A stretch of DNA of 64,000 nucleotides from Diplosphaera chodatii (taxonomy: Eukaryota > Chlorophyta > Trebouxiophyceae > Prasiolales > Stichococcaceae), in assembly GCA_032358165.1 (NCBI GenBank), contig JAALGY010000051.1:558001-622000 (forward strand), in the 5' to 3' direction. The notes under the pieces were generated by a model. That model ran no database searches, was not told where the DNA came from, and was given only the letters and a program-made list of their open reading frames with translations. Position numbers and translations under genes: made by a program. Below are positions 1-64,000 of this stretch, one piece after another. Each line of letters starts with the position of its first letter. Within the stretch, counting starts at the first letter, position 1.

Positions 1-17
1 CTGGATTGCTGTGCCAG

Positions 18-74
18 GGCGCGGCGCCAGGCATGGCAAATGGGCTGCCCCCACCGCCGCCCATGGTGCGGTGA
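18..74 (+). CDS. Possible last exon of a gene entering from the left edge
   Basis: A splice-acceptor-like string ends at base 17 (…tgccag). It is followed by an 18-codon frame ending GLPPPPPMVR and a TGA at 72-74. Proline-rich C-terminal tails of this kind are common in RNA-processing proteins, but nothing else of the gene lies in the window. Two other frames also stay open across the first 180 bases, so the call rests only on the acceptor and the low-complexity tail. Confidence 0.2.
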   Translation, partial: GAAPGMANGLPPPPPMVR

Positions 75-475
75 CATTTCCAGAGGTGGCATTGGAAGCG
101 GGAACGTACAGCTGGTGGTGGACATGCTGCAGGGCTATGACAGTGCTGAGACAGCCTGCACAGCTTTGGCACATCCCATCTGGCTCAGACGTTTAGTTGC
201 TCTCAGCTGCTTTGCCTCACTGTTTGATGAAGGCAACATGCCTTGTACATGCCATCAGCCACCAGTAAGCGAGGGGTACATGCAACATCCCATGTGTCCG
301 GTGCCACGCGCTCAGCCTTCAACTGCTAGGATTTCACATGAGCAGCTCTCATGAGAACAACAATGCTTGCTGCAGAAGACTGGAGGAGACAGTCAGTGAT
401 TGTGTGGGATCTTCCTGAGCAATCTTATAGGCTTGGTCGAAACCCTTATCCTAGGCGGTAGTGTCATACGAACAA
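75..475. other. Intergenic stretch, nothing recognised
   Basis: Between the possible exon at the left edge and the Cpn10 gene I see no recognisable protein. It probably holds the 3' untranslated regions of two converging transcripts. Confidence 0.3.
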
Positions 476-982
476 TCAGCTGAGCTTGGCCATCACGCTG
501 CGCTCCTGCACGAAGCACACCTCGCCATCGGGCACCGGCACATCAGATGAACCCTGCTTCGAGAACAGCACCTTGTCGCCCTTCGCCACGCTGATCTCTA
601 CATCCTCGCCAACAGCCATCACTGTGCCAATGAGCGCCTCGTGGATAGGCTTGCTGCCGCTGGTGGACATGATCAGGCCACCTGCTGTCTCCCCAGACTC
701 CTCCTCAGGCTGCACCAGCAACCTGTCACCAAGCGGCGCCATCTTTGTGACATCTAGCGACTGGGCCTCGGCTGTGAGCACATGCGTAACTAGCCGATCT
801 CTCCTGCCGAGCTGCCATTGCTGTGGCTGCCGCGCTGCCAGGGAGTGGCGTGCTGCGTGCATGCACGGATGCATGTGGGTGCTGCACACTGCCGATGATG
901 ATGCCCGCTGCGTGGTTGACGTGCTGGCCAGACCGCCATGCACAACAGAAGCGGATGTCAATGCCATCTCGGCAAGTCTCAC
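476..982 (-). CDS. CPN10: Chloroplast co-chaperonin 10 (GroES family)
   Basis: This is the lid co-chaperonin that caps the Cpn60 ring and helps imported and newly made stromal proteins such as Rubisco subunits to fold. The last about 95 residues form one complete GroES domain: it opens with APLGDRLLVQ, has a mobile loop around GETAGGLIMSTSG, and a closing strand block VAKGDKVLFSKQG. About 75 residues rich in Ser, Ala, Arg and His precede it, as expected of a chloroplast transit peptide, so the plastid is the likely site. The frame is open from the ATG at 980-982 to the stop at 476-478. A short in-frame intron inside the transit region (about 780-900) cannot be excluded. Only one Cpn10 domain is present, unlike plant Cpn20, which has two in tandem. 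Confidence 0.85.
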   Translation of the reverse strand: MRLAEMALTSASVVHGGLASTSTTQRASSSAVCSTHMHPCMHAARHSLAARQPQQWQLGRRDRLVTHVLTAEAQSLDVTKMAPLGDRLLVQPEEESGETAGGLIMSTSGSKPIHEALIGTVMAVGEDVEISVAKGDKVLFSKQGSSDVPVPDGEVCFVQERSVMAKLS

Positions 983-1375
983 GCCACCGATCTGTGCCTA
1001 TGCAACCACCTGCAGCTGCTATAGAAGCCGGATATCTGTGGCCTGCTGCGTGCAATTTGAGATGATGCAGAAGTCTCGAGACAACCCGCTAGCGCCGGAA
1101 GCGCAGAACCGCGATGAGTGTCCCAAACTATGCAAGTACTGTTATTGCAAGATGCCAGCTTGGAGCATGCATACATGGACAGTTTACGCTTCATGTTCTA
1201 CGAAGGCGTACAAAGTCATCGCAGTGCACGAAGGCTGGCAGACCGCCACAGACGATGATGCATGCCCCGCCATTTAGCGAAATCAGACTGGGTGTTGGCC
1301 GCGGCATGCATTGGAGCGATTAACTGTTGACGAGCAGGCTACCGCTACTGTGCGATAAGGTGGCTGATAAGGTGG
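983..1375. other. Intergenic stretch upstream of Cpn10
   Basis: No convincing exon is visible. The stretch would contain the Cpn10 promoter and 5' leader on the minus strand. Several overlapping open frames have no family resemblance. Confidence 0.3.
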
Positions 1376-3850
1376 CTAGTAGCCTGTGCAGACGTCGATT
1401 GAGACGCCAGGCACCAGCGTACAGCTCTGCAGCTGGGTGATGGCCACACCCGCTGCCGTGGCACAGATCGACGTGCAGCAGGCAGATGAGCTGCTCTCGG
1501 CCCCGTTCACATTGACGGTCACCTTCACACTATCTGAAGCGATTGAGCAAGCATCGTGGCAGGTGTGTGTCACAGCACACCCGTGCCACGTGCTCAGAAC
1601 CCTCAGGCACAGCGGGCACATGATGGTTTGCTGGCCTCACTGGCTGCCGATGGCGTCAGAGTAGCGTGAGGTGTTATCCTGGCGAAACGTCCACAGGTGG
1701 ACTTTGTAGTGGACATGGCACACCTGAAACACATTGTGGCCCTTGGCGTCACCCCGGCACAGCCCCTGCCGTCTGGTGAAAACACCCTCCAGTTTGAGGT
1801 GCGCTTTGCACATTGATGGTGCAAGCTGTGCAAGAAGGCTGTCGCTGCATTGATCCGTTTTTCCAGTGCATCCTCATATCGCTGATGGCAAGTCAACCAT
1901 CGGGCTTTGCACCCTGCAGGCGGCTGGTATTGATGTTTCAGGCCTACAGCAGTATGACGTATTGAACCTTGGGCTGCTCACGGTGCGCATGTAACCATGT
2001 GCGAGCCCTGCGTGTGTGACTGATGCACAATCACACTGGGGGGGTCTGATCCATGCTTATGGCCTGGGTGCTCATGAAGACCTGCTGCTCACGGATAATC
2101 CCTGTTGGCAGGCCATACTACAGGCCCGGCCAGGACCTGTGCCACAACAGCAACAATTGTTGACTGTCAACATCATGACAAAAGTGACCGTTCTGCTTGC
2201 TTAGAGCAGTGTGACCTTTGACAGCCTGCAAATCAATGCCAGTAAGTATGCCCTCACGTAGCGAAGCATTTTGCTAACATCCCGGCAGTTTCCTTCTGAT
2301 TGCAGGTATACCAGCAGGATGGTAAAGCTATGCGCAGCTTCGAGTTGCCATCAAAAGCATTCAATGGCAACAGAGCTGCCGTGCTGAAAACCCCGACATA
2401 AGGTCAACGAACCATCAGGTAATCGACATTGCTGCAGCTGACCAGGTGCATGATGCCAATGTCAGCGTCCAGATAGCTTACTGTACATGTCACCTTGCAG
2501 GTGAAGTGTTGGCTGCATGCGCTGCAGACTATACCCAGTCACCGCATTTCATAGCACGCGCAGTCGCCCTCACGCAAGCAGCTGGCGTTTCTTTCGGGTG
2601 AGCTGTTGATCAGGACTAGGTTCGCTACCAGACACTGCTAGTTACAACATAGAAATGGCCATTCACCACAAACGGTCTGCTGATCTATCGTGTTGCCTTG
2701 GCTCAGCATGCAGGCGACATTCGCGCATCATCAGCAACCTGCAAGTCCGATGGTGGAGGGCACACTGACAGGAGCACCGAGGAGTCCTTATGCGAATCTC
2801 ACGTCGTTGCCGCCACTGATCATTCCGCTGTGTACCCAAATGTCCCAGAGCTGGCGTGATGAAAATGACATTGCTGTTATTGGTGATAGTAGACTTACTG
2901 CCTGTCCGCAGCTCGCAATCAACCTGCATTAGATGCTTCTCTTGCTGCTCGTATGTGAACTGTCGTCGGGTTGCAGCAACTATGCAATCACCTCCTTGAC
3001 AATCGAGGGAATATGTCAGCCGCCCTGCTGCCGCGTAACAATCATCCGGCGGGACATTGGGACCTGGCAATCGTGAGCAGCAATTTGTGTGTAGAAGCGC
3101 ATCTGCACTGGCACGAAGGATGCCAAAGCACAAGCACAGGCAGAGGAGCAGCGTGTTGCCCGCCGTGCATCATCCTCATCGACCAGCTGCTGTTTCGGTC
3201 GGGGCAGTCCCACCCTGGATGATGATGAGGCACGGCAGCAGGACAGCAGCGAAGAGGGCAGCACAGGTTCACCCAGACACGCCAAGCCCAGGCCTCACCT
3301 GCCAACATGCAGGTGGTGCTGCTGCCCACTAGCAGAGCTGACGCATATGCTTGGCATACAGCTGCATGTTGCACTGACCTGGCGCACCTCCTCTCACCAC
3401 CTGTGAGGAGCTTGTGACTGCTACCGGATGACGACAAAGACAGATGTACGCAGGGTGCCAGGATACAGCGGGGGTCGCAATGAGTCTTTCTGCTTCACCC
3501 TGGAGCACGAGCTATTGTCCGCAGTTGCGCACTTTGTTGAGGCAAGTACCAGCCGAGTTGATTTGCCAGCATGAGAGCGAGGCAGTGGTGCAGAGTATGT
3601 GCTGCATCTGCTGTGCTGTGTGACGCGCACCATTTGATCATGCATGCCTGCTGCATGCACATGGCAGGGACTGGCGTGTTGCTTTCTGTTCATTGCCACG
3701 ATGCTGCTGCTGGGCGGGCTTGCACTTGCAGCAATGCAGTTGCTGACATGATGCCTGACGGCAAAGCGGTATGTGCAGCCTTTTGCTCTGATCGGTCTGC
3801 AGCCTGCGTAACTGCGCAGGCATGTCGGCGCGTCTCCAGATAACAGGCGC
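1376..3850. other. Region of unresolved exon-like fragments
   Basis: Several short stretches here read like protein and are bounded by plausible splice sites, but I could not chain them into one gene or recognise a family. On the plus strand: 1690-1800 (…VDFVVDMAHLKHIVALG…), 2306-2390 after an acceptor ending …gattgcag, and 3425-3545 (…SFCFTLEHELLSAVAHFVE). On the minus strand: a cysteine-rich tail ending …VSIDVCTGY with its stop at 1376, and another ending …SNVDYLMVR near 2415. The cysteine-rich minus-strand pieces are reminiscent of secreted, pherophorin-like wall proteins, but that is a guess. The region may be one fast-evolving gene, two overlapping candidates or a decayed gene. Confidence 0.3.
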
Positions 3851-4297
3851 TGTCTGAATCCTCTGGTTGTTGTATGCTGATGCGGGGTGCTCTGACTGAA
3901 CGAAGGTGGGAGGCTTAATATATGAGGCTAGCTCGGCAATGCACCAACACGCAGGCCCGCCGGTGCCACCCGCAGGCTCAAGGTTTCGAAAATGTAGTCT
4001 GGAAGGCGCATTTGGAAGGCGCACCATCAGATGTGCCCATCTTGATCGCATACTAGGCAACAAACTGCCGGCTTGAGAAGGCATGCTTCTAGCCGAGAGA
4101 CATGCAGCTTGTGTTGTCATGCCTCAGAATGAATGAACGAGCAGAAACAGAATGAATCAGCAGCGGCGCAAAAAAAGTCTCGCAGTCCGTACTTCATACG
4201 GCGGCCAGGTCCACTGCAAGCCCTTGCACTGCTGCACGCAGCTGCCAGTGTGAAATCTAGCCGTGTCGTTTAAGACAGCCCTCCAGCTCCCTGTCGC

Positions 4298-6688
4298 TCA
4301 GTCGTCCCCGACCGCTGCCCAGGGGTCATCGCCCACCTCGCTCTGCAGGCTGACCATCTTGGGCAGCCGGCGCCGCCTGCGAGAGGCACCCTCTGTCACT
4401 ACACCATCGCCCCTCAGCGTGTGGACATTTGTGTCCACTGTGCACAAAGGATCCGCAGCTAAGCAGCCGGGCGCCCCAAACGGTTGAACGCATGTGCGTG
4501 CCTCATGTACAAAGCTGTACAGCGTGCTCACCCCTGTTTGACCTCCCTCCCAAATGCGACCATGGCGTCCCGGTCCCACAGCCCCAGCGACGCCAGCTCC
4601 TCCCGCTCGGCCTCCGGCAGCCCCTCCCAGATGGGCTGCGTCCACTTGAGCGCCTGCAAATGAATTTGCTGCTTTGTGCGGCGTCGACCTGAACTGCCCA
4701 CGGCGGAGGAACGTCGTGATGCCGGTCGGTGTTGCCACGCAGCAGGTGCAATGTCAAATGCAGTACGAGTTTAAGCGACATTCCCACTGACAGGGTCCCC
4801 ACTCCAAAGAGGTGTGGATCGCACCTTGTAAGTAAGGAATGCACGGTCCTCGGGCGTGTAGTCCTGCTTCTGCAGTTGGTATGCCCACACCCAGTGCGCT
4901 TGCCAATACACCCACTGCACCGCCGCAGCAAAGCAGCCACTTCAGACCAATGCAGCGCGCACAGCTAGTCATGACATCTTGAAGGGGTCAAAGACAATTG
5001 GCGGCAGTTGAGTATCATCGACTGCACCTTAGCAAGCCACCAGGGTGCTACGACGATCTGGTATGCAAGCGTGTCCCGCACGGTTGGGCGGCCGTAGCTG
5101 CCGTGGATGCTGACCTGCAGGCATCGAGGGAGATGCCGTTGCAGGTGCTGCTTGCTCTGCCGCAACATGCATCAATGTCTTCTCAGATCATCACACCCTG
5201 CTGGCATATGGAAATGCAGACGCCCAACAACCCCAATCAACGATCATATGAGGTCTGCGAGGATGGCGGCCTGCAACCAGCCATCGGCCTTTCACAGCAG
5301 CACACAGCCGCAGCAGCCGACGGGGCACCGCACCTCGCTGAGGGCCTGTTCCTCGATCTCCTTCTCTACTTCAGGGGGCAGGCTGCTGCCTGCCTTGGCC
5401 TTGCCGCGCCGCGTGAGTTTGGCTGCCGATGCCTTGCCGACGACAAGCGCGCTGCCGCCGTTCGTCTTGTTCCTGGCCTCCCACTCTGCTGCCAGCTGCG
5501 CCCGCCGGTTCGCAAAGCGCGGCGTCTGCATCACCTTCTTCAGAGCCTGCGGAACGCCAAGCTGCTTGAGCAAATCCTTGGCACCGACAGTCAGGCTGCC
5601 GTGCACAGCAGTTCATCCTCGGTGAGGCTTTGTGTTCTGACTGTATGCATGCAGTGGTTGCAGAGTCACTCGGTGACTGGCAGGCCTCACCGAGTCATAG
5701 GCTGACAGCTTGCCAAAGTACTGGATGGCGGAGATGACAGCCAGGAAGCCCAGAATGACCGCCCGCGCATCAGTGCGCCAGTACTTCCAGATGCCATACG
5801 GCTCCTCCTGCACCATGGATGGATGCCCCTCGTCAGCGTCCATCATGTGCAGCTGTGGAGCACACAAGCAAAGGTGCCACCGTCAACATCCTGCAGCGCC
5901 TCGTGCTCCCTGCAAGGGGTCGGACTGCACCTGGATGTCCTCCTCCGGGTGTGCCAGCGCATAGTCGTAGCGCTTGCGCGAGCGCTCATCGCTCAGCACC
6001 TGCAGCGCGACTCCAGAGACCCTTCTTGCAGGAAACCAGGTGGCAGGGCCACGCTCCAGCAGACACCGACACACGTTGCATAGAGCCTGATCTGCAGCAG
6101 TGCCCTGACTACTCACCTCATATGCTTTGGCGATACGCTGAAACTTCTTTGGGGCGTCAGGGTGTTTGTTCTTGTCCTGCAGATGCGACGTGCAAACGCG
6201 TTGCGACGCATTGACTTGATGCCCACATCCAATGGCATTGGTCCCAGCACTGTACTTTAGGCTGCTCCAAAGTAGTCATACACCCGGGCCTGTCATGCCG
6301 CTGCTCACTGGATGCCACTGCCGTGACAGTTTGTAGTAGGACACGCGGATCGCCTTTGCGTCTGCACTCTCCTTCAGCCTGCACTAACGATTGGCGTCAG
6401 TTGCACGCCTGATGTGCATCATCCGGGTTGTATTCACAGAGCTGCGAGCAGCAGTATTCACAGAGGTGCCAGCAGCAGATCAACTTTCGGTTATGGCATC
6501 AAAGAAGGCGCCATGTACGTCATGTTCAGAGGGTCATTGCGAGTAGCAACCCACCCGAGGACCTGGTAGCAGCCTTCGGTGCCGCACCATGCTGCAGATG
6601 CTGTGCTCGCAAGTGCAGCAACGCAGCATGCCAGCAGCAGCACTTTGGTGCTGCAGCGCATGGTTGCCCACACGCTGACACTACACAC
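4298..6688 (-). CDS. DNAJC25: DNAJC25-like ER-membrane J-domain protein
   Basis: An Hsp40-type co-chaperone, expected to sit in the ER membrane and stimulate BiP/Hsp70. Exon 1 (6688 down to about 6570) gives a signal peptide (KVLLLACCVAALAST) and the J-domain start WCGTEGCYQVLG. The next exons join in phase to the J-domain core. The His-Pro-Asp triad is split by an intron: …SRQWHP ends near 6320 and DKNKHPDAPKKFQ begins near 6182. Then come VLSDERSRKRYDYALAHPEE (about 6000), a membrane segment VILGFLAVISAIQYFG (about 5755), a basic linker (about 5600-5330), a second hydrophobic block LAYQIVVAPWWL (about 5060), and a C-terminal block (about 4900-4300) with QALKWTQPIWEGL and RRRRLPKM. This order matches animal DNAJC25. 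The stop is at 4298-4300. Confidence 0.82.
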
Positions 6689-6699
6689 ACCGCGTTACT

Positions 6700-7661
6700 T
6701 CCCCTGGATCATGGCGCTGTTTCGCTGAAATGTCCGAATGATCACTGCAGTATCAAATGTTGTGCTCGTAGGTGGCGGCGCCACCGTGCGAAGCGCTATC
6801 CTTGCACCAATGTGCTCATCACGTAGATGATATAGAGCCTGCGCATGCGTGATGAGGGTGTGCCTGCAATGTAAGCGCCACTCACCTGAGTGCTCCGCTC
6901 CAGGGTTCTGCTGACGTGTGCCAGCGTGGAAGTCAGCCGTACAAATATGTACGGCAAATCGCAATTATCTGTCATCACCCTTCTTTACCGGGCCTGATGC
7001 TGGACCAACTAAGACCCTAAGTGCATTGTGAGCGACTTCTTGAATGGCGTCCAGCACAACTCAGCTTCCGTCTGTAGACTTCGTGAGCAACCGCCGGCAA
7101 TGACGGCGGCACTGCTGTAGTGCACACAGCAACATTTATGCAATCAGCATGCCTCAAGGATGCTTAACAGCCACCTAAGCGTGCACTTGTTAAAACGTGC
7201 TGTCTGACTGTGTACTTTGTGCGCCTGTATGACGTCCGGATGGCGCCGTGTCTGGCATATGATCCAGACAAGACTCCTTAAAGCAAACACCCTTGAATTT
7301 ATGGTTTGATCGCAATCAAACGTGCAAGGTGCACGATTGCTGCCGATCCTGGAGAGTGATTGCAACTTGGGGCTACATCTGCCTCCGCCAATCAGCATGC
7401 AGGATCTGTCTTGTGGCATGAGATGAGATCAGGGAGGCTCCGAGGCAGGGCTCCCGCAAGCGTCGCAGTCCCCATCCCGAGGCACTGTCGGTGACGCCTT
7501 CTTGTGGATGTTATGCTGCCATTCAGCGACCACCCACTGTTCTGCGGCGCGGTTTGCTTCGTCAGTATCATCACCTCGGAAGGCAGAACGAAGTGAACCC
7601 AGCAGAGAGCTGCAGACGCTACTGCAACGTTTCGATTTATACGAGCATCGGCATCGGCACC
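6700..7661. promoter_or_regulatory. Divergent intergenic region between J protein and PDI-like gene
   Basis: About 970 bases separate the two start codons, which point away from each other. No convincing exon is visible, so the stretch probably holds both promoters and 5' leaders. Both products belong to ER protein folding, so shared stress control is possible, but I did not find a specific element. Confidence 0.35.
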
Positions 7662-10600
7662 ATGGGCCTACTGCCACTTCTGGCTTTCACACTGGCGCTG
7701 CTACCATGCGCAATGAGCATGTACTCAGCAGGGGATAAAGTGAAAGTGCTGACGGCCAAGAGCTTCAACTCGGCAGTTCTTGCGAGCGACGTGCCGGCAG
7801 TGCGTGTCATGATCACCCTCTAACAACTTGCACGAATTCAACGGACTGTCCCGTGATGCGCTGTTCAATTGTCACAGTATGCTACAACTGAGGAGCAGGT
7901 GGTGGAATTCTTTGCGCCATGGTGCGGCCACTGCCAGCAGCTGGCGCCCATCTACCAGCGCGTCGCTGAAAATTTGCATGTGAGCCAATCTTTGTACACC
8001 TTCAATGGCGAGGATGGCCAGCTGCTGCAGTTACAAGAGCCTAGCAGGAGAGGCGATCTGGCGGCAAACATGCAGCCGGGGCATGACAATCCCTTAACGT
8101 GCAGGGCATTGCCACAGTGGCAGCCGTGGACTGCGATGCGGAGGCCAACAAGCCGCTGTGCGGGCGGTACGAGATCCGCGGCTTCCCGACATTGAAAGTG
8201 TTCCCGGGCGACAAGTCCAAGGGCGGGCTCAAGACGCCCACCGATTACCAAGGTGTGGCCGCAACATTCCGTCTGCAAAGTGCTAGATGCTCAAAACGGC
8301 AAGGTCTGCAGGGGCAACGAAGTGCTGCTGTGCAAGCATCACAGCGCAACAGCCTGCCTTTATGTGCTGCACAGGGCCACGGTCAGCCAAAGGCATTGCA
8401 GATGCAGCAACAGCAGGGCTGCACGCACGGCTGATCCAGCATCCCAAAGATGCCGCGGCTTTTGAGGAGTTCAGGGGAGGTTCCGCACTGCCCAAGGTCG
8501 TGCTGCTCACTGACAAGCCCAAGACCACGGTGCGGATCCCGTCATCTGCAAAATTGCACCGCCGCTCACAGCTGTACACGCATTACAGCATTTCGTCACT
8601 ATCAGCACACCAGCATTTCTGGCATGCTGGATTTATCAGCGCTGTGGCGCGGATGGCGGTGGCAGCAGTCAATTTTCTATCAGCACGGTGGAAAGCCATG
8701 CTGTGCCGGTGGTGCAGGCGCTGTTCAAAAGCTTGTCAATGCGCTTTCGCGATCGCCTGGCGTTTGCCGAGGTGCAGGACGTGAAGGGAGCCATTGCTGG
8801 CATGCTGGATGTCAGTACCTGGCCCACGCTGCTGGTGCTGCCTGCTGAGGGCGAGCCTGTCAAATATGACGGTGAGCGTAGGTTACTTCTTACGATACAT
8901 CCACGAGCTGATTGTGGGGCATGCAAGACGCCAGATGCCAATTGCACATTGCACCTACGTCTGCATGGCAGTGCAACGGATTTGATATGGCCTGCCTGCG
9001 AAGTGCACAGCAGCCATGTGACAATGACCCACGCTGTCGGCGAGCTGCAGGAAAGCTCAAGGCAAAGGAGCTGGTGGAGTTCCTCAAGCCCTTCGCCGGG
9101 CCCAAAGGCGGCGCGGCATCTGATGCGGGAAAGCCTGCCAGCAAAGCCGGCAGCACAGGCAGTACCAAGGGCAGCACCGGTGAAGCACATAAGCCATTTG
9201 CGGACCAGGGCGCAGCAGGCGGGGCAAAGGCAGCCAGTGCAGGGGCTGCAAAGGGGAAGCAGGAGGCAGCAGAGAAGGCCGAGCAAGTGCAGGACCCAGT
9301 CTCAGCGGTGGTGGACCTGACGGCAGACGACCTTCCGACGGTGTTGGAGGGTGATGACGCCTGGCTGTTTGGCGTGTTTGACGGTGAGAAAGGAATCGGG
9401 CAAAGCTGGTCAGATAGACTTACTCCCACCAGCGCAGGCTCAGGGCAGCGAACAAGATGTCTGGAATTTTCAGGGGCTCATTCTGAAATTGCTGCTGCCC
9501 TGTTGCAGGTCCTGAGGGTGCCGAATGCAATGCCTCGAGAGCCAATCTGGTGCAGATGGCAGCCCACTTGGGTGGTGCAGCCAAGGTGCACTGATAGTCA
9601 GCCGTTCCCTCGATCCTGCACCTAATCATGAGCTGCTGAGCACCGTCCTAAGTGATTTTACTGCTGCTGGCCTCCCTGAAGCGTACACTCTGCGAGGGCT
9701 TCTGACACCCAGGTGGGGCGTATCAACGCCAGCACCATCGATGAAGACACCCTGGAGGAGAACGGCATCCAAGCACAGCCCGGGACCGATGGGTGCGCAC
9801 ACCAGCTGGTGCTGAAGCCGTACGGCGAGCAGTCTGAGCCGGACGACCCCTTCCCGGTGTTCGAAGGTGCCTCCTCACATGTCGTGTGTGCGCGCGTTCA
9901 ACTGCAGCCAGCTCCTGCTGCTGCAGTCCTGCAGAAAGCAGTCAAAACTGCAATGATGCTACCTACTGTCTCTCACATTAGCATTCAAGTGTGCACGCAG
10001 TTGAGTCGGCCGCTTGACACGCTTCCATATCCAAGTGTTGTTGCGGACTATCTGTTCTGTCTGCTTTGACAGTGCCAGGTGTTGAGCTTTACCCCAGGAC
10101 TTCTGGGCACTCTTTGTGAGTGACGTTGAGCCTGCTCGTGGCACAGGCAACGCCACAGCCAAGACGGTGCAGGCATTTGTGCACGGCGGCTTCCCTGAAG
10201 CGGCCGTCGCAAAGCTGACCGGTGCCTCGGTGCCCACCTTCATGGCTGCGGACGGCGGCACCGCACCCAGGGTGACCTTTCTCCACGTCTGTGCAGAGTC
10301 ACAACTGGAACCAGCCAAACTCATTGTTGCCCAGTGGCGCACATGTTGTTGAGAACAAAGCAGGGTGAGGATGGACGTATGGCGTGTTGAGTGCTGCCCT
10401 CTATCAAACGCTCACATCCGAAAACACGCACACTCTTTGCTCGCAGGTGCTCCTGTTCACCAACAAGGACGAGGTGCCAGCGCTGTTCCGGGCGCTCGCG
10501 GCCAACCTGGGGCCGGCGACAGGCGCGGTGTTTGGCGCCGTGCACGAGCGCGAGGCGGACGTGCTGAAGCAGTTCAAGGTCCCCAAGGTGCGCCACCTTG

Positions 10601-12518
10601 CCGCCGCCTGTAGCAGGTGTTGATCACCCTCAGGTGCCCCAGCAACATCCACCCCACCACCCCCTTGAACAATCAGGGCTGCATGCATCTTGCACATACT
10701 GCAACGAGTTGCAGGGGGCTTGTGGAAGGGTTGTGCTGGTTCATCAGCCATCGATCTGCGTTCCACAACTGCTGCCCTCCTCGAGTCCCCAGGTGCCGTA
10801 CATGATAGTGGCGTGGGTGGCGGAGATGCCGGAGAAGGATCCAAAGGGGCGCCCCATGATGGGCGCCCGGCTGCAGGACTACAAGGTTAGAAAATGCAAA
10901 ACGACCTTTACATTGTGAAAGTTTCTTAATGATTTTTTGGAGTTCCTTGTTCACGTATTTCGGTAGTTTTCTTTAAGCAATCCTGTTACCAGGAATAAAA
11001 GGCATAAATGAGTGTTTCGTTATTGAAAAGCCCCTAAGAAAGCACGCTTTGCTGCAACTTGTGACGAAATGATGAAATGTAGGGGCCGCTGAAGTACGAG
11101 CCGATGGCGGAGTTCCTGCGCATGGTGTCCGCCATCATCGCCGGCGCCAGCGGCAGCGAGCCCTTGTGAGCGTTTTCTTGGACATGGCAGAAGCTGTGCA
11201 AAGACTATGTGACGAGATCTACGACAGTCTGAGACTGCGGCTCCTGGTACAAGCTCCAGACATTGCTGTTGTTGCGTCATGCAGATCGGCAGCCGCCGCC
11301 AATCTCAGGGCTCCAGCGCCGCCGCAGCTGAACTCGACTGCGGACCTGCAGCAACTGTGCACCCAGCAGCTGGGGCTGTGCGCCATCGGGCTGCTGAATC
11401 CGGCTGCTGCGGGGCACGCCAGGAACCTTGACGACTTGGGAGCGTTGCAGATGAAGGAAGCAAGCAAGGTGGAACTTTGGTTCAAGCTGATCTGTCATGC
11501 TGGTACTTTTGTGTGTCCCGAAGTCGTCCGTGCCGAAGAGACAACCCTGTCATTGCTGAGGTGCAGCTGGATCGGACCTGAGTGGAGACTTCTCTCTGCA
11601 CGCAGCTGCTGCGCTTCACGTGGGTGGATGCCACACAGCAGCCGCAGTTCTTGGCGGCATTCGGGCTGGCGCCCGGCGATGCACCGACAGCGGTCGTGGT
11701 GTCACCCAGGTGCCAATCACACATACGTGCCCCTGTGCTGTCGAGACTCTGGGTCAAAGAGACGGATGGCTATGGGTGTTTGAATAGCGGCCTCCTGACT
11801 GTACAGATCTGCCGTCCGCTGATGTAGTCCATATCTAGCCGCTCCTCGGATGCATGAGTGCCTGCTGTGGCACATCACCCGCAGGCACGGGCGGTTCACT
11901 GCGCTCCAGGGTGGGCTGACAAGCCCGCAGAAGCTGGACGCACTGCTGGGAAGGGTGCTAGCGGGGCGGCAGCGCACCACGCCACTCAGGGTATGGCTCT
12001 CAATTAGGCATATTAGAGTAGGCTGTGTTGTTGCTGCACTACCCAGGGAAATCTGATGTGTGGTCATTGCCCTGTCACGCTGGGTTCATGGCTGGCACAT
12101 GCAGCTCTTCTATGGCTCATCTCTTGCTGTGGTGGTGAATGCTTTTGGTGAATACTGTGGTGCTCTTAGTGTGTGCACTCACTGGTTCGGATTTCTGCAG
12201 GGCGAGCTTGAGCTGATGCGGACAGCAGCCGGCGGCAGGGATGCGGCTGCAGCAGATGATGCCAACACTACGGAGCAGGGGGATGCGCCAACAGAAGAGG
12301 ACGAATTTGATTTGGCGGACCTCATGTCGGAGGAGATCGAGGTGAGAGGGGCATATGTCGCACTTTCCAACGTCCTGGTCAGCGACAGCGCCACTGCATA
12401 CAGCAGCTGTGCAATGTCTATGCGGTGTAATGCTGATGTGCAGGCTGCAGTATCATTCTTGATGTTGGGTCGATGCGATGCAGGGCTCCTCTGGGTCACA
12501 GCAGCAGCAGCATGCTGA
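7662..12518 (+). CDS. Multi-domain protein disulfide isomerase family protein
   Basis: An ER-lumen thiol oxidoreductase or chaperone of the PDI/thioredoxin superfamily. The ATG at 7662 opens a signal peptide ([17 protein letters not shown]). The next exon (about 7877-7980) has the active site [14 protein letters not shown], and about 8104-8250 completes the thioredoxin domain, ending [16 protein letters not shown]. Many further exons follow: a block with SWPTLLV-type strands (about 8690-8870), a Lys/Ala/Gly-rich linker (about 9060-9300), repeated thioredoxin-like half domains without a CxxC (9700-9870, 10150-10290, 10448-10590, 10793-10890, 11085-11165, 11285-11470, 11600-11710), and an acidic tail [16 protein letters not shown] (about 12290-12340). 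Only one redox motif was found. No KDEL-type retrieval signal is visible, so the exact 3' end is uncertain; the last open frame stops at 12518. Which PDI subfamily it belongs to is open. Confidence 0.7.
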
Positions 12519-12809
12519 CAGCAGAGCAGCTGCAGCTGAGCTGTGATGATAGTTGTACTGACACTTGACTTGCTCTGGGCACCTTTCTGAAGCTGAAGAG
12601 CTCGCAAAGCAGACAGCAAGCACAAGCATGGGGGCAACCTCCAAGTGAACGCGCATTCCATCGATGCAAGACACCCGACCCGTTCGAAATCTATTGGCGG
12701 TCCCCTCCGTGCTGAAGCTTGCTCGACGGAATGCTTGCCTGATGTACATACGCCTCAGCGCCAGACTTGCACCTCATCATATTAGCGGCTCACCACTCAC
12801 TGCGTGCCC

Positions 12810-14263
12810 TCAGAGGAAGTCGTCCTCGTAGTCTTCTGTCATCGCTGCATTGGACTTCATGTTCTCTGCCTGTACAGAGTGCAATGCAATGCTACCAATC
12901 AGTTGCCTGCGATTCCTGGCAACATTTGCCAGTCCAGGGCAGCTGGTGTATGCATCAGATGCAGCTACACAAGGCGCATCATCAACAATCTGCAGTGCAC
13001 CGGGGCTTGCGCACCTGCATGAGGGAACTGTAGGACCGCAGCTGCTCGCTGTGCTGCCGCTCCTCCCGCGCCGCCTTCTCGGCAGCCCGGGCCTCCTGCG
13101 CCTCCTGCTTCCGCTGCTGCCGCACCTCCTGCACTTCACGCGGCCATCATGCTGAGCTGAGGTCGTCCCACCAGGTGCCACAGCAGACAGGTCAGACTGT
13201 AGCTCCGACTCATGCAGATGGAGAGGCAGCACTCAGCTCATGTCTGTTGTGTGCAGTTATAGCTGTGCAAACATTTGAAAACAGCGAGCATATGGATGCG
13301 AGCACCTGGTCATATGCATCTCGCCGGCTGGCAAGGTCGGGGTTCTCCTCCCGCTTCGTGCGGTTCAGCCGGTTGACGATGTCATTGTTGCGCTTCTCGA
13401 CCTTGGTCTTGCGCACCGCCTTGCGATCATGGAAGCTGACCTGTGCGCATAACAGCCCTGAGTTGCAGATTTGGCGCAGCTTGCGGTTCGTATCTCACTG
13501 CCAATATACAGGAGACTGTCATACAAGGCTCGAACCCTGTCACACGACCTTGCGTCAAGAATGTCCGCAGACCAACACCCCTCGACGAAACAGCAAGATG
13601 CCCACCTGGCCGACCTCCATCGATGCTGTCTTGCGGAGATTTGCCCACGGCGTGTACACAATGCTCACATTGTTCAGCTTGCATCCCTGAATGCTGTTTT
13701 GCTTCACCTGCTCGAGGACAAGCTCAATGTCTTCACGTATAGCCCTTGCATGTGGGAGGTTGCTCACAGCTGCTAGGTGCTCGCTCGCAGCCACACCGTG
13801 GGTAGTTTTTGAACGTGTAGCTCGGTCAACCAGCCAGGGGGATGCGCACCAACTGGCAGCAGTCCTCCAGGGTCTCTGCAGGAATGGCGTCGATGTCTGT
13901 GCCCTCAGGCAGCCGCAGGTACACGTGTGCCGAGGACAGATCGTCCACGTGGAACCTGCACCGGGGGGAGGGTCCATCAGGAGAGCCTGTTGTTGGGGCA
14001 TGCAGGGTCCTGATGTGACGTGCTTGCACCACCGCAGACAGGTAAACACTGGGAAGTTGCCCCTGCTTGGGCAGCGTAGCTCACGTGCGATGCCTTCTGA
14101 TGTGTGTTGAGCAGGGGATCAGCTGCACAACAAGGACGCACCAGATATCATTTGGCAGGCCATAGCGGATGAGGTCCTCATTCTCGAACTTATCCCGGCC
14201 CATGTATATGAGCCAGTCCTCGCCGCCGTGCTGACACCCGCGCGGCTCAAAGAAGAACACCAT
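12810..14263 (-). CDS. CCDC25: CCDC25 homologue (NFACT-R/DUF814 domain protein)
   Basis: A small conserved eukaryotic protein. The N-terminal domain is related to the RNA/tRNA-binding NFACT-R fold, and the human protein has been reported as a membrane sensor of extracellular DNA. The ATG is at 14261-14263 and starts MVFFFEPRG. Exon 1 continues with [20 protein letters not shown]. The following exons give [18 protein letters not shown] (about 13965-13900), [20 protein letters not shown] (about 13700-13640) and [11 protein letters not shown] (about 13620). A charged coiled-coil segment follows, [20 protein letters not shown] (about 13410-13350), and then a Glu/Arg-rich helix (about 13140-13020). 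The tail ends EDYEDDFL, and the stop is at 12810-12812. Order and length match the about 208-residue human protein. The gene is divergent from the oil-body protein gene. Confidence 0.88.
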
Positions 14264-15105
14264 GCCCTTGACGCCGCGGCTGCCGCAGCACCGGTTTCCA
14301 CAGCCGCGATTGCTGTGGTCGCCCTGCCTAGACAGCCGCAGCGGTGGCAGAGCGCGGGATGCAGCTGCTGCCGCCGTGCGTACTGTCACAGCGCGACGAT
14401 TTCCGCCGCCTTGTGGCGTCTGCTGCCGCGACTGTCAACCTGCAGCGGCAACACGCCCAGCTGCAGTGGCCAAATGCTGTGGCGCGTGATTGCCTTGTAG
14501 CGCGCCTGCGAACGAGATGTGGGTTTGCCCGACTACCCCCTCTGAAGGTAGGTGCTGCTCGCCAGTTCAAGTTTCGATGAACCGCAGGGCTGCAAAGCAT
14601 AGACAGCAACTGTCAGCATCAGCCGCCGGACTGCCGAGCATGCTGTAAGCATGTGTGTGACATGATCCCAGATGCTGCGTCGATGCAGCAAAAGCTGAAG
14701 TGCCAGACGCATTGAGACACTGGATGCACGATGCAGGAGTCACGAACCTCAAAGCCGCACAGATCAGCAGGTGGATGATGCGACTAGGCTCACGAGTAGC
14801 TTGTGTGCAATCCGTCACTGAGGCGTTGCCGGTGCTGCAAATGGGAGTGATAGCAAATCCTGCACACACGAGATCAATACAAAGCGGCAATGCAACGCTG
14901 CTCGCTGCAGCAGCGCACATGCATGCTGCACTTGAGCTCTTTTCGCCGCAGGGTGTGCTGGAGAGTTTCTGCAGCATCGAGGACGAACCTGCCCGCATGC
15001 CTGCGCCAGTTCATCGGTTCCATCGGTGACATGTCGCTGAGCTTCAGCTTCGACACACCCGCAGGCAAGGTAACAGCAGGCGGTTCTGCAGCTGACGGCG
15101 GCACC
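14264..15105. other. Intergenic region between CCDC25 and oil-body protein genes
   Basis: This is the divergent promoter region. An open plus-strand frame at 14344-14580 (MQLLPPCVLSQRDDFRRLV…) ends at a gtaggt donor-like site and reads somewhat like protein. It could be a 5' exon of the downstream gene or chance. A second in-frame ATG for the oil-body gene is at 15031. Confidence 0.3.
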
Positions 15106-17156
15106 ATGGCGAGCAGCGATGCCATTGCCAAGGGACCAGGCCAGGTGCGCGCGGCAGATTTATGTGAGCAATACCGGTGCAGCAAGCGCAGAGTGCTTAC
15201 TGTGACAATGACATTCAACCTTAAATTTACTTGCAACAGTCGCACTGAATGAAAGCTTGAATCCGCCGATCAGTGGTGGAAGGGCATCGAAGTGCATGCC
15301 AGCGCATGACTACATGCTGAGGCTTCCCGGCACAACCTGGACACAGACAGCGCGACATCTGCTCACAAATGCATATGAGCACGAGAAACGAGCAATACTG
15401 CATCGATAGACGTGGTGCGTTTGCCACGAGCAGCCATCGACGCCGGAGGACATCCCGGGCGAGGACAAGCACCTGGCCAGCCGGCTGCGGGGCGCGGCGG
15501 AGGGCGCCCTCCAGGGCTTCGCGCCCATCCGGGGCATCCACCAGCACGTGTGGCATTCCCCTTGGTCCTTGTCTCAGCCAGACAGAGTGGTGTAGGCCGC
15601 CGCCTGGCGCCGCTGTCACGCCCATGGCGAGCTGCAGCCCATCGTGTGTAGCAAGCGCACCGTCCACAGCGTCAGACCATCGCTGCTCGTTGTGCTGTTT
15701 ATACGATGCACAATGCCACTGCAGGTCTGCGGCTTCCATGTGTATGCCCATGACTTCACACGGCAGGTGGGCTGCAACGCTGGCATATGGTCATTTGAGC
15801 AATCCCATGTGTAGCAGCTCGCATACCACTGTCGTGCTGTGCTTGGCTGCGGCTGGCAGTACCTCGAGATCCAGACAACATCCTCCTGCCTGCAGGTCGA
15901 GGCGCATCACTATTGCAGGTAGCCTACTTGTTCTGCATGTGGCAGCTGGATGACATCATGGACACCATTATCTGACGACAGGGTTCAGTTCGACAAACTG
16001 CCTCATGCACTGCAGTCATATCAATGAGGAGATGCGGCAATGCATCATATATGGTGAGTCGACAAGGTGCATGTGAGACTGGTCTGGGTTATACCACAGC
16101 ATGTGGTGGGCAAGATACCACGCCCAGGGAGTGCATATGCTGCAGATAGCGACAAGTCCAATGCTCGCCTGATCGGCATCGAGTACATCATCTCACGCCG
16201 CCTGTTCGAGGGCCTGCCGGCTGACGAGAAGAAGTTCTGGCACTCACACGAGCATGAGGTCTGGGACCTTACGCTGCCGCGCCTGGCATGCATGCAAGTT
16301 CACCACAGCTAGTGTTTGTGGGGGCATGCCAGCTCGCCACTCAGCCTGTTTCGTTTCCAGCACCTACTCTGCTGTATTGTACAGCCCAGTCTGCAGCAAT
16401 CGACTCGCGCCTGCTGTGCTGTGCTGCAGGTCATGTCAGGCATGTTGGTCGCCCCCCGTGTGCCAGAGCCAGCTGAGCGACTGGAGATGGCCTCCCTCGT
16501 TGACACGTACCAGTCACCCCACTCATGATTCTGCATGTTTGGCAGCGGCCTGACCCGGTCTGCATGCATGATCCACGTGCAATGCCTTTCAAATGTCTCC
16601 ACACATCTGCCAGCTTGTTCACCTGCTGCGTAGGTATGGCAAGACCATCCACACATGGCAGTATGACAGGGGAGACACACTGCCACTGGGTAGGTCTTCA
16701 CCAGTGTGAGTGTGGCTCCTGCTCTGCCATGAGGCGTCTGACCGCTGACGCTGCAAGCATGCAGTGCAACGGCCCGTTCCTCCTCCTGCAGGCCCGCCGC
16801 AGCTGATGATGGCGCTCACAGAGGACGGCATGCTGGACCCAGCGCTGGTCAAGAAGCGCGACGCAGATTACGGCATCAGCACAGAGGCAACACGGCATCG
16901 CTGCATGTTCATGATGCAGTGCAGCAGCTCTCTGTTCTCCCACGACATGGCTACATTTTGGCATGCTGTCCTCGCTCAGCTGTTGCATACAACGGTTGGC
17001 TTGAACACATCGCAGGCAAAGAAGAAGGCGCGGCAGAGCAGCATCACGCCGCCGACGAGTCTGCCGGAGGGCTGCGACCCATGGAAGAATGGCCGCAAGG
17101 CGCCACAGCTCCAGGCGGAGGAGGTGGATGTCAAGATGCCTAGCAACTTTGCATGA
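15106..17156 (+). CDS. OBAP1: Oil-body-associated protein (DUF1264)
   Basis: A homologue of plant OBAP1, a protein of seed oil bodies needed for normal lipid-droplet size; in an alga it would be expected on lipid droplets. Exons join in phase: [13 protein letters not shown] (15106-15144), [18 protein letters not shown] through IRGIHQHV (about 15431-15550), [13 protein letters not shown] (about 15726-15768), VEAHHYC (about 15897), the block containing EEMRQCIIY (about 16020-16050), [20 protein letters not shown] through FWHSHEHE (about 16146-16257), [20 protein letters not shown] (about 16431-16510), [19 protein letters not shown] (16632-16688), [20 protein letters not shown] (about 16793-16886) and the tail to the TGA at 17154-17156. 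The family start is usually near MASSD; an in-frame ATG at 15031 would add 25 residues. The stretch 16887-17015 is either a GC-AG intron or a 43-residue insertion. Confidence 0.87.
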
Positions 17157-17540
17157 GTGGTGGTGGTTCTGCACATTTGGCAGCCTTCTTCCTGTTAGCA
17201 GTGTACTACGCTTGGCATCGCACGACTGATAAGGGGTGGCAGTAGGGCGCCCGTGTCCGCCTCAGCAGACAGTTGACGTTGTTCAGTATGCAAGTAGTCA
17301 AGGGTTGTGGAGAACTGCAGCAGCTAGTAATGTCCCACCGTCAGCAGATGGGTGTCTACAGCCTTGAAACACAATAGCGGTCATGGAGTGGTGCACTTGC
17401 AAAGGGTGCTGTTGGTGACACATCCGCCAGCAGGTTGGCCGTAGTCTTCCACCAATAGCTCAACCTTCATTGCCCTTATATGAATCCTGGTCCTGCACCC
17501 AGACTATCCTGTCTTACCCAACATCTGCTGGCACCCTGGT
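17157..17540. other. Convergent 3' region
   Basis: Between the stop codons of the oil-body protein gene (+) and the RINT1/MAG2 gene (-). No exon recognised; presumably both 3' untranslated regions and terminators. Confidence 0.35.
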
Positions 17541-20500
17541 TTACAGCCGCTGGCTGAGCACGCGGCGGGCCTGCTGTCCCGTGAGGCGCCCCGCGCCCGC
17601 CGCGCGAACCGCCGCCAGCCCCGCCTCGGGCGCAGCATCCAGCGCCGCTGCCACCTCAGCTGCCTGCACGTGCATGTTGCAGTGTCGGGTGTCCGTGCAT
17701 GGTGGAGCTCCATGCACACAGCAGCCCGATTGCGAAGTCATGGCACATCCACTAGCAAGATTGTGAGCCACATCTTGCCATCCAAGTTTTGCACCCCGGT
17801 GCAATGTCATCACCGGCAGAGTCATGCAACACGGCCCGTGCAGCAAGATTGGGGAAGGCGAAGACACGCACACGCTTTGGAGAGCCTGCCAAGCCTGATC
17901 ACAATGACGTGAAGTACGACATCTGCAATCCATCATCAGGCAACTCACATTCACGCCAATACCTGATCTTGTGGCACGACTCACATGGTCGGCAGGCAGC
18001 GTCAGCAGCGTCGCAGCATCGGCCAGCTCCCGGAAGTGGGCCAGGGGCCGCCGGGTGTAGGGCGCCAGCAGCGCCGCCACCGCCTGCACATCCCGCCCAA
18101 ACTGCGCGGCGCCCTGCAGCATGACCATTGCACACACGGCGATGTCTATTAGTCAATGGTACCAGGCGTAGTTGGTGAGTACCAGGCCCAACCATCGAGG
18201 GGGGCTGCAACAGCAACACAAGTTAGCCCACCTGTGGGGAGAAGGCGGCCTCAGTGGCGACGTCATTGTAAAGCGTGCGGTTGAGAGCCACTGCCACAGC
18301 GCGCCACACCTGCACCAGCAGCACCAAACCCCTAATTTTGCACCCGAGATGTGGCTGGCAGCCTGTCAACAGCTGCCCATGTCACGATAGGGTGTATGAT
18401 GCACGGTAAACATGTGTCTGTCGCCATTGGGAGCAACCAAACGACAGCAGGCAGTCGTCGGCGGCGGCGCACCTCCCGGAATGCGACCGCGTCCAGGTGC
18501 GCCGAGAGCCGGGCCAGCCCCTCCGCAGCCGCGGTGATGGCCGGCGCCAGCCGCTGCGACACCTCGCCCTCCTCCCTGCATGCACAGCAACCCTTGCTGC
18601 GTGACAACCAGAGCGTGTGCGTGGCAGAGGGCAGACAGGCAGCCATGACACCGCCTCGTCACACGCTCAGCCAACCTGATGGGCAAACCAGCACCCAATT
18701 TCAGAACTGATGAACAGCGCGCCTAATCAGTCAATCCTGCGCCATTCATCATCTGCAAGTGCGCTGCTGGTCTGATATGCAGCACAGTACAATGAAGGGG
18801 TGCCAAGGCGAATGCCGGTCCCACGGTCCGTGCTCACCCCTCCGCAGTGGATGCAAAGGCGTCCAGGTTGAGGCGGTAGCCCTGCGCGGATTTGGAGAAG
18901 GCGGCCGCCAGGGCCTTGGCCAGCTTCAGGCCCCACTCGCGGCGGAAGGCGGCAAACTGCGCGGCCTCGCGCTCGAAGCGGCCGCCGCGCCGGCGCGGTG
19001 TGCCCACATCCTCGCTGCTGACCGCCGACTCGTTCTGCGCACCGAACCACGCCGTTCGTGCATCTGCTCTGCTGAGTGCGCCCATGGTGACCCCTGGGCA
19101 TGCGTACAGCCGCCTGAACGCCGTGCTGGCCTGCCACCATGCAGGCTGGGACAGTGTGTCCATGCTGGGCCCAAAGAGCAGCAGCGCAGGCCCTGCTGCA
19201 GCTGGTGTTGCGACAGCCTGGCCCTGTGAGCGACCCATCCGCGCAGCCGCCGGCAACCCGGCCGCACCTGCAGGTCCAGCAGCAGCAGCGGGGCGGGCCC
19301 CTCGCGCAGGTGGTGCTCCAGGAAGTGCGCGCAGCAGACCAGGGCGGCCAGGCGGGGGCCCCACTCCGGCCCCGCGATGTCCCTGTACGCGGACGCCTGC
19401 TCCGCCGCCCGCCCCAGCCGCCGCAGCACCTCCCTCACCACCTCCTGTTGCGCAGGACCCAACACGGTGGGCAGCAGCGAGATGGGGCATTGGCAATTCG
19501 TCTGTTGGTCGCCCTGCCCGAAGTCCCAGCACTTGGCGGCGCCCGGCGCCGCACAGGACCTGGTGGTGTGGGCCTGGGCCTGGTGCTCCTGGTCAACAGT
19601 GTTTGCGAGCTCAACAGATGTGCTGTCTAATCAGCAACAAGCACATACGAGGCACACACGAGGCACATACTCGCAGTGCCGATGTGCCCAGTGTCAGATG
19701 CAGTCGATAGCGAAGACAGGTGGCTTGCGAGAGATCAACGAACTGCGCTCTGTACCTGCGGCACTGCGGTCAGGTAGGCGCGGCGCTGGTGCAGCAGAGG
19801 CAGCCAGCCCGCGCGCTTTACGCCGCCGTTCACGGTGCCGAGCACAGCGTCCGCGGCCACCGACGGCCAGAACTCCTGGCGCCAGGCCTCCAGCCTGCGC
19901 GTAAGACAGCAGCCGACACCGTCGGGAGCCACCCGCTGCACACGCCAGACATTTGTGCCCCATCCTGCCATACTGCTGCCTGTCCTGTTGCGTGCGCAGG
20001 CGTGGCCTCCGGTGGAGCGCCACTGCGGGAGCGCCCAGCGGCAGGTGGGCAGACCGCCAGGCGGGGCCTCCCCCTGCAGCGAGCCGGGCTGACCGGCACA
20101 CGGAGGCGCCCGCGCCCCGGGCACCACCATTACACACCCGGATGCGGGCGACGCCGGCTCGTCGTCAAGGTCCATGCCGGCCCACCATGCGTCCAGCGGC
20201 TGCCAGGCCTGCGGCGCGTCCAGCGCCTCGCCCACGGCGTCCATCGCCTCGGCCCGCTCGGCCGCGAGCCACGCCTCCTGCCACTCGCCGTCCTGTGTGA
20301 GCTTTCCGGTGACAGTCACAAGTGGCGATGGATGGCATGCATGGCTGTGTGCCTGCCTAGTTCTGTCGCTGCACTCAACCTGTATGGCCCACCTATGAGC
20401 ATCGCACACTCGCCTGCATCCTCATGGCATGGGTTTAACATAGTGGACCCATCAAGCCGCAGGGTCAGGAACATGCCTCGAAGACGACTGTGAGGCAGCC

Positions 20501-22933
20501 TTCAGCGGCGGCGAGCCCTGGCAGCTCGTCATCCCCTTCGTCCAGGGTCGCATCCACGCTTACGCCCCGCAGGGGTGCGAGCTGGCGCTCGAATGCCGCT
20601 GCAGCTGCTGCAAAGTGCGCCCACAGGCTGGCGTCAGCAGCGCCCTCCGCCAGCAGCCTCGGCAGCACGTGCTCCCGCAGCAGCACCTTGACCCCCTCCC
20701 GCACCGCCCGCGCAAACTCGAACTGCACGTGGCGAACCGCCATCGGCTGAGCAGGGACTCTGGCTGCACAGACATGCCGCCCCCTGCTTGATGTTGTAAT
20801 CGACGACCATTTGTTCACCATCTCCCCTTGATCCAAGTGAACTTGAGCTGCATGAAGCGGCGGCGCATAGCACCTGGATCGCGTAGGCGTTTGCGAGCTC
20901 GGCGACTTGCACTGCGGGCTGCAGGGGCGTGAGCGCCGGGCCCAGGTCTGACGCCAGCCGCACCGCCGTGGCGAACAGCCACTCCGGGCGGTCTGCGCGG
21001 TCGGTCGGCATGCCGCCGCCGCCAAAGTGGCGCCGCAGCCGCGCCACCAGCGGCGCGGCCAGCTCGGCGACGCCCCACAGCGGCGGCCCCTCCGCCTTCC
21101 GATCCTCCAGCTGCATAAACAGGGACCAGCGCTCGCATCCGTCTCAAGTCTGTGACGCTCAATTGGTTGATGGCCAAGCTCCCGGCATATGCAAGGTGCG
21201 CTCCACCGCTCGCGAGCTTCAGCTGTCTCACGGGCTCTGCCAACAAATGGATATCGTTTGGAGCACCTTCTCGAAGCTGGAGGGGTCGTCCGCTCGCTGC
21301 AGGGCGAACATGGCTGCCAGCAGCTGGCGCAGCGCGGCCAGCAGCGGCGGGGTCGCCCGCTCAAAAATGCGTGCCGCTGCCTTGGCGTCGACCGGCGCCG
21401 CTGCAGCGCCCGCTCCGCTGCTCGGGTCCGCCGCCGTGGCGATGGGCGGCGGCCAGCCGACCTGCTGCATGCTAGTGCAATCAGATGGAGCTCATGTGCA
21501 AGCACAGCTGCAAGCAAGGCGGTACGGCTGACGGCGGCGCTGCCCGGCCAGTGTTGCGCGGTCAGCAGCCTCACACGAGCCAGCGGTTGCTGTGCATGGC
21601 TGGCAGCTCTGCCCATGTTGGTCTGCCAAACCCAAGGAGTGTCGACCTGACAGTCATGGCCGGACGTAGACAAACAACTGGACGCGCCTCGGCGAGGCGC
21701 AGCTGCAGGGCGGCGAGCAGCGAGCCGTACAGGGCGTCGCGCACGGCGGTGGTGCGCCCCACCGCCTCGTCGGCGTAGCCCGCCAGGCACCAGGCCGCTG
21801 GCGACGCCGACGCGGCGCTCAGCTCCGTCGCCTGCAGCGCTCCGAGAACACCACTGGGTCAGCATGCAGCGGCTGCATCGTTTCTGTCATGCATGCGCAG
21901 GTGGACAGTTGTTGCATGGCCCACTGCGCCACGCAGACGCTGTGAGAGTGATGCATGCAGATGCCATGCTCAGTGCTGAGCGCATGCCAGCAGTCCATCC
22001 CCGCTCCTGCAGCCATCGCGCACCTGCTGTGACGCGCTCTCGTAGGCCGTGAGAGCGGCCTCCACGGCGGGTGCGTACGCAGCAGGGTCGCTGCTGGCCG
22101 CCTCAACGCGCCGCATCGCGCCCTCAGCGTGACGGTTCAGCCCCTGGAGCTCCTGTCGCATCCACCAAACCAGTGTACAGGGCTGCAGACGATCGCACCA
22201 GGCTACGACCTATACTCGCCACAGTAAACTCGCCAGTACATGGCTCTGCTGACGCTCACTACAGCAGGAGCAGAGCAGGTGCGCAAAACTTTCCATCTTG
22301 TGTGATGAGCAATGTGAACACGCTTATCCACCTGCAGCGCTTGCACGCTGGCGACGCCCGCGGTCAGCGCTTGCAGGTCCGCAGCCAAGCCCGGCAGCTC
22401 GCCCGGCAGCGGAGGCCCTGGAGCCGCATGGCCACCGCCCCATGCATCTGCATCCGCACGCGCGGCGGCGGCTGCAGCGCTCAACCGCTCCGCCAAGGCC
22501 TCACGAACCTGCCCATGAAACAGGCCTGTCGTCGATACTGATTGATGCCAACACCGTATGCTCCACACATGTCACGAGCGCTGTGACTTGCCAAAGTGCT
22601 ATGAGTAGAAGCAGCAATCTCAAAGGCTGTATCGAGGAATGAGACACTGCACAGCAAAAGCACTTGAGTGGCAGCTTGACAGACGGTCAGGTGACAGCTG
22701 GATACAGGGAGCCGATCACATAGACTAACCTGCGCTTGCTGGGCCGCAAGCTGCGCTGCTTCTGCCTGCAGCCGCTGCAGCCGTTGCGCTGGGTGCTCGC
22801 CGCCGCCCTGCGCCTGCTGATACTCTGCAGCGCCGTCCAGCTGCGCAGTCCCATACGCCTCGTAGCCGCTGTGCATGTTAATGGGCATGGCGCCGGCCAT
22901 GTCCGCATCGGCAGTCTGCATCGCCACCGCCAT
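17541..22933 (-). CDS. MAG2: RINT1/MAG2/TIP20 family vesicle-tethering protein
   Basis: A subunit of the Dsl1/NRZ-type tether that receives Golgi-derived COPI vesicles at the ER; the plant form is MAIGO2. The ATG at 22931-22933 starts MAVAMQTADADMAGAMPIN. The N-terminal exons form coiled coil, for example LQRLQAEAAQLAAQQAQ (about 22740) and REALAERLSAAAAAARADA (about 22480). Next are helical exons at about 22150-22000 and 21800-21690, then FERATPPLLAALRQLLAAMF (about 21360-21300). The RINT1 signature follows: PPLWGVAELAAPLVARLRRH then DRPEWLFATAVRLASDLGPA (about 21090-20900). Helical exons continue through 20750-20480, 20290-20160, 19900-19790, 19470-19270, 19050-18840, 18580-18460, 18310-18240 and 18120-17995. 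The C-terminal segment ends LTGQQARRVLSQRL, with the stop at 17541-17543. It is Ala-rich compared with plant members, as usual for GC-rich algal genes. The methyltransferase gene lies just upstream on the same strand. Confidence 0.78.
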
Positions 22934-23047
22934 GCCGGTGCTGCTGCGGGTACCTGCTGCCTCGCCGAGCAGGTTTCACGGCGCGAGAGCCGTGTCACCA
23001 GACGAGCTCCAGAGCGCCGGGCAGGGCGCGCTGCCGCTGGGCCCCGA

Positions 23048-24029
23048 TCACGGGGCGGCCAGCGTGAGGTGCAGCACGTGCATGCTGGGGTCGCGCCACT
23101 CGGGGTGCAGCTCTGCGGCGGGGACTTCCTCCGCCACCAGGCCGTAACGCGGCAGCAGCCCCACCGCCTCGTCTGTCACAGGCGGCCGCGACTCGAAGGC
23201 GAACAGGATGTGACTGCACCAGCAACAATGCATTTCCACTCTTGGGCCTCGTGGGCTGTACACAGCAGGCGTGCCGGGTACCTTGCAGCACTGGCACTTG
23301 ACGGCATTGTGTAACTGAGGGGCTGCTGCAGAGATGCACCTGTCTGGTCCGGACAGTGCTGCGAGGGTACTCAGCAGGGCCGGCAGGGCAGCACTGTCGT
23401 ACGCCACGTCTGAAGCCAGGATCAAGTCGAAGGGCGGCTGCAGGTGGCCAACAGGATGGCCCCACCACAGCTCTGCCGCCGTGGCACAGTTGCTCAGGTG
23501 GTTGTCCTACACAGCAATGTCGATGGCACAAATCGACATGCAATACGTGAACTGCACGCTGTGTGCGTCACCAGCACTTCTCGACGTATGTGCACGTATC
23601 TGACGCCATCTGCACTGCACCTGGATGTTGTGGCGCAGGCCCGGCAACACAGCCGCAAGATCTGTCAGCACAACTTGTGCCCCCAGTGCAGCTGCCGTAA
23701 GCCCGACTATGCCAACGCCAGCACCAACGTCAATGACCCGCTGCCCTTTTAGAGGCTGACTGCCTGCAGATTCATGAGTGCATGATCAATGCGCGGGCGC
23801 TGACGATGCTGCCATGCTTGCGCGTGAGAGAGGTGTCGCATCCTGGACCCTTTTATGCTTGTGAATACTAATCATTCTTGGTCTCACCTAGCGCCTTGGT
23901 GCTGTGCTCCAGGTAATGAGCAAGAACCAATCCTGCATCCCAGATCACAGCGCCAGCTTGATCTTCTAGGTGAGTCTGGTCAGCAATGCGCAGCTGGTTA
24001 TCGGCGATGGTGACAATCCTGACGGCCAT
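23048..24029 (-). CDS. METTL21-type protein lysine methyltransferase
   Basis: A SAM-dependent methyltransferase of family 16, whose members methylate lysines of chaperones and translation factors. Four introns' worth of splice sites agree in phase with five exons: 24029-23888, 23763-23621, 23506-23340 and 23213-23048, with a possible extra short exon between 23340 and 23213. Exon 1 gives MAVRIVTIADNQLRIADQTH and AGAVIWDAGLVLAHYLE. Exon 2 carries SAM-binding motif I, VIDVGAGVGIVGLTAAALG. Exon 3 has DLILASDVAYDSAALPALL, which includes the family's Asp-x-x-Tyr signature (DVAY). The last exon, HILFAFESRPPVTD through HVLHLTLAAP, closes the fold. The stop is at 23048-23050. The substrate cannot be told from sequence; VCP, Hsp70, eEF1A and eEF2 lysine methyltransferases are the relevant relatives. 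Confidence 0.8.
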
Positions 24030-24245
24030 GCGATGCTGTCGTGTGGAAAATGTGAGTGCATGACAGCACGCTCACAGGAACAGCTGCTGCTAAAACCCGC
24101 GTGCTGCAAAATGGCACTGGCTGTTCGCCTGTTCCCATCGATGCCACTGTCCACCACAGCGGTAGAGCTGCCTTGCCACCATCATGTCATATTGACGACA
24201 AGCATGTTGCTCCAAGTGTTGCAACTATGAGGATCCTCCTAGCAG

Positions 24246-26435
24246 ATGGCTCGAGTTGGCAGCCAAAGCTTAACCATGCGCACACCTACAGCAGGCAGTA
24301 GATCGCCCATGATGCAGCAGGGCGGCTTGCTCCCGTCCATCCTGGGCAGCAGGGTGCACAGCAAGCAGCGGGTCAGCCCCTACGCGCGAGGGTGGCTGCA
24401 CTCAGCCGGCCTGGTATGTGTCCTCCTGGTCCTGTATAGGACCTTCAGCCCGTCGCAGCAGCACCTGCCCGGCGAACAAGCAGCCATGCAGAACGGCAGC
24501 GTGGCCAGGCGCAGCTTGGGGGACACCTCAGCCGTTGAACCGGTCCTGGTGTCCTACTCCTACTTCGAGAAGGACCAGATCCAGCGCTCCAACATGGAGT
24601 TCTTCATGGCAGTGGGCATGGGCATGTTCAGCCAGCTGGCGCCGCCCGCCAATACCGACTTTGTGATAGTGATCAGCGGCGACATGTGCACGCCGTGCAA
24701 GGCGCTCATGCCCATGCTGAAACCGGTGCCGGAGGCTGAGCTCCTGCCCGCGGTGTCGGCAGCATGGTCCAAGGTGAGCAGGCCTGTGGCTGGGGTTGCT
24801 CAGCAGCGAGTACGGTGCAGACTCCTGCTGGCAAGTGGTGCCAGTGCGACGAACGGTTGCAGCCTTGGTGGTCAGGAAGGCTGTGTTGCCAATGAGGCGC
24901 ACGCAATACAACTTGCATTTGAAGCACGGATGTGTCATGCAGCCTGGCCTGACCATCCTCGAGCGCACAGAGAACGAGGGCATGGACATCGCAGCGCACA
25001 ATGCCACGGTCGACTGGGTCACAGCCAGAGGCAAGTTCCGGAAGAACATCCAGTCTGCATACTGCCATCGCCTTCTGAGTGCAAGAGGAGCACTCAGTCA
25101 GCAGCTGACGGGTTTCTGACTATGCAATGCAGGCACGCGGCAGAAGTACAAGAATTTCATCTTCTTGAACTCCAGCGTGCGGGGCCCTTTTGCGCCGCAC
25201 TACATGCCGCCGGGGTGGCAGTGGACGCAGGCGCTCACCTCGCAGCTTTCAGACACCGTCAAGGTCTGTATGGAACTGACAGCGCGAGCACTTGCGCTCT
25301 TGCAAAGGATGTGCCTGCACACATGATGCGCATGGCTGGGGCCTAAGTCGCTGTTTCCGAGGTGCATGACGCACAAGGTGCCTGAGGCGATGCGCTGCCG
25401 CACGTGCAGCTGGTGGCGTCGTCGCTGGTGTGCCTGCCGGCGGTGGACGCCGGCGGGGCGGGGCCCAAGGCCGAGTCCTGGGCCTTCGGCACCGACGCCG
25501 AGGGGCTGCGCATCCTGGAGGGCGCCGGCGTGTTCGGCGTGCGCGCCTGCAAGCTGTGCACCGACGGCATCGTCGTGCAGGTGCGCGATACAGCAATGAG
25601 GCAGGAGCTGCTGTGATGTGTCAACACGCCACAGCGCTCCAGCCCAACCTGCGCTGGCTACATCAGCTGCTGACGTCGAGTTGTACTCGGACTGCATGCA
25701 CGTGCTGTGCCGTGTTGCCATGCGAAGCTTGTTCCGCCACTGCAGGGCGAGTACGGGCTGACGAATGTGTTGATGAGCCACGGCTACAACATTGCAACAC
25801 TGATGGCACGCTACTCGCCGGTGATCGTCTCATCCACATCGACTTGCGCTGAGGATTGCAGCCATGACTTCACCTGGAGTTTTCAGCAAGCGCCCCAGAC
25901 TGCTGCGTTTGCCATGAAGACTTTGCTTGGAGTCCGCAGTGTCAGGACACACCAACAGCTGACACGTTGGCTTCTCTGGCATGCAGACGACAGACTGGAG
26001 GGACGACAAGCACTGGAACTGCAACGACTGCGTGCATCCCAGCCGCAGCGGCACCTACGACGACATCACGATGCACCCCTTCGAGACGATCTTCGTGAAG
26101 TCATCGTGGCATGTCGGCGAGCCCTTCACCAGCCACTACACGAAGTGGTTCATGGGGCATGCCCTGGGACAGGTGCGCACCCCATTCTGGCTGTTCAGGA
26201 GCAGCCTGACAGTGCCAGTGTCCTTCCCTGCAAGCAGACGGCAAACATGACGCAGAGTTGTGCTCATGCTCGTAAATCCCAATGGACACCCCCAAGGGTC
26301 CTGGGGTGATGCTCGCCCTGTGTCTTGCAGGACAACACAGCGGGGACATTTGATGAGCGGCTGTACCGCTATGGTGTCAGCCTGCAGGCGCAGATGCCCC
26401 GAGACTATGAGAGCTGCTATCGTGTCGGTCGCTGA
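24246..26435 (+). CDS. Type II membrane protein, glycosyltransferase-like, function unknown
   Basis: A short cytoplasmic N-terminus is followed by one membrane anchor (SAGLVCVLLVLYRTF, about residues 55-70), giving the layout of a Golgi glycosyltransferase. Luminal exons: LVSYSYFEKDQIQRSNMEFF (to about 24773), LTILERTENEGMDIAAHNAT (about 24947-25030), KYKNFIFLNSSVRGPFAPHY through TSQLSDTVK (25133-25263), LPHVQLVASSLVCLPAVDAG through ACKLCTDGIVVQ (about 25390-25580), YGLTNVLMSHGYNIATLMAR (about 25750-25815), a WRDDKHWNCNDCVHPSRSG block (about 25990-26170), and a last exon ending DYESCYRVGR with TGA at 26433-26435. Similar proteins occur in other algae and protists, and the NSSVRGPF and DxxxxN pattern recalls the rhamnan-synthesis RgpF-type fold. 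The activity and sugar are unknown. Confidence 0.62.
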
Positions 26436-26965
26436 TGCTGTCCGAGGGCAGGGATGATCAGTGTCAGGACCTGGCTGGCAGTGCCTCATTATTGAGTCCG
26501 GCTGGGCCGGACGCACTAGCCCCCACAGCAGCATATGCCATGGCTCAGCGTTACAGTTATTGTATACTCTTGCAGTTTGATCGTTAGCTAGGACGTGGCA
26601 GGATGAGCAATCGGAAACACTTGTACGGTACATCCCCATGCTTTTGGCCGCAGCTGACCATTTGCATCCTGCCGACAACTGCAGTGTTGCGCAGCCCAGA
26701 ACTCCATGTTTCACAGCGCATTCCTTGTGCCAGTATGTTCCTTGATGTGCTGCAGTTGCACTCTAGCAAGATCATTCGGAAACGGAGCATCGACACTGAG
26801 GACCTTAACAAAACCTTTGGACCAAGCAGTTCATAGTGGAACGATCAGACAAGCTTTAACGTCAATACGGTCGCCCTGCTCAAGTACTAAGCCTAAGCCT
26901 AACCACATTGCAATGTTCTGGCTGCAGACCTTGCGTCGCTGGGCACCGATAGTCTGGCGGCCATC
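26436..26965. other. Convergent intergenic stretch
   Basis: Between the glycosyltransferase-like gene (+) and the unidentified gene (-). One open plus-strand frame (26603-26836) has no family resemblance. Probably 3' untranslated sequence. Confidence 0.3.
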
Positions 26966-28660
26966 TCAGAACCGCAGCACTGCATTCAGCTGCGAGACGC
27001 CCACCTCCAGACCATCGCCCTTGCGGTGCGCCTTTGTCTTGACCTCGCCCTGCAGCAGCACAGGAACGGACAATGACGTCGTGCTAGTTCGCACTCTCCG
27101 CTGGTTGTGCAGCTGCAGGATATGCAGCGAGTGGCCACAGCCCTTTGCAGACACGGCATGCCTGCACTGTTCTAGTCTGGATCAGTTTTGGACTATGATA
27201 CGACATGTGAGCCGGCATGCACCAGCACCTTGGCAACGCCAGTGAAGGGGTCGGTGAACATGGTGTCGCCAAACGTCTTCACGCCCGTCAGCGGCTGCCG
27301 CAGCGCCAGCATCGTGACCGCCGCGACGCCCACCAGCCAGTTGGGCTTCAGGTCGCCGATGTTGATGTCGAAGTCGGGGCGCCCTGCACGATTGTCAAAG
27401 CGCAAGTATGACGAGGGCGCTGTGCAGGGCCACCCCGCAATTGGCAGGCTAGATGGCCAATCAAAGCGGCGCAACACTGCCTGGAGGCAAGCAGAAGTGT
27501 TACAAACCATGCGCCAATGCAGGCAAACATGGTCCGATATGTGCATCGGTCCTGCAACTGCCTGGCCTTGATGCGGACGACGCACCCTGCCAGGTAAGGC
27601 CCGCGGCGGTGTTGAGGCTGAAGGAGACGGGCAGCTTGGCGCGGTCCAGGTGGACGTCCCATGACTTGACGAGCACCGCGCGCTGGTGCGTGATCCGGAG
27701 CGCCGCCCAGTCCACATCCTCCCGCCGCAGCTGCAGCCAGCACGACGGCACCTCAAACACCAGCAAGGCAGTCCCTCCCGGCTGTATAGCGAGTCACCAT
27801 CATGGCCCAGTCCATCGTATGGTTGCAGGCTGCAGACGCGTGGGATGGTTTGTGCGCATTGGGGCACGCCTGGAAGGGACCTTGCTAATATGGTGGGCGG
27901 GCTGGACCAAGCCCAGCTCGCCGTGCAGTGGCTCAGCGGCGCAGTCTCCCACATCATAGTTTCGCGGTTCCAGGCAGCACAACAACTTGTCACCTGGTAG
28001 GTGAGTGCGGCCACGGGCTTGACAGCCCTGCTGCGGGGGTTGAGGTCCAGGCCCAGGTCTGCCATCAGCCGCGGCTTCACCTGCAGGGCAAATGTGTTTG
28101 GGTGTTACGGCACTCACTGCATGCAGGACCGAGGGTCTGCGTAGACAGAGCGCCCGGCCATGCCTGCCTGCAACTCGCAGTACATTGCTCACACTGGTGC
28201 ACTGTGACCCAGATGCCCAAAGGGTACAGAGCAGTGGGCGCGAGCCAGGAGGCTGCTGCCCACCTGGTAGCGCGTGCGCAGCTTCAGCCAGGTCTGGATG
28301 CCCGCGAGCGACAGGCCGGGCAGGTCCCAGCCCTCCTGCCCGCCGCCGCTGGTCGTGAACCTGCTCGTCGGCGTCGCCTTCTGCAGCATGCAGGGTGCAC
28401 AGTCATGGGTACGAAAGCGCAAACATCACCTCGATGCTGTTGCGCGCACACACTTGCTGCTGTTGCCGCCCGTATGTGCTGGAGGTATGACGATCAAGCT
28501 GTGGCATGGAGGGGGTGCTCACCACTGCCGAGCGGTTGACGCCATTGTTGCGGTCAAGTGCATTCTCCAGGCCCTTGCTGACGCTGTCATTGCCACGGCT
28601 GACAGGGATTGGCTCCCGCGCTGCAGCCAGCTCTTTGTCGAGTGCGGCTGCCGCCGCCAT
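26966..28660 (-). CDS. Unidentified multi-exon gene, possibly a membrane or beta-strand-rich protein
   Basis: At least six exon-like pieces on the minus strand share a direction and end at splice signals. They are MAAAAALDKELAAAREPIPV… from the ATG at 28658-28660, TSGGGQEGWDLPGLSLAGIQ (about 28350-28270), KPRLMADLGLDLNPRSRAVK (about 28080-28000), LRREDVDWAALRITHQRAVL through VSFSLNTAAG (about 27740-27610), RFDNRAGRPDFDINIGDLKP through GVKTFGDTMFTDPF (about 27405-27230), and KTKAHRKGDGLEVGVSQLNA ending at the stop 26966-26968. The alternating polar and hydrophobic pattern suggests a beta-rich domain, such as a plastid outer-envelope barrel, but I do not recognise the family. A tubulin-like or enzymatic signature is absent. 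Confidence 0.5.
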
Positions 28661-29700
28661 GTCTAAGACCTGCAGGCAGTGCAGCTGTGACATGAGGTCC
28701 GTACGTTTGCAATGCTGCGAATCACCATGCTGGCGTGACCTCCACCCAAGCTTCATATCTTGCTGCCAACATCACACAGCATCCCTGCCACATCCTAACA
28801 GCTATGCTCCATGCCAGTTGCTATAACTGTACTGACCACTTGAAAGTCAACCTCGACCAAGCGGTCACGCTATTGCGAACAGTTGACAGCATGAATTGGC
28901 ACAGGCAGGCGCTCCGCAGCTCCCGCTCATGAAACGATTCAGGGCGCTCTCCGTGTTCGAGCGCCCACCACCACGGAACAGTCTATTCGAGCATGCTCGC
29001 GTGATGTTCAGCCTGATAACATCGAAGATCCAGCATCTTCATGCACAGCCACGGGGATGGTTTGCCAGCATTGCAGCAGGGATCGTGGCAATTTAGGAAC
29101 GCTGAACCTCTGCACGCGCTCCTTGTTGTATTTCATACACACTGCAAAGACTGCGTGGCCCTCGCTGTAACAGCTTGATTGATGAGTACACAAGGCCCAG
29201 GTCACCTGATCCGAAGCCTGAGCGACAGCGGTGAGCGGGGCCAAGCCTGCCTGCGCGGATGGCAGAGGCCTCCAGCTGGGTATTTTCGGCTGCTGAGCTG
29301 GCGCAACAGGCGTCTGCACAGGAGCGCTGTGGAGCTCGGAGTCTGTTTGAGCAACACTGCACAGCCACCCGGTAGTGAAAGCAGCCCCAGAGTGTCAGTG
29401 ACCAGCAGTGAGTGCTGTTGAATCATATCAGGACAGCAGTTAATGATGCTTTCCACGGTGGATCAGTCCACAGCATACAGTCCCTTGATACGATAGGCAC
29501 AGTGGTCTATAATTATGATGGATTGGGGGTGTGCCAGGCCAATTTCTGCTTTGATGCATGCGCTGCATCCAGGACCCAACAGTAGGTTATTTGCGCTTCA
29601 GCCCTTCATTCACGTCCTGCACATCACCCGAGATGCCCACGATATCGCTCATCTGACCTGCCTACTAGCCTAAATGATGACTGATGTATGCTCCGTGCAA
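28661..29700. other. Intergenic stretch, nothing firm
   Basis: No gene recognised in about 1 kb. A short plus-strand frame at 28929-29093 (MKRFRALSVFERPPPRN…) is the only mildly protein-like piece and has no partner exons. The stretch would include the promoter of the minus-strand gene to the left and the 3' end of the E2F gene to the right. Confidence 0.3.
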
Positions 29701-31181
29701 TCACACAATCCCAAAGTTGGCCACAAACCATCGATGCAAGAACAGCGGACAGCATGCAAACCACACCACCATGCATAAACCCAGTTCAATCATCACGTGC
29801 AGATGCAAAACTGACAATGTGTTATGCTTCTTCCCCAGCCATGGCGCAAGGTGTGCGGCCGGCCCCAGCCACCGATCTCTGTCACCGCCACTGCTTTGGC
29901 GCTGCTGCCATGGTCTCAAGGGGGCTACCTGAAGTACTGGATCAAGTGCGAGCGGGGCTGCCCCAGCAGACGTCCCCTCAGGTACAGCGATGTACAACGT
30001 GCCGCCCGCAGTCTTCATCTGTGCCACCCCTCTTGCCTCTGCAGTATGAACATTCGCCACAGGCGTATTCGTCTCAAAAGTGGGGCCGCTCGCCACTGCT
30101 GTGTCTCAACTTGGACGGCCGCTTCGACGGTGGGTATGACTGCGCCTCAGACGAGGTCGCATGGTCTACGGCCGCCATGGGTAGCACTCCTGCAAGACAT
30201 GAAAGAACATATTACTGCATGTAGCACAGCTGGGGACAGCTGCAGTGGCACGACTGCACCATCCTCCGATGCAAGTGGAGGAACAACAACATGGGGCCAA
30301 CAGCGGGTCAGTGGTCTGGGAGGGTTGTAGATGCACACCTGGCGGCAGCTGAAGGTGGGGCTCTGACGAGCAGCCGGCACTGCCGCTGCTGCTGCGCTGG
30401 GCTGCGATGGTGCGCGCTGCCGCCAGGGCCCCCGAGTTCGTGCGCGCCCCCAGGGCTGTGCGGGCCGCTGACACCGCTGGCGCCGCCACCGAAACACCCG
30501 CCATCGCCGGGACCACCCCCGCCAAGCTGGAGCCGCCAGACAGCTGGTACCCGCTACCGTTGGCCTGAGCCCCGCTGCCGCTGCCGCCTGCTACACCGCC
30601 AGCGGCTGCAAAGCCCAGGTGCATGTTCTCGATCTGGTGCGGTGGCGTCGGTACGAGCGCAAGCATGGGCTGAGTGGCAAACAGCTGCGCCTCGGCGTCG
30701 GCCATAACGGTGTCCATCGGCGCCGATGTGTGCCCCTGCTGATGCAGCTGCACAGTACCGTCTGGCATGCTGGGCACTGAAGGCAGTGCGCCAGAACCAG
30801 GCTGGTGGGGAGCAAAAGTGGTGGCGTTCGAAGCAGCCGGCTGCAGCTGCTGTATGCTGGCTGGTGCTGGCACCAGTGGCTGAGTTTGGCTGGCATGCTG
30901 ATGATGCGGCTGGACCATCTGCTGTGGCTGTGGCTGCTGCAACGTCTGGGCGCTGCCCTGCGGGGCAGCTGCCGGCGGCTGTGCCCCGGCAACCTGCTGT
31001 GGCTGAGGCGCGCCCTGCTGCGCAGCTGGCTGCGCGGATCCCTGCTGTGGCTGCGGCTGCTGTGCCTGCTGCTGCATCTGGTTGTATGCAGCCCAGGACT
31101 GCCAAAACTGCACAGCATTCGCCATCATGTTCTGCTGCAACACAGTGGCATCAACCGACGGCGCCCCGCTTGCTGAAGGCG

Positions 31182-31213
<32 letters not shown>

Positions 31214-34211
31214 ATGCTGACAGCTGCGCTTGCCGAGCTCATCCCTGGTACCTGCAGGTGTATGCATGATTCTAAATATTAGCACCCAGCATGCTGACAC
31301 TGCTGTGAACAACGCTCTTTGCTTGGTGCACCCCAATCCACATGCACGACCTCTTGGTCGACTGCTACAGAAATTGGTGCATACCTGCTGCATCTGCTGC
31401 ATCATGGCCGCGGTGAACTGCTGCGGCATGATCCCAGGGATGCCCGCAGCAGCTTGCAATGCCGGTGGAAGCATTGGCGGCAGAGGCAGCATGCCCGGGA
31501 AGGGGATGCCGGCCATGAAAGCTGGCGGCATGGGTGACGCCGCCATCTGCGCAGCCGCCGCCGCCACCGCCTGCTGTGCTTGATGCGGCTGCAGCACCTG
31601 AGCCGGGGCCGCCGTCAACGGCCGCGGTCCGGTCTGCGAGTCCCCCGCCGGCATCTGCAGCAGGTCGTTCAACAGTTGTGGCCAGGCGCCAAGCCAACGA
31701 AGACGCCAACACTGTGTTCGCCAGCAGCGTGCGGAAGACCAGCAGCAGGAGTGATGCAGCTGGTCAGCAGATGAACTGGCTTACCGCTCCGGTACGTTGG
31801 TGGTCTGAGCCGCTGCCTGGTGCACTGGGTGACGGCGTCATCTGCTTCACCCCACTTGGGCCTGTAGCCATCTGAGCATCACCACCTGCACATGCAGCAG
31901 CAGACACGTCAGTCTGCCAGCTGAATTCGCAACAGGACTTCAGGCAGCTGGTGGAAGCCGATGGTATGATGGGGTGCCTGACGGTTTGGTGTCTGAACAA
32001 TTGTCGAGCGTTGCAGCTCATGAGTGAGGACGGCGGATTAATATCAGGGCCGGAGAGGGGGCCATGTCTCACCTGGCGTGGGCGTCTCAGGGGGCGAATA
32101 GCTGCCCGACCCTCCAGCGTGTGTCGGCAGGCTGCCACGGCTCTGCATCGTGGCATTGGGGCCAACAGAGGCCGCCCTGGAGCGCTTGCCAGGGTGCCCA
32201 TTGGTGTGCTCAACTGCCACTGACCGCTTGCCGCCTGAGGCCTGCACATGTAGTACAGATGTACACATAGTGCATCTGTACTATGCAGATAGTACATACT
32301 GCCATGTAGCAGCACGCCTAAACCAAGTACACTCGGCAGACGGCCATGGCAGAACAGGGTCAACAGTCTTGACGCATGTGTGGCAGATCCTGAGCGATCG
32401 AATTGATTCGACAGATGCAGTGATCAGGCCACTACCCCAATGCAGCTTGTCATTCCGATGGTGGCAGCGAATCCACGATCTATCTGGTTGTTAAATCCTT
32501 TCCAAATTATCACGAGCCCATATGTGCTGGGTACACTCTGCTGACAAGGCAGAGGTTGGCATAGCCTCCCTGGAAAGGCAGAGGTGCAGGGCGGCTAGCA
32601 TCTACTATCACTGCACGGAGGGAAATGTACACAGAGCAAGCCAGGACGTACCGAGGCAGGCGAGCCGGTGTCGGCGCCGTGGCTCGCCTCCGACGCCGCG
32701 CCGTCGATGAGCGCCCGCAGGTGGTCGTTGGGCGTGCGCGCGCTGCCGGCCCCCGCGGCCAGCGCCGCGGAAACCTCGCCGGGCCCGGGGCAGCCGCGCC
32801 AGCGGAACGCCGGCTTGCGGGAGTCCGGCAGCTGCGTCTTGTCCAGCAGCCGCAGGCTGGACAGCACGTTGGCGATGTCGTACAGCCGCCGCACCTGCTC
32901 CAGATGCAATCGTGCATTGCTGAACCATGCGCTGCCCACTCCTCAACTGACATCTTGACAACTGGCATGACCAGCGCTCTCAGACTGCGCTGCCCAGCAT
33001 GGAGCTGTGTGTGGATGCCAGACCTTGGTTTTGAGCTTAGCGGGATCCAGTGCCTCATGGTCCGGCTCGTTAGGTGCTGCAAGACAGAACCTCGTGGTCA
33101 TTTACCAGCAGCGTACATTGTCTTGGTCAGGATTTATGGTCGGACAGGAAGGCCTTGGTTGCACTCCAGATGGTACACATGCCCCAGACTCGTTTGCACA
33201 CATTCAATGCATAGTCTTTCTGCAGGTCACACCTCGCAGCGCCACAGCCGCATCGTCCAGCGCGATCACGGGCGTGCGCGTCGACAGGAACAGCTGGATG
33301 AAGCGCTGGCTGAGCAGGCCCAGCGACTTGTCCTTGCGCGTGTAGCGCCGTCCGCTCTCGCCGGCGGCGCCGTCCTCTGACGCCGCCACGCTGCCTGGCG
33401 TGCTGAACCCGGTCATGCTGGAGGTGTTCTGCCCCCTGTCCGGCGTGCCGACCGGGGTGCCGCCCTGCTGCATCTGGAAGCCGGAAGCTGCAAAGGAGCC
33501 CCACGTCTCGCCGGGGGGCGGGCCATTGGCGGCCGCTGACGAGCCCATCGCCTCGGCGGTGCCCGACGGACTCGGGGATGCTGCGGAGTGAGCCCGTGTC
33601 AGCGCTGCGCTCGCCTGCAGCTTCGCCAGCGACGTCTGCAGGCTGTCCAGGCCGTTCCAGGTGTAGCTGTTCTTCTGCCGCCGGGTGACCACCTCCACGC
33701 TCTCCAAAACATTCACAATGTCGTAGATGCGCCGCCGCTCCACCTGCAGGCGGGATGCTGCCTCGTCGAGGCACACCTCGGACGCGCCAGGCGGCTGCCC
33801 CTCGTACGCGCGCAGGAAGTTGTCGCACAGCAGGCCGAGCGACTTATCCTTGCGGCTGTAGTTGCCGCCGCGACCAGCGGCGGGCAGCGGCCTTTGGAGC
33901 CCAGGCTGCGCCGGCTGCTGGAACTGCAGTTGCTGCTGCAGCTGCAGCTGCTGCTGCAACTGCTGTTGCTGAAACTGCTGCTGCTGCTGCTGCTGCGGCT
34001 GCTGCTGGTGTGTCAGGACCTGCAGCTGGGGCTGGCTGAGCTGCGGCAGCTGCTGCTGCTGCGGCAGCTGCTGCTGCTGCTGCTGCTGCTGCTGCAGGGT
34101 AGGCTGAGCAGCGGCTTGGCCCATCGCCTGCGGCTGCGCAAGCTGCGCTTGCTGCTGCTGCTGCTGAAGCGCCTGGTGTTGCTGCTGCTGCATGGATTGA
34201 TCCACCTGCAT
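29701..34211 (-). CDS. E2F: Atypical E2F (DEL/E2F7-8 type) with two DNA-binding domains and a very long Gln-rich tail
   Basis: A cell-cycle transcription factor that binds E2F sites as a monomer through two winged-helix domains, normally a DP-independent repressor of S-phase and endocycle genes. Exons: 34211-33233, 33076-33024, 32894-32652, 32241-32073, 31885-31785, 31654-31385, 31251-30339, 30038-29701 (last limit uncertain); all joins keep phase. After a poly-Gln N-terminus, domain 1 runs [20 protein letters not shown] through [18 protein letters not shown] and KNSYTWNG. Domain 2 starts [20 protein letters not shown], passes through a 53-base micro-exon ([18 protein letters not shown]) and ends [20 protein letters not shown] and KPAFRWRG. 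The remaining about 600 residues are Gln/Pro/Ala-rich, including ten Gln in a row. No DP-dimerisation or Rb-binding motif was seen. The exons downstream of 32652 could instead belong to a separate gene, but phases and strand favour one transcript. Confidence 0.8.
31183..31212 (-). repeat. CTG/CAG trinucleotide run coding ten glutamines
   Basis: Ten uninterrupted CTG units on the plus strand read as CAG glutamine codons in the E2F gene's Q-rich tail. Pure runs like this are prone to length change. Confidence 0.8.
33905..34196 (-). repeat. Interrupted CAG/CTG-rich tract coding the Gln-rich N-terminus of E2F
   Basis: Glutamine codons (CAG, some CAA) interrupted by Leu, Pro and Ala codons dominate nearly 300 bases. 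On the opposite strand this yields a spurious leucine-rich open frame. Confidence 0.75.
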
Positions 34212-34331
34212 GGCGCCCAAGCAGCGGCAGACCGCTCCGTGCTGCTCCTTAAAGACGCGGCTGGGAGCAACGAGGGCACACGAAGCGTTGCCAGGCTCAT
34301 TGCTCGCCCACACCTATTGCCACACCAAAGC

Positions 34332-35851
34332 ATGAGCACTCAAATTGCAAGGACCATCCTCGCGGTTTGCGGGCGCCTTCTGTCACCTGCAGCGATGCAT
34401 ATTGTGATGCAGCCTGGCAGCGGCGGCCTGGGAGGCCACCATGTGTGCAAGCTTGCACGAAAGTGGTCCATGGATCAGCGACCAGTTGTCGTGCTCGATT
34501 TTGCACACGGTGATGCAGGGCCCGCAGATGCAGCCTCATCTGCTCGTAAGTCATACAAGGTAGTGGTGGGGCCGCAGGGGCTTGGCGCGCTCTTATCTGG
34601 AGCTGCGACCGGGCACATGTTTCGACTGAAGCTTGATCGGCTCTCATCGTCCTTCCTGCCGGAAAGCATGATCGTGCGCGAGCGCCACAACAGTCATGAT
34701 GCTTTCCTACAGCTTTGCATGCCTCGACGCGGCGCCACCTGCCGTGCAGCCGGCGCTAGCCGCGAAAAGGCCCATGGTGAAACAGCGCATGGTCGACGCC
34801 AACGGCAACGGCCTATGGGGATCGACATGGATGCCCGGCGTGTACGCTCAACACACACATATCCTTTGCTCATATCGACAAGGTAGCGGGCTCGTAGCAG
34901 GACTCCGACATGGAGGTGTCGGTCTGCTCAGGGCAGGCCATGCAAATTGGATGCTTACCGGCTTGAGGGCCTCAGGAGGGCCCGTATACCACCGGCAAAC
35001 CGTGCACTGCAGCCCTGACATCAGACAGCAGGGGCCACGCCGGGGGAGGCACCCCATGTGCGGTGTGCGTGAGTGCCACCTTCGAGCTGTAGTGGTGGGC
35101 ATGACGCCCCGCCGGAGCGTCAGGCTCAGGCTACAACGCCAGCATAGATGTGTCGCATGGATAGCACCCACCGCTTATGATTGGAGCGCCATCTGGCCGC
35201 CGCGGCTCCGGCGAGACGCTGAAGGTCGACCTTCTGATCAGCCTTCAATTCCCCAAGGCTGGCCGGTGCAGGCCGCCATCCGCGGCGAGCGGCCTTGTTG
35301 GCGCTGAGCTATACCTTCTGCAGCCAACTGCGGGCTGACAGCCGCTGCTGTTGTCCAAGCACCTCTGCGCTCGGTGCGTCTCTGTTCCCGCCACCCTCAG
35401 TGGAAGCGGGATGCAAACACAGCCCTCTGCAGCTACCAGTGGTCCTACCACACCTTCATGTGTACCTTCATGACTGGCATGACTGTCCAGAGACAACTGA
35501 CTCGCCCTGCATACGTGTGGCATGATCAAGGCAATGCATCTGCTGCTGTACCCTTCATGACGCTGCGGCGCCGGTTGTGCGCAACAGCAGATGTGCTTTA
35601 TGTGTTGCAAGAGCCGTGACCAGAGGGCTGCAGACCAGCAAACACTGCCACAAGTGGACACTTCAGTGTGCAGTTGTACATGGGCCTACTGCCCGTTACA
35701 ATGCTGCAGTTCAGAGACTCGACGCTGACGGCCCGCGGCAGTGACAGCTGGACATGGAAGCATGTGCATGGCAACTCCAAGACCCTGCTGAGCAGCCCCG
35801 CAGCCATCATCGCACATGCTGTAGTGCTTCACGATGCAGTGCTGGCCCGTC
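34332..35851 (+). CDS. Unresolved plus-strand gene candidate between E2F and beta-tubulin
   Basis: Several plus-strand pieces read like protein. From the ATG at 34332 comes RPVVVLDFAHGDAGPADA followed by SYKVVVGPQGLGALLSGA and MFRLKLDRLSSSFLPESM (to about 34690). After an acceptor at 34711 (…tttcctacag) comes FACLDAAPPAVQPALAAKRP and VDANGNGLWGSTWMPG (to about 34838). A piece at about 35190-35260 reads SGETLKVDLLISLQFP, and one at about 35665-35765 reads VQLYMGLLPVTMLQFRD. I could not complete the joins or name a family. The gene converges on beta-tubulin and is divergent from E2F, 120 bases away. Confidence 0.38.
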
Positions 35852-38969
<3,118 letters not shown>

Positions 38970-39291
38970 CGTCGCTCGCTATTTTGCGCTAGCGAGCTGC
39001 GCCGTGCCTCTGTCGGAGCAGCATGTGGCGGGCGTGAACGTGGAGGCAGCGGACTCGGGCAGTGCAAAACAGCGCAAATTTTGAGAGCGCGCATTTGTGG
39101 AGTCCCACGCTGGTGCTGTGAAGGGAGTCCCTTAGCAAAGCAGGTGCATCTCAAGGGTTTTGGACGCCCACCCCATCATGCCTGAGGCGTGTTGTCTGCA
39201 GTGGTGCTCCGTCACACAACTCGCACAGGGGATCGCGCTTCAGCCTAGGAGTGCACTCAGTGTAGCCGCCTTGGCGTCGGCGGCAGGCAGC
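38970..39291. promoter_or_regulatory. Bidirectional promoter region between beta-tubulin and plastid S13
   Basis: The two start codons point away from each other and are only about 320 bases apart (less if the S13 frame starts upstream at 39160). This stretch must hold both promoters and both 5' leaders. No TATA-like or known box could be assigned with confidence. Confidence 0.5.
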
Positions 39292-39825
39292 ATGGCGGCG
39301 GGCTTGGTGGCCAGCATGTCCTCAATGAGCCTTGCCTCTCAGCGAACCACGGACCTCCCCAGCTTCCAGGGCCTCAAGGCCCTGCCAGCCTGCAGCCAGT
39401 GCGGCCTCCGGCGAGGCGCCGCACTCCAGAGCGTGCGCGGCAGGACGCCGCTGCGCGTACAGGCAGCCCGTGTCGCGGGAGTGGACATCCCCAACCAGAA
39501 GCGGATCGAGTTCTCGCTGCAGTACATCTATGGCGTCGGCCACACCACGGCCAAGGCCATCCTTGCAGACACATCGATCGAGAACAAGCGGACGCGGGAT
39601 CTGTCGGAGGAGGAGCTCACGAAGCTGCGTGACGAGGTGGAGAAGTACAGCGTGGAGGGCGACCTGCGCCGCTTCACCGCCCTGAACATCAAGCGCCTCA
39701 AGGAGATCGGGTGCTACCGTGGCCGGCGCCACGTCCAGGGCCTGCCAATGCATGGCCAGAAGACGAAGACCAACGCCCGCACGCGGAAGGGCAAGAAGGT
39801 TGCCATCGCTGGCAAAAAGAAGTAG
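39292..39825 (+). CDS. RPS13: Chloroplast ribosomal protein S13 (uS13c)
   Basis: A protein of the small subunit head that contacts the P-site tRNA and L5 in the plastid ribosome. It is an intronless gene, unusual here. A transit peptide ([20 protein letters not shown]… to about residue 60) is followed by the complete S13 domain: [20 protein letters not shown], the helix-two-turn-helix [14 protein letters not shown], then [20 protein letters not shown] and the C-terminal basic tail [20 protein letters not shown]. The frame is open from 39160, but the ATG at 39292 begins the Ala/Ser-rich transit sequence expected of a plastid import signal, so I prefer it. Stop TAG at 39823-39825. Confidence 0.95.
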
Positions 39826-40206
39826 AATGCTGGGCGCAGCAGTCTGCAAGGTTTCGACCAACGAGAGGAACGTTGCACTTGTCGCACCGGAATCTTGTTA
39901 TCAGCCCTATGATTATGTTGACGGTACTTGCAACACCAGCACACCCTCTCTCTTACAACATCGACACTCAACCCTCAGATGACAACCCAAAACATCCTCT
40001 ATAGTACAGCTCAGTGGTGGATCAGATGTTTGATACTGGCGCTAACGTAATGTCATACAGATGCAAGATGACACCAGATGCAGTTGGTGGTGATATGGCA
40101 CCATCCGAGCAAGTTCAATGGGCCTCCACAATGCATCTCTCGCCGCCAGTTTCCTGCTCCCCTCCTGCCTTGCGACCCAGCAGCTGGCTGCCCATGCATA
40201 GGCTGT
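39826..40206. other. Convergent 3' region
   Basis: Between the S13 stop (+) and the pyruvate kinase stop (-). A,T-richer than the coding regions and without a recognisable exon. Confidence 0.4.
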
Positions 40207-43200
40207 TCAATTGGCAGGCACCTTGCGGATCTGGGCCGAGCGCACGACATCCTGGTTCTCAGGGCGGATGTCGCTGACAACAATGACCAGGTCGCCTGGC
40301 TGCACCAGGTCGCGCGCCTTCAGCAGGCTGCAGCACAGAATGCACGAGTCTCGGTGCAGCCTACGTCAGCTTGCAAGGCAGCTGGCAAGTGCAGTTGGAA
40401 TGCTTACAGACACTGACATCCTGCTGAATGATCCTCACAGTGCCGAATATGAGTTGCAGGGAGCAGGATCTGCACAACTCAACAACATCGTCAAGCTGAG
40501 CAGATGTAGCGCTTCAAGTGCGAAGGGCACCTGAAGGTGCGGCTGACGTTGGCCTCGGGGTCCGCCTCGAAGTCCAGGCGGAAGGGCATCACGCCCCACC
40601 GCATGTTGAGGTGCTGCCGTACCTCCTGGCTGTCTGCAAGTTGCAAATGGACGAGTGTTCACTCAACTTTCGAGAGAGCTGTCAGCAGCATCGGCTGTGG
40701 TGCATGCAAGGATACCATCCATTGAACCGCTGGCAAGCTGCGAGGGCCGACCTGTGAAGGCGAAGATCGGCGCATCGGGCCGACACCGGCTGAGGAAGTT
40801 GGCCATGTAGCCGCGGCGGGTATAGACGAAGATGGCGGACGCATCCAGCGCATTGGCCATCGCCACCGCGCTGGCGCACAGCTGCTCGCTCACCCGCCCG
40901 TCCTGCCCCTTGGCAATGTCCGGCAGCACAATCTCGCCGTGCTTCTCCTGCCTGCAATGCAAGCATGTCAAGCAGCTCTTGAATACAGATACCCTGAGCA
41001 GCAGGAGCAAAAGGTCCACCAGACTCAGAGTGCTGTACACCTGCTTCACTGCAGGGTATGCACGAACACATGTGCACGCAGGCCAAGCATAGAGAAGGAC
41101 ATGTCCAGAGGCTCGGGCCTTCTGCGAATCAAGCCGGTACCTGCACCACTCCTCGATGCGCGTGGACACCTGCCGCAGCACGCCCAGCGCCTTCTCGGGG
41201 TACGCGCCGATGGCGGACTCGCCGCTGAGCATCAGCGCGTCCGCCCGCTGCCGCACCACATCCGCAATGTCCGCCACCTGCACACGGAAGATTCAAGGAA
41301 GCTTTGTACATGGCTGTGCATGTGTGTGTGTGTGGGGGGTGGTGATGGGCGGGCGAGCGGCTCAACTCAGAAGCGTGCCGTGTGCAGAAAGGGTTGCTGA
41401 TGCAGCAGCGCCGGCACACCTCGGCGCGCGTGGGCGTGGGGTACTCGATCATGGACTGCAGCAGGTGGGAGGCCACGATGACGGGGCGCCCCATCTGCCG
41501 GCACCGCATCACCACCTCCTTCTGCACGCTGGGCACATCCTCCAGCGGGATCTGCGCGCCTGTGACAGCATGGCGGCATCACATCACATCGCGCTTGCAG
41601 TCCCGCAGATGCGTGTTACCTCCAAACACATTGCTGACAACCAGCGACAGGCGCACAGTTGTGGTTTGGCCTGCACGGTCACCCCCAGAAGACCTGGTGT
41701 TCTTGCCTGAGAGCCATGAGAGCATCATGCAGGAAACTTGCTATCTGAGATGCAGCGTGCTGCTGCTTACCTAGGTCACCGCGGGCGACCATGACGCCAT
41801 CAGACGCCTCAACAATGTCCTGCAGATTGGGGACGCTGTCGAAGGACTCGATCTTGGCGATGATCTCGATGGGCCGCCCCGAGCGCGCTTCACAGTAGCT
41901 CTTCAGGTTGTTCATCACGTCCGGCGTCTTGACAAACGACACGGCGATGAAGTCCACACCCTCGCTGATCGCAAAGTCGATATCCAGCCAGTCCTGTGCA
42001 CGAAGCATGCATGGCCTGGTCGATACTGTAGCTTGCTTTGTGCCTGACATTACAAACCACCTGATGGTGCGCTCTTCAGCTGCGTGACATATGGCTACAC
42101 TGCTGGCAACTGATTTCGGGGTGCAGGGGAGCATGCACAAGCTTGCTGCCCTGGATTCCCACCTTGGACGACAGCACTGGCAGCATCGCGTTGCGAGCGC
42201 GCACGATTTGGCCGTCCCGCTGGAATGTCAGGTTGGCGCGCGACAGGATCAGTCCGGGGTCCACAACACGCGCGACCACATCAGGGCCCGCCTTGGACAC
42301 GACTGACAGGCTGACCATGCCGCCGTCAACCACAATTAGATCGTCGACCTGTAGGCCACACATGACATGCATCACTCAGCTCAGCGCTCTCCACTGCAGC
42401 TGATTGACACGCTTGTGCCGGGCTTGCCACCCACGACGAGCCACTCAAGGGATGGTTAATCGATCATATGGTGGACAATGAAGTGGGATGTTGGCGTGCA
42501 CTCAATCGTGGGCCGAGCCCTAAGGCACCTCACGGTGCCACATGCATTCTGGGGAGCAAGTCGACACAACAGCTGGCCCTTCCCACTGCACCACTGACCT
42601 GGACATCGTCCACGAAGGCGTCGTAGCTGACTTTGAAGGCGACACCGTCCAGCGTCGCTGGGTCCCTGATCGTGAAGGTGTACTCGTTGCCGACCTGCAC
42701 AGGCGGGGCTGGCTCAGCTACCCTGCAGCCTGCTAAGCCTGCGTCCCTGCTCTTGACGTGAGCCATGGCTCGCCGCCATGCAGCGAGGGCATGCAGGGTG
42801 CCTCACCTCTGCTTTGATGGGCTCCTTGAGCTCGTTGGTGTGCACCTCGCTGCCCTCAGTGTCCACCATGATCGCCACAGAATACCTGCAGACCAGCACA
42901 TGAGAAGGTTTCAATGCCAAAGGCACAGTCGTATTGTCGGTTCCTCAAAATTGCTGGCCGGAGCCCGCAGAGCAGCGACCGCTGTGGCGTACCCCTTGCT
43001 CTTGTTGAGCTGCCTGATGTGGGCGATGACCTCACGGTGCCATTCGTGCGAGCCGTGGCACATGTTGAGGCGCGCCACGTTCATGCCGTTGGCCGCTAGT
43101 GTGGCGAGCGCCTCCTTGGAGCTCGACGCCGGCCCGATGGTGCAGATCAGCTTGGTCCGCCTGGTGCTGCGTGGGCCTGCGAAACAGCGGCGGAGCATGT

Positions 43201-43718
43201 GTCCAGCGCGCCGAGCTCAGGGCCGTAGTACCCTGAACGGGTCATGCAGATCGTGCGTTGAAAGCAGATGACGACATCCACCACACCCGCATGCTTTCCA
43301 TGCAACACATCCGGGTGTCACGGTGCAGGTGATATGGATGACAGCGAGCAAAGGACCAGCGCAGCGCTGGATCTCGCTAGCTGGCGGCGGCGGATATGAT
43401 CTGACTCGTGCCCAGCTCACCGTTGTCGCTGAGCTCCTTCTCGAGCACGGAGTCGCCCTCCAGGTCCGTGCTGTCCAGCACCGTCTTGCGCTTCGGGGCG
43501 CCGTTCCCCATCTGGGCCGGCACAGGCGTCTCGTGCGCCGCGTGCTTCTCCTCATGCAGCTTCGTCTCCACCTTCTTGCCCTCGCTGTCGATCACCTGCT
43601 TGCTGGCCACCGCTGACACGCTGAGCTGGGACGGCCTGGCACGCGGGGGCGCGACCCGCAGCCGCTGCAGCCCGGCATGTTGCACTCCCGAGCATGTCGG
43701 GGCTCGCAGGCCCCTCAT
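40207..43718 (-). CDS. PK: Pyruvate kinase, plastid type
   Basis: Transfers phosphate from phosphoenolpyruvate to ADP, giving pyruvate and ATP; in plastids it supplies carbon for fatty-acid synthesis. From the ATG at 43716-43718 a basic, Ser/Ala-rich leader runs to about residue 50. The catalytic barrel starts [20 protein letters not shown] and [20 protein letters not shown] (43198-42985). Later exons: [20 protein letters not shown] (about 42870), the B domain (42700-42600 and 42350-42150), [20 protein letters not shown] and [20 protein letters not shown] then VMVARGDLG (41990-41775), [20 protein letters not shown] (about 41490), a block [20 protein letters not shown] (about 41240), and the C-terminal regulatory domain (40960-40750, 40640-40515, 40330-40210) ending RKVPAN. 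The key Lys of KIESFDS and the metal ligands are present. TEGSEVHT replaces the usual DTKGPEIRT, a departure also seen in some plastid-type paralogues, so catalytic strength is uncertain. Confidence 0.9.
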
Positions 43719-45041
43719 GCTGGGCGATCGCCCCCGGCGCCACTCAAGCTGGGGTGCGGGGCGGCGAACGAGAAGGCACACTGTGTGCTGCGGGGAGCGG
43801 CCCTCGCAACCCTACAATGCTCGATTCTCTCAGCCGATGGTGCAGAGCAGTCGTCGCGAACATCCCTCCAGGAATTGCTGGCTCCCCTGCTGCGACCGGT
43901 TGATAGGGCTTTCCTGCACGATTATCGCCAAGAAAGCTTGCCGCACGCCATTACGCCCTCAGCGCCGCTCAGGCGTAACGCTTTCATCGTGCCACAAGTA
44001 GCCAAGGCTGCAAGGTGGGGCGCCGTGCTGCAGTCAGACATTCGTGAGGCCACCAAACGTCCTCCAGCAGCTTACTCAGCAGGCCGGACGGGCCGCACAC
44101 GAGGAGGTGCCGCGCAGCTGACGGCGGTGCGCCTCTCACTTGTAGTTCCATCCATAGCAAGCAGGATGCGGGTTGAGGGGGTTCCAGCGGTACGCAAGCC
44201 GGGCAGTGCACTGCATGCACGCGAAACTGCGACAACCGCACCCATGTCGCAGCGAGTTGCCGCGGACGTTACTTGATACGCTCCTCACAGCAATAGCATC
44301 TGTCTCTACCGTTGCATCGACGTCGTTCGACCAGCAATGGCGTGGTATATGGGCTTGACGTGCGAAAGAGTACCCGGCGATCCGTTAAGATCAGTTGTGC
44401 TGCATCTTGTCGAGGTGACACAGGTGAGGCGGAGACTGGTCTCAAGCAGCGTTTCCTGCCCTCGTAAGCTGTCTCGGGTGGTTAGGTAGGAAGCCTGTGG
44501 GCTGTGTGCCGCCTGCACGCGGGATCTCGCTAGGTTGGTTGTCGGGCAACTGCCATTGTTCCCCCGCCCGCGGGCGCACGAAGCTGCCCGGCTTCCGCGT
44601 CATATGCCTGCACCAAACCAACAGAGGCGCACTCGCCTCAGATCGTAGAGGATTGGGTCGCTCTACATCTACCTTTTGCCGCTGCACCCAGCACGTGGGT
44701 GTACTTGCTTGGGCCAACAGCCGACTGCCGCCGCGTTAGTCGTTACGACAGCAGAGTCGAAGCAAGGACCTGCTCAATATAGCTGGGCAAATCACATGAA
44801 ACAGCTCACGAACGTGACTGCTCCCCAGGACATGCCATAACACCGCATGCTTCTGGGCCAGGCAGGCAGGCAGGCAGCATGCTGACACTCAGACATTGCG
44901 CCTGACCTTGTTTTGTCATCTTTGCAGGCCCTCGCTGTTGCCGCAAGCTGAAAAAAACAGTCTGCCGACGATCGGGCGCCAGCATCTGACCGGGTTGGCC
45001 CCTAGCAGCAGACCAGCAGCGGTGCTCGGGGGCGGGCTGCC
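43719..45041. other. Divergent intergenic region between pyruvate kinase and the GT2-GH9 gene
   Basis: About 1.3 kb with no recognisable exon, holding both promoters. Long minus-strand frames (for example 44442-44717) show no family signature. A short tetranucleotide repeat sits near the 3' end. Confidence 0.4.
44858..44877. repeat. Short AGGC tetranucleotide repeat
   Basis: Four to five copies of the unit CAGG/AGGC in a row, about 165 bases upstream of the GT2-GH9 start codon. It may be a simple microsatellite. Confidence 0.6.
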
Positions 45042-48000
45042 ATGGTGACCCTGACCCCCAAGCCGAAGGAGAAGACCCGGCCGCCGCAGAGCTTCTCGTC
45101 GCGCTCCTCCCGCACATCGCAGGACGGCTCGTCGCAGTCAGGTGCGCGTGCACTGCAGCGTGGTTCAGCATGTGCGCTGGCACATTCGGCACCACTGCAG
45201 TCCGCTGAGCAGACTTGCTCATCGGCAGGCCTGTATCGTGACTAATGCAACGTGCTGAGCAACAGGCGTGTACAGTGGTAGGCCAGCCAGTTCAAACCGG
45301 ACATCGTGTGCGCAGGCGATGACCTGCTGCCGTACTACACGACGCACTGGAAATGGGGGTCGCTCATGCTGGTGCTGCTGTTTTGCGCGTCGTGGGGCTT
45401 CTACTTCTATGTGCGGGTGCGCTACACCATCCCGCGCAACTACGTGTGGTACTCCTGGACGATCTTCGGCTTCGAGATCCTGGCGAGCAGCAACATGTTC
45501 ATCCACTGCCTCTACATGCTGAAGATCCGGAAGTACCACCAAGGTGAGTTGATGGCTTACCATGCAAGTAGCAGCAAGTTCTGCAACCCTGAGGGTGCAT
45601 CGCGCACTGCTCTGATCTTGTGTGTCACTGTATCTGCAGCAAGTAGCTAATCAGGCAAAATCCCTGCTGTGCAGTCATTGACGACAAGGGCATGACGCCG
45701 CTCATCCACGACTACCATGTGCGCGTGCTGCTGCCCTGCTACAGGGAGACGCCCGAGATGGTGCGCACCGTCTGCAAAGCAGCTTGCAGCCGTGCCTCCT
45801 GTTTTGTGCACGCCCTGTCAGACTTTACAACGGACTTGGGTGGTGAAATGCCCGGCACTTGCGTGAACACAAGTTCGGACAATCTTTGCAGATTCGGACG
45901 ACGGCGCAAGCCGTACTGGCTGCACATGTGCCGCCTGGCTGCCGCCGCACGGTGTACGTGTGCGATGATGGCAAAGACCCCGTGAAACGGGTGCGCCCCA
46001 GCTGCACTCGGGAAAGCCCCGCTGCTTGTGGGCAGCAGCTACTTGACACATGTTGCTGATGAGACCCAGGACAGTGCACCTTGCATGGACGGGGTTGGTA
46101 TGCTTGGCTGGACATGGGTGTGCAGACTTCGAACTGTTGCTGTGCGCAGGCCTGGGTGTCGAGCAGGGCCGCATTGACCTGCAGTACATTGCGGACCGCA
46201 TCCGCACCCCTGGCGAAGTCAACGGCAAGTCGGCCAATCTGAACAACGCGCTGAACCATATCTTCCCGCCCGGCACTTCCATTGGCTTCAACGAGGTATG
46301 TTGCACAGATCATGGGGCCTTGCTGTGCAAGTCCTGCTGTGCCTGCAGCCACAAGGCCTACAGAGGAAAGCAGCATTCCAGATATGTTCCTACTCTTTTA
46401 GATGGTCTAAAGGACTATGGAGTTGGCTAATGTCCTTGCAATGTCACATACGCAGGTGGTCGCGGTGTTCGATGCGGATCAGGTGGCGCGGCCCAACTTC
46501 TTCACGCGCACGCTGCCCTGGCTTCAGGACGGCCGCGAGTCGGTGGTGCTTACGCCCCAGTACTTCCACAACTTCGACGTTAAAACCGACATCTTCAGCC
46601 ACCGGCAGGCCGCCTACTGGAACATGATCCTGCCCGGCCAGGTCAGCCGTGCTTTTGCAAGGCTGAGACTGCTGCATGTCATCCTGCGGAATCTGACCAT
46701 GACAACTCCAGCTTGTAAAGCTGCAACTGGAACGACCTCTGAGGACATTCGATCCTGCAGGATGCACTGGGCTCGATTGCATGCACGGGCTCAAACTTCC
46801 TGATCCGTGCGGCGCACCTGGCAGAAGTCGGCTACTTCCCCACCTACACCATGGTGCGCCTGCCTGCTTGTGGACAGCACATCCATGGTTTAGCAAAAGG
46901 CGAAATTGAGATTATCAAGGACCTGAGTCGTGATGACCCAGCCTAGTGCACAGGACACCTCAGCTGGACGTCCTGCTGCCTTCTTGGAAGCTGGACACCA
47001 GATCTATAACGGTGCATGCTTGCATTGCAGGGCGAGGACACCGCGCTGGCACTGGAGCTGCAGTGCCGCGGCCGCACCGGCGTGTACCTGCGGGAGCAGC
47101 TGGCCGTGGGCGAGGCGCCCGACGAAGTGCGCGCCATCTGCCAGCAGAAGTCCCGCTGGTGCAAGGGCGGCATGCAGATGTGAGCCTCGACACCTTTGCT
47201 CTGGGTTGTGGTTTCCAGCACGTCCATGACTCCTGACCACATACCTGATCATCTGACTGAGCATGGTCACGCTGTGGGACTGCCAGTAGGTAATGGCCTG
47301 GATTGGGCCTGCAGTGATGTTCCTTACCGATACAGATGTACTCATGCCCTCTGCTGCCGTGCAGCTACCTCAACTGGATGCACTGCCCGCTGCTGCGCCC
47401 AGAGCTCAACCTGTGGGAGCGCGTGCTGTGGGTGTACGGCATGTGGGTGAGTGGACAGGCTCGCTCCGTACTTCACACGCTCCACAACGTAGCCTTCTGA
47501 TATGCGTTTCCGCCCGGAGGCACATGATGTAGTGGTGTCTGTGAAAGTCAGCTGCTGACAAGTGCGAGGATGGCATGCAGGGCTATGTGACCAACATCCT
47601 GACGACGCCAGTCATGCTGCTGCTGCCAGTCATTGGTGTCTTCTTCGACGTCATCCCAGGTACGACCAAGACCCACCACTGCAACACCCTGATGCTGATA
47701 CCTATGATGTCTGCACAAGCACTTGCTGTAGCATTTCGCTCCGCATCCAGGCACGGCTTGCTGATTGCGCCTGCAATATGCTGTGCAGTCGTGAACAGCT
47801 GGTGGTTTGCCGCGAGCTTCACCTTCTACATCTTCGCCATCTACGGCGTCATCTACCTGGGGGCTGGCAGCTGGGACGTCGCGTCCGCCACCTGGTACAC
47901 CACTTGAAATTGCATGCGCTCCCTGATGGTCCTCGTCTAATGTCATGATTGCACTGTTGCACGCACTCTCTGCACGGCCGAGGTGCTAACACAAGGTCTG

Positions 48001-51000
48001 CAGCAACACCAATCTTCACTGATGTCTGCGTAGGTACACCAACACCGCAAACTCCATCTTCTGGTTCCACTATGGCAAGTCCATCTGGAACATCATCTGG
48101 GGGTCGATCCGCAACAAGTGCGTCTCTCCTGCTTCAGTAACCCATGCACCTAAGTCGTGTCGTATGTGCATTCCGTCAGCTCAGCGCTGGGTAGTGATGA
48201 ATCAAGCTGACTTGACTGGCTGTTGTTTGGGTTGAACAGGCAATCTACCTTCAAGGTCACGCCCAAGAGCCCAGCGGCCATCACTGCCATCACCGCCAGC
48301 ATCCCCAACACCTCCTCCGGCACTGCCCCCGCTGCACCCCCCAAGCCTGCCAAGGTGCGAATCCCCCCGTCTGGTTGTGGAGAGCATGTGCAAACCCTTG
48401 GACCGACGGTTATGCTGCACCATGGCAGGTGTGCGAATCAGAACCTTGCTGTGAGCCTCTCTACGCAACAGCTTCCGTCCCGTACCTGCAGGCTTCACGG
48501 CAGTGCTGCATGGGCGTGTACTTCAAGGACATCTGGATGTCGGTGCTCACCTTCTCGCTGCTGTCCGCCACCATCGGCATCGGCATCTGGCGCCTCATCG
48601 CCGATGGCATCGTGCGCAGCACATGGAACTTTGGGTGAGTAACGATTGACAATGTCATTCACATCCGACAGAACTGTGCATCTCCCATAACGATGCTGCT
48701 TCTTAAGGCCAAAGGCAAGCTTGCAACACTTGCCATGCAGATTGCTGGTGTCGCTGGGCTGGGCGCTGTTCAGCATCTTCCCATCGTACCTGATGCTGCA
48801 CTACTGCGCCTTTGGCAACAAGGGCCTGCGCATCGCCTGCACCATGTCCAAGCTTCTCATGACGGTCACCGGCCTAGGTGAGTCCATACCAAGAAGCTCT
48901 GAGCATTAGCTCCTTTGCCCAGATAGGAACCTTGTACCTGACACCTGGATGCATATGCGACTGCCAAGGTGCACCGGCTAATTGTACTCCAATCAGAGTG
49001 ACATGCTGAGTGCAACACGTATGGTGCAGGTGTCATTGCGCTGCTGTTCTGGCTGCAACCCAAGGAGTATGACTACCAGAAGCCGCTGGGCGACAGCTTC
49101 CTGTTCTACGAGTCACACCGATCAGGTTTGCTGCCAGCATCCAGCTGCTGTGACCCAGACAACTTGATGCGGGGCCCCTGCTTCACGCAGCAGTAGCCTC
49201 CTCATGCCCAGGCGATGACTGCTTTGTATCATTGCAACCGGACGATGCGATGTTGCCTCTGACATTGGTGATGGTGCTGCTCACAGGTGTGCTGCCGGCA
49301 ACCAACCGGGTGCCGTGGCGCGGCGACAGCGGCCTGTCTGATTGGATGGCCAATGGCACCGAAGGCATCCGCCTGGTGCGACAAGCTGCTCTTGCCCTGT
49401 ATGCCAAACATGAAGCTACTGTCCAAGCAGGAACTTCACCAGCTGTTGCTGACCGTCGACTGTGTCAGATGCTCATAAGCAAGTGGCCTGTGGCTGCAGG
49501 TGGGTGGCTACTACGACTCGGGCGTGTCCTTCGTCAAGTACACCTACCCAATGGCGACAACGACTGCGCTGCTGTCCTGGGGCCTGCTTGCCTTCCCCAA
49601 GGTATTTAACAAGTCAGCAGTGAACGAGTGTCTACACCTGTGCACTTATGTCTGATATCAGCTGCACCGCTCAGGTCACGGAAGCACAAGCAGGTACCTG
49701 AGTGGGCATTCTGTATGATGCTTGCAGGGGTACGACAATGCCAACCAGACCAAGTACGCCCGCGAGGCCATCAAGTGGGGAGCAGACTACCTGATGACTG
49801 CACACATCAACGCCGACACCTTTGTTGCTCAAGTTGGCAGCCCCCTGATTGACGGTGAGCAATGTAAATGAAGAATTGTTGCAGTTTGCACATGGTCAGA
49901 TGACTCCAGTCCACCCTCGGACTTGTTCCAATGCATCAGGGCAATGCCTTACACGTCGTTGTCCATCGTGCTGTACAACCGAATGTGCTTCTGGCCTGCA
50001 GGTGGCAAATGGACGCGGCCGGAGCAGCTGCAAGAGAGGCGGCCCGTGTACATTGTGAACGCCACACGTGCAGGCAGCGACTTGCTAGGCTCAGCATCTG
50101 CGGCGTTGTCGGCTGCAGCAATGGCCTTCCGAAGCACAGACGTCAAATACAGTCTCAAGGCCGCAAACCATGCAGTGCAGCTGTACAAGTGAGTCTGGCG
50201 GCTTGCGGAATGTGTGCCAGCCAAACCGTGGTTGCATGCTGATCTACCAGCGCATGGTGTTGGGCTGCCTCAACCATGCAACATCCGCAATCTGACCAGG
50301 GCCCTTCACCATGAGCAGGCTGGCAAAGCAGCGGCAGGGCCTCTATGCACAGTGGCTGCAGTCCGGCGGCAACAATCTGGCTGGACCCTACGCTTCTGCA
50401 AGCTACCAGGACGACCTCGCCTGGTGCGCTGCTGTTGTTGCGTGTGCTGTGCCGCTGACCAGTAGCAGCTGGTGACACCCACCAACAGCATGCATGCATT
50501 CAGGACGTGTAGCAGACGTTGCTGTCATGACGAGTCCATGGGGTAGGTATGCCAACCGCTGTGATCCTGCTGCAGGGCCGCCATATGGCTGTACCGCTTG
50601 ACACGCGACCCTCAGTACCTTCAGGATGCCGCTGTGTCTTACAAGCACTACCTGGATGTGAGCAACCTCACGCTGTATGTGAACGATAACTGCCGTGACC
50701 GCAAAGATGACATTAGGCGAAATGATGCAACCTGTCACTCCATGAATGCTACCAGTAGATGAGAAGCAGCGTGTTGATGGTATCTTCATCATGCTGCAGA
50801 AGGAGGTGACGGAGGCCAACTCGTACGTTTTCGACTGGCAGAACCTGGCTCCCGGCGTCGCGCTGCTGCTGGCTGAGGCCACGAACTGGCAGCCACCCAG
50901 CTACACGGTGCGCCATTGAATACTTGCTGCCATCTGACATTCCTCTGCGGTCAGCACCTGCAAACTCGAATATGGCAGCTGCAGGTGTGTGGCATGATTG

Positions 51001-52359
51001 GTCCAGCGAGCAATGTGATGCTTCAGCACTTCATGCGGGTCTGCTGAGCCAAAACCCCCTCGGCTGTGCAGGTGGACGGCATCCGTCCGGAGTACATGTC
51101 CGACGTGGAGGGCTTCCTGGGCAACTGGATGAGCCGCTACGGTAGCGACACCGTGCACTACACCCCGCAGCTGCTGGCCTGGACCAACACCTCGGTGCGC
51201 CCATACCAAGCCTGCAGTCACAGCTGATCCGCCAGCAGACCTGAGATTGCAAACGTGGCCATGTTGTCCAGTGCTGCCATCTAAAGCTATTGTCTGCAGT
51301 CGTGCTGCTGAGCAAGTGCCCTCCAGATATGTTGCTGACAGCGGGCAGGTTCCACGTGCTGCAGGCACCGCTGCAGACGGCGGCCAACGCGGCCTTCCTG
51401 GCCAAGGTGTACGCCACCGAGCAGAAGGGCAAGGACAGCGTCGTCAGCTGCTGGGCAGGTGTCCATCACCTCCGCTTCCTGTAGTTGGTCACTTCTGTTT
51501 TCTGTGTGCCACTTGTTGAAGTTAGTGTCAGGCTGCCATGGAGGCGCTGTATGTCCTGAAATCTATGTGGAGCCTCGATGGCTCTGCCCTGTTCAGTAGC
51601 CATGTCATGCCTGTGCCAACCGCATTGTTGCTGCCCGTGCAGAGAGCCAGGCGCGCTACATGCTGGGCATGCGGTTCCGCGGCAACTTCATGGTGGGGCT
51701 GTCGGACAAGAGCCCCAAGCAGCCGCGTGACCGGGCCGCCTCGTGCCCCGTCAACTACCGCACCCCCTGCAATGCCGCGACCGCCGCCATGCCCGACCGG
51801 CCCAACCCCCACGTCATCACCGGCGCACTGGTGAGCGTTGCTCGAATAAGCCTGCAGCGCAATCCATGGCTGCCAACTGATTATCTTGGCCACTGCAGCA
51901 ACAACACAAGTAGCGCTGCTGAGGCAGCTTAGTGCAGGCGCAGCTCGGCAACCCCTTGGCGAGGCGGACTGCTACACCGTTTCGACGAAGTTGTGGCTGA
52001 ATTAGACAGCAAACTCTCCGCAGGTGAATGGACCCGACAGACGCGACAGGTACCACGACCGGCGGAACCACCCCAACTCGGGCATATCGCTCAACAACAA
52101 CGCCGCCTTCACCGGCCTGCTGGCGGCGCTGTCGCAGCAGCCGAAGGATCACTGGAACCAGTGCAATGCACGGCCGAAGTACTTCTGGCAGCCAAGTGCG
52201 TTCCTCGCAGGCAAAGCAGAGCAGCTCTATGCATGCCCATCTTTTTGGTTGGCGTCGCCAGTTGAAGGTCTTGAGATCACCAACATCGTGTGTTGCGCCC
52301 ATGTGGCTGTGTATTGATTGTGTCGTGCTTTGCTTGCAGGCAACTACAATCTGTTCTAG
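45042..52359 (+). CDS. Fusion of a cellulose-synthase-like GT2 enzyme with a degenerate GH9 endoglucanase domain
   Basis: About 28 exons give a protein of roughly 1,120 residues. Exons include 45042-45141, 45316-45543, 45675-45760, 45892-45990, about 46150-46295, 46455-46641, 46761-46853, 47031-47179, 47365-47446, 47581-47659, 47789-47894, 48034-48117, 48240-48354, 48492-48634, 48741-48877, 49030-49125, then the GH9 exons. Two N-terminal membrane helices precede the catalytic domain. Processive GT2 residues are all present: VYVCDDGKDP, VVAVFDADQVARPNFF, GEDTALALEL and QQKSRWCKGG (QxxRW). NGKSANLNNAL and FKVTPK also match. About five more helices follow, then the GH9 domain. The expected product is a beta-1,4-glucan, by family. 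The plant-type zinc finger, plant-conserved region and PilZ domain were not seen. The join between the exons ending 45990 and starting near 46150 is the only one I could not settle; all others keep phase. Confidence 0.85.
49075..52359 (+). other. GH9 (endoglucanase-like) domain of the fusion protein, catalytic residues lost
   Basis: Exons 49030-49125, 49287-49375, 49500-49601, 49728-49854, 50002-50188, 50319-50423, 50576-50657, about 50770-50907, 51072-51194, 51365-51458, 51643-51830, 52024-52195 and 52340-52359. The domain opens GDSFLFYESHRSGVLP and RVPWRGDSGLSDW, as in KORRIGAN-type GH9. Where active enzymes read GGYYDAGD, this reads GGYYDSGV, so the second Asp (the usual catalytic base) is Val. 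In the closing motif, aligned around GPDRRDRYHDRRNHPNSGIS, the catalytic Glu position is Gly. The conserved HHRxS motif is replaced by RDRAAS in KQPRDRAASCP. Overall fold markers such as PMATTTALLSWGLLAFPK, YQDDLAWAAIWLYRLT, LQTAANAAFLAKVYA and NPHVITGALVNGPD are well kept, so the loss looks selective rather than general decay. Confidence 0.8.
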
Positions 52360-53051
52360 ATCGTGGCGGCGGTCAGCGGGGTGGGCCAGCCGCAGCAGGG
52401 CGCCGGCAAAGCCCTGCAGAATTTAGTGCAGCAGCAGGAGCAGCACATCTGGTTCCCTTCATACTCAGAGCTGGTCAAGCATGAAATCACGTGCGCTGCA
52501 ACATATCTGCAGCACACAAGTCGCAGTGCTACCGTCGTGGAAGGGAGTTGTCGACCTGTACAGACGCGCCCTAGATGACAGTTAGATAGTTGTTTTGCAG
52601 AACTGAGTCACTTGACGGTTGACAGGAGTGCTCATTAGGAGCCTCCGCTGGGGTGTACCGTACGACATCGATTGGTTGCAGAGGGTGCCTGCACTGCTTA
52701 GGTTTGGAGCGGCAAAGCTGTCTTGCAACTTCAGGGCCTGATGCGGAGCGTTGGCAGACTTTTGTGTGTTTGTTGGCTGCGCTTGTTATCTCTCCCAGGG
52801 CCATGGCGCGACCTCCTGGGCGGCGTTGGTGCTGCTGCATTGATACTCGAGTGACTGGTCTTCTTTCTCAGCATCCTGCGTGTCTGTGCACCTTCAATTC
52901 AATTTGTAATATGCAAGTGTGTCATCAAGACAAGCATACAGATCATACTGCTGCCACCTACTTCCTGTACATGCAACGAGCTTCCCAACCTCGGTATGTC
53001 TGAGGTTGTTGACCACATGGTACCTCACAGATGGACCGCAAGTCACTTGCA
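52360..53051. other. Convergent 3' region
   Basis: Between the TAG of the fusion gene and the stop of the DUF89 gene. A short open frame directly after the TAG (52363-52484) is Gln-rich but begins inside the presumed 3' untranslated region; no gene recognised. Confidence 0.4.
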
Positions 53052-55141
53052 TCATGTTGCTGGGTCAAACTTGCAAACGATGTCATACAGCCGGCCATTG
53101 AGCTCTGCGGCCACCTCGGGATGCTTGATCATGCCCAGCTTCAGCGCATCAACCCTGAAGCGGGCTCGGAGGTTGGTCTCAATCGAGCGGCCCATGCCCT
53201 CAAGGACGACCAAGTCTGTATCCTGCGCCACCGCTGCAACCCCCGACGACACCTGTGCCACGGTTTATGAACCTTGCACTGGAGCTGCATGCTGTGGCAG
53301 AGCTTCACCTCTGGCAACCATCGCTCTCACCACGTCATGCACCAGCCAACAGCACTACGCACATGCGTACCTGACGCAGGTCAATGACACACATGTCGGT
53401 GCCTGTCGACACCACCTGCAGGGTCCCCTCTGCAAGCGCATGTTGCAGCGTCACATCTGCTGCCGCGGCCTCCTTGACTACCTGCGTTGAGCACCAGCAG
53501 CTGCTGCGTGCACTGCAGCAATGGATCATGGCAGCATCCTGCTACAGCATTCACACACGGCAGGTTGTTGAGCCTTGCACCTGCTGCAGCTCGGCTGCAG
53601 TGATGTCGTTGATGGAGGGCGTCTCATTCGCTGCAAGGCTGACACTCGTGCCACGGCGTATCAGCTCTCTGGCGAAAGGCAGGATGCCTGCAGGGTGCAA
53701 ACACCGCCCAACCTCCGATGCGCTGCGGGATGAACTGCACAAGCACTTGCAATGCAATTGCACAGGGAGCTGAGTTCAGCGCGCACCTAGCACAGCGTCA
53801 GAGCCAGCGTTGTCCAGGAAGACGATAGCATGTTTGTGCGGCTGAGGCCTTGTAAGCGCATCCATTGCAGCATCCAGATCGTCCACTGCCCAGGGCCGAC
53901 TGACCAGGCCGTCTACGGTCTGCCGAAACGGCACCTGCGGCAGAGGTCACACAGGCCTGGTCCCTGCACATTGTTGCTTGTGAAAGACACATCGTGGGCT
54001 TTGACCAACGACTTAGCTGACGGTCATAGCCTACATCTCTGCGATGTTCACGGGTATGTGGCGGCAAATGAAGGCCACCCACCCCGCCAACAGCATTGAA
54101 GAGCTGACTGCTTGCGGCGGCGCCCAGGTCAAAAATGTTCCCGGCGAAGACGCCCCGCAATGCGGCCTCCATGCGCTCACGCGGATCTGAAACGGCGTCA
54201 AGATCCCTGACGGCACAGCCAACGTCAATTCAACCTGCAATCGCAGTGATGACTGTGCAAAAGCCTCAACAGCGCAGAGCACAGGTGACAGCCGCATGAG
54301 GATGGCCATAGCAAAGGACGTATATACACCTGATGACAGTCGGGAGCAAGGCCAGCGCCTTTGCATTCTCCTCCGCCTTCACTGTTCGAAAGGCATCCTG
54401 AAAGCCTTCTGCCCTCAAGCACCGGTCCCTGCCCATGCACATGACCCTCGAATGCGACCTGCCCTTGCTCCATGTTGGGACTGTGGTCAGAGAGCCGTCA
54501 GGTTGACAATGACACAGCATGCCATCACATACCTGAGAGCGGACAGGCTGATGCAATTGACTGGTTCCGGCTCGAAGCCAGGCAGCGATGCGGTTGGATT
54601 GGCAGCAATACGCTGTAGCAGTGCCTCATATGACATGACGAACCGCTGCACTGCCTCCTGCTCCATAAGCCGATCAGAACATCTGTAAGCTTGTGTGCTG
54701 CTTCGGTAGGCGGTTCTGCTGCTGTTTCTTTGTGCATTACCCAACTCCAGCGCGATGCACCTGGCGGCTGCTGTCTGGCACTTCTGGGTCGGATAGCGCC
54801 ATGCGCTGGAACTGTGGGATGCTCTTCCTGCATGAGAATTTTGGATCAGGGCGTTCACTTCACTTCTCATGGTTACATAGATATTTCCCAGCAACAGAGC
54901 CCCACCTGAACACCTCCAGCCAGTCTGCCAGTGTAGGCTTGCCGGGCTCAGACCTGCACAGATCATGGACCACATGAAGTAAAGGGTGCTGAGCGTAGGC
55001 AATGCTCACACCAGCACTCTGGAAGCTTTGTCAGAAGAATCATCACCTCTTCGCAGTATAGTCGAAAGTGTGCGGTCGGTACCCATCCAATAGCAGTGGA
55101 AACTGCACAAGGTGCGGCGCTTCCACCTGCTTCACAGCCAT
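53052..55141 (-). CDS. DUF89/ARMT1-fold metal-dependent phosphatase (4'-phosphopantetheine phosphatase type)
   Basis: A stand-alone homologue of the C-terminal domain of plant pantothenate kinase 2 and of Arabidopsis At2g17340-type proteins, which remove phosphate from damaged or surplus 4'-phosphopantetheine. The ATG at 55139-55141 gives MAVKQVEAPHLVQFPLLLDG. The exons then run: SEPGKPTLADWLEVFRWGSV (about 54955), RFVMSYEALLQRIAANPTAS (about 54640-54560), FRTVKAEENAKALALLP (about 54385), MEAALRGVFAGNIFDLGAAA (about 54170-54110), VPFRQTVDGLVSRPWAVDDL and IVFLDNAGSDAVL (53930-53805), GILPFARELIRRGTSVSLAA and NETPSINDITAAELQQ (53695-53580), GTDMCVIDLRQ (about 53400), LVVLEGMGRSIETNLRARFR through LYDIVCKFDPAT (53250-53052). 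The metal-binding DNAGSD motif is intact. There is no kinase domain. Confidence 0.83.
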
Positions 55142-55893
55142 TGCACCAGACCACAATTTTCTTCTGTGGCAACAAACCGTACTGTAGGACTATGCTGATC
55201 AGCTCAGCGTGCAAGCAACTGCAAACAATATTCAGGTGCAGCGCCGGCAGCTAGGTCAGCAATGCGCTGCCGCAACAACCCTTCACAAAGATCAATGCGA
55301 TCTACCGGTGACGCAATGCCATCCCAGTGCTTCGTAGTTTCTACGTTGTCAGCTGTATAAGCGCAGGCTTTGCAAGCGAAAACATGAAGGGCTGTCCGCT
55401 TCAATGCATGGATTGCAGCAAAGATGCCCCGTGCTCCAGATGGGGCACGCCAGCGAGCCACCATCAGATGCAAGGTGTTGCCGGTCCTGCTGCAATGTCG
55501 CTTCTGACGTGTGTGTGTGTGTGTGAAGTGTGCATCGCGTCATTGCACTTTCCTCGCATCTGCTGGAGGACGGAGAAGTGCGATGGCAGCGGCGTCATAC
55601 CGCGGTTGCCAGCGCAGAGGCAGGTCCAGTCCTCATATTCAAAGACCTTGTCTCAAATGTTCACACCACCAGGAGTTTTGCTCTCAAACAAGCAATTCAA
55701 TGCATGTGTACACAAGGCCGCTTGCACAGCTGCATCCTCTCATATAGTAGGTACGGGTAGAGTTTTCGACTCTGCAACCTAAAGGCTACACATGTACATT
55801 GCCTTGGCCCTAAGAAAGCAGCATCCAGCACCCGGAGCTCGACCCGCAGCCGCCCATCCGCAGCCCTTGAATACCCCCAGATGCACTCCGAGC
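55142..55893. other. Intergenic stretch with an unassigned exon-like piece and a TG repeat
   Basis: On the minus strand, about 55565-55650 reads FEYEDWTCLCAGNRGMTPLP after an acceptor-like site, and 55210-55380 stays open with several cysteines (ACKACAYTADNVETTKHW…). I could not join these to anything or to the DUF89 gene. They may be exons of a small unidentified gene or untranslated leader of the DUF89 gene. A (TG)n run lies at 55509-55525. Confidence 0.3.
55509..55525. repeat. TG dinucleotide microsatellite
   Basis: About eight TG/GT units in a row in a presumed non-coding stretch. Confidence 0.7.
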
Positions 55894-57347
55894 TCACAGC
55901 CCCGCGGCCGCCAGAATCTCCTCCGGCTCTGCGTGTGCGCCTGTCGCCGGGTCGTAGTGCGACCAGACCAGCTCCCGCCCCTTGAACAGGAAGGCGCCGC
56001 CCTGCTGGTAGGCCTGCAGGGATAGCCACGGTCCAGCATCCAGTGCGTCATGCATGGTGTTCATGATTCGAATTGCTACAACATGCCGAGATATGTAGTG
56101 TATAGTTTCGGGGTCCTCCTTGATTAACCCCATGCCAAGTAGGTCACCTGGCCCTGCTTCGTTGGGATCCAGGGCTTCCAGTTGGCCAGCGCCTCCCGAG
56201 CGCCTGCGAGGCCATCCTTGCGTAGCCTCTTCGAAAGCGTCAGAGGAGTCTGCATGGCAGACCTACTGTTCAGATATGCTGTGGGACGCGAGCCCAAAGT
56301 GCAGCAACACACTGCAAATTGGTTGCGGACCTCACCGCCGGATCTGGCCTGAGAAGAACCACATCACGACGTTCACAGCGAGGTAGCACGCAAGCAGCCC
56401 TCACCCGTGGGTCAAAGAATGTGGCAATGGGCCCCGTGTTCTTGAGCTCCAGCTTGTCGTACGTCACGTTCTCCGGGTCTGCCAGCAGCAGCTCCGGCGG
56501 AAATTCTGTCAGCTCAGCAAACTCCAGGCCGCGCTCTGGCGGCCCCATGCTGACCTGCAGGCAGCCAGCCCTGGAGATGCCCTGTCTCCTCCTCCGCATG
56601 GCATGCTAAACACGAGCGCCGTGACATGGCAACTGGATTCACATGATCCACTTCTGGTAACTGCGCAGCTCAGACCCCGGGGTCGAGCCGCGGCACAGCG
56701 CCAACTCACCAGGTACAGCTTGTAGCCTGCTTCCCGCAGCTTTGGCAGGACCTGCCGCCGCAAGTCGCGTGCCAGCTCCTGGCAGAAGTTGCAGCCTGTG
56801 CATGGTGTGCCTCAGCTCAGGAAGTTACTGATGTTAAACTGGTGGTTCTCTTTCAGTGTTGCACGCAGCAATGCAGCATCTGGCTAAACACGCACCCATA
56901 GAGCGCGCAAACACCAGGAAGGCACGGTCGTCCTCTCCCCAAAGATCTGTGATAGATACCTGCTTCTGATCGGACACCAGCCAGACCTGCATGCATGACC
57001 AAGCATGGCGCAGCTGCTTGTCCCGTGCCAGGCATGGACGACAGCAGTCAAACTGCTGTGGCCGGCAGAGACTTGCGAGAATTTCACACCTTAACACCGT
57101 CTAGTCGCTCATACTTGTCGCTGGCTGTCTGCTGCGCGCCGCTGGCTGCGGAAGACCACCGCACCCCCATCCTGCGCCCGTGCTGCTGTTGCCGATGCTG
57201 CCAGCTTCTGGGCGTGGTTGGAGCACAATGTCGCAGTGTGGCGGCTGTAGATGCTGGCAGGGGCCTGCTGCTCGTCAGTCTGCCTGCGCACGCAGATTGC
57301 TGTAACTGCACCTTGTGTGACGTTGCATGCATCGTGCGTGTGAGCAT
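55894..57347 (-). CDS. Peroxiredoxin-like 2 (PRXL2/FAM213, AhpC-TSA-like) protein, probably plastid
   Basis: A thioredoxin-fold antioxidant protein of the prostamide/prostaglandin F synthase-like family. From the ATG at 57345-57347 a basic, Ser/Ala/Thr-rich leader of about 60 residues (LTRTMHATSHKVQLQQSACA…) looks like a transit peptide. The domain then runs VWLVSDQKQVSITDLWGEDD and FLVFARSMG (56990-56895), CNFCQELARDLRRQVLPKLR (56800-56735), VSMGPPERGLEFAELTEFPP and LLADPENVTYDKLELKNTG (56555-56405), a segment KRLRKDGLAGAREALANWKP (about 56230-56170), and AYQQGGAFLFKGRELVWSHY through EEILAAAGL, with the stop at 55894-55896. The two-cysteine motif CNFC is present, split from the preceding GxxFARSMG by an intron. 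Substrate is not deducible from sequence. Confidence 0.78.
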
Positions 57348-57714
57348 GCCACAGTTGTGTATCACGAAGCTCCGCTGGATCATATGACGTGTCTGTATGT
57401 GAGTTCCAACCCTTGAAACTCTAGACACAAAGTGCAGACACACGAATGCCCCTGCGGGGCGGGGGCAACAGAACCTGCATGTGCACGTGCAGCTCAGTCT
57501 CGGTACTGACAGAACGAGAAGGCATGATCTCATGCATACACCGCCAACAACATACACCAAGGCGGTCTAGAGATACTTGAACAGATCTGTGCGCGACCGC
57601 AGCAACGAAGTACACAGCCAGTGCACTACATGAGCCATGTCGCATGCCGCACACCACCATAGCCTCAGTCCCTGCAGCCTCACACATGCAGAGTCCTCAC
57701 TGTGCACCCTGCAT

Positions 57715-60700
57715 ATGAGGGCTCCATGCAGAGCATTCCGACGCCAGGTGCAACGACACTGCGACAGCAGAGAGTCTGCCCAGCTCTGCCAGCAGCCACT
57801 GAGATCGCGCAGTTGTAACATGACCACAAACGCCTTGGAGACAGAAGCGCAGCCGGCGGCTGCAGAGGCGGACCAAGAGCCACAGCGCTGCAAGATCTGT
57901 ACCATCGTGACGGCGACCAGTGTGCGCGACGCAGTGCGGGAATGTGCCGAGGCGGCCACCTGCGGTGCAGACATCGTGGAGCTGCGGCTCGACTTCCTGG
58001 ACGCTTTGGACCCGCAGGTGAGGGTCGGAGGACACTCGATGCTGGTGATCGCGCCGGGCAGCTGCCATGCTGTGACTGCTGCACTCCTAGATGGCATTGA
58101 TTGCATGTGTGCTGGATGCTGTTTCCAGGGCTGATCAATGCGAGCTGATGGTCTAAAGTGCCTGCAGGAGGACTTGCCACAGCTGCTGGCCGCTTGTCAG
58201 CTGCCCTGCATCGTGACATGCCGGCCGTCATGGGAAGGGTGCGCGGCACAGCTCTACTGCGGCATGTCGGGCTATGCTGCTGTTACCCTTTCGTTCTGTG
58301 ACAGATGCTGCAGCACCTGCCACTGCCTGCAGGGGCCAGTACGATGGAGATGAGGCGCGCAGGCTGGCGATTTTGAAGTTTGCCACCGTCCTCGGCGCCG
58401 ACTTTGTGGATGTGGAGCTCAAGGCAGCCCCCTTCTTCTTTGCTGGTGAGCTCAGGACCAAAGGTGTCCAGAGAGGCACCTCATGGCTAGCACCACATGC
58501 CGCACCACACAGCGCAGTTCTGCAGAAGCTTGCCCACCTAGTAAGGCAGCGTCTGCACCCCGCTCGAGCTGCTGATGCCCGCGGACTCGCAGGCGGCGGA
58601 GAGGTCCAGGGGAAGACAAAGGTCATCGTGTCGTACCATGACTTCGAGGAGACGCCGGACGACGAGACGCTGCGCAACCTGGTGGACGCGATGTTCGGGT
58701 GCGGCGGCGACATCGCCAAGGTCGCCGCCACTGCCACGGACATCTCCGACTCCGCGCGCATGCTGCAGCTCCTCAAGAACCAACAAGGTGTCCCTCAGAT
58801 GTTGTTGGCGTCACCACATCATCGTGTATGCGTGCTTCTGGAGGTCGGCAAGACTTCAGGTCTTGCGGCAAGGCGTCCGTCCGCCTCATGATCCGCAAGC
58901 GAGCGCCTCAGCTGAGCTGAGCTTCGCTGGAATGATGTCACTCTGGCGGCAGGGCCGACAATTGCATTGTCGATGGGTGAGCGGGGCTTGCCGGCGCGGC
59001 TGCTGGCCCCCAAATACGGTGCATTCCTCACCTTTGGCGCCCTGCGTGCCGGAAAAGAGAGCGCTCCAGGTATGGATGGTACTTTCTTGGGGTCTATCTG
59101 CATCATGCCGGGCATGTCAAGTATTTGGACTCTCAGCATGCCATCACGGTTCACGGGGCTGCAACGCCTCAGCTTTGTCTGAAAATTCGCAGGCCAGCCC
59201 ACAGTCAACCAGCTGATCACCATGTACCGGTTGCACGAGCAGACAGCAGCGACCCAGGTGGGTCTGTCATACTGATTCAACTGCGTGCTGCTGCTTCGGT
59301 GTGCAACCAACACGCTGTCGAGGAAGCGTGGCCATCTGCAGGTGTTTGGTGTGGTCGGCAACCCGGTGGTCCACAGCCGCAGCCCCGCGCTGCACAACGC
59401 AGCCTTTGCGGCCACCGGATTTGACGCCGTGTACCTGCCCCTGCTGGTGGACGACATGCAGCGCTTCCTTGGTGCATTCAGCGACATCAGCGGCCTCAGC
59501 GTCACCATTCCCCACAAGGTACGTTCAAGTCAACAGTCATGAGATGACCTTGTTAGAGGGATTCGCCTGGAAACATACACCACCCACCACCTAGCATGCA
59601 CAGCCGTGTCGTGCATGACGCTGCAGTGCTTTGGTCATCTTTAGTAAGCAGAATTCTGCCCCACATTCGCACAGGCAGCAGCCCTCGCAGCAGCAGCAGA
59701 GAAGGACGAAGTTGCTGAGAAGATTGGTGCAGCGAACACACTCGTGCGGCGGCCGGATGGCTCCTTGGCAGCCTACAATACCGACTGGAGTGCTGCCATC
59801 TCTGCAATAGAGCGCGGCATGAACAGCGCGGCAGGTGGAGGTGCGGAAGCTGGCTGTGCGCGACAACCGCTTGTGACAGGCCAGCACCGCTTGCGGATCA
59901 ATGGGGTCTGCCACAGCAGTGCAGACAAGCATGTCGATGTGTTTATGCCGTGAACTTGCAGCCAGCGGTAGCAGCAGCAGCGGCGGCGGCAGCTCGCCCT
60001 TGACAGGGAAGAAGGTGCTGGTGCTGGGGGTTGGCGGCGCAGGGCGAGCCATCGCTTTCGGCGCCGTGCAGGCTGGCGCGGAGGTGATATGTAATTCACC
60101 GCCTCATTGCCGTGGTGTCGTGTGCAATCACACTGACGTGTGTGGTGCCGCATGCCCAAACATGTAGAGAGCATGGAAGTTCAGGAGCCCAATGCTGCAC
60201 GGACGCAGGTGATTCTAGCCAACAGGAGCCGCGGGAAGGCTGACGACTTGGCAGCAGCAATGGGCGGCAGCACCTCTGTAGCCAGCCTGGAGGACGTGGC
60301 CGCAGGTCTGCACGAAGTGGGAAAGGCTGCTGCGAGTACACTGCGTGCTGTCTCGATACGTCCAGTCTCAGCAAGTCTGGAGAGGCAGCTACAATTGTGA
60401 TCCTGCATTGCAATCTGGCGGTCGCAGGCTCAGTGTCAGCAGATGTGCTGGTGAACACCACATCAGTCGGCATGCATCCAGCCGAGGACCAGTCGCCAGT
60501 GGCCGCGACCGCGCTGGCGCAGTTCAGCGTTGTGTTTGATGCAATCTACACGCCGCTGGAGACGCAGCTGTTGAAGGTGGGCATTGAGCTTACAACTCAA
60601 CTGCAGTCTCGTGTGGCATACAAAGCCAGGCCCAGCGTATGCCTGCATCAACACACCCGCTGAGTCTAGACCCTACATTCCTGCGCTGCCGCAGGATGCA

Positions 60701-60841
60701 AAGGCAGCGGGGTGCACGCCCATCAGTGGCTTGGAAATGTTTGTCGGCCAGGCTGCAGATCAGTTCAAGCTGTTCACAGGGAAAGAGGCGCCAGTCGACC
60801 TCATGCGCCAGACAGTCCTAGACAGCCTTGCGAAGCGGTAG
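57715..60841 (+). CDS. DHQ-SDH: Bifunctional 3-dehydroquinate dehydratase / shikimate dehydrogenase
   Basis: Carries out steps three and four of the plastid shikimate pathway, giving shikimate for aromatic amino acids. The type I dehydratase half: KICTIVTATSVRDAVRECAE and DIVELRLDFLDAL (57880-58015), QLPCIVTCRPSWEG (58198-58239), GADFVDVELKAAP (about 58400), VIVSYHDFEETPDDETL with the catalytic His (58624-58675), and GDIAKVAATATDISD with the Schiff-base Lys (58705-58755). The dehydrogenase half: FGVVGNPVVHSRSPALHNAA (59343-59405), SGLSVTIPHK, AEKIGAANTLVRRPDGS and YNTDW (59670-59800), the NADP-binding KKVLVLGVGGAGRAIAFGAV (60010-60075), ANRSRGKADDLAAAM, VLVNTTSVGMHP, GLEMFVGQAADQFKLFTG and the stop at 60839-60841. 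The fusion order is that of land plants. The frame is open upstream to an ATG at 57637; the Arg/Ser-rich stretch before MTTNALE (57820) suits a plastid transit peptide, so I start at 57715. Confidence 0.93.
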
Positions 60842-61286
60842 GGTTTACATGGTAGCTGCAGCATGCAGGATCTGGATGCCTGCCTGTTTTCTCATGGCGT
60901 ACGTCTCTCGGGACACTGCCATTGCAGCAGAGACTTCGCTAAACCCTGCCCACTGCCTATAGACTGAACAAAGCGAAGGGCGCAGATGAAACCATTGGCT
61001 TGCGCAACAAACAAATTGCTGAAAACCGCATGAGGCTGTAGCTGATTGTACAGGGTCTTGCCCGCCAGCAGGGCAGCATCAAGTTGTTTATTGTCCTGCT
61101 ACGGTACCATCTGCGCTGTACGCTGTGACAACAGTGCTGCATCGAGCTCGTGCATTTGCACTGCTGCTGCTGTGTTAGGCTGCAGAAGCCCAGCTAAGTG
61201 CACATCTGCACATGATGAGAGTAGCATGGCCAGTGCAGTGGACAGACAGTATCCCGTGATCACCACAGACCCTTGCGCACTTGGCC
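60842..61286. other. Convergent 3' region
   Basis: Between the DHQ-SDH stop (+) and the acyltransferase stop (-). No exon recognised. Confidence 0.4.
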
Positions 61287-63450
61287 TCAAGGGGCCATGA
61301 TGATCTTGGTGCCAGTCATGTTGACGTGCACATGGTTCTTCTTAAGTGCCGAGTTGTGCTCGATGCCTGCAGGCAGGTAGCAGTCAGCTAAGTATGAGGG
61401 ATTATTCTCACATGCTGCACGCATCGGTGCAGCCTGCCGACATGCCCTCTGACTGATTGCAAGGTCAATCACCTTGGTCTGACAGCGAGGCGCCCAGTTC
61501 ACGTGCCATCAGCGCCCGCACGTTGGCTGCATATAGCTGAGGGTTGTGGGCCTCCTCGTCGCTTGGGTAGTATACGGGCAGCAGCACCACCTGCATGTGC
61601 AGCATCTGCAACAGTTGGCCCCAGTGCTCTGCATCTGCAGCTGCTGAGTTGGAGGGGTTGGCACTGAAAGTCGCATGCCAGCGACAGCCCCAGCGTCTGA
61701 AGTGCACCAGAGGTGCTGCGTAATCACCGCTGTGCTCACCTCGCAGTGGTTCACGAACTGAGTCATCAGGCGGTATATGTGCCAATACACGTTGACGATG
61801 CCCCAGCCCACATTGAAGTGTTTGTGTCGGTACTTGAAAACGATTGGCAGCACTGGCTGCCCTGAAGCCGAGCAAAGACAACCCTCAGCAGTTGTGCCAG
61901 ACTGTCGCGATAGCACCCACAGAGGACTGCCTGCAGCCATGCAATGGTCGAGTGAAAGCAATTAAGCATGCATCAAACCTGGCACAAAGGCACCGGTTGA
62001 GAAGCGCAGTAGGCAGTTGCCGAACTTGGTGGTGCCCTCGGGTGCAATCATCAGCAGTGGGAACCTGCGGCACAACATCGGTTGATGCGAAACGCCAGGG
62101 GCATAGCAGCACCCAGACTTGTGCACCTGCAGCAACAGGCGCCCGCACGAGATGGGATGCATGCAGGGTGCGGACGCTGTTTCCCATGCTCTCCACCTGG
62201 CATGCTGCTCACCTTCGATCGGCTGCCCGTGCGCTGATTTTCTCTACTGTCTTGCCCGCCATCTGTGTGTGCTTGTTGGTCTTGTCAGCCGAGCCGCGCC
62301 GCTGCACAAACAGGAACTGCAGCGCGACAGCAATGGCGCCGATGAAGGGGATACTAGCCACTGGCGCCTGCACTCAGAAGTCACTGGTTGTACATCAGGC
62401 ATAAGCTGAATTGCTGTTGCACGTTGATACACGCTGCCCCGGATCGTCGCCTAGCAACAAACCTTGGCGACGCCAGACAGCGTGAAGAAGTGTGTCAGCA
62501 TGATAGGATCCACGTATGACACATGGTTGAAGACACAGATGGCCCTGCACGAAGTCAGACACAACTGATGAGGTACTGCCTAATATCGACCGTCAGCGCG
62601 CATGCCAACAGCTGTGCACTGTGGTGAAGTGTTGCAGCCAGTTGGCAAGGCAACCAGCGTCTAGACCATCTGTAACATGAACCTCTGTGATCAATGTGCT
62701 CACTGACTGTGAGACAACGAGCAGGTGCACCTGGCCTCCTGTGCCTCCCTGTAGTGTTCCCAATTCTTGACACGCACATTCCAGAAGCTCAAGCCCAGCT
62801 GCAAGAACAAGCCCGTCCAGAATCGCAGCCAGGGCCGCAGCAGCCGGATACGCCATGGCGCGCATGGCTCGTTGGGCTTCGCCCCAATGACCAGCAACTG
62901 CCAGGCAGAAGTTTACATGATCGCGACTTATGCATTGACACCGGGTCCAAGTCATGCGTATTTGATGCAGAGGCACGTATGATACGCCACTGCGAGCTGC
63001 ATTTGCGTGGGGTGTCAACAGCCTGCATACGCATGTCTGTGAACGCACCCGCGTGACTGCCCACACAAGGATGAGACCAGAGATGCTGAGGATGAAGCGG
63101 GCCAGCGCGTATGGCGCCAGCAATACCGCCTTGAACCACTCGTAGGCGGTCATGGGGCTGCTGAGGTCCAGGAACGGCGAGTCCTCGACGACCTCTTCAA
63201 GGCTGACGCCTGGAAGCAGCGCTCCAGCTCTGGACACTGCGACTGGCCGCTGCGGCTCATCCGTGGCTGATGTGTTGTAGCCGTCCGTGCTGGCGCCGCT
63301 GGGGATCAGCTGCCGGCCTACGCCCTCGGAGTCGAGCGACGTGGTCGAACCGTGCTGTAGGTGCGCTGTGGCAAGCTGGCCATTCGCCGCTGGGGCGTCC
63401 GAGCTGCCGTTCGGCAGCAGAGCCTCCGCTGCAACCTTATGCCCTTCCAT
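61287..63450 (-). CDS. Lysophospholipid acyltransferase (PlsC/LPLAT family, LPEAT-like)
   Basis: Transfers an acyl chain from acyl-CoA to a lysophospholipid, in the ER membrane or a related membrane. From the ATG at 63448-63450, an about 90-residue low-complexity N-terminus precedes SSPMTAYEWFKAVLLAPYAL and a membrane helix ARFILSISGLILVWAVT (to about 63055). Next exon: APWRIRLLRPWLRFWTGLFL with a second hydrophobic segment (about 62895-62730). The catalytic HX4D motif is in CVFNHVSYVDPIM (about 62535-62505), followed by ASIPFIGAIAVALQFLFVQR (about 62360-62300) and the acceptor-binding block LLMIAPEGTTKFGNCLLRFS then GAFVPG (about 62060-61975). Later exons: PVLPIVFKYRHKHFNVGWGI (61865-61750), QVVLLPVYYPSDEEAHNPQL (about 61595-61530), and a last exon ending NHVHVNMTGTKIIMAP, with the stop at 61287-61289. 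Layout matches plant LPEAT enzymes; the preferred lysolipid is not deducible. Confidence 0.85.
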
Positions 63451-64000
63451 GGCGGGAGGTTGACCGCAGCTTTCCTTAGTACTCTGCGATCTGTCTTTCC
63501 AGTTGCTGATGATGCGGCCGCAGAGTCCAGATCAAGGGCCTGAGCAAACTCCGGTGAGGCTGCTGTTAGGCCACCGGTGGCGCTGCAATCAGGCTTCACA
63601 CATGCATAGCGTGGCTAAACCCAGAAAGGGTCTCCCAGATGTGCGAACAGCCGGCCTTCACGAGGTGCAGCCTGCAAGCGTTTTGGGTGCAAGGTTGTCA
63701 CCGCCACAAAGTCCCTGGGCAGTCCGCAGGCCCCAAGCGGCCAATGAAGGTGACGTGCTGCTGTCAGTCAGTCAGTGCTGGACGTGCTGCCAGTGGAACA
63801 CACATTCATTAGGGCGATGCGCCAACTGGAGCCTGAGCTTTCTGAACGCATGTACGACGTATGCAACCTAGGGTTTATGGCTCGTCTGTTCCAAGCCTGA
63901 TTTGGCACTCATATGCGACATTTACTTGGTGTGTCAGCCAACTTCGCGTACCAGCGTGTCCGTTTGGTACTTCTCGTGGTAGCTGAGCACCGCAAGCATG
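63451..64000. other. Upstream region of the acyltransferase gene
   Basis: Promoter side of the minus-strand acyltransferase gene up to the window edge. No exon recognised. Confidence 0.35.

What the first reader, a model, noticed from the sequence alone, without database searches (positions are those of the whole stretch)
45042..52359. One gene encodes a cellulose-synthase-type GT2 enzyme fused to a GH9 endoglucanase domain
Seen in sequence: about 28 plus-strand exons, nearly all joined with matching phases, run from two N-terminal helices through a full GT2 domain, more helices and then a complete GH9 fold to one stop codon. The deciding exon is 49030-49125: its first half (GVIALLFWLQ) is the last membrane helix of the synthase and its second half (GDSFLFYESHRS) is the start of GH9, so no stop or new start separates the two. 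Known: plants use separate proteins (CesA and KORRIGAN GH9), bacteria separate BcsA and BcsZ, and tunicates fuse GT2 to GH6. I know of no described GT2-GH9 fusion, but I could not search.
Basis: partly seen in the sequence, partly recalled or inferred. Interest (0 to 1): 0.93.

Follow-up and report, generated by a model that had tools for sequence, protein, structure and literature searches.

The report
Cellulose synthase with built-in dead cellulase
One gene, likely from a green alga, joins a cellulose-synthase-type enzyme to a cellulase fold that has lost the acid and base residues of its cutting site, so that part is predicted to hold or guide the new sugar chain rather than cut it; the bare fusion was reported in a related alga in 2012, and the lost cutting site is what makes it of interest.

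Summary
The fusion is real. Twenty-eight GT-AG exons (45042-52359) give one 1102-residue frame: seven predicted membrane helices around a GT2 domain, then a complete GH9 fold. A profile aligner found the same exons. Nine other loci of this genome carry the same fusion. So do 32 public proteins, several from contigs of only 3.6-5 kb.

[quoted passage not shown] Second, "endoglucanase" is not supported. The window's GH9 lacks the catalytic Glu, the base Asp and subsite His, Trp and Arg residues. Of 42 fusions only 5 keep the catalytic set; 35 do not and 2 could not be fully scored. With catalytic columns masked, the degenerate ones form one clade (95/88), which suggests one loss after fusion. 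The dead domain stays under purifying selection (dN/dS 0.04-0.18).

Tunicate CesA is reported to carry a GH6 domain missing its catalytic Asp, so a synthase carrying an apparently disabled cellulase may have arisen twice. I infer a glucan-binding or guiding role at the channel exit; this is untested. The window copy also lacks one base near 46160.

The parts
45042..52359 (+). GT2-GH9 fusion gene, 28 exons: 45042-45141, 45316-45543, 45675-45760, 45892-45990, 46167-46295, 46456-46641, 46761-46853, 47031-47179, 47365-47446, 47581-47659, 47789-47894, 48034-48117, 48240-48354, 48492-48634, 48741-48877, 49030-49125, 49287-49375, 49500-49601, 49728-49854, 50002-50188, 50319-50423, 50576-50657, 50800-50907, 51072-51194, 51365-51458, 51643-51830, 52024-52195, 52340-52359
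   Evidence: model; profile aligner; exon/intron conservation; coordinates
45354..45515 (+). TM1 and TM2 (aa 47-71 and 74-100), predicted
   Evidence: helices in the AF2 model of the 83% identical P0001, mapped; hydropathy for TM1
45716..47371 (+). GT2 domain (aa 124-359) with CDDG (45961-45972), DADQ (in 46468-46482), GED (47031-47039) and QQKSRW (47142-47159)
46150..46166 (+). stretch with one base missing relative to L025 (between 46160 and 46161); treated as intron in this model, so six residues are lost
47411..47865 (+). TM3 and TM4, predicted
47872..48109 (+). helix aa 439-471, taken as an interface helix
   Evidence: 'interface' is inferred from comparison with BcsA/CesA (recalled)
48250..48267 (+). 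FKVTPK, matches the FxVTxK gating-loop motif of cellulose synthases (motif recalled)
48522..49052 (+). TM5, TM6 and TM7; seven helices in all put the C-terminus on the outer side (predicted)
49030..49125 (+). exon 16, carrying the end of TM7 and the start of GH9
   Evidence: the same join in P0001
49065..52122 (+). GH9 fold (aa 618-1072), catalytically degenerate
   Evidence: fold; 57 on the model of P0001; residues
49524..49529 (+). Val-Ser where GH9 controls have the catalytic base Asp of D-x-G-D
49854..50003 (+). Gly744 (codon split by intron 19) where GH9 controls have a subsite His
51192..51376 (+). Ser945 and Gln949 where GH9 controls have subsite Trp and Arg
51726..51728 (+). Arg1005 where GH9 controls have His (PHH motif)
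52081..52083 (+). Gly1059 where GH9 controls have the general-acid Glu

Best explanation
The gene encodes, in one spliced frame of a predicted 28-exon model, a cellulose-synthase-type GT2 protein with seven predicted membrane helices that runs straight into a GH9 cellulase fold lacking the catalytic acid and base, and this dead GH9 part is predicted to sit outside the membrane and would likely bind or guide the newly made glucan instead of cutting it. Shown by the calls: the fusion in sequence, the GT2 motifs, the GH9 match, the missing residues, low dN/dS in both halves, and a clade of degenerate fusions with five intact fusions outside it. Predicted: the topology (inner N-terminus, GT2 inside, seven helices, GH9 outside). 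Inferred: an ancestor of these green algae fused a synthase to a working GH9, as in the five intact relatives; catalysis was then lost once, and the fold was kept because a tethered glucan-handling surface at the channel exit helps chains emerge or assemble. That the product is cellulose is inferred from motifs and structural relatives only.
Against: No activity, binding, localisation or product was measured. Binding is an inference: subsite Trp, Arg and His residues near the cut site are lost too, so glucan affinity may be low. The domain has diverged generally as well: of the columns conserved in controls, aromatic and charged ones are kept in 57% of cells and the others in 72%, so not only the cutting site changed. 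Sequon enrichment is modest. The window copy has the one-base problem at 46160, so this copy itself may make a damaged GT2. Other catalytic chemistry in the remodelled cleft cannot be excluded.
Confidence: 0.58

Rival explanations
1. The GH9 domain is a working endoglucanase that trims or releases the nascent glucan, like KORRIGAN or BcsZ.
For: The GH9 fold is complete. Five fused relatives and the partial P0094 keep all catalytic motifs. One of the two Asp residues of the D-x-G-D motif is kept in the window (Asp673).
Against: The general-acid Glu is Gly, the base Asp is Val/Ser, and subsite His, Trp and Arg residues are replaced; the Glu is absent in 35 of 35 scored members of the clade.
Confidence: 0.05
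2. The GH9 domain is a passenger: a decayed leftover kept only because it is attached.
For: The catalytic set is gone and the domain has diverged generally. Some relatives carry long insertions in GH9 (P0016, P0017, P0073, P0022), and related GT2 proteins without GH9 exist (21 GT2-only rows, some of which may be partial).
Against: GH9 dN/dS is 0.04-0.18 in five pairs; seven fold residues are kept in 35 of 35 rows; the domain is kept in named trebouxiophytes and in Haematococcus lacustris and Chlamydomonas sp. UWO 241.
Confidence: 0.15
3. The fused protein makes or handles a polymer other than cellulose, or the remodelled GH9 cleft has a different catalytic function such as transglycosylation or binding of another wall polymer.
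For: The sequence search of solved structures matched six BcsA-type chains and no plant CesA; TED is GED in the window; several cleft residues changed.
Against: The structural relatives of the GT2/TM part include BcsA and plant CesA, all cellulose synthases; QxxRW and the FxxTxK motif are present.
Confidence: 0.18
4. Two neighbouring genes have been joined by mistake.
For: No RNA from this organism was available.
Against: Exon 16 spans the join; introns 14-16 hold no TGTAA; 10 loci and 32 public proteins have both domains in one frame, some on contigs of 3.6-5 kb.
Confidence: 0.02

Closest known systems
GT2-GH9 proteins of Coccomyxa subellipsoidea C-169 (Blanc et al. 2012, PMC3446292; passages seen)
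   Same: [quoted passage not shown] likened there to tunicate CesA
   Different: That text treats the domain as a cellulase; in the passages I saw it does not mention loss of catalytic residues or intact sister forms, and it gives a narrower distribution
Tunicate CesA (GT2-GH6) (PMC10334666, PMC6523144; passages seen)
   Same: Seven membrane helices, GT2, hydrolase domain right after TM7; the GH6 lacks a key catalytic Asp and is called likely functionless
   Different: Hydrolase is GH6, a different family, so presumably joined independently
Plant CesA plus KORRIGAN (GH9) (recalled; KORRIGAN as part of the plant complex is mentioned in the PMC10334666 passage)
   Same: A GH9 works with a cellulose synthase
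   Different: Separate proteins; KORRIGAN is thought to be catalytically active (recalled); the GT2 here matches BcsA by sequence
Bacterial BcsA / BcsZ (recalled) and the BcsA structures
   Same: GT2 motifs and fold; a cellulase partner
   Different: BcsZ is a separate enzyme; no GH9; BcsA ends in a cytosolic PilZ domain (recalled), whereas here the C-terminus is predicted outside

Membership tests
Cellulose-synthase-type processive GT2 | DDG, DxD, (T)ED and QxxRW motifs | tested here: met
   CDDG162-165, DADQ, GED308-310 (Thr is Gly), QQKSRW345-350 in the window. By the script: ED and QxxRW in 42 of 42 fusions, DxD 41, DDG 40, FxxTxK 41; the misses are P0004 and the N-terminally truncated P0027 (P0004 shows CDDG by eye, so the script mis-placed it)
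Cellulose-synthase-type processive GT2 | fold shared with BcsA and CesA | tested here: met
   [not shown]
Cellulose-synthase-type processive GT2 | makes beta-1,4-glucan from UDP-glucose | not testable with these tools
   needs biochemistry
GH9 endoglucanase | GH9 fold | tested here: met
   [not shown]
GH9 endoglucanase | catalytic D-x-G-D and general-acid Glu | tested here: not met
   window GGYYDSGVSF and NSGISLNNNAAF; the controls have DAGD and the Glu in 5 of 5
GH9 endoglucanase | hydrolyses beta-1,4-glucan | not testable with these tools
   predicted absent
Algal GT2-GH9 fusion of Blanc et al. [quoted passage not shown]
   Coccomyxa viridis P0004 and C. elongata P0007 have the same two domains; the C-169 proteins themselves were not compared
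Tunicate CesA | hydrolase part is GH6 | tested here: not met
   Pfam lists four families, one GH9 and three GT2, no GH6
KORRIGAN-type membrane GH9 | GH9 anchored by its own single N-terminal helix (recalled) | tested here: not met
   GH9 follows a GT2 domain and seven predicted helices

The most novel reading that the evidence does not exclude
Green algae and tunicates independently welded a cellulase fold onto the exit side of a cellulose synthase and then switched off its chemistry. In core green algae the switch-off happened once, in a common ancestor, and the dead domain has been kept ever since as a built-in glucan-handling part. This would mean that the old puzzle of why making cellulose needs a cellulase has, at least in part, a non-catalytic answer.
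Probability: 0.42. Interest if true: 0.82.

Novelty: new variant of a known kind. Interest (0 to 1): 0.62.

Why it matters
Cellulose-making systems in several kingdoms use a cellulase as partner (KORRIGAN in plants, BcsZ in bacteria, GH6 in tunicates; partly recalled), and why is an old open question. Here nature has run a separation-of-function experiment: the same fused architecture exists with an intact GH9 (P0021, P0027, P0074-P0076) and with a degenerate but conserved GH9 (the window and 34 other scored rows). Comparing the two tests directly what the cellulase fold does besides cutting. It also warns that some algal proteins now named 'cellulase' or 'six-hairpin glycosidase' in databases (P0002-P0004, P0017) are likely synthases with a dead domain.

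Tried and rejected
Two separate genes: rejected (exon 16, 10 loci, 32 public proteins). Alignment error at the catalytic sites: rejected, since three MAFFT alignments with different row sets gave the same window residues, and neither Val676 nor Ser677 is Asp however the one-residue shift is placed. P0015 and P0022 were left out of the degenerate count because their C-ends are broken. P0027 could not be placed in the GT2 tree (N-terminal part missing); P0094 lacks the GT2 domain and was counted apart. The tree left out six near-duplicate rows (L022, L024, L025, L026, L033, P0074). In the GT2 tree the order of intact and degenerate fusions near the base has only moderate support (81-86), and some GT2-only rows sit inside the fusion clades; these may be real losses or partial models. 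My first motif count picked wrong QxxRW matches in some rows and was redone. The first dN/dS run failed for L023/L024 and was spoiled by a frame error in L021/L022; the second also dropped codons in windows under 50% identity, which lowers dN/dS. That filter changed nothing for the window/L025 pair (0.060 and 0.045 both times); for L032/L033 it lowered the values from 0.098 and 0.078 to 0.030 and 0.046. The sequon count used 38 of 41 rows; P0004, P0023 and P0081 were skipped by the script. The protein searches scored about 8000 candidates each and the own-genome searches only their best candidates, so all counts of relatives are lower bounds. Literature: ten searches, open-licence PMC papers only; the last found the 2012 report of the fusion. 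I saw passages, not whole texts, of eight papers. None of these passages reports loss of the GH9 catalytic residues in the fusion, but subscription journals and supplements were not searched. PMC6032398 (passages) states that catalytic acids are conserved in all GH9 cellulases it compared, microalgal ones included; the term 'cellulose synthase' does not occur in its main text. The organism was not identified; 'green alga, likely Trebouxiophyceae' rests on the named relatives and recalled taxonomy.

Full report
THE OBSERVATION. The reading frame was rebuilt exon by exon: 28 exons from 45042 to 52359, 27 GT..AG introns of 106-193 nt, one frame of 1102 residues, 123.9 kDa. A second method, a splice-aware alignment to a profile of seven relatives, gave the first 26 exons exactly and the start of exon 27; it stopped before the last exon. 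Exon 16 (49030-49125) carries the end of the last membrane helix and the start of GH9. Between the copy in the window and its sister copy L025, exons are 92.3% identical without a gap over 3309 columns, while introns are 63% identical with 584 gap columns. That contrast supports the model along its whole length, junction exons included. Introns 14-16 contain no TGTAA (the green-algal poly-A signal, recalled); three occur between the start codon and 53100, two inside introns (46714, 49863) and one after the stop codon (52905).

ONE FLAW. At the start of exon 5 the window lacks a single base that L025 has, between 46160 and 46161. With the ordinary acceptor (exon from 46150) the frame breaks; with the AG before 46167 the frame holds but six residues after CDDGKDPVKR are lost. 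L025 reads KRAWVSEQGRVDLQYI there, and P0001 has AWVAEQG at the same place. This may be an assembly error, a damaged copy or a real short form; I cannot tell which.

HOW COMMON IT IS. In the same genome the PF00759 search found 38 exon matches, which I sort into 14 loci. Gene models on 17 loci (the 13 GH9 loci besides the window, and 4 with GT2 matches only) gave 9 full GT2-GH9 fusions, 4 GH9 without GT2 and 4 GT2 without GH9; two of the nine (L022, L023) needed a one-base frameshift in the aligner. With the window that is 10 fusion loci, in five close pairs. Three protein searches returned 32 public proteins whose precomputed Pfam lists show both GT2 and GH9; all 32 went into the counts. Named hosts among them are Myrmecia bisecta, Elliptochloris bilobata, Coccomyxa viridis, C. 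elongata, Trebouxia sp., Chlorella sorokiniana, Chlamydomonas sp. UWO 241 and Haematococcus lacustris. P0001 (83% identical over 100% of the query) comes from a 4282-nt contig, which cannot hold 3.3 kb of coding sequence plus the 4 kb of introns that the window has; it is therefore most likely a spliced transcript. P0019 carries a Trinity transcript name and P0078 a name that looks like a transcript-archive accession (recalled).

HISTORY. A tree of the GH9 part with the catalytic columns masked puts the degenerate rows in one clade: support 91 with 35 rows, and 95/88 with 30 rows after near-duplicates were removed. The intact P0021 group and P0027 lie outside, next to the controls. The simplest reading is fusion with a working GH9 first and one later loss of catalysis. 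In the GT2 tree (85 rows) the intact group also lies near the base of the algal rows, with moderate support. A group of seven GT2-GH6 proteins (with the GT2-only P0116) is sister to the 62 rows that hold the algal fusions, the other GT2-only rows and the long-branched P0111. dN/dS between the paired copies is 0.014-0.063 for GT2 plus membrane part and 0.041-0.175 for GH9 (a filter on poorly aligned stretches lowers some values, see Tried and rejected).

TOPOLOGY AND MECHANISM. The model of P0001 (pLDDT 87.3, pTM 0.81) has two helices before GT2 and, after it, two long helices, one taken as an interface helix, and three more helices before GH9. Seven crossings put GH9 on the outer side if GT2 is cytosolic. 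N-glycosylation sequons agree: 180 in 22564 GH9 residues against 43 in 11179 GT2 residues, shuffled expectation 145 and 50, in 38 of 41 rows. GT2 motifs and the FKVTPK motif are in place, and the GT2/membrane part matches BcsA and plant CesA. The inferred mechanism: glucan is made inside, passes the channel and meets a tethered, non-cutting cellulase fold that binds or guides it. Binding itself is untested, and loss of some subsite residues argues for caution.

WHAT WAS KNOWN. The Coccomyxa subellipsoidea genome paper (Blanc et al. 2012, PMC3446292; [quoted passage not shown] So the fusion is not new. Tunicate CesA has seven helices and a GH6 after TM7 (PMC6523144, passages), and its GH6 lacks a catalytic Asp and 'seems functionless' (PMC10334666, passages), whereas the 2012 paper credits it with cellulase activity. 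What I did not find in print, within the ten searches listed and the passages read, is the loss of the GH9 catalytic set, its likely single origin, the intact sister fusions, and the parallel between two fusions that both appear to be dead.

Noticed in passing
window 42860-53480 and G000:C13:134485-145157: The fusion gene and both flanking stretches tested have a collinear second copy on contig C13 (90% and 75% DNA identity over the aligned parts of the flanks), and all five fusion genes come in pairs (dS about 0.15-0.44). The assembly looks like two diverged subgenomes or an old duplication.
   Followed up: partly
L028, L029, L030, L031: The four GH9 loci without GT2 in this genome also lack the D-x-G-D motif (they read EAGG) but by eye keep a Glu at the acid position. 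No GH9 with the full catalytic set was seen among the 14 loci.
   Followed up: partly
P0104-P0108, P0110, P0112, P0113: GT2 proteins with a GH6 domain (PF01341); the seven of these eight that were in the GT2 tree (all but P0107) group together near the algal rows. 'EPD' is present in 5 of 8 and P.RDC in 0 of 8 (motifs recalled), so the state of their cutting site is unclear.
   Followed up: partly
P0111, P0131, P0148, P0157: GT2 proteins that also carry a GH5 domain (PF00150): another synthase-hydrolase combination.
   Followed up: no
P0070: GT2 protein that also carries PF03935 and PF00722 (beta-glucan synthesis/GH16-type domains, names recalled).
   Followed up: no
P0017 (Chlorella sorokiniana): The public model joins a carbohydrate-kinase domain (PF02782) in front of the GT2-GH9 fusion and is named both D-ribulose kinase and six-hairpin glycosidase; possibly a wrongly joined gene model.
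   Followed up: no
window 42911-43216, minus strand: An open frame that reads like pyruvate kinase (recognised by eye, not tested) lies upstream on the other strand.
   Followed up: no
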